Assembly: GCA_900472175.1 (NCBI GenBank)
Contig: UCHD01000024.1
Location: forward strand, 1-64,000
DNA length: 64,000 nucleotides
Direction: 5' to 3'
DNA from: Hyphomicrobiales bacterium
GTDB lineage: Bacteria; Pseudomonadota; Alphaproteobacteria; Rhizobiales; Rhizobiaceae
Under the pieces are notes generated by a model that had not been told where the DNA came from, made no database searches, and was given only the letters and a program-made list of their open reading frames with translations. A program made the translations under genes and the position numbers. Below are positions 1 to 64,000 of this stretch, one piece after another (positions within the stretch are counted from its first letter, which is position 1; every line of letters starts with the position of its first letter).

Positions 1-131
1 GTCATATACTTACTTAGTCACCGGCACTTTCCAGCGCCCCGGCCAAGTAAACCGGACCAGCAAACCCACGGGGATTTTCCACCCGTGGCTTGAGGTGCTG
101 GAAGGGACCCAAGCACCCCTTGGCCAAAGCC

Positions 132-491
132 CTACCGGTGCAGATGAAACAGCTTGTTGACGATCACCCAGCGGCCGTCGATCTTCAGGAGCGACAGGTA
201 ATCGCTAAACCGCATGCCGGCGAACTCGTCGGCAACTTTGACGAAGGCGGCTTCGCCCTCGATGTCGGTGATCTCGATATCCATCAGCGGCTGCGTTCCG
301 GGAGGAGCCGGTGGTTCGGCCAGCGTGGCAGCGATGAAATCGTCCCGGGACATCCATTCGACGGCACCCTGATAATGGCCGATGATCTTGGCGTCCGGAT
401 GGAAAGCCTTGCGCAGCGCCGCTTCGTTGCAAAACGCCATGCCATCGACATAGAGGTGAACGACCGCGCCTATTGCCTGCTCGTCGGACAT
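132..491 (-). CDS. NTF2-like (SnoaL / lumazine-binding-like) protein
   Basis: This 119-residue protein looks like a member of the NTF2-like superfamily, close to the putative lumazine-binding group. Visible hallmarks are an N-terminal helical segment (GAVVHLYVDGM), the block AFHPDAKIIGHY, and a C-terminal strand pair ending KIDGRWVIVNKLFHLHR. The ATG at 491 is preceded by a good ribosome binding site (AAGGGAGAG), so I prefer it to longer in-frame starts upstream. Such proteins are small cone-shaped barrels that act as enzymes or ligand binders; no substrate can be read from the sequence. It stands alone, divergent from the DD-peptidase-like gene at 641. Confidence 0.75.
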   Translation of the reverse strand: MSDEQAIGAVVHLYVDGMAFCNEAALRKAFHPDAKIIGHYQGAVEWMSRDDFIAATLAEPPAPPGTQPLMDIEITDIEGEAAFVKVADEFAGMRFSDYLSLLKIDGRWVIVNKLFHLHR

Positions 492-640
492 GCTTCTCTC
501 CCTTGCTGACCGCCCAATGGTATCACGATGACGCGGTCGAATGAAGGCGAGAGGGTGGATTGTACCGGCCTTGGCGCACGGAAAACGGGTGGCACGCCAC
601 CTGTCTGCGGCATAGTCTGAATGAAACCGAGGAGCATCCG

Positions 641-1276
641 ATGAAAAAGCCGGGATCGATGAAAGCGCTGGAAGACATGGGCCGGGCGCGGCTGTCGGAA
701 AATTTCTTCCTGCGCGACTTCCTGCATTCGGAAATCGCCGATTTCTATGGCATGCCCAACATTCCCGACGATCCGGAACTGGCGATCGCCGCTGGCACAA
801 GGCTCTGCGAAGAGCTTCTGGAGCCGTTGCAACGAACCTTCGGGCGGTTGCATATCCGCTCGGGCTACCGGTCACGTTCCGTCAACGATTTCGGCAACCG
901 CAACAAGCTGAATTGCTCGACCAATTCAGCAACGGCCGCCGACCATATCTGGGACATGCGCGACGCCGAAGGTTGCATGGGGGCGACCGCCTGCATCGTC
1001 ATCCCCTGGGTCTGGGACCGCCGCGCCACCCTTGGCGGCTGGCAATCGCTCGCCTGGTGGATCCATGATCACCTGCCCTATGCCTCGCTCTGCTTCTTCC
1101 CAAAGCTCTGGGCCGTCAACGTCCAGTGGCACGAGCGCCCCATCCGGCGCATCCGCAGCTACGTTGCACCCGCCGGTCTGCTGACAAAAGCGGGCATGGC
1201 CAATCATTCCGGCAGCCATGCCGACGCCTATGCGGGGTTCCCGGAACTGGTGAAGGTTCCGAAGGTGATTTTGTGA
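641..1276 (+). CDS. Peptidase M15-like (DD-peptidase fold) protein
   Basis: This 211-residue protein has the layout of the hedgehog/DD-peptidase fold: a helical N-terminus, then the block LHIRSGYRS, an Asn/Ser-rich loop, and ADHIWDMRD, which resembles the HxxxxxxD zinc motif of M15 enzymes in degenerate form. A later WHERP and the terminal region could provide another ligand. No signal peptide is visible, so a murein substrate is uncertain. The chosen ATG follows GAGGAGCATCCG, a good ribosome site. Best reading is a conserved hypothetical with M15-like architecture; the peptidase activity is an inference. Confidence 0.55.
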   Translation: MKKPGSMKALEDMGRARLSENFFLRDFLHSEIADFYGMPNIPDDPELAIAAGTRLCEELLEPLQRTFGRLHIRSGYRSRSVNDFGNRNKLNCSTNSATAADHIWDMRDAEGCMGATACIVIPWVWDRRATLGGWQSLAWWIHDHLPYASLCFFPKLWAVNVQWHERPIRRIRSYVAPAGLLTKAGMANHSGSHADAYAGFPELVKVPKVIL

Positions 1277-1401
1277 CTCACCCTCGGTTGCCCGCCCGGT
1301 GCTCTGCATCTCAATCGTCATCCCAGTTCCGATGCCGCATCGCCAGCCACCATCGGCAGCCGCTCAGCATGCCTATCTGCCCACGGGAGCGGGATCTGCA
1401 C

Positions 1402-2346
1402 TCACTGGCTTGCCTCATTCAACAACCGGAGCGCTTCATCCGACAGCGTTATCGAAGCCGATTTCGTCAGGCTTTCCAGCTGCTTCAGGTTGGTGGCGCT
1501 GGCAATCGGGGCGGTGACGCCCTTGCGCGCCATGATCCAGGCAAGCGCGATTTCCGCCTGCGTATTGCCGGTATCGGCCGCCACTTCATCAAGCGCGCCA
1601 AGGATGCGCATGCCGCGCCCGTCGAGATATTTGCCGACGCCGCTGCCGCGCGCCGATCCTTCGAGATCCTTGTGCGAGCGGTACTTGCCCGACAGGAACC
1701 CCCGCGCCAGGCCAAAATAGCTGATCACGCCGATATCCTCGGCGATGCACAGATTGCGCAACGGCCCGTCGAACGAGGGCCGGTCGTAAAGATTATATTC
1801 CGGCTGCAGGACGTCGTAGCGCGGCAGGCTTTTTGCCGCGGAAACATCGAGGGCTGCCCGCAGCTGCTCCGCATTCAGATTGGAAGCGCCCGCATGGCGA
1901 ATCTTGCCCTGCTGCAGAAGCTTGTCATAGGCACCAAGCGTTTCCTCATACGGCGTTTCCTCATCCGGCCAATGGGAGAGATAGACATCGATATGATCAG
2001 TCTGAAGCCGGCGAAGGGAGTCCTCCACCGCCTGCATGATCCACTTCGCAGAAAGGCCCTTCTTGCCCGGCCCCATCTCGGAGCCGACCTTGGTAATGAT
2101 GACCGCTTCGTCGCGGGCGCGGCCCTTCAGCCATTTGCCGATGATCGTTTCAGATTCGCCACCTGCGTTGCCCGGCACCCAGGAGGAATAGACATCGGCG
2201 GTATCGATCGCATTGAAGCCGGCATCTAAGAAGGCATCGAGCAATTGGAAGGAGGTTTTTTCATCGGCGGTCCAGCCGAAGACATTGCCGCCGAAAACCA
2301 GCGGCGCGATCGGCAGGCCCGTGCGGCCAAGGGTTCGCTTTTGCAT
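1402..2346 (-). CDS. Aldo/keto reductase
   Basis: This 314-residue protein is a full-length NADPH-dependent aldo/keto reductase of the single TIM-barrel type. The catalytic tetrad is in place: D48 and Y53 (in IDTADVYSSW), K86 (IITKVG) and H125 (YLSHWP). The N-terminus MQKRTLGRTGLPI is typical, and the C-terminal NAD(P)-contact region (ARKGVTAPIASATN) is present. It reduces carbonyls to alcohols; the physiological substrate is not readable. It is convergent with the preceding gene and divergent from the Gfo/Idh/MocA gene at 2520, with which it shares a 173-bp upstream region. Confidence 0.92.
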   Translation of the reverse strand: MQKRTLGRTGLPIAPLVFGGNVFGWTADEKTSFQLLDAFLDAGFNAIDTADVYSSWVPGNAGGESETIIGKWLKGRARDEAVIITKVGSEMGPGKKGLSAKWIMQAVEDSLRRLQTDHIDVYLSHWPDEETPYEETLGAYDKLLQQGKIRHAGASNLNAEQLRAALDVSAAKSLPRYDVLQPEYNLYDRPSFDGPLRNLCIAEDIGVISYFGLARGFLSGKYRSHKDLEGSARGSGVGKYLDGRGMRILGALDEVAADTGNTQAEIALAWIMARKGVTAPIASATNLKQLESLTKSASITLSDEALRLLNEASQ

Positions 2347-2519
2347 GGGGTCGCTCCAGATTGTTTGGGATCATCGCTTGGGAGGCGTGAAGTCTGCACC
2401 AAGGACATAGCCCGGGTACAGCGCTTTTACAGGACAGAGCGTAATTTTATTCCGGCCGGGGCAGCTTGATAGGCACGTACCTCGGGGATACTGTGCCGCC
2501 AAACGGAGAGGACAAAATC

Positions 2520-3506
2520 ATGTTGCGTTTCGGGATTCTATCGACGGCCAAGATCGGCCGTGAACTCGTAGTTCCAGCCATTCAGGACGCTGAAAACTGC
2601 GTCGTGACGGCAATCGCCAGCCGCGATCTTTCCAAGGCACGTGAGATGGCGGACCGCTTTTCGGTGCCGCACGCCTTCGGCTCCTACGAGGACATGCTTG
2701 CCTCCGACCTGATCGACGCCGTCTACATTCCGCTGCCGACCTCGCAGCATGTCGAATGGACGATCAAAGCTGCCAATGCCGGAAAACATGTGCTGTGCGA
2801 AAAACCGATCGCCCTGAAGGCCGCTGAAATCGATGCCCTGATCGAGGCCCGTGACCGCAACAAGGTGCTGGTCTCGGAAGCCTATATGGTCACCTACAGC
2901 CCGGTCTGGCGCAAGGTTCGCTCGTTGCTGGCGGAAGGCGCGATCGGCAAGTTGCGGCATGTCCAGGGTGCCTTCACCTACTACAACCGTGATGCAGGCA
3001 ACATGCGCAACAAGCCGGAACTGGGTGGCGGCGGACTGCCGGATATCGGCGTCTACCCGACGATCTCGACCCGCTTCGCCACGGGCAAGGAGCCGCTTCG
3101 TGTCCAGGCGAACACCGACCGCGATCCGGAGTTCGGCACCGATATCTATTCGAGCGTGCGCGCCGATTTCGGCGATTTTGAACTGAGCTTCTACATCTCC
3201 ACCCAGCTCGCCGCCCGCCAGATCATGGTCTTCCACGGCGACAAGGGGTTCATCGAGGTCAAATCCCCCTTTAATGCCGACCGTTACGGCGCTGAGGAAC
3301 TGGAATTGACCAACCAGAACCATTCACAGTCGCAGCTTTTCCGCTTCCAGGATGCGCGCCAGTACAAGCTGGAGGCCGAAGCCTTTTCGCGTGCGGCGAA
3401 GGGGGAGAAGGAAGACGTCGTGACGCTGGAAAGCTCGGTCAACAACCAGAAATTAATCGACGCCATCTACCGCGCCAGCGAGAAGGATGGTTGGGAGCCG
3501 GTCTGA
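2520..3506 (+). CDS. Gfo/Idh/MocA family oxidoreductase
   Basis: This 328-residue NAD(P)-dependent dehydrogenase belongs to the glucose-fructose oxidoreductase/inositol dehydrogenase family. The N-terminal Rossmann domain starts [16 protein letters not shown], and the family EKP motif is at residues 94-96 (CEKPIALK). The C-terminal half is the alpha/beta dimerisation domain with [12 protein letters not shown]. An upstream in-frame start would add 18 unlikely residues; the ATG at 2520 follows AACGGAGAGGAC. Likely substrates are sugars or inositols, but the sequence does not say which. It is divergently placed from the aldo/keto reductase, and a shared carbonyl/sugar role is possible. Confidence 0.9.
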
Positions 3507-3581
3507 GCCGCTTCACGACAAACGCAAACCCACCGATGGCAACGCGGCGGGTTTACATCCGCCGTGTCCTGACCGCGCGGT

Positions 3582-3812
3582 CTATGCCTCGGTGCGAAGT
3601 TCCACAACCAGCGCCATCAGCAAGGTCGCTACGACACCTGCATTGTAAGACAGGATCGCCAGAACCAGTGCGAGCAGCGACACGTTCCCCAACGAACAAA
3701 CCGCCGCCAGAGCAAAGGCAGCGACGATCAACCAGGGTGTCATCACATAACAGATCAGCGATCGCGTGGCCGCCGCCAACAATCCGATTGCAAATGCGGT
3801 CAAGACTATCAT
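3582..3812 (-). CDS. Small hydrophobic membrane protein
   Basis: This 76-residue hypothetical is almost entirely hydrophobic, with two or three predicted membrane helices (roughly residues 2-20, 26-44 and 48-68) and a short charged tail ending ELRTEA. The start is supported by a GGAGGG ribosome site. It lies alone in the gap between the Gfo/Idh/MocA gene and xseA and points against both. I recognise no family. The clean membrane-protein pattern and ribosome site argue that it is real. Confidence 0.5.
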   Translation of the reverse strand: MIVLTAFAIGLLAAATRSLICYVMTPWLIVAAFALAAVCSLGNVSLLALVLAILSYNAGVVATLLMALVVELRTEA

Positions 3813-3998
3813 CCGACCCTCCGCCTATAGCTCAATGCGGCCACACTGGGGCGCAGGGGCTAAAATTACCTTAAATTTCAACGTGGCGGCGCTGATGTGG
3901 CCAGCTTGGAGGCTGAGAAACGGCAGGTATGGTGAAAGCTTTGTTGAGATCGATGTCAAAGACTGGCTATCCGCTGCCGGGCGCGGCAAAATAGGAAA

Positions 3999-5591
3999 AT
4001 GAGCTCGTTCTTCGAATCCGATTCGCCCTCCAATCTCACCGAATATTCGGTCTCCGAACTGTCCGGCTCCATCAAGCGCACGGTCGAGCAGGCTTTCGAC
4101 CAGGTGCGGGTGCGGGGTGAGATTTCCGGTTATCGCGGCCCACATTCCTCCGGCCATGCCTATTTCGCGCTGAAGGACGACAAGGCGCGCATCGATGCCG
4201 TCATCTGGAAGGGCACGATGAGCCGGCTGAAGTTCCGGCCCGAAGAGGGTATGGAAGTGATCGCCACCGGCAAGGTCACGACGTTCCCCGGCTCCTCCAA
4301 ATACCAGATCGTCATCGAAACGCTGGAGCCCGCAGGCGCCGGCGCGCTGATGGCGCTGATCGAGGAACGCAAGCGCAAACTCGGCGCCGAGGGATTGTTC
4401 GATCCGGCGCGCAAGCGGCCGCTGCCCTACATGCCGAAAGTCATCGGCGTCATCACCTCACCCACCGGCGCTGTCATCCGCGATATCCTTCACCGCATCT
4501 CCGACCGGTTTCCTGTGCATGTCATCGTCTGGCCGGTGCGGGTGCAGGGCGAAGGCTCCGGCAATGAGGTGGCTGCGGCGATCGAAGGCTTCAATGCATT
4601 TCTCCCCGGTGGGCCGATTGCCCGGCCCGATCTCCTGATCGTTGCGCGTGGCGGCGGCAGCCTTGAGGATCTCTGGAGCTTCAACGACGAGGCCGTGGTG
4701 CGGGCGGCGGCGGGTTCGCAGATCCCGCTGATCTCAGCGGTTGGCCACGAGACCGATTGGACCTTGATCGACTATGCCAGCGACCAGCGCGCGCCGACGC
4801 CGACCGGGGCGGCGGAAATGGCCGTGCCGGTGAAGGCCGATCTGGAAGCTGCCGTTTCGGCGCTGTCCGCACGGCTGAAATCCGCCGTCGGGCGGCAGAT
4901 GGACAATCGCCGCCAGAGCGTGCGGGCGCTCACCCGGGCCTTGCCCTCACTCGACCAGTTGCTGGCTCTGCCGCGCCGCCGTTTTGACGAGGCATCAGCA
5001 GGGCTGGGCCGTGGATTGCAAATGAATACCGCCAACAAGCGGCGGAGCTTTGAGCGGATTGCCGCACATCTGCGACCCGACGTTCTCTCGACCCGGATCA
5101 ATGAACGGCGGCAGAAGCTTGGCGAGCGAATGATCCGCGCCGAGCGGATCATCGAACGCCTGCTGCAGCGCTCCACCTCGCGGGTATCGTCCGCCGATGC
5201 GGCGCTCCGCACCCTGCCTGCCCGTTTGCTCAGCCAGATTCACCGGTCCCAGGATCGCCTCACCGGCCTTTCGGGCCGGGCCGACAGCGCGCTTCTGGCG
5301 GACCTGCGGCGGCGGCGCAGCACCGTGACCGCGCATGACCGTATCCTGCAATCGCTGTCCTATCGCAATGTGCTGAAACGCGGCTATGCGCTGGTGCGCG
5401 ACGAGACCGGGGCGCCGGTAAAGGGTGCTGCAGCGCTGTCCCTGAACCAGACGATCGCCATAGAATTTGCCGATGGGTCGATTAACGCAGTAACGACCGA
5501 AGGGAGTGCAACACCCCCGCCACAGCCGGCAAAGAAACGTGCCGAAAAGCCGGTGGCTGTGGCACCGCCGAAACAGGGCAGCCTGTTTTAG
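3999..5591 (+). CDS. xseA: Exodeoxyribonuclease VII large subunit
   Basis: XseA is the catalytic subunit of exonuclease VII, which degrades single-stranded DNA to oligonucleotides with the small subunit XseB (not in this window). At 530 residues it is near normal length. The N-terminal OB-fold (about 13-115, with [17 protein letters not shown]) binds DNA. The catalytic core carries R217-G-G-G-S-L-E-D-L-W and [16 protein letters not shown], followed by a long helical region rich in Arg and Leu and a basic Pro/Lys tail. The next gene starts one base after its stop, so they are probably cotranscribed. Confidence 0.97.
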
Positions 5592-5592
5592 G

Positions 5593-6183
5593 ATGCACAT
5601 TCTCCTCGTCCTCGCCCATCCGCTGACCGACAGCTTTGCAGCAGGCGTTGCGGCGACCGCAAAGGCTTCGCTGGAGAAAGGTGGGCACAGCGTCGATCTG
5701 CTCGACCTCTATCGGGAGGATTTCGATCCTCGCCTAACGGAGGATGAACGGCGCGGTTACTTCGACACGCCCTATGATACCTCCGCCGTCGATGCCATCG
5801 TTACACGGCTGAGGGCAGCCGATGGTCTGATCCTGGTCTTTCCGCAATGGTGGTTCAATTTTCCGGCCATCCTCAAGGGCTTCTTTGACCGGATCTTTGC
5901 GCCCGGTGTTGCCTTCGATCACGACCAATCCGGCGGACGGATCATACCGCGCCTGACCAACATCAAGCTGTTCTGGGCGCTGACGACGACCGGTTCACCG
6001 TGGTGGGTGGTCAAGCTCTATATGGGCAACCCGGTGCGCCGTCTGTTGAAGCGCGGCATCGCGGCTTTCTGCGCCAAGGATGTCAAGTTCCGGATGATTT
6101 CGCTGCACGACATGGACCGGGTGACGCCGGAAAAACGCGCGGCACATCTGGCGCGGGTCGAAAAGGCGCTGGCGCAGATCTGA
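5593..6183 (+). CDS. NAD(P)H dehydrogenase (quinone), flavodoxin-like fold
   Basis: This 196-residue flavoprotein resembles the NQO/KefF/MdaB family of FMN- or FAD-dependent NAD(P)H:quinone reductases. The N-terminal flavin-phosphate loop is in MHILLVLAHPLTDSFAAG; FPQWWFNFPAILKGFFDRIFAPGVAF is the signature central block. It would make two-electron reductions of quinones, avoiding semiquinone radicals. The start lies immediately after the xseA stop, and the ribosome site is inside the xseA end, implying translational coupling. The MarR regulator downstream (6259) could control it, but spacing does not prove this. Confidence 0.88.
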   Translation: MHILLVLAHPLTDSFAAGVAATAKASLEKGGHSVDLLDLYREDFDPRLTEDERRGYFDTPYDTSAVDAIVTRLRAADGLILVFPQWWFNFPAILKGFFDRIFAPGVAFDHDQSGGRIIPRLTNIKLFWALTTTGSPWWVVKLYMGNPVRRLLKRGIAAFCAKDVKFRMISLHDMDRVTPEKRAAHLARVEKALAQI

Positions 6184-6258
6184 ACATTGCAGCGAAAGGA
6201 AACGGTTCCGTAACGGTCTCGCCGCTAAAATAGCGGCTGATTGAACCGAGGGCTGCCG

Positions 6259-6609
6259 ATGCCGGTAGAATTATCAGCTTCGCAGGCGTTGAACCTCTGG
6301 CACAGTGTCTCGCTGGAACAGGTGCGGATCGACAATCGTGACCTGACGCTCCGGCAGATTTCCATTCTCCTGCATATCTATCTTGTCCCGCCGCCGCACA
6401 CCGTGCGCGGGCTTGCCGGAATTCTGGGCGTTACCAAGCCCGTCATCACTCGCGCGCTCGATACGATGGGCGATCTGGGACTGGTGACGAGGAGCCGCGA
6501 CGAGCGCGACAAACGCAACGTAATCATCAAGCGCACGGTCGAAGGTGCGCTTTATCTTGAAAAACTTGGCGATCTGATCATTGATCAGGGACGCAAACTG
6601 TCTATCTGA
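6259..6609 (+). CDS. MarR-family transcriptional regulator
   Basis: This 116-residue winged-helix protein has a MarR-like core: LTLRQISILLHIYL, then the recognition helix region VRGLAGILGVTKPVITRALDTMGDLGLVTR and the wing SRDERDKRNVIIK. The ATG at 6259 sits after GAGGGCTGCCG; a TTG six codons upstream is possible but less likely. Its stop is six bases from the NlpC/P60 gene start, so the two are likely one transcript. The ligand is unknown. It may regulate itself and the cell-wall hydrolase, but no strong palindrome was seen upstream. Confidence 0.8.
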   Translation: MPVELSASQALNLWHSVSLEQVRIDNRDLTLRQISILLHIYLVPPPHTVRGLAGILGVTKPVITRALDTMGDLGLVTRSRDERDKRNVIIKRTVEGALYLEKLGDLIIDQGRKLSI

Positions 6610-6615
6610 GAAACC

Positions 6616-7470
6616 ATGCTTGATCTTCCAGACCGCCGCCTGAACGCCTACCGTACCGACCTTGCCGAGGAAAGCCTGCGTGGCACCGTCGAGGCCGCCA
6701 GCTATGTCAGTGGCTCGCCGGGCCTCATCTGCGTGCCTGTGGTCCAGATGCGGGCGCGCCCGGAGCTGGAATGCGGCACCGATACCGAATTGCTGCTCGG
6801 GGAAACCGTCCGCGTTCTCGACACCGGCGCCGGTTGGGCCTGGGTGAAGGCGGATTTCGACGGCTATGTCGGCTATATACCGGACTATGCGGTTTCGCCG
6901 GTGGTCCGCAGCCTGACCCACATCATCACTGCCCCGCGCACCTTCATCTATTCCGGGCCGGACCTGAAATTTCCGACGGTGCAGGCGCTGTCGATGGGCA
7001 ACCGAATCGCCGTTATCGACGAGCGCGAGACACGCGGCACGCGCTATTTCCTGCTGGAAGGCGGGCAGGCGGTGATTGCCAACCATTGCGCCGAGGTGGG
7101 ACAGCCGCTGTCCGGCGACTACGTCACAATCGCGGAGCGGTTTCTCGAAACGCCTTATCTCTGGGGCGGCCGCTCCGGCTTCGGTATTGATTGCTCGGGC
7201 CTTGTGCAGCTATCGATGATGATGGCGGGCAAGAATGCGCCGCGCGACACCGACATGCAGGCCAAGGGCCTTGGCACCGAAATCGACCGCAGCGAACTTA
7301 CTCGCGGCGATCTGGTGTTCTGGAAAGGCCATGTGGCGATCATGGAAGACGACAAGACGCTGCTGCATGCCAACGGCCATACGATGACCGTTTCGCATGA
7401 AGGTCTTGAAGAATCGATCCAGCGGATCGGCTGGCTCTACAACAAGCCGACGGGGTTCCGCCGGCCCTGA
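6616..7470 (+). CDS. NlpC/P60 family cysteine peptidase with two SH3b domains
   Basis: This 284-residue cell-wall hydrolase is predicted to cut within peptidoglycan stem peptides (C40 family). Residues about 35-95 and 100-155 form two bacterial SH3 domains, which usually bind wall peptides. The C-terminal catalytic domain carries the triad C193 (IDCSGLVQ), H239 (WKGHVAIM) and H251 (LLHANGH). No signal peptide or lipobox is seen, so it may act on imported muropeptides in the cytosol; this fits YkfC-like murein recycling and is an inference. It follows the MarR gene closely. Confidence 0.92.
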   Translation: MLDLPDRRLNAYRTDLAEESLRGTVEAASYVSGSPGLICVPVVQMRARPELECGTDTELLLGETVRVLDTGAGWAWVKADFDGYVGYIPDYAVSPVVRSLTHIITAPRTFIYSGPDLKFPTVQALSMGNRIAVIDERETRGTRYFLLEGGQAVIANHCAEVGQPLSGDYVTIAERFLETPYLWGGRSGFGIDCSGLVQLSMMMAGKNAPRDTDMQAKGLGTEIDRSELTRGDLVFWKGHVAIMEDDKTLLHANGHTMTVSHEGLEESIQRIGWLYNKPTGFRRP

Positions 7471-7480
7471 TCGGCAAAAA

Positions 7481-8440
7481 TCAATAGCCGGCTTTGCGGT
7501 CTACCAGATGTTCCAGCGGCAGGCCGCTTTCGAAGCGATCCATCTGCTGCTCGGCATGGACAAACAGCGCCTTGACGTCCGAGGATGCTGCCACGTGCGG
7601 CGTGACATAGACGTTTTCCATGTCCCAGAACGGGCTGTCACGGTCCAAAGGCTCCTGCTCAAACACATCGAGCGAAGCGCCGCCCAGCACGCCAGACTGC
7701 AGCGCTGCGATGATATCGGCGCTGACCTGGCTGCCGCCACGGCCGCCATTGATCACAACCGGCACACCGAAAGGTCCGTTGCGGCTGAGCTTTGAAAACA
7801 GCGCAGCGTTCAGGATACCTTTTGTCTCTGCCGTCAAAGGCAACAGACTGACGAGGAAATCGGTCCTGGCCAGGAAAGCGTCCAGTTCGTCGCCATCGAA
7901 GGTCTCAACCCCATCGATTGTCTTTTTCGAGCGCGACCAGCCGATCGTCTTGAAGCCCATGACGCCGAGTTTGCGGATGGCGTCTTGCCCCAGGACACCA
8001 AGGCCCATGACACCGACGGTGACATCGGCCGCTTCCGGCTGGCTGAGATCCTCCCAGACATGCGCCTTGGCACACGCCTCGTAGGCCCGGTGCTGGCGCA
8101 GGTGCATCAGGCAGTTCATGACGACCCATTCGCTCATCCGCGTCGTCAGGCTGCGATCGACGAAGCGGACCAGCGGCACATCCGGCAGGCCCGGCAGCGT
8201 CAGGACGTGATCAACGCCGGCGCCGCCGGAAAACACCACCTTGAGATCCGGTGCGCGGGAGAACAGGTCCGGGTCGGACTTCCAGACGACAGCGTAATCG
8301 ATGCCGGAGAGATCGCGGCCCTTATGTCGGGGATCGGCGAGGTTCAGTACCTCCCGCCCCGGAAACGCGCCCTTCAGGCCGTCCTCGACTTCACGCGGAA
8401 TGAACTTCAGATCGACGATGACGGGGCTTTTTGCGGACAT
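7481..8440 (-). CDS. Glyoxylate/hydroxypyruvate reductase-type D-2-hydroxyacid dehydrogenase
   Basis: This 319-residue enzyme belongs to the D-isomer-specific 2-hydroxyacid dehydrogenases, nearest the GhrA branch. The NAD(P) loop GVMGLGVLGQDAIRKLG is clear. The catalytic Arg lies in INGGRGGSQV, the Glu in FEQEPLDRDSPFW and the His in TPHVAA. It would reduce glyoxylate or hydroxypyruvate to glycolate or glycerate. It sits 11 bases downstream of yejF on the same strand and may be read from the yej transcript. It is convergent with the NlpC/P60 gene. Confidence 0.9.
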   Translation of the reverse strand: MSAKSPVIVDLKFIPREVEDGLKGAFPGREVLNLADPRHKGRDLSGIDYAVVWKSDPDLFSRAPDLKVVFSGGAGVDHVLTLPGLPDVPLVRFVDRSLTTRMSEWVVMNCLMHLRQHRAYEACAKAHVWEDLSQPEAADVTVGVMGLGVLGQDAIRKLGVMGFKTIGWSRSKKTIDGVETFDGDELDAFLARTDFLVSLLPLTAETKGILNAALFSKLSRNGPFGVPVVINGGRGGSQVSADIIAALQSGVLGGASLDVFEQEPLDRDSPFWDMENVYVTPHVAASSDVKALFVHAEQQMDRFESGLPLEHLVDRKAGY

Positions 8441-8451
8441 GACAACGGTCT

Positions 8452-10080
8452 CTATTGGCGGACGGCGGGCACATCGACCGCCTCCATGTTGAAGGCGGCA
8501 GCCATCAGCGCCTTGGTGTAATCTTCCTGCGGCGCTGTGAAGATGCGCTCGGACGGCCCCTGTTCGACCACCTTGCCAAGCCGCATGACGATCATGTCAT
8601 TGGCAAGGGCGCGGACGACCTTGAGGTCATGGCTGATGAAGAGATAAGCGAGTGAATGCTTCGCCTGCAGATCGCGCAGGAGATCGACCACCTGTGCCTG
8701 CACGCTCATGTCCAGAGCTGAGGTCGGCTCGTCGAGCATGACGAACTGCGGCTTCAGCACCATGGCGCGGGCAATGGCGATGCGCTGGCGCTGGCCACCG
8801 GAAAATTCATGCGGATAACGCCAGCGGGTTGCCGCATCGAGGCCGACTTCTTCGAGCGACGCAGCCACCCGCGCATCGCGTTCCTTTTCGGAAAGCGACG
8901 GCTCATGCACCTTCAGACCCTCGGCGATGATATCGCTGACGGCCATACGGGGGCTGAGCGACCCGAAGGGATCCTGGAAAACGATTTGCATCCGGTTGCG
9001 CAACGGGCGCATCTGTTTGAACGAATAGCCGGCAATGTCATTGCCGATAAAGCTGACACGGCCCTTGGACGAAATGAGGCGTGTCAATGCGAGACCAAGT
9101 GTTGTCTTGCCTGAGCCGGATTCGCCGACAATGCCGAGGGTCTGTCCGGCCCGCAGCGTCAGGTCGATGCCATCGACAGCTTTCACATGATCAACGACCT
9201 TGCGCAGGAAGCCGGCCTTGATCGGGAACCAGACCTTCATGTCCTCAGCCTGCATCACCACCGGCTTCGACGTATCGGAGACCGGAGGCACGCCCTTCGG
9301 CTCTGAAGCCAGCAGGTGCCGGGTATAGGCATGCTGCGGATTGGCGAAGATCTCGGCCGTCGGCCCGGTTTCGACAATCTTGCCCTTGGTCATGACGCAG
9401 ACCCGGTCGGCGATCTTGCGGACGATACCGAGGTCATGGGTAATGAACAGCATCGACATGCCATGGTCGTCCTTGAGCTTTTTAAGAAGCTCAAGGATCT
9501 GCGCTTGCACTGTCACATCCAGTGCGGTGGTTGGCTCGTCGGCGATCAGAAGTTCCGGCCGGTTGGCGAGCGCCATGGCAATCATCACGCGCTGGCGCTG
9601 GCCGCCCGACAGTTCATGCGGATAGGCGGCAAGACGCTTTTCCGGTTCGCGGATGCCGACCTGATTGAGCAGCTCCAGCACGCGGGTCCGAGCGGCCGCG
9701 CCGGTAATGCCCTGATGTAGGTCGAGGATTTCAGCGATCTGCCGCTCGATCGAATGCAGCGGATTGAGCGACGTCATCGGCTCCTGGAAGATCATCGTGA
9801 TGTCGTTACCGCGCACTTTGCGCAGTTCGGTATCCGAGGCCGTCATCAGGTCCTTGCCGTTGAACAGGATTTCGCCGCTCGGGTGGCTAGCTGCCGGATA
9901 AGGCAGGAGCTTGAGAATGGAATTGGCCGAGACCGATTTTCCCGAGCCGGATTCACCGACCAGCGCGACGACTTCGCCGCGCTTGATGTCGAAGGAAACG
10001 CCATCAACGGCCGTCGTCGTCTTGCCGCCCTGATGGAAGGCGACGGAGAGATTGCGCACGGAAAGGAGTGTGTCTGTCAT
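8452..10080 (-). CDS. yejF: Peptide ABC importer, fused double ATP-binding subunit (YejF-like)
   Basis: This 542-residue protein holds two complete ABC ATPase domains. Walker A motifs are [11 protein letters not shown] (first half) and [11 protein letters not shown] (second half), with signatures [15 protein letters not shown] and [15 protein letters not shown] and DEPT Walker B motifs. It powers import through YejB/YejE. In Enterobacteria the YejABEF system takes up oligopeptides and microcin C. The start at 10080, rather than a longer in-frame one, is supported by GGTGAGCG and by its position nine bases after the yejE stop. It is the last of the four yej genes. Confidence 0.95.
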
Positions 10081-10088
10081 CGTCGCGC

Positions 10089-11243
10089 TCACCGGAAAGT
10101 CTTCCTTGGATCGAAGGCATCGCGGGCGGCTTCGCCGATGAAGATCAGCAGCGATAGCATCACCGACATGACCACGAAGGCGGTCAGCCCCAGCCACGGC
10201 GCTTGCAGATTGGACTTGCCCTGGCTGATCAGTTCGCCAAGCGACGCCGAGCCCGGCGGCATGCCGAAGCCGAGGAAATCGAGCGAGGTCAGTGTCGTGA
10301 TCGAGCCGGAGAGAATGAACGGCAGGAAGGTCAGCGTCGCCACCATGGCATTGGGCAGGAGGTGGCGGAACATGATCGTCCGGTTGTTGACGCCAAGCGC
10401 CCGGGCGGCCCGGACATATTCAAAATTTCGCGCCCGCAGGAATTCTGCCCGGACGATACCGACAAAGCCGACCCACGAGAACAGCAGCATGATGCCGAGC
10501 AGAATGAAGAAACCCGGCGGCAGGATCGCGGCGATGATCAAGAGAATATAGAGCACCGGCATCGACGACCAAATTTCGATGAAGCGCTGCAGCAGCAGAT
10601 CCGTCCAGCCGCCGAAATAGCCCTGCACGGCGCCGGCGGTGACGCCGACGATGGCGGAGGCAATAGTCAGGCACAGGCCGAAGAGCACGGAGATGCGGAA
10701 GCCGTAGATCATCCGCGCCGCGACGTCGCGCGCCTGATCGTCCGTGCCCAGCCAATTGAGATTGCCAAGCGTGCAGCCAGGGTCATTTTCGCCCAGCGGA
10801 TAGCCGGAGCAGCGCTCGGCCTTGTCCATCAGCCAGAAGGGTTTGGTGGGCGCCGAATGCGGAATGTTGGAATTGGCCGTCTGGTAGGAATAGCGGATCG
10901 GTGGCCAGATCATCCAGCCGTTTGCCTTGATCTCGTCAGAGATTTCCGGCGCGCCGTAATCGGTGATCGCCAAGAACCCCATGTCGCCTAGAAATTTCTC
11001 TTCCGGATATTGCACCAGCGCCGGGACCAGCAGTTCGCCCTTGTAGGACACAAGGATGGGCTTGTCGTTGGCGATGAACTCGGCACCGAGGCTCAGACCG
11101 AACAGGACAAGGAAGATCCAGAACGACCAGAAACCGCGGCGGTTGGCCTTGAAATTATCCCAGCGGCGGCGATTGACCGGCGACAATCTGCCGGTGCGGC
11201 CGGTCGCAAGAGTTGTATCGGCGGAGACGATGTCAGCAGCCAT
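10089..11243 (-). CDS. yejE: Peptide ABC importer permease (YejE-like)
   Basis: This 384-residue inner-membrane permease has an N-terminal helix after a basic stretch (NRRRWDNFKANRRGFWSFWIFLVLFGL), a long periplasmic insert typical of YejE, and the BPD-transport core with EAA loop around ARALGVNNRTIMFRHLLPNAM. It pairs with YejB. Its ATG overlaps the yejB stop by one base (TGATG), so translation is coupled. The family role, oligopeptide uptake, comes from established YejABEF work. Confidence 0.95.
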   Translation of the reverse strand: MAADIVSADTTLATGRTGRLSPVNRRRWDNFKANRRGFWSFWIFLVLFGLSLGAEFIANDKPILVSYKGELLVPALVQYPEEKFLGDMGFLAITDYGAPEISDEIKANGWMIWPPIRYSYQTANSNIPHSAPTKPFWLMDKAERCSGYPLGENDPGCTLGNLNWLGTDDQARDVAARMIYGFRISVLFGLCLTIASAIVGVTAGAVQGYFGGWTDLLLQRFIEIWSSMPVLYILLIIAAILPPGFFILLGIMLLFSWVGFVGIVRAEFLRARNFEYVRAARALGVNNRTIMFRHLLPNAMVATLTFLPFILSGSITTLTSLDFLGFGMPPGSASLGELISQGKSNLQAPWLGLTAFVVMSVMLSLLIFIGEAARDAFDPRKTFR

Positions 11244-12328
11244 CAGACGTCCCTCCTATCGAAATCGATGCGAGGATCGACCCAGGTATAGACGAGGTCC
11301 GACAGCAGGCTAACGAACAGGCCCATCAGCGAGAAGATGTAGAGGGTTGCAAAGACGATTGGATAATCGCGCTTGACCACGGCGTCGTAACCGAGGCGCC
11401 CGAGGCCATCGAGTGAGAAGATATATTCCGTCAAAAGCGAGCCGGTGAAGAAGGCGGTGATGAACGCACCGGGGAAACCGGCGATGATGATTAGCATGGC
11501 ATTGCGGAAGACATGGCCGTAGAGAACCTGGCGCTCGTTAAGCCCCTTGGCCCGCGCGGTCGTGACATACTGCTTCTTGATCTCATCAATGAAGGAATTC
11601 TTGGTGAGCAGCGTCGTCGTCGCGAATGCCGACATCAACAACGTGATCAGCGGCAGGGTCATGTGCCAGAAATAGTCGAGAATCTTCTGCCACCAGTTCA
11701 ATTGCGCGAAATTATCCGAGACGATACCGCGCAACGGGAACCAGTCGAGGAACGAACCGCCGGCGAACAGAACGATCAGCAGGATACCGAACAGGAAGCC
11801 CGGCACCGCATAACCGACGATGATGATGCCCGATGTCCAGACATCGAAGGTCGAGCCATCGGATATGGCCTTCTTGATGCCGAGCGGGATGGAAATCGCA
11901 TAGGAAAACAGAAGGATCCACAGGCCGAGCGAGATCGATACCGGCATCTTGTCGAGGATCAGGTCGACCACAGACGTGTTGCGGAAGAAGCTCTCACCGA
12001 AATCGAAACGGATATAGTTCCACATCATCTCGCCGAAGCGCTCGAGTGGAGGCTTGTCGAAGCCGAACTGCTTTTCCAGCTTCTTGATGAATTCCGGATC
12101 GAGCCCCTGTGCACCCCGGTAGCGGCCCGAGGAATCATCGGAGAACGACTGTCCGAGATCGCCACTGCTCCCGGACAACCGGTCACCGCCCTGCTGGCCG
12201 GTCAGATCGGAAATCACCTGCTCGACAGGCCCGCCGGGCGCGAACTGGATGACGGCGAAGGAAATCGCCATGATCCCGACGATCGTCGGGATCATCAAGA
12301 GAAGGCGTCGCAGGATATAGGCACCCAT
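11243..12328 (-). CDS. yejB: Peptide ABC importer permease (YejB-like)
   Basis: This 361-residue permease starts MGAYILRRLLLMIPTIVGI, the usual amphipathic anchor plus first helix of DppB/OppB/YejB proteins. The EAA loop is TTARAKGLNERQVLYGHVFRNAM, and several further helices follow. A hydrophilic Gly/Ser/Asp-rich loop at about residues 44-75 (QQGGDRLSGSSGDLGQSF) is the usual YejB periplasmic insertion. It lies 246 bases downstream of yejA, an unusually wide gap for this operon that contains a stable hairpin. Confidence 0.95.
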   Translation of the reverse strand: MGAYILRRLLLMIPTIVGIMAISFAVIQFAPGGPVEQVISDLTGQQGGDRLSGSSGDLGQSFSDDSSGRYRGAQGLDPEFIKKLEKQFGFDKPPLERFGEMMWNYIRFDFGESFFRNTSVVDLILDKMPVSISLGLWILLFSYAISIPLGIKKAISDGSTFDVWTSGIIIVGYAVPGFLFGILLIVLFAGGSFLDWFPLRGIVSDNFAQLNWWQKILDYFWHMTLPLITLLMSAFATTTLLTKNSFIDEIKKQYVTTARAKGLNERQVLYGHVFRNAMLIIIAGFPGAFITAFFTGSLLTEYIFSLDGLGRLGYDAVVKRDYPIVFATLYIFSLMGLFVSLLSDLVYTWVDPRIDFDRRDV

Positions 12329-12574
12329 CAGCGGCTACCCGTCAGGATTTGCGGCCGGTCTTTTTGTGCCGGTGCAATCGCGGACGCAAAATCGTTGCGC
12401 CCTTTTGCTGGAAGTGCTTTCGCACGCCGCGTGGATTTCAAGTCGGTCAAGCCCAACCCTTCCCGTTTTGCCGCCGCGCATAGCTTGCGGACCGGCAGGC
12501 CCCGCCGATGGACGGCGGGGGTGATTCGTCATCGCTATATGGAGCCCAGCCAGCCATCCGGCGCAACCCCCAGC
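12329..12574 (-). other. yejA-yejB intercistronic region with hairpin
   Basis: No gene is seen in these 246 bases. Positions 12500-12520 form a perfect 8-bp GC stem (CCCCGCCG / CGGCGGGG) with a 5-base loop and no following T-run. Such hairpins between a binding-protein gene and permease genes often protect the upstream mRNA end or damp downstream expression; that role is an inference. Confidence 0.4.
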
Positions 12575-14404
12575 TCATTTTGCCGCGTTTTTCGACCACC
12601 AGACATCCGGGAATCCCAAGCTGTAATAGGGCAACTCCGGCAGATGGGTCAGGTGGTTCCAGTAGGCGACCTGCACCGATTTGGAATAAAACATCGGTAC
12701 CAGATAATGATGGGCGAGCAGCACACGGTCGAGCGCATGGGTGGTTGCCACCAGTTCTTCCCGGTTGGGCGCGAAGATGATCCTGCGGATGAGTTCGTCG
12801 ATCGCCGGATCGGCAATGCCCGCATAGTTTCTTGAACCCTGTTGATCGACAGAGGCCGAACCCCAGTAGTCGCTCTGCTCATTGCCCGGCACCAGCGTCT
12901 GCGCCCAGATACCGTAGATCATGTCATAGTCGAAGCTTCTGACGCGATTGGTATATTGCGAGGCGTCGACCGTGCGGATACGGGCATCGATGCCGATATC
13001 ATTCAAGCTCTTGATATAGGGCAGGACGGTGCGCTCCTGGGCTGCATTGGACAGGAGAATCTCGATACCGAAAGGTTCTCCGGTCTTTGTGTTCACCAGC
13101 TTCCTGTTCTTCAGCTCGTACCCCGCTTCCTTGAAGAGCATCACGGCCTTGCGCAGGTTCTCGCGCGCCTTCTGCGGATCGCCGGCCACCGGATTGGTGT
13201 AGGGCGTGGTGAAAACAGCGGCAGGAACCTTATCCTTCAACTCCTCCAGGATTTCTTTCTCGCGGCCCTCCGGCAAGCCTGAGGAGGCAAGCTCTGTGCC
13301 CCAGAAATAGCTGTCGATGCGATTGAGCCTGTTATAGGCGAGAGTGCGGTTGAGACCCTCAAAATCATAGGCGTAGTTCAACGCCTCGCGCACCCGCTGG
13401 TCCTTGAATTTTTCGCGGCGCATGTTTGGCACGAAGGCCTGCATGATGCCGGTGGCGCGCAGGGGATTTGCGATTTCCTCGCGAATGATGCGGCCATCCT
13501 TCACGGCGGGAAAATCATAGGCCGTCATCCAGTGGCTGGAGCTGTTGTCCCGGTAGAAATCGACATTGCCGGCGCGGACAGCCTCGAACTCGATGGTCCT
13601 GTCGCCGAAGAAGGTGTAGGTGATCGCGGCAAAATTGTTTTGGCCAACGTTCACGTTCAGGTTCTTGCCCCAATAGTCGTCACGCAATTCGAAGCGGATC
13701 GAATTGCCCGCGTCGAACGAAGCGATCTTGTAGGGCCCGGAGCCCATGACCGGCTCCAGCGTGGTACGGCTGATATCGCGCTTGTTGCCCTTCGCATCCT
13801 CGCCCTCCCACCAATGTTTCGGCACGATCGAAAACTGGCCGAGAATGTTCGGCAGTTCGCGATTGTTCTTCTCGTCGAAGCGGAAGGTCACGTCGCGCTC
13901 GCCGGTCTTTTCGGCCGAGATCACATGGCGATAATAGTTGGAAAGAAGGGGGTTATGTTCCTTCGACATCTCGAAGGAGAAGATAACGTCTTCCGGCGTC
14001 ACCGGCTTGCCATCCGCCCATTTGGCTTCAGCACGCAACCGGAACGTGGCCGAGGAAAAATCGTCCGGATACGAGACGCCCTCGGCGAGCAGTCCGTAGG
14101 AAGCGGTGATCTCGTCTTCAGCGGATTTCAAAAGTGTATCGAAGACCAACGACGCAACACCGGACGCCGCCTCGCCCTTGGAGAGAATGGGGTTGAATGT
14201 GTCGTAGGTCCCGGTCTCGGAGAGCTTCAGCTCGCCACCCTTGGGCGCATCCGGATTGACATAATCGAAGCGGGCAAAACCGTCCTTGTGCTTCAGTTCA
14301 CCGATGGTGGAAATGCCGCCGTGCCAGACCGGCTCTTGCGCCACCACCGGTCCGGTTGTCAGGAGGATGGTCGCTGCCAAAGCCAGTGCGCGTCTGAAAT
14401 TCAT
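12575..14404 (-). CDS. yejA: Periplasmic peptide-binding protein (YejA-like)
   Basis: This 609-residue family-5 solute-binding protein feeds the YejBEF transporter. The start at 14404 gives a clean signal peptide (MNFRRALALAATILLTTGPVVAQ) after AAGAGGCGA; longer in-frame starts would bury it. The mature protein shows YVNPDAPKGGELKLSETGTYDTFNP and SGPYKI, hallmarks of the SBP_bac_5 fold. It is the first gene of the yejABEF operon, divergent from mepA, with both promoters in the roughly 210 bases between them. Confidence 0.95.
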   Translation of the reverse strand: MNFRRALALAATILLTTGPVVAQEPVWHGGISTIGELKHKDGFARFDYVNPDAPKGGELKLSETGTYDTFNPILSKGEAASGVASLVFDTLLKSAEDEITASYGLLAEGVSYPDDFSSATFRLRAEAKWADGKPVTPEDVIFSFEMSKEHNPLLSNYYRHVISAEKTGERDVTFRFDEKNNRELPNILGQFSIVPKHWWEGEDAKGNKRDISRTTLEPVMGSGPYKIASFDAGNSIRFELRDDYWGKNLNVNVGQNNFAAITYTFFGDRTIEFEAVRAGNVDFYRDNSSSHWMTAYDFPAVKDGRIIREEIANPLRATGIMQAFVPNMRREKFKDQRVREALNYAYDFEGLNRTLAYNRLNRIDSYFWGTELASSGLPEGREKEILEELKDKVPAAVFTTPYTNPVAGDPQKARENLRKAVMLFKEAGYELKNRKLVNTKTGEPFGIEILLSNAAQERTVLPYIKSLNDIGIDARIRTVDASQYTNRVRSFDYDMIYGIWAQTLVPGNEQSDYWGSASVDQQGSRNYAGIADPAIDELIRRIIFAPNREELVATTHALDRVLLAHHYLVPMFYSKSVQVAYWNHLTHLPELPYYSLGFPDVWWSKNAAK

Positions 14405-14613
14405 GCCAATTCGCCTCTTCCGGTTTTCATTTTTTCGCTGCTTGCACGACAGAATAGGCAAAATGCAGGCAATTGACAGAAGCTGCCTCAAATCGGGCTG
14501 CTTTTTTGGGTCACGGTTGTGTGTCTCCGCAAGGCTGACACAAAGACGGCGTGTCAGTATGGCCGGACGAATCTGCGCCGGGCCTATACGCAAAGGCGGA
14601 GCATGAAACATTG

Positions 14614-15699
14614 ATGGGAAAACAGGCGGCAGAGATGGCAGCGACGAAGGCGGTTTATGTTCGGCAGATGGCATCGGTCGCGCTTGTTGCGCTGACGGGC
14701 CTGAGCCTTGTCGCGGGCAGTGCTATTGCATCTGATGATACGCCAGCCAAGCAAATTTTCGGCAAGGTAAAGCTTCCAAGCGAGGCGGCAGCAAACCCGA
14801 TCGGATTTTATGCCAAGGGCTGCATGGCCGGGGCCGTGGCAATCCCGACCGACGGCCCGACCTGGCAGGCGATGCGGCTGTCGCGCAACCGCCGCTGGGG
14901 CAATCCGGCGATGATCCAACTGCTGGAGCAGTTTTCGCAGGATGCGGTTCGGCTCGGCTGGGGCTCAGGTATCCTGATCGGCGATATTTCCCAGCCGCGC
15001 GGCGGGCCGATGATTACCGGCCACGCCTCCCACCAGATCGGGCTCGATGCGGATATCTGGTTTCAGCCCAAGCCTGCGCAGTCGCTTTCCGCGCAGACGC
15101 GCGAGGATATGCCGTTCATCTCGATGCTCGACAAGAGCAAGTTCCTCACTGTCAACTCAGACCGCTGGACACCGACCCATGCCAAGCTGGTGATGCAGGC
15201 GGCGAGCTATCCGCAAGTCGAGCGCGTTTTCGTCAATCCGGCGATCAAGAAGAAGCTGTGCGAGACATGGACTGGCGACCGCGACCTGCTCGGCAAAGTG
15301 CGTCCGGTCTATGGCCATGACGAGCATTTCCATATTCGCATGTTCTGCCCTCCGGGTACGCCGAGTTGCAAGGCGCAGGCGCCGGTCGCTAGCGGCGACG
15401 GATGCGACAAGTCGCTTGCCTGGTGGTTTACCAAGGAGCCCTGGGCTGCACCGAAAAAAGACCCGAACGCAAAGCCCGTGAAACCGCGCTTCACCACCTT
15501 GTCGGATCTGCCGAAAGCCTGCACGGCGTTGCTGGCAGCGCCCGCGGCCTCGGAACAGACGGCAACATACGGCTCGGCCTATGTGGCGCCGCAGCCAACG
15601 GCCGGCGATGCAGCGATCCAGCAGGCCATTCATGCCGGTAACAGCGATCTGCCTGACAACGACATTCCTATCCCCGTGGCCCGCCCTGGCCTGCAATAG
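14614..15699 (+). CDS. mepA: Penicillin-insensitive murein endopeptidase
   Basis: MepA is a periplasmic zinc endopeptidase (M74) that cuts DD cross-links in peptidoglycan. Zinc ligands lie in GHASHQIGLDADIWF and in YGHDEHFHIRM. A signal sequence spans VALVALTGLSLVAGSAIAS. Three starts are plausible: 14614 (used; 361 aa), 14635 and 14668. The second has the better-spaced GGCGG, and all give an exported protein. The C-terminal 70 residues beyond the catalytic domain are Pro/Ala-rich and variable. It begins a plus-strand block with mgsA and glk. Confidence 0.93.
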   Translation: MGKQAAEMAATKAVYVRQMASVALVALTGLSLVAGSAIASDDTPAKQIFGKVKLPSEAAANPIGFYAKGCMAGAVAIPTDGPTWQAMRLSRNRRWGNPAMIQLLEQFSQDAVRLGWGSGILIGDISQPRGGPMITGHASHQIGLDADIWFQPKPAQSLSAQTREDMPFISMLDKSKFLTVNSDRWTPTHAKLVMQAASYPQVERVFVNPAIKKKLCETWTGDRDLLGKVRPVYGHDEHFHIRMFCPPGTPSCKAQAPVASGDGCDKSLAWWFTKEPWAAPKKDPNAKPVKPRFTTLSDLPKACTALLAAPAASEQTATYGSAYVAPQPTAGDAAIQQAIHAGNSDLPDNDIPIPVARPGLQ

Positions 15700-15813
15700 C
15701 AGCGAGGCGCTGTGACGTTCGGTGCTTTTCAAGCGCCGAACTGTGCTGTAGAGAAAATCAAATCGATTTAATTCGAGATTTTTCTTGGTCGATGTGATGC
15801 CGGGAGTTCCGTG

Positions 15814-16194
15814 ATGGCCAGCCAGAAATGCGTGGCGCTGATTGCGCACGATCAGAAGAAGGACGACATGGCCGCGTTTGCGCAGGCCAATGAAGCCGTC
15901 TTTGCCGGATGGAAAATCGTTGCCACCGGCACCACCGGCGGCAGGGTACAGGAAGCCTGTCCCAGCCTTGATGTAACCCGGCTGAAAAGCGGCCCGCTTG
16001 GCGGCGACCAGCAGATCGGGGCGATGATCGCCACTGGCGATGTTCAGATGCTGATCTTCTTCGTCGATCCCCTGACCGCCATGCCGCATGATGTCGACGT
16101 CAAGGCGCTGATGCGGCTTGCCACCGTCTACGATATCCCGATGGCGCTGAACCGGGCGACGGCAGAACGGTTGATCGACTTCAACCAACCCTGA
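15814..16194 (+). CDS. mgsA: Methylglyoxal synthase
   Basis: MgsA converts dihydroxyacetone phosphate to methylglyoxal and phosphate, a bypass of lower glycolysis. At 126 residues it is compact. Expected active-site residues align with those of the E. coli enzyme: H12, D65 (GPLGGDQQ), D85 (FFVDPL), H92 and D95. The TTG of TGTTGG motifs is represented by VATGTTGGR for phosphate binding. The ATG at 15814 follows CGGGAG by a good distance; a GTG one codon earlier is possible. glk begins 48 bases downstream, making a glycolytic pairing. Confidence 0.95.
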
Positions 16195-16242
16195 TACAGC
16201 TTTTTCCCAGCCTTAGTCTGCACGATGATAATGGAACTCTCC

Positions 16243-17268
16243 ATGCCCATGCTCCCAGATACCGAAAGCGGCCTCACCTTTCCCATCCTGATCGGCGATA
16301 TCGGCGGAACCAATGCCCGGTTCGCGCTGCTGATCGACGCCTTTGCCGAGCCGAAACTGTTTCCGATCATTCCGACGACCAGCTATGCCAGCATCGAGGA
16401 AGCGCTGCAGACCAGCATTCTCGACAAGACCTCAGTTCAGCCGCGTTCTGCAATCATCGCCGTGGCAGGCCCGGTCAAGGGCGACGAGATCCCGCTCACC
16501 AATGCCGGCTGGGTGATCAAGCCAAAGGACATGCTGACGGCACTGTCGCTGGAAGACGTGATCATCATCAACGATTTCGAGGCGCAGGCGCTTGCCATCG
16601 CTTCGATCGGCGACGAGGGCCGGGAACAGATCGGCCCCGGCTCCATCCTGGAATCCGCCTCCTGCGCCGTGCTTGGGCCAGGCACCGGCCTTGGCGTCGC
16701 GGGCCTTGTGCACGCCCAGCACACCTGGTTTCCGGTTCCCGGCGAAGGCGGCCACGTAGATGTCGGCCCACGCTCCGAGCGTGACTATCAGATCTGGCCT
16801 TTCCTCGAGCCGATCGAAGGACGCATTTCCGCGGAACAGTTGCTTTGCGGCCGCGGCATCATGAACATCTACCGCGCCGTCTGCGAATCAAAGGCGTGGG
16901 ATCCAAAACTTGCCGATCCCGCAGCTGTGACCACCAACGCACTGGCCGGCACCGATGCGGCGGCGGAAGAGACCATCTCGCTGTTTTCGACCTATCTCGG
17001 CCGCGTCGCCGGTGACATGGCGATGATTTTCATGGCGCGCGGCGGCGTCTTCCTTGCCGGTGGTATTTCGCAAAAGATCCTGCCGGCACTGAAGAAACCG
17101 GAGTTCCGCCTGGCCTTTGAAGACAAAGCGCCCCATTCGGCACTGCTCAAGACCATCCCAACTTTCGTGGTCACCCACCCGACCGCGGCTCTTTCCGGTC
17201 TTGCCGCCTATTCGCGCACGCCGTCGCGCTTCGGTGTGGCAATGGAGGGACGGCGCTGGAGAACTTGA
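16243..17268 (+). CDS. glk: Glucokinase
   Basis: Glk phosphorylates glucose to glucose-6-phosphate with ATP. The phosphate-binding motif [12 protein letters not shown] is near the N-terminus, followed by [18 protein letters not shown] and [12 protein letters not shown], the standard hexokinase-fold blocks of the bacterial glucokinase family. [10 protein letters not shown] and the C-terminal GGVFLAGGI are also present. Starting at 16243 gives 341 residues, the usual length; an ATG at 16225 would add six residues. It sits after mgsA and before a promoter gap leading to the ABC exporter. Confidence 0.95.
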
Positions 17269-17370
17269 TGCTGCGTCAGCGGCCCAGACTCGCCAAACGG
17301 GGATCAAGGGACTATAGAGCGCGGTGAAATAAGGCGCCTCATAGGCGCGCCGGGTTTTAAGGAAACCAGC

Positions 17371-19182
17371 TTGAAGCAAGCCAAACCAAAGCTCCCCGCA
17401 ATCGATCGCGAGACCATTACCAGCGTGCTCAAGCGCGTGATCGCCGAAAACGGACGCGCTCACCTGCGCGGGTATGGCTTCGCCATCGCCTGCCTGATTC
17501 TTGTCGCCGGTACGACCGCCTTTACCGCCTGGATCATGGAATCGGTCGTCAACGAGGCCTTCGCCAACAAGCGGGCCGACATCGTGCTCTATATCTGCGG
17601 GGCAATCTTTCTCGCCTTCGTGCTCCGCGGCTTTGCCACATATGGCCAGGCGGTCGCGCTGTCGAAGATCGGCAACAATATCGTCGCCAGCTACCAGCGC
17701 CGGCTCTATTCGCACCTGATGGCGCTCAGTGTCGGCTATTTCAGCGACACCCGCTCGGCCCGCATTTCCGCCCAGATCAGCCAGAATGTTTCCGGCATCC
17801 GCGACGTGCTCAACATGACGGTGACGTCGCTGGCGCGCGACTTTCTGACATTGGTGGCGTTGATCGGCGTGATGATCAGCAAGGACTGGTTGCTGACGCT
17901 GATCGTTTTCGTCGTTGCTCCGCCTTTGCTGATCGGTCTTCGCTACATCTCGCGCCGGCTGCGGCAGGCAACGCGCGAATCGGTCGAGATCAACAGCCAC
18001 GTACTCGGCGCCATGCAGGAAACCATCCAGGGCATCACCATCGTCAAGGCGTTTACGATGGAAGAACAGCTGCGGAACAAGGTCGAGGCCATCATCAGCA
18101 GGGCGGAAAACCGCGCCAACAGGATTGCTCGCCTCAGCGAACGCACCGCACCGATGACGGAAACCTTTGCCGGTTTTGCGATTGCCAGCGTGCTGGCCTA
18201 TGCCGCCTTCCGGTCTATCTACGATAATGTCCCGCCCGGCGCCTTCTTCGCCTTCGTGACGGCGCTGCTGATGGCCTATGATCCGGCGAGGCGCCTGGCA
18301 CGATTGCAGGTCTCGCTTGAGCGCGCCGTCGTCAACGCCCGGATGATCTACGAAATCCTCGATATGGTTCCGCATCAGCGCGACCTGCCGGACGCTCGCG
18401 CTCTGGCGATCGATGCAGCCAAGATCGAATTCAAGAACGTCCGTTTCGCCTATAACAATGGCGACGATATCCTCAAGGGTGTCAGCTTCGTCGCCGAAGG
18501 CGGCAAGACAACGGCGCTCGTTGGGCCATCCGGCGCCGGCAAATCGACGGTCATCAGCCTCATTCCGCGGTTCTACGATCCTTCCGGCGGCGAGATCCTG
18601 ATTGACGGGCAGGACATTGCCCATGTTACCAAGCAATCGCTGCGCAACGGCCTCGCCTATGTTTCGCAGCAGCCTTATCTGTTCGAAGGCTCGATCCGTG
18701 ACAATATCCGCTACGGCCGTCCTGAAGCCACGGACGCCGAGGTCGAGGAAGCCGCAAAGCTGGCCTATGCGCATGATTTCATCCGCATGCAGCCGCAGGG
18801 CTATGACACGGCAGTCGGCGAAAACGGAGTGACGCTTTCCGGCGGCCAGCGCCAGAGGCTATCGATTGCCCGCGCACTGGTGCGAAACGCCCCCATTTTG
18901 CTTCTCGACGAAGCAACATCGGCGCTTGACACCGAATCGGAAGCCGCCGTGCAGAAGGCGCTCGATCACGCCATGAGTGGCCGTACCGTTGTGGTGATCG
19001 CCCACCGCCTGTCGACCGTCGTCAATGCCGACAAGATCATCGTCATGAAGGACGGGATCGTCGCCGAGGAAGGCACCCATGAGGCGCTTGCACAGCGCGC
19101 TGACGGCCTCTACGCTCGCTTGCACAATCTGCAAGGCACAGCGGAATCTGAAGCGATCGCCGACGCCGAAACACTGATCTGA
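17371..19182 (+). CDS. MsbA-type ABC exporter (fused permease/ATPase)
   Basis: This 603-residue half-transporter has a six-helix ABC exporter domain (about 35-325) and a nucleotide-binding domain with Walker A GPSGAGKST, the Q-loop VSQQPYLF, signature [15 protein letters not shown], Walker B ILLLDEATSALD and the H-loop AHRLST. It would act as a homodimer exporting lipid or drug-like substrates. The start is a TTG at 17371, supported by AAGGAAACC just upstream; no better ATG lies in frame. dapB follows 15 bases after its stop. The substrate cannot be inferred. Confidence 0.93.
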   Translation: MKQAKPKLPAIDRETITSVLKRVIAENGRAHLRGYGFAIACLILVAGTTAFTAWIMESVVNEAFANKRADIVLYICGAIFLAFVLRGFATYGQAVALSKIGNNIVASYQRRLYSHLMALSVGYFSDTRSARISAQISQNVSGIRDVLNMTVTSLARDFLTLVALIGVMISKDWLLTLIVFVVAPPLLIGLRYISRRLRQATRESVEINSHVLGAMQETIQGITIVKAFTMEEQLRNKVEAIISRAENRANRIARLSERTAPMTETFAGFAIASVLAYAAFRSIYDNVPPGAFFAFVTALLMAYDPARRLARLQVSLERAVVNARMIYEILDMVPHQRDLPDARALAIDAAKIEFKNVRFAYNNGDDILKGVSFVAEGGKTTALVGPSGAGKSTVISLIPRFYDPSGGEILIDGQDIAHVTKQSLRNGLAYVSQQPYLFEGSIRDNIRYGRPEATDAEVEEAAKLAYAHDFIRMQPQGYDTAVGENGVTLSGGQRQRLSIARALVRNAPILLLDEATSALDTESEAAVQKALDHAMSGRTVVVIAHRLSTVVNADKIIVMKDGIVAEEGTHEALAQRADGLYARLHNLQGTAESEAIADAETLI

Positions 19183-19197
19183 GGAAATGAGGCAGGC

Positions 19198-20016
19198 ATG
19201 AGCGGGACAGACATGAAACTCGTGGTGGTCGGGGCCGCTGGACGGATGGGCCAGACACTGATCCGCACCATCCATGCCATGCCGGGCGCGACCGTGTTTG
19301 CCGCCGTCGAGCGGCCGGGCTCGGCCTTCCTCGGACGCGACGCCGGCGAGATCGCGGGACTTGGACCGACCGGTGTCGTGATCACCGACAAGCCGCTCGA
19401 AGCCTTTGTCGAGGCGGAAGGCGTGCTCGACTTCACCGCGCCTGCGTCTTCCGTGGATTTTGCCGGTCTCGCAGCACAGGCCCGCATCGTCCATGTCATC
19501 GGCACCACCGGCTGCTCGGTAGACGACGAAGAAAAGTTCAAGGCCGCCGCCCGCCATGCCCGCATCGTCAAATCCGGCAATATGAGCCTGGGTGTCAATC
19601 TGCTCGGGGTTCTCACCGAACAGGCAGCCCGCGCCCTTGGCCCGGAAAACTGGGACATCGAAATTCTGGAAATGCACCACAAGCACAAGGTGGACGCGCC
19701 CTCGGGGACAGCCTTGCTGCTCGGAGAAGCGGCTGCCAAGGGCCGCGAGATCGGGCTTGCAGACCATTCCGTGCGGGTGCGCGACGGCCATACCGGAGCA
19801 CGGGTTGCCGGAACCATCGGCTTTGCCACGCTGCGCGGCGGCTCCGTCATCGGCGAACACTCCGTCATCCTTGCCGGCGAAGGCGAGCAGGTGACATTGT
19901 CCCATTCGGCGACCGACCGGGCGATCTTTGCCCGTGGCGCTATCACAGCCGCGCTCTGGGCGCGTGCCCAAAAACCCGGCTTCTATTCCATGCTCGACGT
20001 GCTCGGGCTGTCCTGA
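19198..20016 (+). CDS. dapB: 4-hydroxy-tetrahydrodipicolinate reductase
   Basis: DapB carries out the second committed step of diaminopimelate/lysine synthesis. The Rossmann motif [12 protein letters not shown] is at the N-terminus; the active-site block [16 protein letters not shown] and the substrate loop GTTGCS are intact. At 272 residues it is normal length. It sits between the ABC exporter and gpmA, probably in one transcript with both: 15 bases separate it from the exporter and 28 from gpmA. Confidence 0.97.
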
Positions 20017-20044
20017 TCCCTTAAAACTCCCCGGAGGAATTTCT

Positions 20045-20680
20045 ATGAGCGGCACCCTCGTCCTTGTGCGTCACGGCCAGAGCGACTGGAACCTGAAAAA
20101 CCTGTTTACCGGCTGGAAGGATCCCGACCTGACGCCGCTTGGCATCGAAGAAGCCAATGCCGGTGGCAAGGCGCTTGCCGATTACGGCATCAAGTTCGAC
20201 GTCGCCTTCACATCGGTGCTGACGCGCGCCCAGCACACGCTGAAGCTTATCCTCGATAATCTCGGCCAGCCCGATCTGGAAACCATCAAGGCCCAGGCGC
20301 TCAACGAGCGCGACTATGGCGATCTCTCCGGCCTGAACAAGGACGATGCCCGCGCCAAGTGGGGCGAGGAACAGGTGCATATCTGGCGCCGTTCCTACGA
20401 CGTCCCGCCGCCGGGCGGCGAAAGCCTGAAGGACACCGGTGCCCGCGTCTGGCCCTATTACATGACCGACATCCTGCCGCGCGTTCTGGCAGGCGAGAAG
20501 GTTCTGGTCGCCGCACATGGCAATTCGCTGCGCTCGCTGCTGATGGTTCTCGACCGGCTGGACCGCGAACAGATCCTCTCGGTCAATCTCGCGACCGGCG
20601 TGCCGATGGTCTACAAGCTGAAGGCAGACTCCACCGTCGCTTCCAAGGAAGTGCTCGGCGACATGTCCGGCGCTCATTGA
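20045..20680 (+). CDS. gpmA: 2,3-bisphosphoglycerate-dependent phosphoglycerate mutase
   Basis: GpmA interconverts 3- and 2-phosphoglycerate. The phospho-acceptor His is H10 in [11 protein letters not shown]; the acid ERDYGDLSG and the second catalytic His in [10 protein letters not shown] are present. At 211 residues it is the short form found in alphaproteobacteria. The start at 20045 has a strong CCGGAGGAAT site. A strong terminator follows at 20705, closing the mepA-to-gpmA direction of transcription. Confidence 0.97.
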
Positions 20681-20704
20681 GCGCTAGACTATCTTCAGGT
20701 AATT

Positions 20705-20726
20705 GGGCCGCGCAAGCGGCCCTTTT
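20705..20726 (+). terminator. Intrinsic terminator after gpmA
   Basis: GGGCCGC, loop GCAA, then GCGGCCC followed by TTTTC. It is a compact seven-pair GC stem with a stable tetraloop and T-run, 24 bases after the gpmA stop. Confidence 0.85.
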
Positions 20727-20730
20727 CATG

Positions 20731-21603
20731 TCAGACCTTGCCGGCCTCCCAGCCGAGCATCGCCCGCTTGCGGGTAAGACCCCAATGATAGCCGGTCAAC
20801 GCGCCGCTTTTGCCGAGCGCCCGGTGACAGGGAACCACGAACGAGATCGGGTTGCGGCCGACGGCGGCCCCGACAGCGCGCGAGGCGGTGGGCTGGCCGA
20901 TATCGCAGGCGATGTCGGAATAGGTGACGGCCTTGCCCATCGGGATTTTCAACAGCGATTCCCAGACGCGGATCTGAAAATCTGAGCCGATCAGCACGAC
21001 GCGCAGCGGCTCCTCCGCATTCCATTCCCTGGCATCGAAAATGCGGGCCGCATAACCGGCGGTCGCCGCACTATCCTCGATAAACTGTGCATTCGGCCAG
21101 CGGCTGGCCATATCTTCGAAGCTGGCTTTTTCATCGCCGGCATCATTGAAGGCCAGGCCGGCCAGGCCGCGATCGGTGACCATCACCAGCGCCACACCGA
21201 ACGGGCACGGATGGAATCCGTAACGGATCGTCAGGCCACCGCCGCGCAGCTTCCATTCGCCGGGCGACATCGCCTCATGCGTGACGAAAAGGTCGTGCAG
21301 GCGCGAGGGGCCTGATAGGCCGAGTTCGAAACTGGTTTCCAGAAGCGGCAGCTCTTCCTGACGCAGCAGACGCTTGGCGTGATCGAGCGTCACGGCCTGA
21401 AGGAAGGCCTTGGGCGATAAGCCCGCCCAACGCGTAAAGGTTTTCTGCAGCTGCGTCGGCGACTGGCCGAGATCGCTGGCAATGGCATCGAGAGATGGCT
21501 GATCGCGATAATTCTCGGTCAGCAGTTCGACCACACGGCTGACCGTCTCGTAATCGCTGCCATGCGGCGTGATATCGGTAGGCTTCGATGTCTTGATGTC
21601 CAT
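20731..21603 (-). CDS. AraC-type HTH / methylated-DNA-cysteine methyltransferase fusion
   Basis: This 290-residue protein joins an AraC-type helix-turn-helix (about 20-115, LDAIASDLGQSPTQLQKTF) to an O6-alkylguanine-DNA methyltransferase domain. The acceptor is C259 in VVPCHRALG, with the Asn hinge region AAVGRNPISF just before it. It repairs O6-methylguanine by suicidal alkyl transfer. The Ada N-terminal zinc domain that senses methylphosphotriesters is absent, so any regulation must use the C-terminal cysteine or be constitutive. It is convergent with gpmA, with the gpmA terminator between them. Confidence 0.92.
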   Translation of the reverse strand: MDIKTSKPTDITPHGSDYETVSRVVELLTENYRDQPSLDAIASDLGQSPTQLQKTFTRWAGLSPKAFLQAVTLDHAKRLLRQEELPLLETSFELGLSGPSRLHDLFVTHEAMSPGEWKLRGGGLTIRYGFHPCPFGVALVMVTDRGLAGLAFNDAGDEKASFEDMASRWPNAQFIEDSAATAGYAARIFDAREWNAEEPLRVVLIGSDFQIRVWESLLKIPMGKAVTYSDIACDIGQPTASRAVGAAVGRNPISFVVPCHRALGKSGALTGYHWGLTRKRAMLGWEAGKV

Positions 21604-21667
21604 GGTCGTATCTCCTTGATGTCAGAGATAATCATTCCAACCAGGGTATCGCCACCCGATTCTTGAT

Positions 21668-22165
21668 CTACCGGCGTTTCACCGTCGCCAGCGCACCGGA
21701 AAAAGCCGTGGCAAACGTCTCGCGATCGTCGCGGTTAAGGAAGGAGCCAATATCGGTAGTTCGCTGCCGGTCGCTGAGCTGCATCGAGACGATGCCGATC
21801 TCCTGATGGCGCGAAATGTTAAATCGCGTCCAGAAGGGATTGAACCGGTGCTCGGTCATGCGGCCTGCCGGATTGAACTTACGCACGCAGACATCGGTGC
21901 GCGACACGCGGATTTCCTCGCGGGCGCGGGCGGAGCGGTAGTTCAGCCAGAAGGCACCGAACAGAAGCAGAAAATCCAGCCCGAAGAAAAACACGATCGG
22001 CCAGGCGCCGATGACGACGAAAACGAAGATATGCACGAGGCTCATCAGGGCGGCGATGAACAGGAACACCTTGAAGCCCCTGATCCCGAGCGAACGGTAT
22101 GGTGTCAGCTCGGCTGCGAAAACCGGCTGTTCTTCCCTGACACTCTCGGCGTTGCCATCGTTCAT
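21668..22165 (-). CDS. DUF2244 integral membrane protein
   Basis: This 165-residue protein has the DUF2244 layout: a cytosolic N-terminus with TPYRSLGIRGF, two adjacent membrane helices (about 30-75), then a soluble C-terminal domain with FNPFWTRFNI. Function is unknown in the family. It is transcribed away from nth, and the two start codons are only 22 bases apart, so their promoters must overlap the opposing gene ends. Confidence 0.85.
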   Translation of the reverse strand: MNDGNAESVREEQPVFAAELTPYRSLGIRGFKVFLFIAALMSLVHIFVFVVIGAWPIVFFFGLDFLLLFGAFWLNYRSARAREEIRVSRTDVCVRKFNPAGRMTEHRFNPFWTRFNISRHQEIGIVSMQLSDRQRTTDIGSFLNRDDRETFATAFSGALATVKRR

Positions 22166-22187
22166 GGCGAATGACTATAGATGCAGG

Positions 22188-22952
22188 ATGAAAAACGTGA
22201 AGCCAAAATCAGCAGCCAAGCCGGCGAAAGCCAAATCCGCGACAACCGGCCGCGCCATGACAAAGCCGAAAACGATCTACAGCAAGGCGGAGATCGAGGA
22301 GATTTTCCGGCGTTTCTCGATCCAGCGGCCCGAGCCGAAGGGCGAGCTGGAACACGTCAATCCATTCACGCTGGTCGTTGCGGTGGCGCTATCGGCGCAG
22401 GCGACCGACGCGGGGGTGAACAAGGCGACGCGGGCGCTTTTTGCCATCGCCGACACGCCGGAAAAGATGGTTGATCTCGGCGAGGAACAGGTTCGCGACT
22501 ACATCAAGACCATCGGGCTTTACCGCAACAAGGCAAAGAATGTCATTGCGCTCAGCGAAAAACTGATCGCGGATTTTGGCGGCGAAGTGCCACGCACCCG
22601 CGAGGAACTGATCACCCTGCCCGGCGTTGGCCGCAAGACCGCCAATGTGGTTCTCTCCATGGCCTTCGGGCAGGCGACCATGGCTGTCGATACGCATATC
22701 TTCCGTATCGCCAACCGGCTCTGTCTGGCACCGGGGAAGACCCCGGACGAGATTGAGCACCAGTTGATGCAGATCATCCCCGATCACTATCTCTACCATG
22801 CGCATCACTGGCTGATCCTGCATGGGCGCTATTGCTGCAAGGCGCGCAAGCCGGAGTGCCAGCGATGCGTGATTGCCGATATCTGCAAGTCCGCCGAAAA
22901 GACCAGCGAGATGCCCGCACCGCTGGTCGAGCTGCCAGCTCAGATCATCTGA
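22188..22952 (+). CDS. nth: Endonuclease III
   Basis: Nth is a bifunctional DNA glycosylase/AP lyase for oxidised pyrimidines. The helix-hairpin-helix with catalytic Lys is LPGVGRKTANVVL, the catalytic Asp is in AVDTHIFRIANRL, and the 4Fe-4S cluster ligands follow the C-x6-C-x2-C-x5-C pattern in CKARKPECQRCVIADIC. The start at 22188 gives a basic Lys/Ala-rich extension; ATG at 22257 would give the conserved core only and leave more room for a promoter. Its 3' end overlaps that of the convergent tetR gene by eight bases. Confidence 0.95.
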   Translation: MKNVKPKSAAKPAKAKSATTGRAMTKPKTIYSKAEIEEIFRRFSIQRPEPKGELEHVNPFTLVVAVALSAQATDAGVNKATRALFAIADTPEKMVDLGEEQVRDYIKTIGLYRNKAKNVIALSEKLIADFGGEVPRTREELITLPGVGRKTANVVLSMAFGQATMAVDTHIFRIANRLCLAPGKTPDEIEHQLMQIIPDHYLYHAHHWLILHGRYCCKARKPECQRCVIADICKSAEKTSEMPAPLVELPAQII

Positions 22953-23523
22953 TGGAAATGCCGTCGATCAGGGCGGCGATCGCCGCCTCATAGTGATCCC
23001 GCCTGCCGCCTGCTTCGATGGCCAGCGCCGCCCGGTCGAAGGATGCGGACAATAACTGGGCGAAGGCGTCAAGCAGTGTGACGTCCTTGCCGTTGGCCGC
23101 AAACAGATCTGCCAGGCCAGCCTTCAGGCTTGCCTCGACATGCTCCGCATCGATGATCTGCAGGTTGGGAAGGCCGAGAATGGCAGGCCCATCGAGCAGG
23201 AGAAGCCGTGTGCGGCCAGGCACGGCCATTGCATCGAAATAACCGCGTGCACCCGTGAGGAGAGCGTCGCGCGCATTGCTCAAGCCAGCGGCCGAGGCCT
23301 CGATCTCCGCCCCCACCTGACGCGCCTCGTCTGCGACGATGGCTGCAAACAGCGCCTTCTTGTCCTCGAAATGATGATAGAGCGCGCCGCGTGTCACACC
23401 GGCTGCACTGGCGATGTCAGGCGTCGCCGTCTCAGCGTAGCCTTTCTCGACAAAAAGCTGCCGCGCTGCCGCCATCAGGGCGAGGCGCATGCTTTCGGTT
23501 CGTTCCTTGTTGGTCCGTCGCAT
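22945..23523 (-). CDS. TetR/AcrR-family repressor
   Basis: This 192-residue repressor has a standard TetR HTH (about residues 28-55, [23 protein letters not shown]) and a helical ligand-binding domain. It is divergent from a VOC-family protein. Two palindromes lie between the genes (23535-23555 and 23568-23582); the first is 12 bases upstream of this start and the second is beside the VOC promoter. The simplest model is a repressor of itself and the VOC gene, released by a toxic electrophile or antibiotic; the ligand is unknown. Confidence 0.9.
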
Positions 23524-23534
23524 TTTTCACCTTT

Positions 23535-23555
23535 ACATACAATCTGAATGTATGT
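23535..23555. promoter_or_regulatory. TetR operator 1 (inverted repeat)
   Basis: ACATACA and TGTATGT flank a 7-base spacer, giving 7-bp perfect arms. It matches the half-site of operator 2 (centres 30 bases apart, about three helical turns) and lies directly upstream of the tetR start. Confidence 0.75.
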
Positions 23556-23567
23556 TATTTACAAAAA

Positions 23568-23582
23568 CATACAGACTGTATG
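23568..23582. promoter_or_regulatory. TetR operator 2 (perfect palindrome)
   Basis: CATACAG-A-CTGTATG is a perfect 15-base palindrome about 25 bases ahead of the VOC gene start. Sharing the CATACA half-site with operator 1 suggests co-operative binding on one DNA face. Confidence 0.75.
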
Positions 23583-23606
23583 ATAATTTCACCCGGAGGA
23601 AAAGAG

Positions 23607-24032
23607 ATGAAAATCACCAGCTATTATCCCGTCATAATGACCCGCGACGTTCAGGGCACCACCGAGTTCTACGTTCGGCATTTCGGCTTCAAAGCGCTGT
23701 TTACGACCGACTGGTACGTTCACCTCCAATCCACAGAGAACGAGCATGTGACACTCGCCATTCTTGACGGCAGCCACCAGACGATCCCTGAAAAATCACG
23801 CGGCACCGCTTCCGGGCTTCTCCTCAATTTCGAAGTTGAGAATCCGGATGCACTCTATACGGAGTTTCAGGCGGCGGGGCTGCCAATCCTCCTCACACTG
23901 CGCAATGAGGATTTCGGCCAACGGCATTTCATCACTGCTGATCCGAACGGCGTGCTGATCGATGTGATCAAGCCGATCCCGCCGACGGCGGAATTTGCGG
24001 TACACTATGAAACATCCATTCTACCCGCCTGA
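23607..24032 (+). CDS. VOC-family (glyoxalase/bleomycin-resistance fold) protein
   Basis: This 141-residue protein is a single vicinal-oxygen-chelate module pair: the N-terminal half starts [22 protein letters not shown], and the second half has [18 protein letters not shown], where Asp/Glu residues often bind metal. Proteins of this type act as lyases, dioxygenases or drug-binding resistance proteins. The ATG follows CGGAGGAAAAGAG. Control by the divergent TetR through two operators suggests an inducible detoxification role. Confidence 0.85.
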
Positions 24033-24038
24033 TCCGGA

Positions 24039-25304
24039 TCAAGCCGTCTTGCGTTCGCTCAGAGAATAGGCGAGCGCCGAGACCGGCAGCGCCAGACCCA
24101 GCATCGAGGCGGCCCACCAGCCGCCTTGCGCATACAGCCAGCCGCCAAGCGCCGATCCGGCGGCGCCACCGGCAAAGAACGCGGCCATGTAGAGCCCGTT
24201 GAGGCGGCTGCGATATTCGGCACCCAGCACGAAGATGGCCCGTTGGCCAAGAACCAGATTGGTAACAACACCAAAATCGAGGAGAACGGCGGCGAAGGTG
24301 AGAAGGCCGAGCGCCCACGCAGATCCCACCGGAGCGATATGCGTGACGAGGAAGGCGGCGGCGACAGAGACCATCGACAAGCGCGTTGCAGCATAGCTCC
24401 AGCCCTTGTCGGCAAGCCGTCCGCTGATCGGTGCGGCGATAGCACCCGCAGCACCGGCCAACGCGAATAACGCAATCTGCCCCTGCGACAGGCCGAATTC
24501 CGGCCCCGACAACAGCAAAGGCGCTGTTGTCCAGAACAGGCTGAACGCGGCGAACATGAACGCGTGATAGAGCGAGCGGCGGCGCAGGATCGGCGTGGTT
24601 GCGACCAGCCGGCCCATCGAGGCAAGCAGGGCGCCATAGCTCAGACCCGCCTGCGGAATGCGCGGCGGCAGGGCGCGGGCGAGAACGAGGGAGAGCACCA
24701 CCAGCGCCGCTGCCGAAATGAAGAACACCATATGCCAGGGCAGGAATTCGGCAATGAAGCTCGAGGCTGGCCGCGCCAGCATGATGCCGACCATCAGGCC
24801 GCTCATGACATTACCGACAGCCTGGCCGCGATGCGCCTCCGGCGCCATATGCGCCGCATAGGGCACGATGATCTGAATGGCCACGGAGCCAAGCCCTATA
24901 AAGAACGCCGAGGCCAGAAACGGCAGCGGCGTCGAGGCGAGGCCCGCCCCGACCACGGCGAGCGTTCCGAGCGCCATGACCGACAGGATCAGCTTGCGAT
25001 TTTCAAAGAGGTCGCCCAGCGGCACGATCAACAGAAGGCCGATGCCGTAGCCGATCTGCGTCAACGTGACGATCAAGCCTGCGGCCCCGGGCGACAGGCC
25101 AAGCGAGGCGCTGATCGGGCCGATCAGCGGCTGTGCATAATAGAGATTGGCGGCAATCAGGCCGCAGGCGGCAGCCAGAAGGAACATCATTCCCGATGAC
25201 ATCGCCTGCGGTTCCACCGCCTTGAATTCAGTGGGCTTCAATCCAGGGGCTTCGGATTCTGGGGTCTCGGCAGCAAAATCTGCCGGTCTTGCGATATGGG
25301 TCAC
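24039..25304 (-). CDS. MFS efflux transporter
   Basis: This 421-residue transporter has about 12 membrane helices and the DHA1 drug:H+ antiporter look, including PLGDLFENRKLILSVMALG (loop 2-3 motif A) and the motif C-like GSVAIQIIVPYAAHMAPEAHRGQAVG. A cytosolic acidic N-terminus of about 30 residues precedes helix 1. It lies 28 bases downstream of a TetR gene on the same strand, implying a tetR-mfs operon. Likely substrates are small toxic compounds or sugars; none can be named. Confidence 0.88.
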   Translation of the reverse strand: MTHIARPADFAAETPESEAPGLKPTEFKAVEPQAMSSGMMFLLAAACGLIAANLYYAQPLIGPISASLGLSPGAAGLIVTLTQIGYGIGLLLIVPLGDLFENRKLILSVMALGTLAVVGAGLASTPLPFLASAFFIGLGSVAIQIIVPYAAHMAPEAHRGQAVGNVMSGLMVGIMLARPASSFIAEFLPWHMVFFISAAALVVLSLVLARALPPRIPQAGLSYGALLASMGRLVATTPILRRRSLYHAFMFAAFSLFWTTAPLLLSGPEFGLSQGQIALFALAGAAGAIAAPISGRLADKGWSYAATRLSMVSVAAAFLVTHIAPVGSAWALGLLTFAAVLLDFGVVTNLVLGQRAIFVLGAEYRSRLNGLYMAAFFAGGAAGSALGGWLYAQGGWWAASMLGLALPVSALAYSLSERKTA

Positions 25305-25332
25305 GATCGTCTCAATTCCGTGTCAAAAAAGG

Positions 25333-25953
25333 TTAGCTGAGCAGTTTCATCGCCACATCGGCGACTGCCGTCATCTCAGCACGGCTGCGGCCGGTTTTCC
25401 CGACGATGCGCATACCTTGCAACAGGCAGAGCAGTGCACGGGCCGTATCGGCGGCATCAATGCCGGCGGGTATCGATCCATCCGACTGGCCAAGCAGAAT
25501 GCAGTCCCTCATCACCGCCTCGTTGGTGGCATGCGCGACATCGACGCGCTCGGCAGCAACCGGATCGGATGCCGCCAGTTCCGCGGCCGTTGCGATGACG
25601 AGACAGCCGCGCTGGCCAAGTTCGCCACAGGCGGCCTCGGCATAAAATTGCAGTGCGGCCCTGATCTTGTCCCTGCCAAGCGCGTGAGGTGCAATTGCAG
25701 CCTTGAGCTTCGTGCTACGCAGGACCCGGTACCGGTCGAAGGCGGCAAGCAGGATGCCGCGCTTATCTTTGAAGGCCTTATAGATACTGCCGGGAGTCAG
25801 CTGCATCGCATCGGCGAGATCGCCGATCGACGTTCCGTGATAGCCACGCGCCGAGAAGACATCGATGGCGCGCTCAAGCGCAACATCGGTATTAAACTCC
25901 CGTGGACGGCCCCGTGGTCGCTGGTCCTGAAATGTTTCTGCTACCGTTTCCAT
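25333..25953 (-). CDS. TetR/AcrR-family repressor of the downstream MFS gene
   Basis: A TetR HTH (IGDLADAMQLTPGSIYKAFKDKRGILLAAF) precedes a ligand-binding domain carrying CGELGQRGCLVIATAAELA, a block typical of the C-terminal TetR_C group with cysteines. I chose the ATG at 25953 (206 aa) because longer in-frame starts lie inside a 26-base palindrome at 25961-25986. That palindrome is placed for autoregulation of this tetR-mfs unit. Two nearby cysteines in the ligand domain might sense oxidants or electrophiles; this is speculative. Confidence 0.87.
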   Translation of the reverse strand: METVAETFQDQRPRGRPREFNTDVALERAIDVFSARGYHGTSIGDLADAMQLTPGSIYKAFKDKRGILLAAFDRYRVLRSTKLKAAIAPHALGRDKIRAALQFYAEAACGELGQRGCLVIATAAELAASDPVAAERVDVAHATNEAVMRDCILLGQSDGSIPAGIDAADTARALLCLLQGMRIVGKTGRSRAEMTAVADVAMKLLS

Positions 25954-25960
25954 GAACACC

Positions 25961-25986
25961 ATATAGGAAATGAACATTTCCTATAT
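25961..25986. promoter_or_regulatory. Perfect 26-base palindromic operator
   Basis: The arm ATATAGGAAATG and its exact reverse complement are separated by AA: 12 perfect base pairs. It begins eight bases upstream of the tetR start at 25953, so it is the probable self-operator. Confidence 0.8.
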
Positions 25987-26094
25987 CAAGTAAAAATTTG
26001 CGTGCGCGTGCTCTTTTTCGTTTTACGCTTCCAAAGTCCCGGAAATCCGCTATTACCGGACACCGACTGACACAATAATCCAGGCGGTTTCCGG

Positions 26095-27087
26095 ATGACA
26101 AAATTCGACGTGCTCACAATCGGCAATGCGATTGTGGATATTATTGCGCGCTGCGACGACGCATTCCTTGTCCATAACGGCATTATCAAGAGCGCGATGA
26201 ACCTGATCGACGCTGACAGGGCGGAACTGCTCTATTCGCGCATGGGGCCAGCTCTGGAAGCCTCCGGCGGCAGCGCCGGCAACACGGCAGCGGGCATCGC
26301 CAGCCTCGGTGGCCGGGCGGCCTATTTCGGCAAGGTTGCCAACGACCAGCTCGGTGAAATCTTCACCCATGACATTCGCGCCCAGGGCGTTCATTTCGAG
26401 ACCAGACCGCTGGACGATCTCCCACCGACCGCCCGCTCGATGATCTTCGTCACCGAGGATGGCGAGCGCTCGATGAACACCTATCTCGGCGCCTGCGTCG
26501 AGCTTGGACCGGAAGACGTCGAGCCGTCCGTGGTTGCCGAAGCCGCCGTCACCTATTTCGAAGGCTATCTGTGGGATCCGCCACTGGCCAAGGACGCGAT
26601 CCGCGAATGCGCCCGCATTGCCCATGCGAATGGCCGTGAAGTGGCGATGACGCTGTCCGACAGTTTCTGCGTTCATCGCTACCGGGCGGAATTCCTCGAC
26701 CTGATGCGTTCGGGCACCGTCGACATCGTCTTTGCCAACCGGGCCGAAGCTCTGGCGCTATACGAGACGGAAGACTTTGAACAGGCGCTCGCCATGATCT
26801 CCAAGGATTGCAAGCTGGCTGCTGTCACGTTGAGCGAAGAAGGTTCGATCGTCGTCAAGGGTGATGAGCGGGTCAAGGTCGAGGCAACAACAGTTAGCCG
26901 CGTTGTCGATACGACAGGTGCAGGCGACCTCTATGCCGCCGGCTTCCTGCACGGCTACACGACGGGACGGACATTGGCCGATTGCGGCAAGCTCGGCAGC
27001 CTAGCGGCAGGTATCGTCATCGAGCAGGTCGGTCCCCGCCCGATGATCTCGCTGTCCGCCGCCGCAAAGGAAGCCGGTCTGCTCTGA
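26095..27087 (+). CDS. PfkB-family carbohydrate/adenosine kinase
   Basis: This 330-residue kinase belongs to the ribokinase/PfkB family and resembles rhizobial proteins labelled adenosine kinase. PfkB signature 1 is SGGSAGNTAAGIASLGGRAAYFGKV and signature 2 is DTTGAGDLYAAGFLHGY, which holds the catalytic Asp and anion hole (GAGD). The N-terminus KFDVLTIGNAIVDIIA and the acceptor region are intact. It would phosphorylate a ribosyl or sugar hydroxyl with ATP. It stands alone on the plus strand, so its own promoter must lie in 25987-26094. Confidence 0.92.
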   Translation: MTKFDVLTIGNAIVDIIARCDDAFLVHNGIIKSAMNLIDADRAELLYSRMGPALEASGGSAGNTAAGIASLGGRAAYFGKVANDQLGEIFTHDIRAQGVHFETRPLDDLPPTARSMIFVTEDGERSMNTYLGACVELGPEDVEPSVVAEAAVTYFEGYLWDPPLAKDAIRECARIAHANGREVAMTLSDSFCVHRYRAEFLDLMRSGTVDIVFANRAEALALYETEDFEQALAMISKDCKLAAVTLSEEGSIVVKGDERVKVEATTVSRVVDTTGAGDLYAAGFLHGYTTGRTLADCGKLGSLAAGIVIEQVGPRPMISLSAAAKEAGLL

Positions 27088-27109
27088 CCGGCTTGCCGGA
27101 GCAAAAATC

Positions 27110-27649
27110 CTACTTGAAAGCTTCGCCCGGATAGGCACCCCAGATTTCACCCTGTGAAATCCAGCCTTCCGCGCCTTGCGCCTCGGCGCGGCACCATTCG
27201 CCGTTGCACTCGCCGACATGGACGACAACGCCCGGCTCGATGCGGGCAACGATGGCGCCGCCCGCCTGCGGATCGCGCCGCATGTTGACGAACACGCCCT
27301 CGCCTTTGCCGCGCATCCACGGGGCTGCAACCGCCGTCCGGTCACCCGAAAGCAGCGCCTGGTTGACCCAGCCTTCCGTGCCGTCGGCATCGCGGATTTT
27401 GCGCCAGTTGTCATATTCCTGGGTCACTTCAACCGGCACGCCCGACTTCAGATAACGCCAGGCCACCGCATAATCGACACTCGGGCCCACGCGCAGATTG
27501 ACGCTCTTGGACTTCAGGCTGACGAAGCGCGGCAAAGGCAGGCCACTGGCGCCCTTGGCCGCCTGGGCAAAGACCGGTGCCGCCTCGATGGCGGCAAATG
27601 ACAGGGTGGCTGCGACAACGAAAGCGAGCCTGGAAAGGAACTGACGCAT
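27110..27649 (-). CDS. Exported SH3-domain protein
   Basis: This 179-residue protein has a signal peptide (MRQFLSRLAFVVAATLSFAAI through APVFAQA) and two bacterial SH3 repeats: RFVSLKSKSVNLRVGPSVDY and FVNMRRDPQAGGAIVARIEPG. The repeated WxxxxxGxxGWV and GEWCRAEAQGAEGWIS blocks mark the SH3b ends. It probably sits in the periplasm and binds peptidoglycan or partners. The family is conserved in Rhizobiales without a defined role. The start at 27649 removes four residues from the longest frame and leaves a standard signal. Confidence 0.85.
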   Translation of the reverse strand: MRQFLSRLAFVVAATLSFAAIEAAPVFAQAAKGASGLPLPRFVSLKSKSVNLRVGPSVDYAVAWRYLKSGVPVEVTQEYDNWRKIRDADGTEGWVNQALLSGDRTAVAAPWMRGKGEGVFVNMRRDPQAGGAIVARIEPGVVVHVGECNGEWCRAEAQGAEGWISQGEIWGAYPGEAFK

Positions 27650-27845
27650 GACGAAATCCATTTTCCAAAAAATTCAGATGCTTGCAGTTTTTTCTCTGAC
27701 CGGCCCCGCTGAAGACACGCAAATCGTCCGGGAACATCTCGAGTTTTGTTTGTCTTCCCCACCGGGTCTGGTAGAAAATGGAACTGCAGGGAGAACGATC
27801 ACTCATCTTGGTTAAAAACCCGTCAACAAGGCGAAGCAGGCAGCA

Positions 27846-28850
27846 ATGACCGCGAAGAAAAAACCCAAGGTCTACATCACCCGCAAACTGCCGGATGTCG
27901 TCGAGACGCGCATGCGCGAACTGTTTGACGCGGAGCTGAACATTGATGACACACCCCGCACGCAGCCTGAACTCGTGGCAGCGGTGAAGCGGGCCGATGT
28001 GCTTGTTCCAACACTTACCGACCGGATTGATGCGGCGCTGATCGAGCAGGCCGGACCGCAGCTGAAACTGATCGCCAGCTTTTCCAATGGTGTGGATCAT
28101 ATCGACGTCGATGCCGCCGCGCGCCATGGCATAACCGTTACCAACACGCCGAACGTCCTGACCGAAGATACGGCCGACATGGCGTTGGCGCTCATTCTGG
28201 CCGTGCCGCGCCGCCTGGCCGAAGGATCGCGAATACTCACCGACAGGAAAGAGGAATGGGCCGGCTGGTCACCGACCTGGATGCTCGGGCGCCGCATCTC
28301 CGGCAAGCGTATCGGCATTGTCGGCATGGGACGGATCGGCACCGCCGTTGCCCGCCGCGCCAAGGCCTTCGGACTGTCGATCCACTATCACAACCGCCAC
28401 CGCGTCAGCACCGAGACCGAGGAAAAGCTGGAGGCGACCTATTGGGACAGCCTCGACCAGATGCTCGCCCGCGTCGATATCGTCTCGGTCAATTGTCCGT
28501 CGACACCCGCAACCTACCACCTGCTTTCGGCACGGCGGCTGGCGCTGATGCAGCCGACCAGCTACATCGTCAACACGGCGCGCGGCGGCATTATCGATGA
28601 AGTCGCGCTGATCAAATGCCTGCGCGAAGGCAAGATCGCCGGGGCCGGGCTCGACGTGTTCGAAAACGAACCGTCCGTCAACCCGAAGCTCGTCAAACTT
28701 GCCAGCGAAGGCAAGGTCGTGCTGTTGCCGCATATGAGTTCGGCAACGCTCGAGGGACGTGTCGACATGGGTGACAAGGTGGTGATCAATATCCGCACGT
28801 TCTTCGACGGGCACCGCCCGCCGGATCGCGTCCTGCCCGGCCGCGATTGA
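27846..28850 (+). CDS. D-2-hydroxyacid dehydrogenase (glyoxylate reductase / D-glycerate dehydrogenase type)
   Basis: This 334-residue enzyme is of the GyaR/GRHPR type. The NAD(P) loop GIVGMGRIGTAVARRAKAFGL is present; catalytic residues are the Arg in VNTARGGIIDE, Glu in FENEPSVNP and His in LLPHMSSAT. It interconverts glyoxylate/glycolate or hydroxypyruvate/glycerate. It is distinct in sequence from the shorter paralogue at 7481-8440. It is divergent from the SH3 protein and convergent with the GNAT gene, with a five-base gap at the 3' ends. Confidence 0.92.
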   Translation: MTAKKKPKVYITRKLPDVVETRMRELFDAELNIDDTPRTQPELVAAVKRADVLVPTLTDRIDAALIEQAGPQLKLIASFSNGVDHIDVDAAARHGITVTNTPNVLTEDTADMALALILAVPRRLAEGSRILTDRKEEWAGWSPTWMLGRRISGKRIGIVGMGRIGTAVARRAKAFGLSIHYHNRHRVSTETEEKLEATYWDSLDQMLARVDIVSVNCPSTPATYHLLSARRLALMQPTSYIVNTARGGIIDEVALIKCLREGKIAGAGLDVFENEPSVNPKLVKLASEGKVVLLPHMSSATLEGRVDMGDKVVINIRTFFDGHRPPDRVLPGRD

Positions 28851-28855
28851 TCCCC

Positions 28856-29326
28856 TCAGAGCGTCTTGCGCATCTCGACAAAGGTTGGACGGGTAAAGCC
28901 GGGATGGCAGCCTTCCATAGTTTGGACGAAGCCCCATTTTCCAAAGGCGCGATGGTTTTCCGCCAGCTCGATCCGCGTTTCGAGGCGGAGACACGAAAGG
29001 CCGCATTCGGCGGCATAGGTTTCGGCGGCCTGGAGTAAAAAGCGGCCGATGCCCCTGCCCTGTGCATCCGGCGCGACGGCAAGTTTGCCAATATACAGAC
29101 AGTCCGGTGGCTCCGGCTTGCAAAAGATACAACCGAGCAAGCGGCCATTTTCGATCGTGACGTAGCCCTTCTCACGCCTTACCTTTTCCTGCAGAGACGG
29201 AAGCGTCAGCAACAGGGCAGACGACGGCGGATCGATGTGGGGCTGCATATAGGCGAAGGAAGCAAGGATAAGCTCCAGTAGCCCGTGCCAATCACCGAAC
29301 GTTTCATCGATCGGCCGAAGGTTCAT
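28856..29326 (-). CDS. GNAT-family N-acetyltransferase
   Basis: This 156-residue acyltransferase carries the acetyl-CoA loop VAPDAQGRGIGRFLLQAAE (Q/RxxGxG/A) and the preceding strand CLYIGKLAV. The acceptor is unknown. Its start overlaps the stop of the ThiF/MoeB gene by four bases, so it is the last member of a recF-moeB-gnat transcription unit. Confidence 0.9.
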   Translation of the reverse strand: MNLRPIDETFGDWHGLLELILASFAYMQPHIDPPSSALLLTLPSLQEKVRREKGYVTIENGRLLGCIFCKPEPPDCLYIGKLAVAPDAQGRGIGRFLLQAAETYAAECGLSCLRLETRIELAENHRAFGKWGFVQTMEGCHPGFTRPTFVEMRKTL

Positions 29327-30084
29327 CGCATTTTCCGGCTGTACTTGATGGTCTCGAAGCGCGCCGCCAGCCCGTCATACATCAGGAGGCGGCCGATCAG
29401 CGGTTCACCGGCACCGGTGATGATCTTGATGACCTCCATAGCCTGCAATGTACCGAGGACACCGGTCAGCGCACCAACGATTCCGGCCTCGGCGCAGGAG
29501 GGTACGACGCCTGGCGGTGGCGGTTCTGGAAAAAGATCGCGGTAGCCCGGGTTCCGGCGACCATCAGAGGCAGTTTTCCAAGGCTGGAGAACCGTCAAGG
29601 AACCATCGAAGCGGCCGACGGCAGCCGTCACCAGAGTGATCTCGAGACGCTCCGCCGTATCGGCGGCGAGATAACGCGTGGCAAAATTATCGGACCCATC
29701 CACCACGATATCATAGGCGGAAAACAGGACTCCCGCATTCGCCTCCTCAAGGCGTTCCACATGCTGGATCACATCCACATGTGGATTGATCCGTTGCAGC
29801 GCATCCTTGGCGCTATCGGCCTTCACGCGGCCAATATCCGGCGTTCCATGGATCACCTGACGCTGGAGGTTGGACAGCGACACCGTATCGTCATCGACAA
29901 TACCCAGCGTGCCGATACCGGCGGCGGCGAGATATTGCAGCACCGGCGCGCCAAGGCCACCGGCGCCGATAACCAGCACACGCGCCGCCTTCAGCGTCTG
30001 CTGCCCGGCCCCGCCGATTTCCGGCAGGATGATATGGCGGGCATAGCGCTGGATTTCTTCAGAGTTCAAAGGCTGTTTGCTCAT
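29323..30084 (-). CDS. moeB: HesA/MoeB/ThiF-family adenylyltransferase
   Basis: This 253-residue E1-like enzyme adenylates the C-terminus of a ubiquitin-like sulfur carrier such as MoaD or ThiS. The ATP motif VIGAGGLGAPVLQYLAAAG, the arginine finger region LSNLQRQVIH and the DGSDNFATRYL block are present. The CxxC zinc pair of E. coli MoeB is not obvious; only C in VVPSCAEAGIVG is seen, as in many alphaproteobacterial members. It could equally be ThiF-like. It overlaps the GNAT gene by four bases and starts 12 bases after recF. Confidence 0.88.
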   Translation of the reverse strand: MSKQPLNSEEIQRYARHIILPEIGGAGQQTLKAARVLVIGAGGLGAPVLQYLAAAGIGTLGIVDDDTVSLSNLQRQVIHGTPDIGRVKADSAKDALQRINPHVDVIQHVERLEEANAGVLFSAYDIVVDGSDNFATRYLAADTAERLEITLVTAAVGRFDGSLTVLQPWKTASDGRRNPGYRDLFPEPPPPGVVPSCAEAGIVGALTGVLGTLQAMEVIKIITGAGEPLIGRLLMYDGLAARFETIKYSRKMR

Positions 30085-30096
30085 GATATCGAACTC

Positions 30097-31221
30097 TCAC
30101 CCGGAAACGGTGCCGTTGGCAACGGTGAGATAACGCGCGCGTTCGCCAAGAGCTGAAAACATCGACTGGTCGGTGCCGGTCATGAAGGCCTGGCCGCCGA
30201 GATCATCGACCAGATCGAACAGCGCCGCCCGCCTGCCCTCGTCAAGATGGGCAGCGATCTCATCGAGCAGCAGCACCGGCGCATGGCCGGTCATATTGCC
30301 GACCAGACGGGCATGCGCGAGGATCAGGCCGACAAGAAGGGCTTTCTGTTCGCCGGTCGAGCAGCGCGCGGCTTCCATGTTCTTGGCGCGGTGACGGATC
30401 AACAGATCGCTGCGGTGCGGACCATCGAACGTACGCCCGGCCGCCGCATCTCGGTAACGGCCAACCCGCATCATCTCGAGATATTGCTCTTCCAGATCGA
30501 AAGCCGGGCGATGCCATTCGCCATCGAGAAAGCCGGACAGCGCCAGATCGGCGGCCGGGAAGACACCGCCTTCATGGTTGCGGTCCACCAGCCCGGCCAG
30601 AAGCCCGAGCATTTCCTGCCGCGCCAGGGCCATTGAGATCCCAAGCTCGGCCATCTGCCGTTCAAGGCCTGTCAACCAAACGGGGTCGGGCCGCCCTTCG
30701 GACAAAAGCTTGTTGCGGCTGCGCATGGCCCGCTCATAATCGGTGGCGCGGCGGCCATGCTCCGGATCGAGCGACAGGACGAGCCGATCGAGAAAGCGGC
30801 GGCGATCGCCCGAACCGCCAGTGAACAGGCCGTCCATCGACGGCGTCAACCAGAGCACGCGCAGATGATCGAGCAATTCATCCACCGTCTTTGCCGGTGT
30901 GCCGTTCAGGCGCAGACGGCGTGCCTGGCCTTCCTCGGCGCCTGCCGTTCCCGTACCGATCTCGACCGGGCCATCCATGCCTTCCAGTTCTGCAAACACT
31001 GAAAATCCGGTGTCGGCACCGACCCGCGCCACATCCGCATAGGCGGCACGGCGCAACCCGCGCCCCGGCGACAGGAAGGAGACGGCTTCCATCAGGTTGG
31101 TCTTGCCCGCCCCGTTCTCGCCGGTCAGCACCACATGACGGGTGTCGAGGTCGAGCGACAATCCCGCATAATTGCGAAAATCGCTGAGCTTCAGACGGGA
31201 AAGAGAAACCTTGTGCGGCAT
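30097..31221 (-). CDS. recF: DNA replication and repair protein RecF
   Basis: RecF is an SMC-like ATPase that loads RecA at gaps with RecO and RecR. Walker A is TGENGAGKTNLMEAV, the signature region is STGEQKALLVGLILAHARL, and Walker B is VLLLDEIAAHLDEGRR. At 374 residues it is normal. In rhizobia recF is commonly near the replication genes but not beside dnaA, as here. It is the first gene of a minus-strand unit with moeB and the GNAT gene, divergent from the marR-emrAB operon. Confidence 0.97.
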   Translation of the reverse strand: MPHKVSLSRLKLSDFRNYAGLSLDLDTRHVVLTGENGAGKTNLMEAVSFLSPGRGLRRAAYADVARVGADTGFSVFAELEGMDGPVEIGTGTAGAEEGQARRLRLNGTPAKTVDELLDHLRVLWLTPSMDGLFTGGSGDRRRFLDRLVLSLDPEHGRRATDYERAMRSRNKLLSEGRPDPVWLTGLERQMAELGISMALARQEMLGLLAGLVDRNHEGGVFPAADLALSGFLDGEWHRPAFDLEEQYLEMMRVGRYRDAAAGRTFDGPHRSDLLIRHRAKNMEAARCSTGEQKALLVGLILAHARLVGNMTGHAPVLLLDEIAAHLDEGRRAALFDLVDDLGGQAFMTGTDQSMFSALGERARYLTVANGTVSG

Positions 31222-31391
31222 AGGGAATCCGGTTGCGTGTCCCGGTGAGAGCTAAGCCGAGAGGAGACCGATGGCAAGGCGGAACATCAGTGCGCACCAA
31301 ACAGAAGGCGATGGCGCAGCGCATCACCGAACTGTGACAGAAAAATTGCCGCATCGCACACATGCCTAATTGCGCAGGTGCGAATACTCAA

Positions 31392-31410
31392 ATAAGATTG
31401 CTTATCTTAT
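31392..31410. promoter_or_regulatory. MarR-type operator upstream of the emr operon
   Basis: ATAAGATTGCTTATCTTAT is an inverted repeat with 7-bp perfect arms and a 5-base spacer, centred 37 bases ahead of the marR start. It suits a MarR dimer repressing its own operon. Confidence 0.7.
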
Positions 31411-31437
31411 ACATGCTAATGATGTGGCACATATTCC

Positions 31438-31899
31438 ATGAATCTCACCCCTACGCTGGGTTTTCTGCTTCACGATGTCGCCCGGCTTCTGCGCAAGCGT
31501 TTCGAGCAACGCGCGAAACATATGGGCCTGACGCGCTCGCAATGGCAGACAATCGCTTATCTGGCGCGCAACGAAGGCATCCACCAGAGCGGCCTTGCTG
31601 AACTTCTGGAAGTGGAACCGATTACTTTGATGCGCGTACTCGACAAGCTTGTCGATCGCGGTTTTGTCGAGCGTCGGCGGCATGAGACAGACCGCCGTAT
31701 CTCGCTTCTCTACACCACCGAGCCCGCCCGCGGACTGCTGTCCGACATGCGCGCCATCGGCGATGCGACACGCTCGGAAGCCTTGCAAGACATACCCGAC
31801 GAGGACCGTGAAAAGCTCGTCGCCATTCTCGACCTGATGAAATCCAACCTCCTGCAGGCCTGCCGCGCGCCGGCCGATAAAGAAACTCACCATGGCTGA
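31438..31899 (+). CDS. MarR-family regulator of the emr operon (EmrR-like)
   Basis: This 153-residue regulator has a full MarR winged helix: LTRSQWQTIAYLARNEGIHQSGLAELLEVEPITLMRVLDKLVDRGFVERRRHETDRR in outline, of which the recognition helix is the central part. It ends eight bases inside the emrA gene, so the two are coupled. The operator at 31392-31410 lies upstream. By analogy with EmrR it would be released by phenolic or uncoupler-like drugs; the ligand here is unknown. Confidence 0.9.
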   Translation: MNLTPTLGFLLHDVARLLRKRFEQRAKHMGLTRSQWQTIAYLARNEGIHQSGLAELLEVEPITLMRVLDKLVDRGFVERRRHETDRRISLLYTTEPARGLLSDMRAIGDATRSEALQDIPDEDREKLVAILDLMKSNLLQACRAPADKETHHG

Positions 31900-33094
31900 C
31901 TCCCTCCGCGTACCCGCCAATGCCAATGTCACCGCCCTTGAAACATCCGAAAGCGTGACGGCCGAAGCAAAGATCAACACCGCGCCGCCGGCATCGGCCG
32001 ATCCTGCCCCTGCCGCCGGTGTTGTTCGCCGCCGCCGCAGCTTGAAACGCCCGATCCTGTTTGCACTGCTGCCAGTCGCGCTCGTTGCCGGCGGCTATTT
32101 TTATGTGACCGGCGGCCAGATCATGGAAACTGACAACGCCTACCTGCAGGCAGACATGGTCGGCGTTTCCACAGACGTCGCCGGTACGGTTGCCTCCGTC
32201 AACGTGCACGAGAACGAAGAGGTCAAGACCGGACAGGTGCTGTTCCAGTTGAAGGCGGATTCGTTCCGCATTGCGCTGGAAGGCGCCCAAGCCAAGCTTG
32301 CCGCTTCCCGCAATGAGCTTTTGAACCTCAAGGCAAGCTACGCCCAGACGCTGGCGCAGATTGCCCAGGTCGAGGCCGATATTCCCTATTACCAGACGGC
32401 CTTCGACCGGCAGCAGACGCTGATTTCCAATTCCGCCGCTTCGCACGCGACCTATGACCAGGCCAAGCATGATCTGGACGCCGCCAAGCAGAAAGTGACG
32501 GTCGCCAAGGCACAGGCCGAAACGACGCTGGCCCAGCTGGGCGGCGATGCCAACCAGCCGACGGAGCAGAACCCGCTCTATCTCGAAGCCAAATCCGCCG
32601 TGGATGATGCGCAGCGCCAGTTGGACGACACGACGGTGCGCGCACCGTTTGACGGCGTCGTGACCAACGTCAACGCCTTGCAGCCCGGCAGCTATCTGGA
32701 GGCCGCCCAGCAGGCCTTCTCGCTGGTTTCTACCAAGAACATGTGGATCGCGGCCAATCCGAAGGAAACCGAGCTGACCTATGTCAAGCCGGGCCAGCCG
32801 GTGACAATCACGGTCGATACCTATCCGGGCGTCGAGTGGAAGGGCAAGGTCGCCAGTGTCAGCCCGGCTTCCGGCGCCAGCTTCGCGCTTTTGCCGGCGC
32901 AAAACACCTCCGGCAACTGGGTGAAGGTGGTGCAGCGTATTCCAATGCGCGTCACCATCGATGACACCGCCGGCAAACCGCCGCTGCGCGTCGGCATGAG
33001 CACGCTGGTTGCCGTCGATACCGGCCGTGCCCGTGGCCTGCCGGACATGATCCAGAAGCTTCTCGGCCTTTCGACCGCGCACGCGCAAGAGTAA
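31892..33094 (+). CDS. emrA: EmrA-type membrane fusion protein (HlyD family)
   Basis: This 400-residue periplasmic adaptor links the EmrB pump to an outer-membrane channel. A cytosolic N-terminus of about 50 residues precedes one anchor helix (PILFALLPVALVAGGYFYV), then the biotinyl-lipoyl half (VSTDVAGTVASVNVHENEEV), a long coiled coil (about 130-230) and the beta-barrel (GQPVTITVDTYPG). The start overlaps the marR end by eight bases and emrB follows five bases after its stop. Confidence 0.94.
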   Translation: MADSLRVPANANVTALETSESVTAEAKINTAPPASADPAPAAGVVRRRRSLKRPILFALLPVALVAGGYFYVTGGQIMETDNAYLQADMVGVSTDVAGTVASVNVHENEEVKTGQVLFQLKADSFRIALEGAQAKLAASRNELLNLKASYAQTLAQIAQVEADIPYYQTAFDRQQTLISNSAASHATYDQAKHDLDAAKQKVTVAKAQAETTLAQLGGDANQPTEQNPLYLEAKSAVDDAQRQLDDTTVRAPFDGVVTNVNALQPGSYLEAAQQAFSLVSTKNMWIAANPKETELTYVKPGQPVTITVDTYPGVEWKGKVASVSPASGASFALLPAQNTSGNWVKVVQRIPMRVTIDDTAGKPPLRVGMSTLVAVDTGRARGLPDMIQKLLGLSTAHAQE

Positions 33095-33099
33095 CTGCC

Positions 33100-34641
33100 A
33101 TGAGCAGCATCGCCTCTGCGGCAACGGCGCCTGTCGCCAATCGCGGCGCCATTACGGCCTGCATCATCCTTGCGGTAATCATGCAGGCATTGGATACGAC
33201 CATTGCCAATGTGGCGCTGCCCTACATTCAAGGCAGCGTGGCGGCAAGCGCCGACCAGATCAACTGGGTGCTGACCTCCTATATCGTCGCGGCTGCGATC
33301 ATGACGCCGCCTTCCGGGTTTCTGGCCGCGAAATTCGGCCGCAAGCGCGTTCTGCTGGTGGCGATCGTCGGCTTCGTCTTTGCTTCCGTGCTTTGCGGCC
33401 TCGCGCAATCGCTGCCTCAGATCGTCGGTTTCCGGCTGCTGCAGGGCCTGTTCGGCGCAGCGCTCGTGCCTCTGTCGCAAGGCATCCTGCTCGACATCTA
33501 TTCAACCGAAGAGCGCGGCTCGGCGATGGCGCTGTTCGGCGTCTCGGTCATGGTCGGGCCGGTGCTCGGGCCGGTGATCGGCGGCTGGCTAACGGAAAAC
33601 ATCAGCTGGCGCTGGGTGTTCTATATCAACGTGCCGATCGGTGCGCTGGCCTTTGCCGGTATCAGCATTTTCGTCAAGGAAACCAAGCTGGATACACAGG
33701 CAAAGCTCGACTGGTTCGGCTTCGGCATGCTCAGCCTTGCCATCGCCTCGCTGCAGCTTTTCCTCGACCGTGGCGGCCAGCTCGACTGGTTTTCCTCTGG
33801 CGAAATCCTGATCGAGGCCATCGTCTGCGCCAGCGCTTTCTATCTGCTGATCATTCACACGCTGACCACGGAAAAATCCTTCATCAATCCGCGTTTGTTT
33901 CTCGACCAGAATTTTGCCGTCAGCATGCTGTTCATTTTCGTCGTCGGCGTCACCTATCTGGCCTCGCTGGCGCTGATGACGCCATACCTGCAATCGCTGA
34001 TGGGCTATCCGGTCGTGACCGCCGGTATCGTCATGGGGCCGCGCGGACTGGGTACCATGGTCTGCATGTTCGTCGTCGGCCGCCTGATCGGCAAGGTCGA
34101 TACGCGTATCCTGCTGTTCACCGGCCTCGCGATCACCGCCTGGGCGATGTACGACATGATCGGCTGGACGCCGAATGTCTCGCAATGGACAATCATCTCT
34201 GTCGGCTTCGTGCAGGGCGCAGGGCTGGGCTTCCTGTTCGTGCCGCTGACCACGATCGCCTTTGCGACACTGCCAGCAGAAATGCGCGGCGACGGCACCG
34301 GGCTCTACAATCTCTCCCGCAATATCGGTTCCAGCGTCGGTATTGCCGTCGTTTCGGCTCTGCTGATCGAAAACACCCAGATCAACCACGCATCGATCGC
34401 AACCTATGTGACGCCGTTCAACCATGCCTTCCAGGCCCCGGCGGCTGCAGGGCTCGATCCGATGACCGCCGTCGGGCGCGCCTCGCTCGACAGTATCGTC
34501 ACGCTACAGGCGACCATCATTGCCTATATGGACGACTTCAAGCTCTTGATGATCATGTCGCTGGCAGTGATGCCGTTGGTCTTCCTGCTGCGCAAACCGA
34601 AGGCGCCACCGGCGATCGATCATAGCGCGGTCATGGAGTGA
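33100..34641 (+). CDS. emrB: EmrB-type multidrug MFS transporter (DHA2, 14 helices)
   Basis: This 513-residue transporter of the DHA2 family has 14 predicted helices and the signature blocks LDTTIANVALPYIQG (motif D1), FLAAKFGRKRVLLVAI (motif A) and GVSVMVGPVLGPVIGGWLTENISWRWVFYIN (motif C). It exports hydrophobic drugs in exchange for protons with EmrA and an outer-membrane channel supplied elsewhere. It is the last gene of the marR-emrA-emrB operon; its stop lies in a hairpin shared with the convergent GST gene. Confidence 0.95.
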   Translation: MSSIASAATAPVANRGAITACIILAVIMQALDTTIANVALPYIQGSVAASADQINWVLTSYIVAAAIMTPPSGFLAAKFGRKRVLLVAIVGFVFASVLCGLAQSLPQIVGFRLLQGLFGAALVPLSQGILLDIYSTEERGSAMALFGVSVMVGPVLGPVIGGWLTENISWRWVFYINVPIGALAFAGISIFVKETKLDTQAKLDWFGFGMLSLAIASLQLFLDRGGQLDWFSSGEILIEAIVCASAFYLLIIHTLTTEKSFINPRLFLDQNFAVSMLFIFVVGVTYLASLALMTPYLQSLMGYPVVTAGIVMGPRGLGTMVCMFVVGRLIGKVDTRILLFTGLAITAWAMYDMIGWTPNVSQWTIISVGFVQGAGLGFLFVPLTTIAFATLPAEMRGDGTGLYNLSRNIGSSVGIAVVSALLIENTQINHASIATYVTPFNHAFQAPAAAGLDPMTAVGRASLDSIVTLQATIIAYMDDFKLLMIMSLAVMPLVFLLRKPKAPPAIDHSAVME

Positions 34642-34660
34642 CCGGTCCTATTGCCGGTCA
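34639..34660. terminator. Possible compact bidirectional hairpin at the emrB/GST junction
   Basis: TGACCGG and CCGGTCA form a 7-bp stem with an 8-base loop. The stem starts in the emrB stop codon, and the loop and right arm fall across the GST stop at 34648. No T-run follows on either strand, so termination is not assured. Confidence 0.35.
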
Positions 34661-35367
34661 AGCTCCGGATAATAGCGGAAGATACCTTGCTCGTTGAAGG
34701 TAAGCCGGCGTTCTGAAGCCATATAGGTCTTGATCCGCGGTAGTTCGCGGACTTGCGCGTTGAGTGCCACGAGAAGCGGGTAATCCGGTTCCACCGCCTC
34801 CATCTCGGCTGGAAAAGCATAGCGCAGGCCTTCGATGAGGTGGAACAGCGACAGGTCGAGATAGGTGAGTGTGCCGCCGAGGGCATGGACCTCACCTTGC
34901 CTGTTCTTCGTGAGCTGCCTTTCGAAATAACCAAGAAATTTCGGTAGCCGCTCTTCACGAAAGTTCTCAGAGCGCCGCAACGCTTCGTCCTTCTGGTCCT
35001 CGTAATAGAGCGACACGCCGATCGGGTGGTGGGTGTCGTGGATTTCAGCGACAAAATCGGTGATGCCAAGCTGCAGGCCATGCGCCGTTATCCGCCCAGC
35101 CTCATCTTCAGGCGCAAGTCCGAGCCGGTTTCCGAGATAAAGCAGGATATTGGCGGCATGGGAGATAACAAGATCTCCGTCCTTCAGGAAGGGCGGAGCA
35201 AGAGGCGTGACACCCGCCGTCTTGGTCTTCATCATCGCCATCATACGGGCCATGCCGCCATCGTTGCGGGCGACGTCGACATAATCAGCACCGGCCTGTT
35301 CCAGCGCCAGGCGGACGAACTCGCCCCGGCCGGGGATGCCATCCCAATAATAGAGCTCATAGGTCAT
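34648..35367 (-). CDS. Glutathione S-transferase family protein
   Basis: This 239-residue protein has a thioredoxin-like N-terminal domain beginning MTYELYYWDGIPGRGEFVRLALEQAG, where the Tyr/Ser region would activate glutathione, and an all-helical C-terminal domain with LTYLDLSLFHLIEGL. It resembles sigma-like GSTs. The start at 35367 is preferred over a longer frame because it matches the domain start. Conjugation of electrophiles is the family role. It is convergent with emrB. Confidence 0.88.
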   Translation of the reverse strand: MTYELYYWDGIPGRGEFVRLALEQAGADYVDVARNDGGMARMMAMMKTKTAGVTPLAPPFLKDGDLVISHAANILLYLGNRLGLAPEDEAGRITAHGLQLGITDFVAEIHDTHHPIGVSLYYEDQKDEALRRSENFREERLPKFLGYFERQLTKNRQGEVHALGGTLTYLDLSLFHLIEGLRYAFPAEMEAVEPDYPLLVALNAQVRELPRIKTYMASERRLTFNEQGIFRYYPELDRQ

Positions 35368-35419
35368 GATGCACCTTTCGCGTTGGGATATGTCGCGCCT
35401 GCGCCGCAGGCCACATACG

Positions 35420-35449
35420 AAAAAGCCGGAGGCATGACTGCCCCCGGCT
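35420..35449 (-). terminator. Intrinsic terminator after dnaJ
   Basis: On the minus strand AGCCGGGGGCA, loop GTCA, TGCCTCCGGCT and then a T-run form a strong stem about 48 bases past the dnaJ stop. Confidence 0.75.
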
Positions 35450-35496
35450 AACATATATGGCCGATTATCCGTTCGGCCAGCCGCCGGGTACGACCC

Positions 35497-36624
35497 TTAC
35501 TCGATGTCGAAGAAATCCTTCATGCGGGAGAAGAAGCCCGCCGATTCCGGGTTGTTTTCCTTGGAAGAAAGCTCCTCGAATTCCTTCAGAAGCTCGCGCT
35601 GGCGCTTGGTGAGCTTCTGCGGTGTTTCGATCTGGATCTGGATATAGAGATCGCCCACCTGGCTGGAGCGCAGCACCGGCATGCCCTTGCCCTTGAGACG
35701 GAACTGCTTGCCCGCCTGCGTGCCTTCCGGCACGGACACGCGCGACTTGGTGTTATCGAGCGTCGCCACGTCGAACTTGCCGCCAAGGGCCGCCGTTGTC
35801 ATCGAGATCGGCACGCTGCAATAGAGATCGGCGCCATCGCGCTGGTAGAACTCATGCGGCTTCACCGACAGGAAGATATAGAGATCGCCTGAAGGCCCGC
35901 CGCGAAGACCGGCTTCGCCTTCACCAGAGAGACGGATACGGGTGCCGTCCTCGATGCCGGCCGGGATATTGACCGAGAGCGAACGCTCTTCGGTGATACG
36001 GCCCTGGCCGTGGCACTTGCCGCACGGATCGGCAATCGTCTGACCACGGCCCTGACAGGTCGGGCAGGTGCGCTCGATCGAGAAGAAGCCCTGGGCGGCA
36101 CGCACACGGCCGGAGCCCTGGCAGGTGGCGCAGGTTGTCGGCTTGGTGCCGGGCTTGGCGCCGGAACCGGTGCAGACGTCGCAGGTGATCGAGGTTGGAA
36201 CCCGGATCTGCGCCGTTTTGCCGGCATAGGCCTCTTCCAGCGAGATTTCCATATTGTAGCGCAGATCGGCACCGCGCTCGCGGCCACCGGACGAGCGCCG
36301 CTGACGCCCCCCGCCCATCATCTCGCCAAAGATGTCTTCGAAGATATCGGAGAAACCGCCGGCGCCACCGCCCATGCCGCCACCGCCGCCCATGCCGCCC
36401 TGTTCGAACGCCGCATGGCCATAACGGTCATAGGCTGACCGCTTCTGCGGGTCCTTGAGCACCTCGTAGGCGAGGCTGATCTCCTTGAACGTCTTTTCAG
36501 CTTCCGCATCGCCAGGGTTCTTGTCCGGGTGATGCTTCATTGCGAGTTTGCGGAAAGCGCTCTTGAGCTCTTTTTCGTCTGCTGTTTTCGCAACGCCGAG
36601 CGTTTCGTAAAGATCACGTTTCAT
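35497..36624 (-). CDS. dnaJ: Chaperone protein DnaJ
   Basis: DnaJ is the co-chaperone that delivers substrates to DnaK and stimulates its ATPase. The J-domain has H32-P33-D34, then a Gly/Phe-rich linker ([16 protein letters not shown]) and four CxxCxGxG zinc repeats between about residues 145 and 210 ([32 protein letters not shown]). The C-terminal substrate-binding domains complete the type I architecture, 375 residues in all. It lies 323 bases downstream of dnaK with a terminator between, so it must also have its own promoter or rely on read-through. Confidence 0.98.
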
Positions 36625-36889
36625 ACTTGCAGATTGTCCTGTTGAATAGGCGCGTCAAAACCGGCTGCCCGGCGGTCGCCAAATTTCCTTGCAACAGGAT
36701 TTAGTAAACCTTCAAGCGCGATACCATAGCCAATACACGATCCCGGCCGCTTTTTGTCGGAAAAGCGCAGAATCAGGCTGCTTTATCTTTGGCTTTTGTC
36801 GTGCTGCAACGCCGGTCCCGGCCCGGCCCGCCACTTCGATGCCTGATCACGCTATCCATTGGTCCCCGTTGTGGCACGCTAGTTGCCAA
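36625..36889. other. dnaK-dnaJ intergenic region
   Basis: This gap holds no recognisable gene. On the minus strand a CTTGAA box around 36710-36716 might be a heat-shock -35 element for dnaJ, but no matching -10 was found. Confidence 0.3.
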
Positions 36890-36926
36890 AAACAGAAAAG
36901 CCCGGAGCGTGTGGCTCCGGGCTTTT
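36890..36926 (-). terminator. Intrinsic terminator after dnaK
   Basis: AAAAGCCCGGAGC, loop GTGTG, GCTCCGGGCTTTT. The 13-bp stem is near-perfect, and on the minus strand the stem is followed by TTTTCTGTTTTT. It lies about 22 bases past the dnaK stop. Confidence 0.9.
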
Positions 36927-36947
36927 CAAGAAGTATTCGAAGAAGAA

Positions 36948-38870
36948 TTATGCGGACTTCTTGCGGTCGTCCTCGTCCTTCACTTCTTCATAGTCGGCAT
37001 CGACGATGTCACCGTCGCGGGCTGCATCAGCCTGTGCATCGGCGTTGGCCGCTTCGGTCTGCTGCGATTCGTACATCGCCTGACCAAGCTTCATCGAGGC
37101 TTCGAGAAGCGTCTGGGTCTTGGTCTTGATGTCTTCAGCATCCGGCTCGGAGGCTTCAACAGCAGTCTTCAGCGAAGCGATCGCATCGGAGATCGCGGTG
37201 CGTTCGGCTTCCGTGACCTTGTCACCGAATTCCTTCAGCGACTTTTCCGAGGAGTGAATCAGGCTTTCGGCCTGGTTCTTCGCTTCAACGCCTTCACGGC
37301 GCTTCTTGTCGTTCTCGGCGTTGGCTTCGGCATCCTTGACCATCTTCTCGATATCCGCGTCGGACAAACCGCCCGATGCCTGGATCCGGATCTGATGTTC
37401 CTTGCCGGTGCCCTTGTCCTTGGCCGAAACCTGCACGATGCCGTTGGCGTCGATATCGAAGGTGACTTCGATCTGCGGAACGCCACGCGGTGCCGGCGGG
37501 ATGCCAACCAGGTCGAACTGGCCAAGCAGCTTGTTGTCGGCAGCCATTTCGCGCTCGCCCTGCGAAACGCGGATGGTCACGGCATTCTGGCTGTCTTCGG
37601 CCGTCGAGAAGGTCTGCGACTTCTTCGTCGGGATCGTCGTGTTGCGTTCGATCAGGCGGGTGAACACGCCACCGAGCGTTTCGATGCCGAGCGACAGCGG
37701 GGTCACGTCGAGCAGCAGAACGTCCTTGACGTCGCCCTGCAGAACGCCGGCCTGGATGGCGGCGCCCATGGCGACCACTTCATCCGGGTTGACGCCCTTG
37801 TGCGGCTCCTTGCCGAACAGCTGCTTGACGACTTCCTGTACCTTCGGCATGCGGCTCATGCCGCCGACCAGAACGACTTCGTCGATCTCGGCTGCGGTCA
37901 CGCCGGCATCCTTGAGGGCTGCCTTGCACGGTGCAACGGTGCGCTGAACCAGCTCATCGACCAGGCTTTCGAACTTGGCGCGCGACAGCTTCATGGTCAG
38001 GTGCTTCGGACCGGTGGCATCCGCCGTGATGAACGGCAGGTTGATTTCGGTCTGCTGCGACGAGGACAGTTCGATCTTGGCCTTTTCGGCAGCTTCCTTG
38101 AGGCGCTGCAGAGCAAGCTTGTCGTTCTTCAGGTCGATGCCCTGGTCCTTCTTGAACTCAGCTGCGAGGTATTCGACCAGACGCATGTCGAAGTCTTCAC
38201 CGCCAAGGAAGGTGTCGCCGTTGGTCGACTTCACTTCGAAGACGCCGTCGCCGATTTCCAGAACCGAGATATCGAACGTGCCACCACCCAAGTCGTAAAC
38301 GGCGATGGTCTTGCCGTCCTTCTTGTCGAGGCCGTAAGCGAGCGCTGCTGCGGTCGGCTCGTTGATGATACGAAGCACTTCGAGACCAGCGATACGGCCG
38401 GCATCCTTGGTTGCCTGGCGCTGCGCGTCGTTGAAGTAGGCCGGAACGGTGATGACGGCCTGCGTGACCTTTTCACCGAGATAGGATTCTGCGGTTTCCT
38501 TCATCTTCTGAAGGATCATGGCGGAGATCTGCGAGGGGGAATAACCCTTGCCCTGCGCTTCAACCCATGCGTCGCCGTTGTCGCCCTTGACGATCTTGTA
38601 CGGAACGAGGGCCTTGTCCTTTTCAACGAGCTTGTCGTCGTAACGGCGGCCAATCAGGCGCTTGACGGCAAACAGCGTGTTTTCAGGATTGGTGACAGCC
38701 TGGCGCTTGGCCGGCTGGCCCGCCAGACGCTCGCCATCATCGTTGAACGCGATGATCGACGGGGTGGTGCGTGCACCTTCTGCATTCTCAATGACCTTCG
38801 CGTCCTTGCCGTCCATGACGGAGACGCAGGAGTTGGTCGTTCCCAAGTCAATACCGATTACTTTAGCCAT
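36948..38870 (-). CDS. dnaK: Molecular chaperone DnaK
   Basis: DnaK is the ATP-driven Hsp70 of the cell. The phosphate loop [12 protein letters not shown] opens the ATPase domain; [19 protein letters not shown] and the linker [18 protein letters not shown] mark its later blocks. The substrate domain runs from about residue 390, and the C-terminal tail is acidic and Ala-rich. At 640 residues it is normal. It has a heat-shock-type promoter at 38981-39010 and a strong GGAGAG ribosome site. Confidence 0.99.
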
Positions 38871-38980
38871 GTCGTTCTCTCCTTGCAGCGGACTGTCAGA
38901 ACCCGGTCAGGCATTCATGCGACAGCCCCTAACGGGATGGTCTGTGGAATATTCGCAGCGATAGCTACGGTGATGGGCCG

Positions 38981-39010
38981 TATATAAGGACCAGTGTTTC
39001 GGACTGCAAG
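38981..39010 (-). promoter_or_regulatory. RpoH-type heat-shock promoter of dnaK
   Basis: On the minus strand CTTGCA (39010-39005) and CCTTATATA (38989-38981) are spaced as in alphaproteobacterial sigma-32 promoters. The predicted transcript starts near 38974, leaving about 100 bases of leader. Confidence 0.65.
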
Positions 39011-39297
39011 GCATCAGGACGCCACGAAGCCGAGGAAATCAACGTCCTTTTGACGAAGCATCGCGCGCCGTTACCGAAATCAGCAATCCTCTCTACAAGC
39101 CGATTGCGGTTCCCGCTTCAAAACAGCGGGGACATCCAGCAGCCATGACGGTACCGACATGATCGTCTGCTGCGGAAAAATCATTGCAGGTTCATTGGGT
39201 TGACCGGAAGATAGGCGTTTCACCGGCCTTTTTCCAGCCTGAATTTATCCCCGCCGCCTCTGCACCACGCACAATTGTCCGACTGAATTGAAAGCGG
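39011..39297. other. Intergenic region between dnaK promoter and toxin-like gene
   Basis: No gene or RNA is recognised here. It must contain the promoter of the toxin-like gene at 39298, but I saw no convincing -35/-10 pair. Only a weak AAAGCGG lies before the start codon. Confidence 0.3.
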
Positions 39298-40029
39298 ATG
39301 GCGTGGCCAATGATTTCGACAGAACCGGCAGACCTGAGCCTGCCACAACTGAGCTACCGGCAGGCGGCGATGGCCGTTGAAATTCAAGCGCTGACCTTAT
39401 GGTTAGAATGGAAGGCCGGTTTTCGCCCCGAGCAGCCGCGGGTGCCGGCCGGCAATCCTGACGGCGGGCAATGGGCCGGAGACGGTTCCGAAAACCGCCC
39501 GATCCGCGTCAGCCGCCGCGGGCCTCGTGGCGCGGGACAAGTCCGCATTCTCGACAGATGGCAGCCCGTCACGCCCGGGCAGGAAGCGCGACTGGCGGTC
39601 AGTATCGGCCGTATGCGGGAAGCGCTACGCGCAGTTCAAAGACGTGACCCGAACTGGCGGCCCACCCCGCAAGCCTACGAGACGGTCGAGGGGCTGATAC
39701 GAGCCAATGAATCCGTAGCACAGGAGGCGATGCTCCGCGCACTCCAGTTGAGGCTGCCGCGGACCGGCATCGGACCCTATGCGAAGGAATGGATTGCGGC
39801 GCCAGCAACCAACAGGCGGCTGACCAGGAGTGAACAGGCGGAAATCGACCGCATCGGCCGTACCTACGGATGCCACTGGTGTGGTATAAGGACATCGGGA
39901 ACCAAGCGCGGTCATTTTATTGGCGACCATCAGATCCCAAAAACAGTAGGCAGACCGAGTCGAATTTACCCACATTGCTGGTCGTGCAGTCAATCACAAG
40001 GTGGACTTTTATCGAAAAGGAGATTTTGA
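39298..40029 (+). CDS. Putative polymorphic-toxin-like nuclease with treble-clef zinc tip
   Basis: I do not recognise a named family for this 243-residue protein. Residues 42-59 contain FRPEQPRVPAGNPDGGQW, a linker common in Rhizobiales toxins and phage-related proteins. Residues 92-165 are helical and basic. The tip carries C192-x2-C195, D210-H211-Q212 and Y224-P-H226-C227-x2-C230, then QSQGG. This fits a zinc treble-clef HNH-like nuclease, inferred from spacing. There is no signal peptide or known export domain. GC falls from about 70% in 39421-39660 to about 47% in 39871-40029. A small gene starts four bases after its stop. A phage-derived or antitoxin-paired nuclease is the alternative. 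Confidence 0.6.
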   Translation: MAWPMISTEPADLSLPQLSYRQAAMAVEIQALTLWLEWKAGFRPEQPRVPAGNPDGGQWAGDGSENRPIRVSRRGPRGAGQVRILDRWQPVTPGQEARLAVSIGRMREALRAVQRRDPNWRPTPQAYETVEGLIRANESVAQEAMLRALQLRLPRTGIGPYAKEWIAAPATNRRLTRSEQAEIDRIGRTYGCHWCGIRTSGTKRGHFIGDHQIPKTVGRPSRIYPHCWSCSQSQGGLLSKRRF

Positions 40030-40033
40030 CACC

Positions 40034-40402
40034 ATGACCGTGCAATACCTGTCGATCGCTCCGGAATATGTGAGCTTTTACGTTGCAGGCCGTCGAAATG
40101 TCGATATTCCGACGCACATGGATAGGCGAGGTGTCCTTTCGTCAAAAGACTGCATTCTCATTCCCGCGCTCTATTGGAACGACGGGGACACGGACGTTAC
40201 GTTCGGACCAATCTCCGAGATCACGGAGGCAAGAAATCCGGATTTCGACGGCATTCTGAACACCCCCAACAACGAGATCATTTTATTTGATGCAAATAAC
40301 CCTCAATTCGCTGTTTCACGCGTACCGTCCGCGAAAACTCGGATTCGTGTCTGGATCGATCACCCCAGCGAGCCGGAAAACGTTATCATCGCCTGGGGAT
40401 AG
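40034..40402 (+). CDS. Putative immunity protein for the upstream nuclease-like toxin
   Basis: This 122-residue protein follows the toxin-like gene by four bases, with AAGGAG inside the toxin gene end, so translation is probably coupled. It appears beta-rich and acidic overall. The end RIRVWIDHPSEPENVIIAWG resembles the C-terminus of ComJ-type nuclease inhibitors, a tentative likeness by eye. The order toxin then small acidic neighbour, and the low GC shared with the toxin tip, are the usual signs of an immunity gene. I prefer the ATG at 40034 over one at 40001, which lies inside the toxin gene. Confidence 0.55.
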   Translation: MTVQYLSIAPEYVSFYVAGRRNVDIPTHMDRRGVLSSKDCILIPALYWNDGDTDVTFGPISEITEARNPDFDGILNTPNNEIILFDANNPQFAVSRVPSAKTRIRVWIDHPSEPENVIIAWG

Positions 40403-40469
40403 CGACTGTTCAAATTGCCTCGGTCATACATAGTCCCCATCGTCAGGAGCACGAAACGGCGGTTGCGGT

Positions 40470-42719
40470 TCAACCGCCGGTCAGGATGTCGAACAGGGTC
40501 GTGCGGCGGGTCGCACCGGTGGTCTCGCCGACATCGGCCGGTGGTGTAAGCCCGGAATTTGCCGCCTGCGCCGGCTGATCGAAATCCTGCGCGCCAGCCG
40601 TCTGTCCGCTGGCGGCGGGTGCTTGCGGAAATTCATCCGCCGCCCCATTGCCGAACGTTCCGGAGATAACATCGCCAACGCTTTCGGGCGCGGCCTGATT
40701 GTCGTCGAATGTCGGCTGGATCCCGGTCGTACCAAAGACCGGTGAAGGCGACAGGCCCTCGTGGGCCGCCGTCATGAAATCATGCCAGGCCTTGGCCGGA
40801 AGGCCGCCGCCAGTGACCTTCTTCATCGACTTGCCGTCATCATTGCCGAACCAGACGCCGGTGGTCAGGTTGCTGGTGAAGCCGACGAACAGCGCATCAC
40901 GGAACGACTGCGTCGTGCCGGATTTGCCGGCCGCCTGCCAGCCCTTCAGCCGGGCAGCCTTGCCGGTGCCATGATCGATCACACCGACCATCATCTGGTT
41001 CATCTCGCTGACCACAGCCGGATCGAGCACGCGCGGCGGATTGTCATAGGTATTTTCATAGAGGACAGTGCCATCGGCAGTCGAAATCCGCCGGATCACA
41101 TGCGGCGTCGCCTTGAAGCCGCCGTTCATGAACGGCGCATAGGCCGACGTCAGCTCGACCAGGCTGACCTCGGAGGTTCCAAGCGCGATCGAGGCATTGG
41201 ACTGCATTTCGGACTCGATACCGAGCCGGCGCGCCAGCTTGATGACATTCTGCGGCCCTACTTCCATCACCAACTGCGCGGCAATCGTGTTGAGCGAATT
41301 GGCCAGCGCATTGGCGAGCGACACCTCGCCGCGATATTTCTGATCGTAATTCTCAGGCGTCCAGTTGCCGATCCGGACCGGTGCATCGTTGCGGATCGAC
41401 ATCGGCGTGCGGCCGATTTCCATCGCGGCCGCATAGACGAAGGGCTTGAAGGCCGAACCCGGCTGGCGCCTCGCCTTGACCGCGCGGTCAAACTGGCTTT
41501 CGGCATAGTCACGGCCACCGACCAAAGCGCGGATGGCGCCGGTGCCATCGATCGAGACCAGCGCTGCCTGCGAAACATCCAGCTTCTGCCCGGAGGCGTC
41601 GAGGCTTTCAGCCAGCGTTTCCTCGGCCTTCTTTTCCAGATTGAGATCGAGCGTCGTATCGACGATCAGATCCTGGCTGATTTCGCCGACCATGCCCGGC
41701 AGCTGGTCCATGACCATGTCGGCAACATAATATTGCGCACCGGACCAAAAGCTCTTCGCCTTGGTCGGCGTCTGCGACATCGCAGTCTTGATCTCGCTGT
41801 CGGTGATGAAGCCTTCCTCACGCATGGCGCCGAGGACCACCTGAGCCCGCTCTTCCGCAGCTTTTGGATCACGCGCCGGCGACAGGCGCGACGGTGCTTT
41901 GAGCAGCCCTGCGAGCAGCGCGGCCTCCCCCAAATTCACATCCCGGGCGGACTTGTTGAAATAACGCCGCGAGGCCGCTTCGACACCATAGGCGTTGGAC
42001 CCGAAGAACACCCGGTTCAGGTACATCGCAAGGATCTGGTCCTTGGTGTATTTCTGCTCCAGCCAGACGGAGAGCAGCACTTCCTGCACCTTGCGCTCAA
42101 GCGTGCGCTCCGGCGACAGGAACAAATTCTTGGCCAGCTGCTGGGTGATTGTCGAGCCGCCCTGAACCATGCGCCCGGTGGTGACATTGGTCAGCATGGC
42201 CCGCGCCAGGCCGAGCGGATCGACACCGAAATGCGAATAGAAACGGCGGTCCTCGATGGCAATGACTGCCTGCGGAATGTAGGGCGACATGTTTTCGAGC
42301 GATAGTGCCTCGCCGCCCGTTGCGCCGCGATTGGCGATGATATCGCCACTAACGGCCAGGATCTTGACGTTCGGCGGCCGGTCCGGAATGGCCCAGGTGG
42401 TGGCGCTCGGCATGCGCGACCCATAATAAAGCACCAGGCCGCCGACACCGATGGCGCCCCAGATCCCAAGAACGACGCACCAGTAAACCAGTGACCGGAT
42501 CAGGCCCGTCAGGCCACCACCGCCGCCGCCACGCGAACCGCCACGCCCGCGATCCTTTCGTGGCTTGGCCTTCTTGGCCGCAGGTTTTGACCCAGCGGAT
42601 TTTCTGCCGCCGCCACTGACACGCTCACCGGCATTCATGCGCAGTTCGCCGTCATCACGACCGCGTCCACCCTCGAAGGAAGGTTCTATCCTCTGCTCTG
42701 AAGTTCGATTTCCTGCCAT
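40470..42719 (-). CDS. Class A penicillin-binding protein (PBP1A family)
   Basis: This 749-residue bifunctional enzyme polymerises and cross-links peptidoglycan. A basic Gly-rich cytosolic tail precedes one membrane helix (LVYWCVVLGIWGAIGVGGLVL). The transglycosylase domain has EDRRFYSHFGVDPLG and GGSTITQQLAKNL; the transpeptidase domain has the SxxK motif in GSAFKPF, SLN and KSGTT. A Gln/Pro/Ala-rich tail ends the protein. The start at 42719 (MAGNRTSEQRIEPSF) is chosen over an upstream ATG. It is convergent with the toxin/immunity pair. Confidence 0.93.
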   Translation of the reverse strand: MAGNRTSEQRIEPSFEGGRGRDDGELRMNAGERVSGGGRKSAGSKPAAKKAKPRKDRGRGGSRGGGGGGLTGLIRSLVYWCVVLGIWGAIGVGGLVLYYGSRMPSATTWAIPDRPPNVKILAVSGDIIANRGATGGEALSLENMSPYIPQAVIAIEDRRFYSHFGVDPLGLARAMLTNVTTGRMVQGGSTITQQLAKNLFLSPERTLERKVQEVLLSVWLEQKYTKDQILAMYLNRVFFGSNAYGVEAASRRYFNKSARDVNLGEAALLAGLLKAPSRLSPARDPKAAEERAQVVLGAMREEGFITDSEIKTAMSQTPTKAKSFWSGAQYYVADMVMDQLPGMVGEISQDLIVDTTLDLNLEKKAEETLAESLDASGQKLDVSQAALVSIDGTGAIRALVGGRDYAESQFDRAVKARRQPGSAFKPFVYAAAMEIGRTPMSIRNDAPVRIGNWTPENYDQKYRGEVSLANALANSLNTIAAQLVMEVGPQNVIKLARRLGIESEMQSNASIALGTSEVSLVELTSAYAPFMNGGFKATPHVIRRISTADGTVLYENTYDNPPRVLDPAVVSEMNQMMVGVIDHGTGKAARLKGWQAAGKSGTTQSFRDALFVGFTSNLTTGVWFGNDDGKSMKKVTGGGLPAKAWHDFMTAAHEGLSPSPVFGTTGIQPTFDDNQAAPESVGDVISGTFGNGAADEFPQAPAASGQTAGAQDFDQPAQAANSGLTPPADVGETTGATRRTTLFDILTGG

Positions 42720-43123
42720 GTCGGGGTGGGTCTGCTCCAGCTTGTCTTGGGCAGCGCAGACGGCATACACGCCGCAACGCACGATTTCGCCCCGTGCGAT
42801 GAAGTGTAAATGCGGCGATTTAAGGGGGCGTTAACTGCCCGCTATCACCCGCCGCCAAATCACAGATGCGCAAGCGCACTTGCGGAATGCGGCAAGAATC
42901 GCCATGTAGTAGTCCTGTGCCCACTGCGGTGCCTGAAGCAAATCCATCGCTTCAGCGCGGCCAACTCAAATCCGCGCACCAGATTTTTGAAACATGCGGC
43001 AAGCATGTCCTTAATTCTCTGATCCGACTGCTACCCTTCTGTTAACCGTTTCACCACGGGAAGGTCGCCTTTCTGGCGTTAAGCGTTCCAGGGACCTCGA
43101 ATAACGATCCAAGGAGACCATCA
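42720..43123. other. Intergenic region upstream of the PBP gene
   Basis: No gene is recognised in these 404 bases. The region must contain the promoters of the PBP gene (minus) and of the 48-residue gene (plus); no unambiguous box was seen. GGAAGG with CGTTA near 43070 looks like an EcfG promoter but has the wrong spacing (13 instead of 16-17). Confidence 0.3.
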
Positions 43124-43270
43124 ATGTCGACCTCATCAGACAAGCCTTACGAACCGATCTCTTTCGCAAAGAAACACCGGATATCTGTCGAAGATGCCCG
43201 CGACATCCTCGATCAGGCAGCCGGCGATAAAAAGGCCGCCGACAAACACGCGCGGCGTGTGAGCCTTTAA
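43124..43270 (+). CDS. Small (48-residue) conserved-looking cytosolic protein
   Basis: The ATG at 43124 follows AAGGAGA by seven bases and opens a 48-codon frame. The protein has a short disordered N-terminus and a helical segment ISFAKKHRISVEDARDILDQ followed by AAGDKKAADKHARRV. It recalls small Rhizobiales helical proteins near DUF3606, but I do not claim membership. The ribosome site, amphipathic helix and placement in a stress-gene cluster argue that it is real. It is too short for many gene finders. Confidence 0.6.
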   Translation: MSTSSDKPYEPISFAKKHRISVEDARDILDQAAGDKKAADKHARRVSL

Positions 43271-43335
43271 AACCTCGTTACTCCATGTGCGGCACAGCGG
43301 AATTGACGTGCCGCACGGAAGGCTTTCCATTCCCG

Positions 43336-43361
43336 GGAACCATTTTGCCGGGCAGCCGTTT
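43336..43361 (+). promoter_or_regulatory. EcfG (general stress sigma factor) promoter
   Basis: GGAAC (43336-43340), 16 bases, then CGTTT (43357-43361) match the alphaproteobacterial EcfG consensus closely. Transcription should begin near 43367, about 20 bases ahead of the ElaB/YqjD-like gene, and place it in the general stress response. Confidence 0.75.
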
Positions 43362-43387
43362 GTCTACCGGCAACAGGAGAACCAGTA

Positions 43388-43714
43388 ATGGCTGAAACAA
43401 CCAATAGCGAGATTGAATCCCTGCGGGCCGAAGTGGCGCGCCTTTCCAAGATCGTCAGCGCCCAGGGCGCGCAGGCCTACAGCGATGTCCGCGACCGGGC
43501 GTCCGGTGTCATCGATGCCGCAGCACCCGTCGCGAGGAAAGCAGCAAGCGTTGCACGCGCGGAAGGCAGCGCCATTGCGCAGACGGCACGGGATCATCCG
43601 GCAGCAGCAGGAAGCGCATTGACCCTTGCGCTGCTGATCGGCGGTGCAATCGGCTTCTTGCTGGGCGCCGCTGCCCGCCAGGAGCCCGAGCCGCCACGTC
43701 GGCGGTACTGGTAA
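43388..43714 (+). CDS. ElaB/YqjD-like (DUF883) membrane-anchored stress protein
   Basis: This 108-residue protein has an N-terminal coiled coil (ESLRAEVARLSKIVSAQ), an Ala-rich amphipathic middle and one C-terminal membrane helix (SALTLALLIGGAIGFLLGAAA) followed by a basic tail. The pattern is that of DUF883/ElaB/YqjD proteins, which are tail-anchored and in E. coli bind ribosomes in stationary phase. An EcfG promoter lies 27 bases upstream and an AGGAG site precedes the ATG. A terminator follows. Confidence 0.8.
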   Translation: MAETTNSEIESLRAEVARLSKIVSAQGAQAYSDVRDRASGVIDAAAPVARKAASVARAEGSAIAQTARDHPAAAGSALTLALLIGGAIGFLLGAAARQEPEPPRRRYW

Positions 43715-43730
43715 CAAGCGTTCACGATTG

Positions 43731-43759
43731 AAAGGCCCCATTGCCGGGGCCTTTCTTTT
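43731..43759 (+). terminator. Intrinsic terminator after the ElaB/YqjD-like gene
   Basis: AAAGGCCCC, a six-base loop and GGGGCCTTT are followed by CTTTT. It lies 17 bases after the stop codon. Confidence 0.8.
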
Positions 43760-43812
43760 GCTGCTGCAGCGGGAGTCCTTCCCCCAAGTTTATCGTGCTG
43801 TAAAATTGGCCA

Positions 43813-43965
43813 TCAGTTTGTGTTGGCGCGTGCGATCCGATGGGTCGCATTATCCAGCGCATTGCTGGTCTGCACGCCATCTTGCTTCATGCCGCGCACC
43901 GTGTTGGCGCACCCGGAGAGGGTAAGCAGGGTCAGGCAGACGGCAGCGATCAGGAATTTCGGCAT
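43813..43965 (-). CDS. Entericidin-type small lipoprotein
   Basis: On the minus strand an ATG preceded by GGAGGA opens a 50-codon frame. The protein begins MPKFLIAAVCLTLLTLSGC, a lipoprotein signal with lipobox LSGC (Cys19), followed by ANTVRGMKQDGVQTSNAL. This is the shape of entericidin A/B (EcnA/EcnB), small stress-induced membrane lipoproteins in enterobacteria. It is very short and easily missed. It is convergent with the ElaB-like gene and divergent from cspA. Confidence 0.8.
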   Translation of the reverse strand: MPKFLIAAVCLTLLTLSGCANTVRGMKQDGVQTSNALDNATHRIARANTN

Positions 43966-44183
43966 CTTTTGTCCTCCACTCAAAACAGTGATGAACGGGA
44001 GATGACGCGGCCACCCGATAAATCAACCAGGCGAACCAAAAATACGGTCCGCGCTCTGCGCCGATGATGATCACGATGGACGAATTTTACTGGTGAACCG
44101 AAAAACGGCGTCTGATTATCACCAATCTCATCTTATAAAACCCAACGAAAACAAGGCGTCCGGCGAAACGGTAATAATAAAAC
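43966..44183. other. Intergenic region between entericidin-like gene and cspA promoter
   Basis: No gene is recognised. It should hold the promoter of the entericidin-like gene (minus). No EcfG box with correct spacing was found for that gene. Confidence 0.3.
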
Positions 44184-44212
44184 TTGACTAGCGGACCCCG
44201 GCAAACTATCTG
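44184..44212 (+). promoter_or_regulatory. Sigma-70-type promoter of the cold-shock gene
   Basis: TTGACT (44184-44189), a 17-base spacer and TATCTG (44207-44212). A start near 44219 leaves a leader of about 137 bases before the ATG at 44356. Confidence 0.6.
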
Positions 44213-44218
44213 AGCTTT

Positions 44219-44355
44219 GGTCGATATTTGTTAGATGACTTTGGTTTTTGCGACTTTGCGCGCAATCGGACGAACTTTCCTTCAGATTCGAACAAAAGCC
44301 CTTCCGTAACGTTTGCGGGATGGTTCAACATAATTTGCTAGAGAAAGGGATCGTT
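44219..44355 (+). other. Long 5' leader of the cold-shock gene
   Basis: A leader of about 137 bases precedes the cold-shock ATG. Cold-shock mRNAs of the cspA type often have long structured leaders that act as thermosensors; that role is an inference, as no conserved cold box was identified by eye. Confidence 0.4.
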
Positions 44356-44565
44356 ATGGCCACTGGCACAGTAAAATGGTTTAATTCCACAAAGGGCTTC
44401 GGCTTCATCCAGCCGGACGACGGCAGCCAGGACGTTTTCGTCCACATTTCTGCTGTTGAACGCGCTGGCATGCGCGGCCTCAACGACGGCCAGAAGATCA
44501 GCTTCGAGCTCGTCAAGGACCGCAAGTCCGGCAAGATGTCTGCAGACAACCTGCAGGCCGCTTAA
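44356..44565 (+). CDS. cspA: Cold-shock protein (CspA family)
   Basis: This 69-residue protein is a single cold-shock domain. RNP1 is KGFGFIQP and RNP2 is VFVHISAV; the N-terminus is [17 protein letters not shown]. It binds single-stranded RNA and DNA as an RNA chaperone. The ATG follows AGAAAGGGA. It has a long leader and a good terminator, so it is a monocistronic unit. Confidence 0.97.
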
Positions 44566-44655
44566 TATCAAATCTGGCGCGATAATCCGCGCCGGGGAAA
44601 TGCGCTTCCGCGGTTGACCACGGATGTACCGGCAGGTGTGTTGAAGCGTGTTGTG

Positions 44656-44687
44656 AAAGGTCGGGTTTTCCCGGCCTTTTTGTTTTT
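44656..44687 (+). terminator. Intrinsic terminator after the cold-shock gene
   Basis: AAAGGTCGGG, TTTT, CCCGGCCTTT followed by TTGTTTTT. It is a strong stem with one G:T pair, about 90 bases past the stop. Confidence 0.85.
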
Positions 44688-44810
44688 CTGAACCATGTCT
44701 ATCCGGCATTCAGCCTTGGTCGCGCGGGTTTGCTGAACTGAAAACGCCGCCGTACCTTTAAATCGCCGCATCCGCATTGAAGCTTACTGTGAACAACAGG
44801 AGCCGTGCCG

Positions 44811-45299
44811 ATGAAAACCATCCTCATCTCCCTTCTGACCGCCGTTACTCTGACCGGCTCCGCCCTTTATGCGGGCGCCCAGGACCAAGCGGCCTACGCC
44901 GACGACCGCTCGGACGGTCCTGCTCTTGTCCGCTCGCTCTACAATGCCATCAACCGTCACGAATATGCGCGCGCCTACAGCTATTTCAGTGAACCGTTCG
45001 ATAGCTACGAGACGTTCGTAAAGGGCTACGAAAAGACTGTGGATGTGCAGGTGCTGATCGGCCCGGTGACACAGGAAGGTGCCGCCGGCAGCATCTACGC
45101 TCCGGTTCCCGTGGCGATCAAATCGACGGAGAAAGGTGGCAGGGAAAAGATCTTCGCTGGTTGTTACGTCACCCGGATCGTCAATGCCGCCATTCAGGAG
45201 CCGCCCTTCACGCCGCTGCAGATCGAAAGCGCCGAGCTGGAGAAGGTCGCAGGCCCGCTGGAAAAGGCACTGCCGAAAGTCTGCCATCCCCCGTCATAA
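44811..45299 (+). CDS. Exported protein of unknown function
   Basis: This 162-residue protein has an N-terminal signal peptide (MKTILISLLTAVTLTGSALYAGAQ). The mature part contains YNAINRHEYARAYSYFSEPFDSYETFVKGYE, a repeat-free helical stretch also found in NTF2-like exported proteins, and one cysteine pair (C144 and C158 approximately). I recognise no named family. The ATG at 44811 has ACAGGAG nine bases upstream. It is convergent with the YbhN-like gene (17 bases apart). Confidence 0.65.
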   Translation: MKTILISLLTAVTLTGSALYAGAQDQAAYADDRSDGPALVRSLYNAINRHEYARAYSYFSEPFDSYETFVKGYEKTVDVQVLIGPVTQEGAAGSIYAPVPVAIKSTEKGGREKIFAGCYVTRIVNAAIQEPPFTPLQIESAELEKVAGPLEKALPKVCHPPS

Positions 45300-45315
45300 G
45301 GGTAAGCGGAAAGGG

Positions 45316-46278
45316 TCAACCGCCGTTCTTTTCACCCATCTCGGCTCGGCGTCCCGCAACAAACTGACCACGTTCGAAAATGACGACGACGGTCAACGCA
45401 ATCAGGAACGGCACGATCAGGTAGAACAGGCGGAAGATGGCAAGCCCGGCAAGAACGCCAGCCGGATCCATTTCAGGAAGTGCCGCGATGAACACCAGTT
45501 CCAGAACGCCAAGACCGCCAGGCGCATGCGAGAGGAGCGCCGCCGAGAACGAGGCCAGAAACACCCCAAGAATGACCAGGTAGCCGGGATTTCCGGCCTC
45601 CGGCAGGGCGAAATAGATGATCGCGGCAGCGGCAATCAGTTCGACCGGCGCAATCACCAACTGGCGTAGCGCCAGCGACGGTTTCGGATATTCCAGCCGG
45701 AACCAGCGGGTCTTCAGCGGCCGGAACCCGACGAGGCTGCCGACGACATAGAGCGCGATCAGCGCCAGAATGATCAGTCCGGTGGAAATGGACGCACCGA
45801 TCGGCAGGAACGTGGCAAAACGGGTGGTGATTTCCGGTTCGATCAACAGCACGACGGCTGCCAGCATCAGCGTACCGAGCGCGAATGTGAAAGAGCAGAA
45901 GGCAACCAGAATGCCGGTTTCTCCGGCCGTCAGCCCCTTCGACCCATAGGCCCGGTAGCGCACGACGGCACCGGAAAAGACCGAGGCTCCGACCGTATGC
46001 GACAACGCATAGGCCGTAAAAGAGCACACGGTGATGAACCTGAGCGAAATCCTGTGGCCGAGATGCTCAAGCGCCAGGTGATCGTAGGCGGCAAGCGCCG
46101 CATAGGCGGCAAGCGTTGCGGCTGCGGCGAGCAGCCAGCTCTTCAGCGATACGGCTTTCAGGCTATCCATGAAGTCGGCGGCCGAAAGGCCGTGAAGCTC
46201 GTGATAGAGGCCGTAAAGCGAAAATGCGATCGCGGCCAGTCCGATCACCGGCCAGGCAAGTTTGCGGACCATTTTCAT
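45316..46278 (-). CDS. YbhN/MprF-type flippase-domain membrane protein
   Basis: This 320-residue membrane protein has about eight helices and resembles the lysylphosphatidylglycerol synthase transmembrane region (UPF0104/YbhN). Signature blocks are SFTAYALSHTVGASVFSGAVVRYRAY, then LSHAPGGLGVLELVFIAALP, where the PGGLGVLE motif is characteristic. It lacks the MprF catalytic domain, so lipid flipping or transport is the likely role. The start at 46278 is chosen over a longer frame. It is followed on the minus strand by the exported protein's 3' end. Confidence 0.85.
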   Translation of the reverse strand: MKMVRKLAWPVIGLAAIAFSLYGLYHELHGLSAADFMDSLKAVSLKSWLLAAAATLAAYAALAAYDHLALEHLGHRISLRFITVCSFTAYALSHTVGASVFSGAVVRYRAYGSKGLTAGETGILVAFCSFTFALGTLMLAAVVLLIEPEITTRFATFLPIGASISTGLIILALIALYVVGSLVGFRPLKTRWFRLEYPKPSLALRQLVIAPVELIAAAAIIYFALPEAGNPGYLVILGVFLASFSAALLSHAPGGLGVLELVFIAALPEMDPAGVLAGLAIFRLFYLIVPFLIALTVVVIFERGQFVAGRRAEMGEKNGG

Positions 46279-46383
46279 GAGGCGATTATTCTTGAAATCT
46301 GTAGCTGGCAAAATGTCATCGGCAGGAAAAGACCACCCCCGACCGGCCCGGTCAAGGGTGCTAACCGTTAACAGCCGCAATGC

Positions 46384-47772
46384 TCAGGCAGCAAGGGCGT
46401 CGAGAATCCGGATCCAGGAGCGGATGCCCTTGTGGAAAGACTGCAGCTCGTACTTCTCGTTTGGCGAATGAATCCGGTCGTCCGACAGACCAAAGCCGAC
46501 GAGGAGCGATTCCATGCCGAGCATCTTCTGGAAATCGCCGACGATCGGGATCGAGCCGCCCATGCCGATCAAGACGGCCGGCTTCGGCCATTCGTCGGAA
46601 AGGGCCGTTTTGGCCGTGTTCAGCAAGGCAGAATCGTAGGGAAGCTGAATTGCCGGCGAGCCGCCATGCTTGTGGAATTCGACCGAGCAATCGGCCGGGA
46701 TTTTCGAGGCGACATAGGCGCGAAACGCCGCCCGGACCTTTTCGGGGTTCTGGGCGCCGACGAGGCGGAACGAAACCTTGGCGGATGCCTGCGCAGCGAT
46801 GACGGTCTTGAAGCCTTCGCCGGTATAGCCGCCCCAGATGCCGTTGACTTCTGCCGTCGGCCTGGCCCACGTCAATTCCATGACCGAACGGCCCTTTTCG
46901 CCGGACGGGATCGAAAGACCGATCTCGCCGAGGAACTTTTCCGTTGTCATGCCCAGGGTATCCCAGGCAGCCTTGATCTGCGTCGGGGTTTCCTCGACAC
47001 CTTCATAGAAACCGTCCAGCGTGACGCGGCCAGTCTCGTCGTGAAGACCGGCGAGGATCTGCGAGAGGATATGGATCGGATTGGCGGCGGCACCACCGAA
47101 ATAGCCGGAATGCAGATCGCGGTCAGCGGCGGTGATGACGATTTCCTCGCCGACAAGACCGCGCAGACCAGCCGAGATTGCCGGCGTATCGCGGTCCCAC
47201 ATGTTGGTATCGCAGACCAGCGCGTAGTCTGCCTTCAGTTCGGCGGCGTTGGCTTCCAGAAATGGCTTCAGCGATGGTGAACCGGATTCCTCCTCGCCCT
47301 CGAACAGGATCGTGACTTCGCAAGGGAGGGAGCCGTTCACTTCCTTGAAGGCGCGGCAGGCTTCGACAAACGTCAGGAGCTGGCCCTTGTCGTCAGCCGT
47401 TCCACGGCCGGTGATGACCTTGCGGCCGCCGTCCAGCTCCTTGATCGACGGCTCGAACGGAGCCGTGTCCCAAAGGTTGAGCGGATCGACTGGCTGGACA
47501 TCGTAATGGCCATAAAACAGCACGTGCGGCGCACCGGCCTTGCCGGCCGCCTGGTGGGCAACGACCATCGGATGACCGGGCGTGTCACGCACCGACGCGT
47601 CGAAACCCAGGGACGTCAGCTCGGCGACCAGCCATTCCGCCGCCTTGCGGCATTCCGCCTTGTAAGCCGGATCGGTGGAGATCGACTGAATACGAACGAG
47701 ATCGAAAAGCCGGTCGAGGCTTTTCGGAAGATTATCATCCGCGCGGGTGAGAATGCTGGCCGTGGCTGTCAT
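46384..47772 (-). CDS. M20-family dipeptidase
   Basis: This 462-residue metallopeptidase belongs to the M20/ArgE/DapE group of dipeptidases. Metal ligands lie in YGHYDVQPVDP (His and Asp), GRGTADDKGQ, and FEGEEESGSPSL (catalytic Glu), with a further His late in the protein. A dimerisation domain interrupts the catalytic one at about residues 200-360. The start at 47772 gives MTATASILTRADDNL, the usual N-terminus. It likely hydrolyses dipeptides in the cytosol. The next minus-strand gene upstream is a MarR regulator. Confidence 0.92.
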   Translation of the reverse strand: MTATASILTRADDNLPKSLDRLFDLVRIQSISTDPAYKAECRKAAEWLVAELTSLGFDASVRDTPGHPMVVAHQAAGKAGAPHVLFYGHYDVQPVDPLNLWDTAPFEPSIKELDGGRKVITGRGTADDKGQLLTFVEACRAFKEVNGSLPCEVTILFEGEEESGSPSLKPFLEANAAELKADYALVCDTNMWDRDTPAISAGLRGLVGEEIVITAADRDLHSGYFGGAAANPIHILSQILAGLHDETGRVTLDGFYEGVEETPTQIKAAWDTLGMTTEKFLGEIGLSIPSGEKGRSVMELTWARPTAEVNGIWGGYTGEGFKTVIAAQASAKVSFRLVGAQNPEKVRAAFRAYVASKIPADCSVEFHKHGGSPAIQLPYDSALLNTAKTALSDEWPKPAVLIGMGGSIPIVGDFQKMLGMESLLVGFGLSDDRIHSPNEKYELQSFHKGIRSWIRILDALAA

Positions 47773-47877
47773 GATCGAATCCTTGTTATCGCGGCGGAAC
47801 CTAGACAAAGTTGGCGCCGGATTTAAGCAAAATATTTTGATCGATGGATCATCACCATGCTGGAACGGCGAATGGCC

Positions 47878-48309
47878 TCAGCTCTGCGCGCCATTGGCGA
47901 TTGCCATGCGCATATATTCGAGCATGAGTTCCCGTTCGAAATGGCGAAAACCGGACAGCAACGATTGATCGGCAGCGAGTGCTGCTTCCTTCGCTTCTCC
48001 TTCCATTTCCCTTGCCTTGGCGGTCAGGAAAATCTGCTGGGCGCGTTTGTCGGTCGGATGTTTTTTCCGCAGGACCAAACCGTCCCGCTCCATCCGGGCC
48101 AGAGTGTTGGCCATCGTTGCCTGTTCGATATCGAGGCGGTCGAGCAGCTGTTTCTGGGTCAACCCCTCCTCGCTCCACAGTTCCAGCAGGACTGGAAACT
48201 GGCCAGGGGCAAAGCCGAGTTTCTGGCCTCTCTCCTGCAGGGCGCGGGAGAAACTTTTCGCCAGAAGGCTGGACAGGTATGTTGCTGAATCCATACGGTC
48301 AAAGGCCAT
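47878..48309 (-). CDS. MarR-family transcriptional regulator
   Basis: This 143-residue MarR protein has a winged helix with LTQKQLLDRLDIEQATMANTLARMERDGLVLR and the wing KKHPTDKRAQQIF. It is upstream of the M20 dipeptidase on the same strand, separated by 105 bases that contain a short palindrome (TGATC-GATG-GATCA) near 47840. Alternative start at 48294 is possible. The ligand and target are unknown. Confidence 0.88.
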   Translation of the reverse strand: MAFDRMDSATYLSSLLAKSFSRALQERGQKLGFAPGQFPVLLELWSEEGLTQKQLLDRLDIEQATMANTLARMERDGLVLRKKHPTDKRAQQIFLTAKAREMEGEAKEAALAADQSLLSGFRHFERELMLEYMRMAIANGAQS

Positions 48310-48410
48310 GCCTATGGGTACCTCTCCCCAAGCTGGAACACAAGTTACATTGCGAGCGATGGACCGGCAGGCAATCCGTTTTCACACTGATGTGATGCTT
48401 GCCAGGAGCG

Positions 48411-48540
48411 GAAACAAAAACCGCCATGGCGGAGGCGGGGCCACGGCGGTTCTTGTTATAAATTGGACAAAGGCCCGGAGAGGGGGGGATAGGCCTTTGT
48501 CCTTACATCTAGCTTCGGCGGGGGACAGGCCTTTGACCAG
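48411..48540 (-). ncRNA. Candidate trans-acting small RNA with C-rich loop (alpha-r14-like)
   Basis: On the minus strand a hairpin with an 11-bp perfect stem (GGACAAAGGCC / GGCCTTTGTCC, 48465-48502) exposes a loop with a run of seven C and CTCTCC, which could pair with Shine-Dalgarno sequences. A second copy of the stem-5' plus C-run motif lies at 48520-48538 (17 of 19 bases match). An intrinsic terminator follows: stem 48413-48425 with 48445-48457 and a T-run on the minus strand. The arrangement recalls rhizobial small RNAs of the alpha-r14 group. The 5' end and promoter are not defined. Confidence 0.4.
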
Positions 48541-48726
48541 ACGACGGCTTGTTCAGGTGCCGTTGGTTATCATTTGTGGTGCCAAATGTGGCTTTTCAAG
48601 GGAGCAGTCCCCCATCGCCGCATTACAAATTCGTAACGTTTTCGTGAGGGTCCTCACTTTTGCAAAAGCCCTCTTTTCACCCGTCGAAAAAGACGGCTTC
48701 AACGGCCTGAATATTCTCGTCATTCT
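48541..48726. other. Remainder of the gap before the LysR gene
   Basis: No gene is recognised here. It could carry the promoter of the candidate small RNA: on the minus strand TTGAAA is followed by AT-rich sequence, but spacing to a -10 is uncertain. Confidence 0.25.
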
Positions 48727-49653
48727 TCATTTCCGTCCGCTAGAATCCTCGAGCCGGTCGATGCTGGAATATTCATCCGCAAGAAAATCCAGAAGCGCAC
48801 GTACGGAGGGAAGCAGTCCCCGCCTGGATGGAAAGGCTGCATGAATGATGCCCGCTCTCGGAGCCCAATCGGGAAGGATGTCCACAAGCCTGCCTGCCTG
48901 CACGTCGTCCCGGATCATGAAGGTCGGGAACTGACAGACCCCGACGCCGCGAAGAGCGGCAAAATGAAGAGCGATCATGTCCTCCGTTACAAATCGCGGA
49001 TTGTGGCGGACGATGGCGGACGCACCGTTTGGACCCTCGAGGCACCAATCGTGCTCGGGCTTGGCCGGCTCCCAGGCCAGGCTCGGCAGCAGGGCAAGGT
49101 CGGCAGGAACCGGTGAACGGGACAAGCCTTGCAGGAGGGCCGGACTGGCGACCAGACGCTGAGAACTGCCCGCCAGTTTGCGGATCACCAGATCACTGTC
49201 ATCGAGCGGCGGAAACCGCACGCGGATGGCGAGATCGAACCCTTCGCGGATCACGTCGACACGACGGTTGGTGCTTTCCAGCAGGACCTCCACCTTGGGA
49301 TACGCGGCCATGAACCGGGCAATCATCTCACCCAGCTGAAAGTAGATCACCGAAGACGGACAGCTGATACGCACCGTGCCCTGCGGCTCGGATCGCGTCC
49401 GGTCGATCACCTCTTGCGCCGCATCAGCCTCCACCATCATCGCCACGCAATGACGGTAGTATTCGCGGCCGATTTCGGTCACGGCGAATTGCCGCGTCGA
49501 CCGCTGGATCAGCCGGACACCGAGGCGATCCTCCAGCTGACTTATGCGCCGGCTGAGCTTGGATCTTGGCAAGCCGAGCTTTCGAGCGGCGGCGGCAAAG
49601 CCGCCCTGTTCGATCACATCGACAAAGAAGCGAAGGTCGTTGAGGTCCTGCAT
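48727..49653 (-). CDS. LysR-family transcriptional regulator (pirin/isochorismatase module)
   Basis: This 308-residue LysR protein has the N-terminal HTH (LRFFVDVIEQGGFAAAARKLGLPRSKLSRRISQLEDRLGVRLIQRSTR in outline) and a substrate-binding domain of the type found in regulators of quinone and phenol detoxification genes. The start at 49653 (MQDLNDLRFF) follows AGGACA. It is divergent from the pirin gene; the palindrome at 49663-49680 lies between. It probably activates pirin and the isochorismatases in response to an electrophile. Confidence 0.9.
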   Translation of the reverse strand: MQDLNDLRFFVDVIEQGGFAAAARKLGLPRSKLSRRISQLEDRLGVRLIQRSTRQFAVTEIGREYYRHCVAMMVEADAAQEVIDRTRSEPQGTVRISCPSSVIYFQLGEMIARFMAAYPKVEVLLESTNRRVDVIREGFDLAIRVRFPPLDDSDLVIRKLAGSSQRLVASPALLQGLSRSPVPADLALLPSLAWEPAKPEHDWCLEGPNGASAIVRHNPRFVTEDMIALHFAALRGVGVCQFPTFMIRDDVQAGRLVDILPDWAPRAGIIHAAFPSRRGLLPSVRALLDFLADEYSSIDRLEDSSGRK

Positions 49654-49662
49654 GCCGGTCAT

Positions 49663-49680
49663 TGTCCTATTTTTAGGACA
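49663..49680. promoter_or_regulatory. Inverted repeat in lysR/pirin promoter
   Basis: TGTCCTATTTTTAGGACA has perfect 7-bp arms and a 4-base spacer. It sits 10 bases upstream of the LysR start and matches the T-N11-A geometry of LysR sites. Confidence 0.6.
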
Positions 49681-49774
49681 GAGTAACCCGAATCGCCGGT
49701 CTACCGCCACCAGTGTTGCAGCAGTATTTTCTCCTCACACGCCGCCTCAACGGCAAAGCGACAAGGAGAATATC

Positions 49775-50641
49775 ATGAGAAAGGTTCTCGGGGTTTACAG
49801 CAATCCCACACGGCACTGGGTCGGAGACGGGTTTCCAGTACGCTCGCTGTTTTCACATGCCACGCACGGAGACCATGTCAGCCCCTTCCTGCTGCTTGAC
49901 TATGCCGGGCCGGAAGAGTTCGCACCGGCGAAAACGCCGCGCGGCGTCGGGATCCATCCGCACCGCGGTTTCGAAACCGTAACCATTGTCTATCGTGGCG
50001 AAGTCGAGCATCGGGACTCCACCGGCAGCGGCGGCATCATCGGACCGGGCGACGTACAATGGATGACGGCCGCTGCCGGTATTCTGCACGAAGAGTTCCA
50101 CTCGGAGGCCTTCACCCGCAAGGGCGGGACGCTGGAGATGGTGCAGCTCTGGGTAAACCTGCCGGCCAAGGACAAGAATGCCGCGCCGGGCTATCAGAAC
50201 CTGCTCGACCGCGACATTCCATCGGTGAACCTGCCGGACGGCGCTGGCTCCCTGCGGGTGATCGCCGGCGCCTACGGTGATCACCGCGGACCGGCGCAGA
50301 CTTTCACCCCGATCGATCTCTGGGACGTGCGGCTGCACGCAGGCCGAACCGCTGCGCTCTCTCTGCCAGAGGGGTATACTGCCGCCATTGTCGTGCTGAA
50401 AGGTACCGTCACCGTCAATGCAGCGACCGCCGGAGAGGCCCAATTCGTCCTTCTGGACAGAACAGGCGGCGACATCACGCTGGAAGCGTCCAGCGATGCC
50501 TCCGTCCTGGTTCTGGGCGGCACGCCGATCGACGAGCCGGTTGTGATGCAAGGGCCCTTCGTCATGAACACCGCCGACGAGATCAGGCAGGCGATGACCG
50601 ATTTCCGCAGCGGCCGCTTCGGCTCGATCGGTGCAGCATAA
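49775..50641 (+). CDS. Pirin-family protein
   Basis: This 288-residue bicupin has pirin signature blocks: GIHPHRGFETVTIVYRGEVEHRDSTG (metal-binding His and Glu) and VQWMTAAAGILHEEFH. The N-terminal cupin binds iron; the C-terminal one is degenerate. Bacterial pirins act as quercetinase-like dioxygenases or as regulators of central metabolism. The ATG follows AAGGAGAATAT. Two isochorismatase-type hydrolases follow on the same strand. Confidence 0.92.
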   Translation: MRKVLGVYSNPTRHWVGDGFPVRSLFSHATHGDHVSPFLLLDYAGPEEFAPAKTPRGVGIHPHRGFETVTIVYRGEVEHRDSTGSGGIIGPGDVQWMTAAAGILHEEFHSEAFTRKGGTLEMVQLWVNLPAKDKNAAPGYQNLLDRDIPSVNLPDGAGSLRVIAGAYGDHRGPAQTFTPIDLWDVRLHAGRTAALSLPEGYTAAIVVLKGTVTVNAATAGEAQFVLLDRTGGDITLEASSDASVLVLGGTPIDEPVVMQGPFVMNTADEIRQAMTDFRSGRFGSIGAA

Positions 50642-50759
50642 TTCGAGCCTGCGACCACGCGATTCCGTTTGTGTCCCGGGGCAAAACCGCTCGCACCCGG
50701 GACGGTGAAGGCAAACACCTTCAGAAAACCAGCGAGCATTGAACGGAAGGAAACACGCT

Positions 50760-51401
50760 ATGACCAGTGAAAAGATCCGCGACCCCGCAAACGATCATCT
50801 GCTTACACCGCAGAATTCCGCCTTCATCATTATCGATTATCAACCCGTGCAGGTGAACTCGATTGCCTCCATGGACAGGCAACTGCTCGTCAACAACATC
50901 GCCGGCGCCGCCAAGGCTGCGGTCGCCTACGGTCTGCCGATCGTGCACTCGACCGTCAACGTCAAGACCGGCCTCAACAAGCCGCCGATCTCGCAGGTCG
51001 GAAAGGTCCTGCGCGACTATCCGACCTATGACCGCACCACCATCAACTCGTGGGAGGATGTGGAATTCAGGCAGGCTGTCGAAAAGACCGGCCGCAAGAA
51101 GCTGATCATGACTGCATTGTGGACCGAAGCCTGCCTGACGTTCCCGGCGCTCGATGCACTCAGGGAAGGATACGAGGTCTACGTTCCGATTGATGCCGTC
51201 GGCGGCACATCGGTCGCCGCGCACGAGGCCGCCCTTCGCCGCATCGAGCAGGCAGGCGGCCAGATGATCAGCGTGCCCCAGTTGTTCTGCGAACTGCAGC
51301 GCGACTGGCAGCGGTCCGCCACAGTGCCTGCCTTCATGAACCTGTTCATCGAAACCGGAGGAACTGCCGGTATCCAGTTCTCCTACGACAAGGCCGACTA
51401 A
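50760..51401 (+). CDS. Isochorismatase-family cysteine hydrolase (YcaC-like), copy 1
   Basis: This 213-residue hydrolase has the family Asp (D26 in FIIIDYQPV) and Cys (C125 in TALWTEACLTF). The conserved triad Lys region reads DRTTINSWED, with no Lys at the usual spot, as also seen in some YcaC-like proteins. Such enzymes hydrolyse amides or imines. The start follows GGAAGGAAACACGCT. It lies between pirin and a second isochorismatase. Confidence 0.88.
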   Translation: MTSEKIRDPANDHLLTPQNSAFIIIDYQPVQVNSIASMDRQLLVNNIAGAAKAAVAYGLPIVHSTVNVKTGLNKPPISQVGKVLRDYPTYDRTTINSWEDVEFRQAVEKTGRKKLIMTALWTEACLTFPALDALREGYEVYVPIDAVGGTSVAAHEAALRRIEQAGGQMISVPQLFCELQRDWQRSATVPAFMNLFIETGGTAGIQFSYDKAD

Positions 51402-51449
51402 CCCCTGCGGTAGGCTTGAAGCCACCCACACCCCCGAAAGGATACTCAA

Positions 51450-52139
51450 ATGACAACGCCAAATACCATCGCGAACTTCAATGGCCAGAAACCGGTCATC
51501 GATGCCGACGACGCAGTGATGCTGCTGATCGACCACCAGAGCGGTCTTTTCCAGACCATCGGCGACATGCCGATGCCGGTCCTGCGTAACCACGCAGCGG
51601 CGCTCGCCAAGATGGCCACGCTCAGCAAGATGCCGGTGATCACCACGGCCTCCGTGCCGCAGGGTCCGAATGGCCCGCTCATTCCCGAAATCCATGCAAA
51701 CGCTCCACACGCCACCTACATCGCCCGCAAAGGCGAGATCAACGCCTGGGACAATGCCGATTTCGTCGCAGCCGTGAAGGCAACGGGCCGCAAGACGCTG
51801 ATCATCGCAGGCACCATTACCAGCGTCTGCATGGCCTTTCCAGCGATTGCAGCCGTGCATGACGGCTACAAGGTCTTTGCCGTGATCGATGCCTCCGGCA
51901 CCTATTCGAAAATGGCCGAAGAAATCACGCTTGCACGTGTCGTCCAGGCCGGTGTCGTTCCGATGGACATGGCTGCCGTGGCCTCCGAGCTGCAGAAGAC
52001 ATGGCACCGCGCTGATGCGCAGGATTGGGCGGAAATCTACACCAAGATCTTCCCGGCCTATCAGCTTTTGATCGAGAGCTACGCCCGCGCCCAGCAGGTC
52101 GTGACCAATCAGGAGCAGCTGGACTCGCAGCGCACCTAA
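51450..52139 (+). CDS. Isochorismatase-family cysteine hydrolase, copy 2
   Basis: This 229-residue hydrolase carries the full triad: D28 in MLLIDHQSGLF, K94 in ARKGEINAWDN and C127 in GTITSVCMAFPA. It resembles its neighbour in fold but is clearly a diverged paralogue. The start follows CGAAAGGATA. A strong terminator at 52144 ends the pirin-isochorismatase unit. Confidence 0.9.
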   Translation: MTTPNTIANFNGQKPVIDADDAVMLLIDHQSGLFQTIGDMPMPVLRNHAAALAKMATLSKMPVITTASVPQGPNGPLIPEIHANAPHATYIARKGEINAWDNADFVAAVKATGRKTLIIAGTITSVCMAFPAIAAVHDGYKVFAVIDASGTYSKMAEEITLARVVQAGVVPMDMAAVASELQKTWHRADAQDWAEIYTKIFPAYQLLIESYARAQQVVTNQEQLDSQRT

Positions 52140-52143
52140 CGAA

Positions 52144-52179
52144 AAATCCGCGGCAGGCGTAAAACCCTGCCGCGGATTT
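52144..52179 (+). terminator. Strong intrinsic terminator after the isochorismatases
   Basis: AAATCCGCGGCAGG and its exact complement form a 14-bp stem with an 8-base loop, five bases after the stop. The 3' T-run is short (TTTC). Confidence 0.75.
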
Positions 52180-52302
52180 CAACTGCAATACCCAATAAGA
52201 GCCGGCAGGCGCTTCACAGCACTCCGTCAACTGCGTAAAATTCCGCGCCGCTCCGGAATGAAATATGGACGGCCATCGCGGCCCGCGCTATCCCTTGTCG
52301 CC

Positions 52303-55300
52303 ATGAAAAAAGGTGATCATCTCTTCCTCGTCGACGGCTCCGGGTTCATTTTCCGGGCGTTCCACGCCATCCCGCCGCTCAACCGCAAATCGGATGGCCT
52401 GCCGGTCAATGCCGTCTCGGGTTTCTGCAACATGCTGTGGAAGCTTTTGACCGATGCGCGCGACACGTCCGTCGGTGTGACGCCGACCCATTTCGCGGTC
52501 ATTTTCGACTATTCGTCAAAAACGTTCCGCAACGAACTCTATGACCAGTACAAGGCAAACCGCAGCGCGCCGCCGGAAGACCTGATCCCGCAATTCGGGC
52601 TGATCCGGCATGCGACACGCGCCTTCAACCTGCCCTGCATCGAAAAGGAAGGATATGAGGCCGACGACCTGATCGCCACCTATGCGCGGATGGCAGAGGC
52701 GGAAGGCGCCGATGTGACGATCATCTCCTCCGACAAGGACCTGATGCAGCTCATCACCACCAATGTGTCGATGTACGACAGCATGAAGGACAAGCAGATC
52801 TCGATCCCGGAAGTGATCGAGAAATGGGGCGTGCCGCCCGAAAAGATGATCGACCTGCAGGCGATGACGGGCGACAGCACCGATAACGTGCCCGGCATTC
52901 CCGGCATTGGCCCGAAGACGGCGGCCCAGCTTCTGGAGGAATTCGGCGATCTCGACACGCTGCTTGCCCGCGCCGGAGAGATCAAGCAGCAGAAACGCCG
53001 CGAAAACATCATCGCCAATACCGAACTGGCCAAGCTTTCGCGCCAGCTGGTGATGCTGAAGACCGACACGCCGATCGATGTTCCGCTCGACGATTTCGAA
53101 CTGCATGCACAGGACGGGCCAAAGCTCGTTGCCTTCCTGAAGACGATGGAATTCACCACGCTCACCCGCCGCGTCGCCGCTGCGACCGAGACGGATGCCG
53201 ATGCCGTCGAGCCAGCGTCCGTTCCGGTCGAATGGGGCGCGCAGGCGCGTGGTCCGGATCTCGACAAGGGTGAGGCGGCGGCCCCATCCGCTCTTTCTTC
53301 TGCGAAATCAGCATCCCTTGGAAGCGCTGCGGAAGCGGCAACCTCTCTGGCCGCTATTCCCGATGGAGGCCCGGCGGATGCGACACCGCAGAGCCTGGCG
53401 CAGACCCGCGCCGAACTGTTTGCCTCGGCCAAGATCGACCGCAGCACCTATGTCACAATCCGCGATATCGCCACGCTCGATGCCTGGATTGCTGCCGCCC
53501 GCGAAACCGGCCTCGTTGCCTTCGACACGGAAACCACCTCGCTCGACGCGATGCAGGCCGAACTCGTCGGCTTCTCGCTGGCGATTGCCGATAACAGCAA
53601 GAACCCGTCCGGCACCGATATTCGCGCTGCCTATGTACCCCTTCTCCACAAGACCGGCGGCAATGACCTGTTCAGTGACGGCGTGAAGCTCGCAGAGGGC
53701 CAGATTCCGGCCGAAGCCGCGCTCGAGCGGTTGAAGGACCTGCTGGAGGATCCGTCGATCCTCAAGATCGCGCAGAACCTCAAATACGATTATCTGGTGA
53801 TGAAACGCCACGGCGTCAGCATTGTCAGCTTCGACGATACGATGTTGATGTCCTATGTGGTCGACGCCGGTGCCGGTACGCACGGCATGGATTCGCTGTC
53901 GGAAAAATGGCTCGGCCATCAACCTATTCCCTACAAGGATGTTGCCGGCACAGGCAAATCCTCTGTCAGTTTCGATTATGTCGATATCGACAAGGCAACC
54001 GCCTATGCGGCCGAAGATGCCGATGTCACACTCAGGCTCTGGCAGGTGCTGAAGCCCCGTCTGGCTGCCAAGAACCTCAACACGGTCTATGAGCGTCTGG
54101 AGCGACCGCTGGTGCCGGTTCTGGCTCGCATGGAAGAGCGCGGCATCACCATCGACCGGCAGATCCTGTCGCGGCTATCGGGCGAGCTTGCGCAGGGTGC
54201 GGCTGGCCTCGAACACGAAATCTACGGGCTTGTCGGCGAGAGCTTCAATATCGGCTCTCCGAAACAGCTTGGCGATATCCTGTTCGGCCGCCTTGGCCTG
54301 CCGGGCGGCGCCAAGACCAAGACCGGGCAATGGTCGACCTCGGCCTCGGTGCTTGAAGACCTCGCCGCCGACGGCCATGAGCTCCCGCGCAAGATTGTCG
54401 ACTGGCGGCAGCTGACCAAGCTGAAATCCACGTACACCGACGCACTTCCTGGTTTCGTGCATCCGGAGACGAAGCGCGTCCACACGTCCTATGCGCTGGC
54501 CGCAACGACCACAGGTCGCCTCTCGTCCTCCGACCCGAACCTGCAGAACATTCCGGTGCGCACCGCCGAAGGCCGCAAGATCCGCACGGCCTTTATCTCG
54601 ACGCCGGGCCACAAGCTGGTTTCGGCCGACTACAGCCAGATCGAGCTGCGCGTGCTTGCCCATGTCGCCGAAATCCCGCAGCTGAAGCAGGCGTTTTCCG
54701 ATGGCATCGACATTCATGCAATGACGGCATCAGAAATGTTCGGTGTGCCGGTCGAGGGCATGCCGAGCGAAATCCGCCGGCGTGCCAAGGCGATCAATTT
54801 CGGCATCATCTATGGCATCTCCGCCTTCGGCCTTGCTAACCAGCTTTCGATCGAACGCTCGGAAGCGGGCGACTACATCAAGAAGTATTTTGAGCGCTTC
54901 CCGGGCATCCGGGACTATATGGAAAGCACCAAGGCGTTTGCGCGGGAAAATGGTTATGTCGAAACCATCTTCGGCCGCCGGGCGCATTATCCGGATATCC
55001 GCTCATCCAACCCGTCGCACCGCGCCTTCAACGAACGCGCCGCGATCAACGCACCGATCCAGGGCTCGGCCGCCGACATCATCCGCCGCGCCATGGTGAA
55101 GATGGAGCCGGCGCTGGAGCAAGCTGGGCTACCGCAGCGCGCCCGCATGCTGCTGCAGGTGCATGACGAACTGATCTTCGAGGTCGAGGATGCCGATGTC
55201 GAACGTTCGATCCCGCTGATCGTCTCGGTCATGGAGAACGCGGCAATGCCGGCGCTCGACATGAAGGTACCGCTCAAGGTCGATGCGCGGGCTGCGCATA

Positions 55301-55320
55301 ACTGGGATGAGGCGCACTGA
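52303..55320 (+). CDS. polA: DNA polymerase I
   Basis: PolA fills gaps and removes primers. The 5'-3' exonuclease domain spans about 1-290, an Ala/Ser-rich linker follows, and the 3'-5' exonuclease domain starts near 390 with AFDTETTSLD intact, so proofreading is likely active. The polymerase domain has SADYSQIELRVLAHVAE and QVHDELIFEV. At 1005 residues it is typical of rhizobia. The start is at 52303; no strong ribosome site is seen. A second, broken copy of its 3' end lies at 57438-57548. Confidence 0.98.
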   Translation: MKKGDHLFLVDGSGFIFRAFHAIPPLNRKSDGLPVNAVSGFCNMLWKLLTDARDTSVGVTPTHFAVIFDYSSKTFRNELYDQYKANRSAPPEDLIPQFGLIRHATRAFNLPCIEKEGYEADDLIATYARMAEAEGADVTIISSDKDLMQLITTNVSMYDSMKDKQISIPEVIEKWGVPPEKMIDLQAMTGDSTDNVPGIPGIGPKTAAQLLEEFGDLDTLLARAGEIKQQKRRENIIANTELAKLSRQLVMLKTDTPIDVPLDDFELHAQDGPKLVAFLKTMEFTTLTRRVAAATETDADAVEPASVPVEWGAQARGPDLDKGEAAAPSALSSAKSASLGSAAEAATSLAAIPDGGPADATPQSLAQTRAELFASAKIDRSTYVTIRDIATLDAWIAAARETGLVAFDTETTSLDAMQAELVGFSLAIADNSKNPSGTDIRAAYVPLLHKTGGNDLFSDGVKLAEGQIPAEAALERLKDLLEDPSILKIAQNLKYDYLVMKRHGVSIVSFDDTMLMSYVVDAGAGTHGMDSLSEKWLGHQPIPYKDVAGTGKSSVSFDYVDIDKATAYAAEDADVTLRLWQVLKPRLAAKNLNTVYERLERPLVPVLARMEERGITIDRQILSRLSGELAQGAAGLEHEIYGLVGESFNIGSPKQLGDILFGRLGLPGGAKTKTGQWSTSASVLEDLAADGHELPRKIVDWRQLTKLKSTYTDALPGFVHPETKRVHTSYALAATTTGRLSSSDPNLQNIPVRTAEGRKIRTAFISTPGHKLVSADYSQIELRVLAHVAEIPQLKQAFSDGIDIHAMTASEMFGVPVEGMPSEIRRRAKAINFGIIYGISAFGLANQLSIERSEAGDYIKKYFERFPGIRDYMESTKAFARENGYVETIFGRRAHYPDIRSSNPSHRAFNERAAINAPIQGSAADIIRRAMVKMEPALEQAGLPQRARMLLQVHDELIFEVEDADVERSIPLIVSVMENAAMPALDMKVPLKVDARAAHNWDEAH

Positions 55321-55328
55321 GGGAACGC

Positions 55329-56231
55329 TCAGGGCAAAAGTTCACGCTTCAGCAGTGCCTCAAGCCAATCGGCAAAAACCTGCAGGCGGCGTGACAGGTT
55401 CTGGCGGTGCGGCCAGAGCAACGTCATCGGCATCGGTTCAGCACGCCAGCCGGGCATGATCTCGACAAGATCACCGGCTGCAATATGCTGCCTTACGTCA
55501 TAGGCGGGTATCTGGATGAGACCCAAACCCGCCAGGCAGCATGCAATATAAGCTTCGGCGCTATCAACGGTGACGCGGCCGCGCACCTGTATCTTCCGCA
55601 CCGCGCCAGCCTCCATCCACTCCCAGTCATCGACGCGACCGGTTGATGGCGAGGCATAATTCACCGCCCAATGCATACCGAGATCGCCCGGAGCGGCGGG
55701 TATGCCGTACTGCTGCAGATAGGCAGGACTGGCAACATTGATCAGCGGCAGTTCGCAGACGTGGCGAGCAATCATCCCGGAATCGCGGAGCGGACCGACG
55801 CGCAAGACACAATCGACTCCTCCCTCGACGAGATCGACGGCCCGATCCGTCACACCAAGATGGATGTCCATATCTGGAAAACTGCCCAGGAACTCCGGCA
55901 GGGCCGGAGCAATGATCAAGCGCCCTATCCGGCCGGGAACATCGACCTTGAGCGTTCCGGATGGCAACACCGCCGTGCTGCGAAACAAGCCTTCGGCTTC
56001 CATCACGTCATCGATGAGGCGCACACAGTGCTCGTAGAAGACGGCACCATCGTGCGTCGGCGCCACTTTGCGGGTGGTGCGGTGGATGAGACGCGCGCCG
56101 ACCCGGTTTTCCAGCTCCTGCACCGCGGCGGAGACCGAGGAGCGAGGCAGGCCCAACGTATCGGCAGCCCGGGTAAAGCTCGAGCACTCGACGACACGGG
56201 CAAAGATGCGGAAGAGGTCGATACGATCCAC
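55329..56231 (-). CDS. LysR-family transcriptional regulator (divergent from SDR)
   Basis: I use the GTG at 56231, preceded by GAGGG, which gives a 300-residue protein with the usual start VDRIDLFRIFARVVECSS; longer frames add a non-LysR leader. The HTH follows (SFTRAADTLGLPRSSVSAAVQELE) and then the ligand domain. The stop is only nine bases from the polA stop. It is divergent from the SDR gene, with a palindrome at 56256-56272. Confidence 0.88.
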   Translation of the reverse strand: MDRIDLFRIFARVVECSSFTRAADTLGLPRSSVSAAVQELENRVGARLIHRTTRKVAPTHDGAVFYEHCVRLIDDVMEAEGLFRSTAVLPSGTLKVDVPGRIGRLIIAPALPEFLGSFPDMDIHLGVTDRAVDLVEGGVDCVLRVGPLRDSGMIARHVCELPLINVASPAYLQQYGIPAAPGDLGMHWAVNYASPSTGRVDDWEWMEAGAVRKIQVRGRVTVDSAEAYIACCLAGLGLIQIPAYDVRQHIAAGDLVEIMPGWRAEPMPMTLLWPHRQNLSRRLQVFADWLEALLKRELLP

Positions 56232-56255
56232 GATACCCTCGATTGTCAGCGATTT

Positions 56256-56272
56256 CTGACAAGTGATGTCAG
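56256..56272. promoter_or_regulatory. Inverted repeat in lysR/SDR promoter
   Basis: CTGACAAGTGATGTCAG has perfect 6-bp arms with a 5-base spacer, located 25 bases upstream of the lysR GTG. It is a candidate LysR site. Confidence 0.5.
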
Positions 56273-56365
56273 AATTGTCCGCTTTATCATCCATTTCTAG
56301 ACGATATTCTGAAGATACCAAAGTGAGTACAGAATTCGATCCAACCAACCAAAGGACACCATGCC

Positions 56366-57139
56366 ATGACCGACCGCAGTATCAGAGGCAAGACCGTCAT
56401 CATTGCTGGTGGCGCCAAGAACCTCGGTGGGCTGATTGCCCGCGATCTTGCAACCTGCGGCGCAAAGGCAATCGCAATCCACTACAATAGCGCGGCCAGC
56501 AAAGCGGACGCGGAAGCAACGCTAGCCGCCATCCGAGCGGCCGGGGCCAAAGGAGTTGCCTTTCAGGCAGATCTGACAACCGCACCGGCGATGGAGCGGC
56601 TGTTTTCAGATGTAGTTGTAGCCGTCGGCCGGCCCGATATTGCCATCAATACTGTCGGCAAGGTGCTGAAAAAGCCAATCATTGAGATATCGGAAACCGA
56701 ATATGACGAGATGAGTGCTGTTAATGCCAAGTCAGCCTTTTTCTTTCTCCGCGAGGCAGGAAAACACGTCAACGACAATGGCAAGATTTGCACGCTCGTC
56801 ACCTCGCTGCTCGGTGCGTTCACACCCTTTTACGCAGCTTATGCCGGCACCAAGGCGCCGGTGGAGCACTTCACCCGAGCAGCGTCCAAGGAGTTCGGTG
56901 AACGGGGTATCTCAGTCACCGCGATCGGGCCTGGCCCAATGGACACCTCGTTCTTCTACCCGGCCGAAGGTGCCGATGCGGTCGCCTATCACAAGAGTGC
57001 CGCAGCACTTTCGGCATTCTCCAAGACCGGCCTGACTGATATCGAGGATATCGTCCCCTACATCCGGTTCATGGTTTCGGATGGGTGGTGGATGACAGGA
57101 CAGACCATTCTCGTGAACGGCGGCTACACGACGAAATAG
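56366..57139 (+). CDS. Short-chain dehydrogenase/reductase (SDR)
   Basis: This 257-residue SDR has the NAD(P) motif GGAKNLGGLIA (residues 15-25), and the catalytic residues S147, Y159 and K163 in SLLGAFTPFYAAYAGTK. The C-terminal WWMTGQTILVNGGY is typical. It would oxidise or reduce an alcohol/carbonyl pair. The start at 56366 follows AAAGGACACC; an ATG five bases earlier is out of frame. It is paired with the divergent LysR, and both lie between polA and the polA scar. Confidence 0.92.
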   Translation: MTDRSIRGKTVIIAGGAKNLGGLIARDLATCGAKAIAIHYNSAASKADAEATLAAIRAAGAKGVAFQADLTTAPAMERLFSDVVVAVGRPDIAINTVGKVLKKPIIEISETEYDEMSAVNAKSAFFFLREAGKHVNDNGKICTLVTSLLGAFTPFYAAYAGTKAPVEHFTRAASKEFGERGISVTAIGPGPMDTSFFYPAEGADAVAYHKSAAALSAFSKTGLTDIEDIVPYIRFMVSDGWWMTGQTILVNGGYTTK

Positions 57140-57242
57140 TCAATCGACGGAACGGAAAGCGGCACCGCGATGGGATTACGCCTTGAGCCTGGATGAAGCT
57201 CAAATCGCCGCCCCATCGCTGTATGCCGCGCCCGATTGGTTC
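57140..57242. other. Intergenic sequence between SDR and the scar
   Basis: No gene is recognised; this short stretch leads into the tetR-like fragment. Confidence 0.3.
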
Positions 57243-57435
57243 GGCTGGAAACTGCCGAACAGCCGTTTCAACCCATCCCTGCCTTTGGCCGCCAGATCAA
57301 AGCGGCGGCCGAACAGCAGCCACTTCGCTGTAAAGCCCCACCATCATCAAGCGCAGTACATTGGTTGTTGATTGCGGCGTCCAGCTGGTATTCAGGAAGC
57401 CAGCGCTTTTTGCCTTGGCAAAGGCGTTGTCGAGC
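57243..57435 (-). pseudogene. Degenerate tetR fragment (paralogue of the gene at 58651)
   Basis: About 190 bases match 58692-58879 of the intact tetR gene at roughly three-quarters identity by eye, with small indels. Only part of the C-terminal coding half is present, and no open frame spans it. Its 5' side is joined within a few bases to a polA fragment, so the fragment is a deletion remnant. Confidence 0.7.
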
Positions 57436-57437
57436 GG

Positions 57438-57548
57438 CGATCCCGCAGATCGTCTCAGTCATAGAGAATGCGGCAATGCCGGCGCTCGACACAAAGGTGC
57501 CGCTGAAGGTTGACGCCCGCGCCGCATAACTGGGACGAAGCGCACTGA
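57438..57548 (+). pseudogene. Second, broken 3' end of polA
   Basis: This 111-base stretch matches 55208-55320 of polA with 15 mismatches and one two-base deletion (about 86% identity). Of the 13 substitutions before the deletion, 11 are at third codon positions, so it diverged while coding and was not copied recently from the local gene. The deletion breaks the reading frame just before the end. Confidence 0.8.
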
Positions 57549-57632
57549 CTGCAAGAAGCCGCGACTTGGCACCGCGTCTTTCCGGCGGCATGATGGATTT
57601 TTAAATCCTCATAACGCATTGGAGTCATTGAT

Positions 57633-58616
57633 ATGTCCCTGTCACAATTTCCGGTCTTCGATCTCGGCGCCTTCGAACAGGCGGATGCCGCCACCAAACG
57701 GGAATTGGGCAAACAGGTCGATGATATCTGCAGGACAACGGGCTTTCTGGCGATCCGCAATCACGGTGTGCCGCAGTCTGTCATCGATGCCGTCTGGGGC
57801 AAGGCGCACGCCTTTTTCGATCTGGCGCCCGGGGAAAAACAGAATGCCCGCGCACCGTACAAGGGTTATCCCTACGGCTATCTCGGACCGGAATTGGAGG
57901 CCTTGGCCAGGTCACGCGATATCGACAGCCCGCCGGACCTGAAAGAAAGCTTCAACGGCGGACCGCTGAAACAGCCAGCCTCTATCACCGATCCGGAAGC
58001 GCTGGCCTTCTGCTACGCTGCGACCATCTGGCCAGAGCGCCCCGAGGGTTTCGTCGAGGCTTGGAAAGCATACTATGCATCGCTTGAAGACCTCGCCGCC
58101 CGCGTCATGCGGCTCTTTGCCGTAGCGCTTGATCTGCCAGAAGGCTATTTCGAGGGCTTCATCGATACGCCGATCAGTGCTTTGCGCGCGCTGAATTATC
58201 CGGAGCAGCACATGCCGCCGAAACCCGGCCAGCTGCGCGCCGGTGCGCATACGGATTATGGCAGCCTGACGATCCTCCTGCCGCAGGCGGGTTCGAAGGG
58301 ACTGGAACTGATGACGCCGGACGGCCAGTGGACGCCTGTACCGCCGGTTCCCGGTGCCTTCGTCATCAATATCGGCGACCTGATGGCGCGCTGGACCAAT
58401 GACCGCTGGGTTTCGACGCTGCACCGCGTCGTCAATCCATCGCCGGAGGATGGTGGCATGGCGCGGCGGCAATCGCTCGCCTTTTTCCATCAGCCCAACT
58501 GGGACGCTGAGATTACCGTGCTGGACGCCTGCCTGAACGAGCGCGAGGCAGCAAAATATGCACCGGTTCTGTCGGGGCCTTATCTGATGAGCAAGTTCAA
58601 ATCGACATCAGCCTGA
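57633..58616 (+). CDS. Isopenicillin-N-synthase-like 2-oxoglutarate/Fe(II) oxygenase
   Basis: This 327-residue non-haem iron oxygenase has the iron ligands H206 and D208 in RAGAHTDYGSLTILL and H264 in TLHRVVNPS, with a later Arg/Ser pair for co-substrate binding. The N-terminal DIOX_N region starts FPVFDLGAFEQ and has TGFLAIRNHGVP. It is related to the IPNS/1-aminocyclopropane-carboxylate oxidase fold, but the reaction is unknown. It is convergent with the AcrR-like gene. Confidence 0.92.
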   Translation: MSLSQFPVFDLGAFEQADAATKRELGKQVDDICRTTGFLAIRNHGVPQSVIDAVWGKAHAFFDLAPGEKQNARAPYKGYPYGYLGPELEALARSRDIDSPPDLKESFNGGPLKQPASITDPEALAFCYAATIWPERPEGFVEAWKAYYASLEDLAARVMRLFAVALDLPEGYFEGFIDTPISALRALNYPEQHMPPKPGQLRAGAHTDYGSLTILLPQAGSKGLELMTPDGQWTPVPPVPGAFVINIGDLMARWTNDRWVSTLHRVVNPSPEDGGMARRQSLAFFHQPNWDAEITVLDACLNEREAAKYAPVLSGPYLMSKFKSTSA

Positions 58617-58650
58617 CGCCGCCTGCAAACTGGCTGCGAAACAGGATAGA

Positions 58651-59292
58651 TCAGGAAGCGGTCAGCGCTTCCGCGGTTGCTGGTGTCTGGCGAAAGCTGT
58701 CGAATAGACGTTTCAGCCCGTCCTTGCCTTCCGACGCCAGATCAAAACGGCGGCCGAAGAGGAGCCAGTCGCTGCAAAGACCTTCCATCATCCAGCACAG
58801 TGCCTTGGTGGCTGATTGCGGCGTCCAGTTTCCATTGAGAAAACCTTCGCTCTTTGCCTTGGCAAAGGCATTGTCGAGCATCACCGTGTGGCGATCGTCC
58901 ACTTCCTGCTGTTTTTCCAGAACCGGCAACAGTTCGTCACTATAGGCACAGCGGAGGAGAATGGTGAAAATGCGCTGGCGGTGCTCGTCCGCCGCCAGTT
59001 CGTCGAGCCAGTGCCCAGCTGATTTCTCGATATAGCAAAGCACCTCGGCCGCCGGCCGCTCGACCTCGCGGGTAATCATGTCTTCCAGAGGCAGGTTGAC
59101 GGTGTTGTAGAGCTCGAGAAACAAATCGGTTTTGTTGGAAAAATGCCAATAAATGGCACCACGCGTCACGCCGGCTGCCTTGGCGACATCATCGAGTGAT
59201 GCAGTGGAAACGCCTTTCTCGAAGAAAACCCGTTCCGCAGCATTCAGAATGCTGTTGCGGGTCTCTTCCGCTTCGGCCTTTGTTCTACGCAT
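58651..59292 (-). CDS. TetR-family repressor of the RND efflux operon (AcrR-like)
   Basis: This 213-residue regulator starts MRRTKAEAEETRNSILNAA and has the AcrR-type [29 protein letters not shown]. The C-terminal ligand domain has SAGHWLDELAADEHRQRIF. It lies directly downstream of the RND pump gene, as in acrABR-type clusters, and would repress the operon until a drug binds. A terminator at 59304-59333 separates it from the pump gene, so it may have its own promoter or depend on read-through. Confidence 0.93.
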   Translation of the reverse strand: MRRTKAEAEETRNSILNAAERVFFEKGVSTASLDDVAKAAGVTRGAIYWHFSNKTDLFLELYNTVNLPLEDMITREVERPAAEVLCYIEKSAGHWLDELAADEHRQRIFTILLRCAYSDELLPVLEKQQEVDDRHTVMLDNAFAKAKSEGFLNGNWTPQSATKALCWMMEGLCSDWLLFGRRFDLASEGKDGLKRLFDSFRQTPATAEALTAS

Positions 59293-59303
59293 AACGCCTC
59301 CTC

Positions 59304-59333
59304 AGCCAGAAAAGGCCCGCCTTCCGGCGGGCC
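59304..59333 (-). terminator. Intrinsic terminator after the RND pump gene
   Basis: On the minus strand GGCCCGCC, GGAA, GGCGGGCC then TTTTCTGGC. It lies seven bases past the pump stop and 21 bases before the tetR start. Confidence 0.75.
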
Positions 59334-59340
59334 GTCTCCC

Positions 59341-62300
59341 TTATTCTGCCGGTGTCGCCGTCGTTTCGGCATCCGCGCCGATCGGCTTCAACGTCGTTCT
59401 CCTGAACAGTTTCATGATGAACACGAAGAAGACCGGCACGAAGAAGATCGCCAGAACCGTCGCCGAGATCATGCCGCCCATGACGCCGGTACCGATGGCG
59501 CGCTGGCTGCCGGAGCTTGCGCCGGTGGCAATCGCCAGCGGCAGAACGCCGACGGTGAAGGCCAGCGAGGTCATCAGGATCGGACGGAAGCGCAGATGCG
59601 CCGCCTCGATGGTGGCATCCAGCAACGGCTTTCCGGCCTCCATCTGCTCCTTGGCGAACTCGATGATCAGGATCGCGTTCTTCGCCGATAGTCCGATGAT
59701 CGCGATCAGGCCAACCTTGAAGTACACGTCGTTCGGCATGTCGCGCAGGGTCACCGCCAGAACCGCGCCGATGACGCCGAGCGGCACCACCATCATCACC
59801 GCGACCGGGATGCTCCAGCTTTCATAGAGCGCTGCAAGGCACAGGAAGATCAGGAGGCAGGACAGCGCCACCAGAAGCGGTGCCTGGGTGCCCGAGGCGA
59901 TTTCCTCACGCGACTGACCTGTCCACTCATAGCCGAAGCCGGGTGGCAGCTGGCTGAACAGACGTTCCATTTCGGCGATGGCTTCACCGGAGGAATAGCC
60001 TGCACTGGCCTGACCGCTGATCGGCACCGACGGATAGCCGTTATAGCCAACGGTCTGCGTCGGGCCGCTCGTCCACTCGATGCTGGCAAAGGCCGACAGC
60101 GGCACCATGCCATCATTGCTGTTGCGCACGTTGAGCTTCAGAAGATCGGCCGTCTGCATGCGCCGGTTCTCGTCGGCCTGCACAGTCACACGCTGCAGAC
60201 GTCCCGCATTCGGGAAGTCGTTGACATAGGACGAGCCAAGGTTGGTCGAGATGGTCGAATTGATCTCGGCAAAGGTAACACCGAACGTGTTGGCCTTTTC
60301 GCGATCGATCAGCAGGTTGACCTGCGCCGCATCCGGGAGGCCGTCAACACGGACACCAGAGATGGCCTGGCTTTGCGCTGCAAGGCCGAGAAGCTGGTCA
60401 CGCGCTGCGGCGAGTGCCGCGGCCCCTTGACCACCACGGTCCTGCAGGCGGAACTCGAAGCCATTGGAGGTACCGAGACCCTGGATCGGCGGCGGCGAGA
60501 GCGCAAAGCTGATCGCATCCTTGATCTGGGACATGGCGCCCGATGCCCGGCCGGCGATGACCGAGGCAACATCGTTGGGTCCACGTTCCGACCAGTCCTT
60601 CAGCGTCACGAAGGCGAGGCCGGCATTCTGACCGGTACCGGAGAACGAGAAACCGCTGATGGCGATGATCCGTTCGACAGCCGGTTCCTTGCTGAAGATG
60701 GCTTCCGTCTGCTCGATAACCTCTGTGGTACGGTTTCCGGTTGCTTCCGACGGCAGCTGCATGCTGACGATCACGAAACCCTGGTCTTCATCCGGAAGGA
60801 ATGACGACGGCAGCTGCATGAACAGATAGGCAAGCCCGCCCAGCAGAACGACATAGATCAGCATGAAGCGCCATGTGCGCGTGACCATGCTGGCGACCCA
60901 GCCGCTATACCCATGCGACGCCTTGTCGAAGCCGCGGTTGAACAGTCCGAAGAAGCCGCGCTTGGCGTGATGGTGGCCCTTTGGAACCTGCTTCAGGAAG
61001 CTGGCGCACAAGGCCGGCGTCAGCGTCAGGGCGAGCAGTGCCGAGAACAGGATGGAAACCACCATGGTCAGCGAGAACTGCTGGTAGATGACGCCAACGG
61101 CGCCGGGGAAGAAGGCCATCGGAATGAACACGGCCGACAGAACCAGCGTGATGCCGATGACGGCACCGGTGATCTGCTTCATCGCCTTGCGTGTCGCTTC
61201 CTTCGGCGTCAGTCCTTCCTCGGACATGATGCGTTCGACGTTTTCGACGACGATGATCGCATCGTCGACGAGAATGCCGATGGCAAGCACCATGCCGAAC
61301 ATCGTCAGAACGTTGATCGAGAAGCCCATGGCGAGCATGGCCGCGCATGTCCCCAGCAGAGCAACGGGAACGACGAGCGTTGGAATGATGGTGTAGCGGA
61401 TGTTCTGCAGGAACAGGAACATCACGAGGAACACCAGCGCCACGGCTTCCAGCAGTGTGCGCAGAACCTTTTCGATCGAGATCGCGACGAAGGGCGACGT
61501 GTCGTAAGGCACGGAGTATTCAACGCCTGCCGGGAAGAACGTTGCCAGTTCGTCCATACGCGCCTTGATGGCCGTGGAGGTGGCCAGCGCGTTGCCGGTC
61601 GGCGTCAGCTGCACGCCGATAGCCGCGGACGGTTTGCCGTTCAGGCGGGTGGAGAAGCTGTAGTCCTGACCGCCAATCTCGATGCGGGCAACGTCGCGCA
61701 GGCGAACGGTGGCACCGTTGAGATTGGCACGCAGGATAATCGCGCCGAACTCTTCAGCCGAGGTGAGCTGGCCCTTGATCAGAACAGGCGCGCTGATCTG
61801 CTGGGTGATCGGGTTCGGCTGCGCGCCGATACTACCGGATGCGACCTGCGCGTTCTGTGCGGTGATCGCGGCATTGATGTCGCTGGCCGTCAGGTTGAAG
61901 CCGCGCATCTTGTCCGGATCGAGCCAGATACGCATGGCGCGCTCGGTGGCAAACATCTGCGCCCGGCCGACGCCTTCGACGCGCTGGATTTCATTGAGCA
62001 CGTTGCGGCTGAGATAATCACCGAGCGAAACCGCATCCATGGAGCCGTCGGTGGAGGTGAGCGCGAGGATCATCAGGAAGCCGGAGCCGGCTTCCTCGAC
62101 CTCGATGCCCTGCTGACGCACGGCATCGGGCAGACGCGCCTCGACGCGGCGAACGCGGTTCTGCACGTCGATCGACGCATCGCCGGAATCGGTACCCGGA
62201 GCGAAGGTCACGTTGATCGACACACTGCCCGCAGCGCTGGAAGTCGACGAGAAATACTGCATTCCCTCAATGCCGTTCAGCTCATTTTCGATGAGCCGCG

Positions 62301-62484
62301 TCACACTCTGGTAGGTCTCTTCCGACGACGCGCCGGGATAGCTGGTGTTGATGGAGATCTGCGGCGGCGCGACGTTCGGATACTGCGAAATCGGCAGCAG
62401 CGGCAGCGCGATGATACCGGAGATCATGATGAAAAGCGCGACGACCCACGCAAAGATCGGCCGGTCGATAAAGAAACTAGGCAT
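59341..62484 (-). CDS. acrB: RND multidrug efflux pump (AcrB/MexB-type)
   Basis: This 1047-residue inner-membrane pump has the HAE1 family layout: MPSFFIDRPIFAWVVALFIMI at the start, 12 helices, two large periplasmic loops, and the proton-relay block VLAIGILVDDAIIVVENVERIM with two adjacent Asp. It forms the tripartite pump with the adaptor upstream and an outer-membrane channel encoded elsewhere. The start follows the adaptor stop by 11 bases. It is regulated by the AcrR-like gene just downstream. Confidence 0.97.
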   Translation of the reverse strand: MPSFFIDRPIFAWVVALFIMISGIIALPLLPISQYPNVAPPQISINTSYPGASSEETYQSVTRLIENELNGIEGMQYFSSTSSAAGSVSINVTFAPGTDSGDASIDVQNRVRRVEARLPDAVRQQGIEVEEAGSGFLMILALTSTDGSMDAVSLGDYLSRNVLNEIQRVEGVGRAQMFATERAMRIWLDPDKMRGFNLTASDINAAITAQNAQVASGSIGAQPNPITQQISAPVLIKGQLTSAEEFGAIILRANLNGATVRLRDVARIEIGGQDYSFSTRLNGKPSAAIGVQLTPTGNALATSTAIKARMDELATFFPAGVEYSVPYDTSPFVAISIEKVLRTLLEAVALVFLVMFLFLQNIRYTIIPTLVVPVALLGTCAAMLAMGFSINVLTMFGMVLAIGILVDDAIIVVENVERIMSEEGLTPKEATRKAMKQITGAVIGITLVLSAVFIPMAFFPGAVGVIYQQFSLTMVVSILFSALLALTLTPALCASFLKQVPKGHHHAKRGFFGLFNRGFDKASHGYSGWVASMVTRTWRFMLIYVVLLGGLAYLFMQLPSSFLPDEDQGFVIVSMQLPSEATGNRTTEVIEQTEAIFSKEPAVERIIAISGFSFSGTGQNAGLAFVTLKDWSERGPNDVASVIAGRASGAMSQIKDAISFALSPPPIQGLGTSNGFEFRLQDRGGQGAAALAAARDQLLGLAAQSQAISGVRVDGLPDAAQVNLLIDREKANTFGVTFAEINSTISTNLGSSYVNDFPNAGRLQRVTVQADENRRMQTADLLKLNVRNSNDGMVPLSAFASIEWTSGPTQTVGYNGYPSVPISGQASAGYSSGEAIAEMERLFSQLPPGFGYEWTGQSREEIASGTQAPLLVALSCLLIFLCLAALYESWSIPVAVMMVVPLGVIGAVLAVTLRDMPNDVYFKVGLIAIIGLSAKNAILIIEFAKEQMEAGKPLLDATIEAAHLRFRPILMTSLAFTVGVLPLAIATGASSGSQRAIGTGVMGGMISATVLAIFFVPVFFVFIMKLFRRTTLKPIGADAETTATPAE

Positions 62485-62495
62485 CGATCAGATCC

Positions 62496-63755
62496 TCACT
62501 TCGCCTGTTCGGCAGGCTTTGCCTCTTCCGCCGGCTTGGCGGCAGCGCCGTCCGTGCCGGGCTGCTCAGCAGCGGGTTTCGCGTCCGCTGGCTTTGCACC
62601 GGCAGGCTGGGCATCAGCGACTTTCCAGTCCGCCGGCTCGACGGGCGCGCCAGGGCGAACCTTCTGGAAGCCTTCGACGATCACCTTCTCGCCGGCCTTC
62701 AAGCCATTGCGGATGATCCATTGATCGCCCAGAACATGACCGGCAGAGACGGTGCGCAGTTCGGCCGTCTTGTCATCCTTGACGACATAGACCTGTGCAT
62801 TGCCCGATGTATCGCGCTGCACGGCCTGAGTCGGCACAGCGATGGCATCCTTCTCGACGCCCTGCTGGATGATTACGCGCACATACATGCCGGGCAGCAG
62901 GTCGCCGTCCGGATTGGGGAATTCACCCCGCAACGTAACCTGGCCGGTCGTCTCATCGACGGCTGCTTCCGAAAACAAAAGCTTACCGGCATGCGGATAG
63001 GCGCTGCCGTCATCCATCACCAGATTGACCTTGGCTTCGTTGCCCCCACCGGCCAAAGCACCGTCCTGCAGCGCCTTGCGCAGGCGGATGAGATCCATCG
63101 CAGACTGGGTAAAGTCGGCGTAGACAGGATCGAGCTGCTGGATTGTCGCCAGGTTTTCGGAGCCATTGGCGCTAACCAGCGCACCCTCGGTGATCAGAGC
63201 GCGGCCGATACGGCCGCTGATCGGCGCTGTGACATTGGTATATTGCAGATTGAGCTGGGCGGTTGCGAGACCTGCCTCAGCGATGGCCACGTCGGCATCG
63301 GCCTGTGCGAGCTGCGCGATCGCGTCATCATAGTTCTGACCGGTGGCGACGCCGGATTTCTTCAACTGCTCCTGGCGATCAGCCGCCTGCTTGGCCTGAA
63401 GCTGGACCGCCTTTGCGCGGCGCAACGTGCCTTCGGCACTCTCGACCAGAACCCTGAAGGGCGCCGGATCAATCCGGTACAGCACGTCGCCGGCGTTCAC
63501 ATGCGAGCCCTGTTCGAACACGCGTTCGATGACGATGCCGGTGGCGCGCGGACGCACTTCCGAAATGCGGGTCGGTGCGATGCGGCCCGGCAGGTCGTTG
63601 GTGATCGGCAGCGATTCGGTCTTCGTTGTAATCACCGAGACCTGCGGCGGCGGATAGGACGGGGCCGCCTGCTTCTCGCTGTCGTCCTTCTGGCAGCCTG
63701 AAATAATCACCAGGGCCGCCACTGTTGCAGCCAATATTGGTCGGTTCATCCGCAT
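62496..63755 (-). CDS. acrA: RND efflux periplasmic adaptor lipoprotein (AcrA-type)
   Basis: This 419-residue adaptor begins MRMNRPILAATVAALVIISGCQKDD, a lipoprotein signal whose Cys anchors it to the inner membrane. A lipoyl domain (RPRATGIVIERVFEQGSHVNAGDVLYRID), a coiled coil (about 110-180) and beta-barrel and membrane-proximal domains follow. The C-terminus is an Ala/Pro/Lys/Glu-rich tail of about 50 residues that is not usual in AcrA. The start at 63755 is supported by GGAA/AGAG; longer frames lack a signal. The gene is first in the acrAB operon. Confidence 0.95.
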   Translation of the reverse strand: MRMNRPILAATVAALVIISGCQKDDSEKQAAPSYPPPQVSVITTKTESLPITNDLPGRIAPTRISEVRPRATGIVIERVFEQGSHVNAGDVLYRIDPAPFRVLVESAEGTLRRAKAVQLQAKQAADRQEQLKKSGVATGQNYDDAIAQLAQADADVAIAEAGLATAQLNLQYTNVTAPISGRIGRALITEGALVSANGSENLATIQQLDPVYADFTQSAMDLIRLRKALQDGALAGGGNEAKVNLVMDDGSAYPHAGKLLFSEAAVDETTGQVTLRGEFPNPDGDLLPGMYVRVIIQQGVEKDAIAVPTQAVQRDTSGNAQVYVVKDDKTAELRTVSAGHVLGDQWIIRNGLKAGEKVIVEGFQKVRPGAPVEPADWKVADAQPAGAKPADAKPAAEQPGTDGAAAKPAEEAKPAEQAK

Positions 63756-63883
63756 CTCTGGTTCCATACGCAAAGTCCAGCCACACGGCCGATCCTCTTT
63801 TTCAAAGAGATCAGCTGCTGCTGGAAGTTCATGAAAATCAATATGATACGAAGAAATTCCGGGACAGAACGACCAACGCATCA

Positions 63884-63912
63884 ATTATACAAACAGATAC
63901 GTATGTTAAAAC
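63884..63912 (-). promoter_or_regulatory. Promoter of the acrAB operon with possible AcrR operator
   Basis: On the minus strand TATAAT (63889-63884) is a perfect -10. The adjacent sequence reads AACATACGTATCTGTTTGTAT, in which ATACGTAT is palindromic and ATAC/GTAT half-sites overlap the -10 to -35 spacer, as AcrR-type operators do. The -35 is weak. The leader would be about 120 bases. Confidence 0.45.
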
Positions 63913-64000
63913 CCGGGGCAGCGCAAGCCGATGATGCGGCGCACAATAAAACGTTACCGAACGACAACTTTCGTCACCGTTCGGAAACAATTGGAGGCGT

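Follow-up and report, generated by a model that had tools for sequence, protein, structure and literature searches.

A putative head-derived polymorphic toxin and its ComJ-fold partner beside dnaK in a Hyphomicrobiales bacterium

Head-borne toxins and the cassette beside dnaK

MuF toxins carry a variable C-terminal toxin on a protein of the head/packaging module, often encoded directly after the portal gene, and a small immunity-like gene comes next. According to the accessible part of Jamet et al. 2017 (PMC5576092), they occur mainly in Firmicutes and their phages, and delivery with phage DNA has been proposed. A head-borne route for MuF proteins is put forward in the accessible parts of both Zhang et al. 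2012 (PMC3482391) and Jamet et al. 2017. The portions consulted of the literature on RcGTA-like gene transfer agents (GTAs), PMC9662315 among them, do not mention a toxin built into the head.

The window is the whole 64,000-nucleotide stretch of DNA that was analysed, from a soil bacterium, and the locus is a pair of genes, ORF1 and ORF2. The ORF1 family shares with MuF toxins, as the accessible sources describe them, a head-protein carrier, a variable toxin tip, and a small immunity-like gene downstream. Scans of ORF1 and of a set of tagged relatives found no MuF domain. The carrier is instead a tagged module that is fused to a portal or prohead protease or stands alone, and many of its relatives are found in alphaproteobacteria, within RcGTA-like clusters, rather than in Firmicutes. 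The features are as follows.

39016..40469, no strand: segment inserted between dnaK and pbp1A (homology breaks against pair-free genus genomes)
39298..40029, + strand: ORF1, 243 aa, probable start 39310 (M5), putative tagged orphan polymorphic toxin (homologues, alignment, dN/dS)
39340..39417, + strand: N-terminal helix, model residues 11-36, ORF1 residues 15-40 (AlphaFold2 model)
39427..39762, + strand: carrier/pretoxin module, residues about 44-155, with tag, beta hairpin, and helical hairpin (loci with other C-termini, secondary structure)
39433..39474, + strand: QPRVPAGNPDGGQW tag, residues 46-59 (invariant or nearly so in the A1 and A2 alignments; pLDDT)
39772..40026, + strand: nuclease-like C-terminal tip, residues 159-243 (alignments, AlphaFold2 model, fold search)
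39850..40402, + strand: putative exchange unit, covering the last part of the tip and ORF2 (block divergence against some relatives, lower G+C)
40017..40022, + strand: AAGGAG within the end of ORF1, possible ribosome-binding site of ORF2 (from the sequence)
40034..40402, + strand: ORF2, 122 aa, putative ComJ-fold immunity protein (homologues, pairing, fold match)

Both genes lie on the + strand between dnaK (36948-38870, - strand, start at 38870) and the penicillin-binding-protein gene pbp1A (40470-42782, - strand), the two neighbours being named by eye from the sequence. Four bases separate the ORF1 stop from the ORF2 start, and re-reading the sequence returned the coordinates, protein lengths, and gap given in an earlier note on this DNA. 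The true ORF1 start is probably 39310 because many homologues begin at M5. AAGGAG in the last ORF1 codons could serve as the ribosome site of ORF2, and a promoter/terminator scan of 38871-40480 found neither element. ORF2 is acidic, as the earlier note had it (pI 4.7, versus 10.9 for the basic ORF1). G+C content is 66% in the ORF1 front, 53% in the tip, 51% in ORF2, and 60% in the whole window.

The genus was sampled with 26 genomes (Pararhizobium, from its named relatives). Twelve carry a strong ORF1 homologue, in every case beside dnaK, and the same 12 carry ORF2; one other, G005, has a weak ORF1 match around the tag only. In 13 of the 14 genomes without the pair, dnaK and pbp are adjacent and neither ORF is present, while the fourteenth (G017) has no pbp within the 3.25 kb fetched. 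Homology to the window stops at 39013-39015 in 13 of these 14 and at 39023 in one, and of the 13 whose fetched stretch includes pbp, 12 pick it up again at 40448-40470. These breaks flank the segment and bear out the proposal that it was inserted beside dnaK. The order dnaK-toxin-immunity-pbp also occurs in eight named genomes from genome_contigs (L077-L083 and L085: Pararhizobium, Shinella, and Rhizobium sp. Root1334).

At E <= 0.001, ORF1 has 146 homologues and ORF2 has 65. Among eight uninterrupted ORF1 copies (six Pararhizobium, two Shinella), dN/dS is 0.10-0.24 in 27 of 28 pairs, and the remaining pair is nearly identical (dS 0.006); the homologue numbers and these ratios indicate that the two genes are more than chance frames. 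The tip considered separately gives 0.04-0.20 against the window copy in the six of seven comparisons that are computable, and ORF2 copies give 0.09-0.17 in 12 of 14.

Divergence is unevenly distributed along the locus. Nucleotide identity to G023 is 97% in dnaK, 92% in the intergenic region, 94% over ORF1 codons 1-59, and 97% over codons 60-158, then 82% over codons 159-243, 72% in ORF2, and 94% in pbp. The corresponding values for G019 are 96% (dnaK), 93%, 96%, 93%, 84%, and 73% (ORF2). Front and tip differ less clearly in comparisons with G006 and G010 (front 83-91%, tip 79-80%, ORF2 71-73%) and with G016 and L081 (front 92-95%, tip 85%, ORF2 86%), and G014 and L077 show no such contrast. 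Because identity falls as a block where G+C also drops, we read the tip and immunity gene as having been swapped, or jointly diversified, as one unit.

The C-terminal tip and its ComJ-fold partner

The tip contains C192-x2-C195, D210-H211, C227-x2-C230-S231, and Q234-G235-G236, and the residues singled out by the earlier note (C192, C195, D210-H211, P225-H226-C227, C230) are all in place. C192, H193, C195, D210, H211, P225, C227, C230, S231, Q234, and G235 are invariant in an alignment of 16 homologues. Two CxxC knuckles flank the DH pair (C188, C191, D206, H207, C223, and C226 in A2 numbering, +4 for ORF1), and their invariance in the 88 rows of alignment A2 is that of rows largely picked for this motif. 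A2 comprises 84 of the 120 listed homologues (of 146), three locus proteins, and the window copy; proteins without both motifs were left out, as were some frame-broken, overlong, or redundant ones. Tyrosine replaces the third knuckle cysteine, C227, in L085:8001-8729, L135, and protein P0028; in L085 and L135 the ORF1 frame is also interrupted ahead of the tag, with a full-length ORF2 alongside.

Family searches do not name the tip. Neither ORF matches Pfam or NCBIfam near a curated cut-off, and neither has a PHROG match below E 0.1. For HNH families specifically, ORF1 has no Pfam or NCBIfam match, and the PHROG "HNH endonuclease" appears at E 0.2. Fold searches with the ORF1 model returned mostly helical chance matches. 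Two entries of T4 endonuclease VII (PDB 1e7l and 2qnf) are the sole listed matches on the tip, at weak Z, with residues 1-66 of the enzyme overlapping ORF1 residues 173-235. T4 endonuclease VII has C-x2-C, DH, and C-x2-C in the same order and at near-equal spacing.

Homologous tips also end proteins of other kinds. No ORF1 match was found in 50,697 phage records, and plasmid records gave five: one whole Shinella copy and four tip-only matches (39-43%) at the end of a Priestia megaterium DNRLRE/RHS protein, in Priestia flexa, in a Paraburkholderia caribensis RHS protein, and in a Streptomyces protein. NCBIfam models confirmed that the P. megaterium and Paraburkholderia proteins contain RHS domains; the Streptomyces tip frame had no match. 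These RHS proteins share the C-terminal tip at about 43% identity; unlike the short tagged carrier of ORF1, theirs is a long YD-repeat carrier, and their downstream genes, judged by eye, do not resemble ORF2. The P. flexa copy (L189:5001-5995) is interrupted early, and the gene downstream of it, which resembles the one behind the P. megaterium tip, is annotated whole. With RHS proteins ending in the tip and T4 endonuclease VII as its weak listed structural match, the HNH-like zinc tip of the earlier note holds, the model does not lack a candidate metal or nuclease site, and the tip is likely an HNH/EndoVII-type nuclease.

An ORF2 homologue lies downstream in 33 of 35 HNH-tip loci, counted as loci whose ORF1 homology reaches the tip, with the look-alike pairs L010/L011, L015/L016, L018/L019, and L024/L025 included and L101 (28%, other C-terminus) and L181-L185 left out. 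The count is 19 of 21 in viral_contigs, where the contigs of L009 and L014 end no more than about 40 bases past the tip, and 14 of 14 in genome_contigs. Several loci (e.g., L003, L004, L008, L039, L077, L084) have two or three ORF2 copies. Behind the Streptomyces tip, an ORF of 131 aa matches the ORF2 profile over its last 124 residues (probability 95, E 2.5e-8). A housekeeping nuclease was rejected, as the partner is missing only at the two contig ends among the 35 tip loci; the homologues do not show a housekeeping first gene that lacks the second. The toxin/immunity layout first seen in gene order is repeated across loci, and ORF1 and ORF2 are very probably a polymorphic toxin and its immunity protein.

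ComJ of Bacillus subtilis (PDB 4mqd) is the top fold match of the ORF2 model, at 14% sequence identity, in agreement with the ComJ-like second protein of the earlier note. In the viral structure library nothing matched ORF2 at E <= 0.001, and its best family match (E 0.0074) is an unrelated-looking model. Pfam holds a ComJ model. An alignment of 78 ORF2 members (A3: 46 of the 65 homologues, 31 locus proteins, and the window copy) matched seven Pfam families at E <= 1, and ComJ is absent from these. On the strength of the model, ORF2 is placed as a ComJ-fold protein outside the ComJ sequence family. DUF6934 was rejected as an assignment: 10 of the 78 members match (best E 0.0015), and the window ORF2 scores 15.2 against a cut-off of 27 bits. 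One ORF2 homologue, P0150, bears the UniRef name "DarT domain-containing", yet it has no DarT family match. Imm-ComJ immunity proteins are listed with Tox-ComI in the accessible part of Zhang et al. 2012 (PMC3482391), whereas the partner of ORF2 is an EndoVII-like C2-DH-C2 tip.

The tagged carrier and gene transfer agent heads

The front of ORF1 is marked by the QPRVPAGNPDGGQW tag, of which Q46, P47, R48, P50, G52, G56, G57, and W59 are invariant in the 16-homologue alignment. The AlphaFold2 pLDDT is below 50 over most of the tag, which is probably disordered, and the tag is the sole match of its DNA pattern within the window genome. At loci whose ORF1 match ends between residues 132 and 159, other C-termini follow, and tagged proteins as a whole carry many: HNH, Colicin_E5, RNAse_A_bac, and unnamed tips. 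A conserved front with exchangeable C-terminal tips is the architecture of polymorphic toxins, and the tip block diverges alone against G023 and G019. Pfam, NCBIfam, and PHROG searches found no known export domain in ORF1, as the earlier note had reported for secretion domains.

The same module is fused to procapsid proteins. In L002 (1573-3531), one frame encodes a portal (Phage_portal, E 1.7e-85), the tag, and an HNH tip, and an ORF2 homologue follows; L011 and P0101 likewise join portal, tag, and HNH tip, with the portal part of P0101 cut by the contig end. A 611-aa frame in a Holosporaceae MAG (L111:2020-3852) joins a portal (2e-85) and tag to a Colicin_E5 ribonuclease domain (5.9e-9). Further single-frame portal-tag proteins occur in L046, L018, L009, L035, and L013. 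A whole prohead protease is fused to the tag in L034, L021, and L026 (twice), and protease pieces join it in L034, L021, and L028 (the last just at the cut-off). A CdiA-type RNase A domain ends the tagged protease piece of L021 and the tagged proteins of L017 and L106. The linker described by the earlier note is present; that note missed that it is part of a carrier module which also occurs fused to portal and protease proteins, and that relatives of the gene lie inside GTA head clusters.

In L034, L021, and L028, tagged toxin cassettes stand in rows within GTA-like head clusters. Where they lie between protease and capsid, most come after the protease gene or after a repeat of its 3' part, a pattern expected when new tips displace old ones. 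Another tagged cassette (L102:8962-10563) is flanked by short repeats of the capsid gene 3' end, and in L039:1-7019 a stretch ending YYQIEWPPRARRYETGVYADEVLQHYFPPSMAVIANIAAG occurs in four copies between tagged and immunity genes.

The genes of L005 run from TerL and portal through the tagged toxin and an ORF2 homologue to protease, capsid, and tail. Family matches of the encoded products are HK97 portal, S78 protease, HK97 capsid, "GTA-gp10", the Rcc01695 family, and "phage/gene transfer agent baseplate hub". These GTA-named structural genes, in the order TerL-portal-protease-capsid-tail-hub, class L005 as RcGTA-like, and it shares head/tail order and GTA-named families with alphaproteobacterial type I agents as set out in the accessible part of PMC9662315. 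Four L005 head proteins served as probes of the fetched flanks. TerL or portal plus protease or capsid was found at 11 of 58 genome_contigs loci (7 partial; 40 none, 8 of these being dnaK-site loci) and at 24 of 75 viral_contigs loci (21 partial; 30 none), shares that describe loci picked by ORF1 similarity, some possibly prophages rather than GTAs, and are no census. The fusion of the tag module to portal and protease suggests head packaging, and the carrier module very likely originated in phage or GTA heads.

Across the order, the strict tag pattern occurs in 24 of 397 genomes, the window genome included, and in none with a reversed control. Among the 23 other tagged genomes, 19 have a GTA-type capsid (E <= 1e-70), and the tag lies <=10 kb from the capsid in two; co-occurrence of tag and capsid over the order showed no clear difference, relative to 57 untagged genomes that were hand-picked, not random, and is not counted here as support. 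Within the genus, 25 of 26 genomes have a GTA-type capsid, the window's included. G014 has no match, and G018 has a 57-residue remnant, the match being larger in the other 24. In the GTA-like cluster of the window genome (L180), capsid and baseplate hub were matched, and the other genes were seen as open frames only. This cluster has no fitting tag, since the window tag is the only pattern match in its genome.

Competing explanations and biological meaning

It is reasonably probable that the pair consists of a functional polymorphic toxin of head origin and the immunity protein that goes with it. The four tip cysteines would hold zinc, and D210-H211 with S231 or Q234 would form the metal or catalytic site of a beta-beta-alpha, zinc-knuckle HNH/EndoVII-type nuclease. 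ORF2 would bind and neutralise the tip, protecting the producer and its kin. The ORF1 front (helix, disordered QPRVPAGNPDGGQW tag, helical hairpin) probably arose at the C-terminus of procapsid proteins, as a passenger on the portal or the prohead protease, in RcGTA-like gene transfer agents and prophages. Such a passenger would travel inside the head, might be released there by prohead-protease cleavage, and would reach the next cell together with the DNA, to the harm of recipients without the immunity gene. The copy in the window would have left a head cluster and now stands between dnaK and pbp1A.

An unlikely alternative, although the best placed of them, is a GTA- or prophage-derived relic that has lost delivery and is kept mainly so that ORF2 protects against the toxins of relatives. 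Frequent decay favours it. Stops or frame changes interrupt ORF1 in 5 of the 12 genus genomes (G002, G007, G014, G016, and G022), G014 also lacking the third knuckle cysteine; G001 was counted as uninterrupted, its only stop being at residue 3, ahead of the conserved start. ORF2 has meanwhile multiplied to 29 copies in the 12 genomes, at one to five per genome (25 full length without a stop, one with an internal stop, three short), and L078, L081, L082, and L085 have broken ORF1 frames next to a full-length ORF2. However, uninterrupted ORF1 is under purifying selection, its tip included, and a dead toxin would not stay under such selection; these selected, uninterrupted tips favour a working toxin.

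That the pair acts only inside its own cell, as a toxin-antitoxin or abortive-infection system, is improbable. Two small coupled genes would suit it, as would the absence of VipB from the window genome and of any export gene recognised by eye among the ORFs at 33-46 kb. The fusion of the tag to portal and protease, the tips shared with RHS proteins, and the block divergence of tip and immunity gene are instead traits of polymorphic toxins. HK97-type phages encode a packaging or DNA-processing nuclease next to their terminases, and HNH-type tips do occur within head clusters (e.g., L002-L006, L008). That the tip is such a head nuclease rather than a toxin is nevertheless very improbable, as Colicin E5 and CdiA RNase A domains are found on carriers of this kind too and the partner of the HNH tip has a nuclease-inhibitor fold. 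An effector acting in trans with a conventional secretion system (T6SS, CDI, or T7SS) is the least credible reading: RHS proteins elsewhere carry related tips, yet ORF1 has no known export domain, VipB (PF05943) is confined, among the 26 genus genomes, to G002 (interrupted ORF1) and G025 (no ORF1), and its absence from the window genome speaks against a T6SS effector.

For a working head-derived toxin, the best candidate route by which the window copy would be delivered today is packaging in trans, by GTA-like particles that its own genome encodes, because the tag has been kept; taken alone, this step has somewhat less than even odds. The literature searched, which covers few subscription papers and no preprints, contains no mention of the tag peptide and nothing that treats gene transfer agents together with MuF. 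Titles and abstracts of the listed papers, within the same coverage, report no toxins built into GTA heads, and prior reports may exist.

The locus pairs a C2-DH-C2 tip, matched by no Pfam model, with a ComJ-fold immunity protein, and QPRVPAGNPDGGQW provides a searchable tag for head-borne toxins without a MuF domain. GTAs are usually viewed as cooperative gene-sharing particles, and the reason for their upkeep is an open question. A more speculative proposal is that alphaproteobacterial GTAs double as weapons, with exchangeable, QPRVPAGNPDGGQW-marked toxin tips on the portal or protease C-terminus, orphans such as the window ORF1, located elsewhere with ComJ-fold immunity arrays, packaged in trans, and uptake limited to immune kin. 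If this is true, toxin tips on GTA portal and protease proteins and the immunity genes adjacent to them would give GTAs a competitive function and a kin filter. The findings suggest that virus-like gene-transfer particles may deliver toxins as well as DNA.
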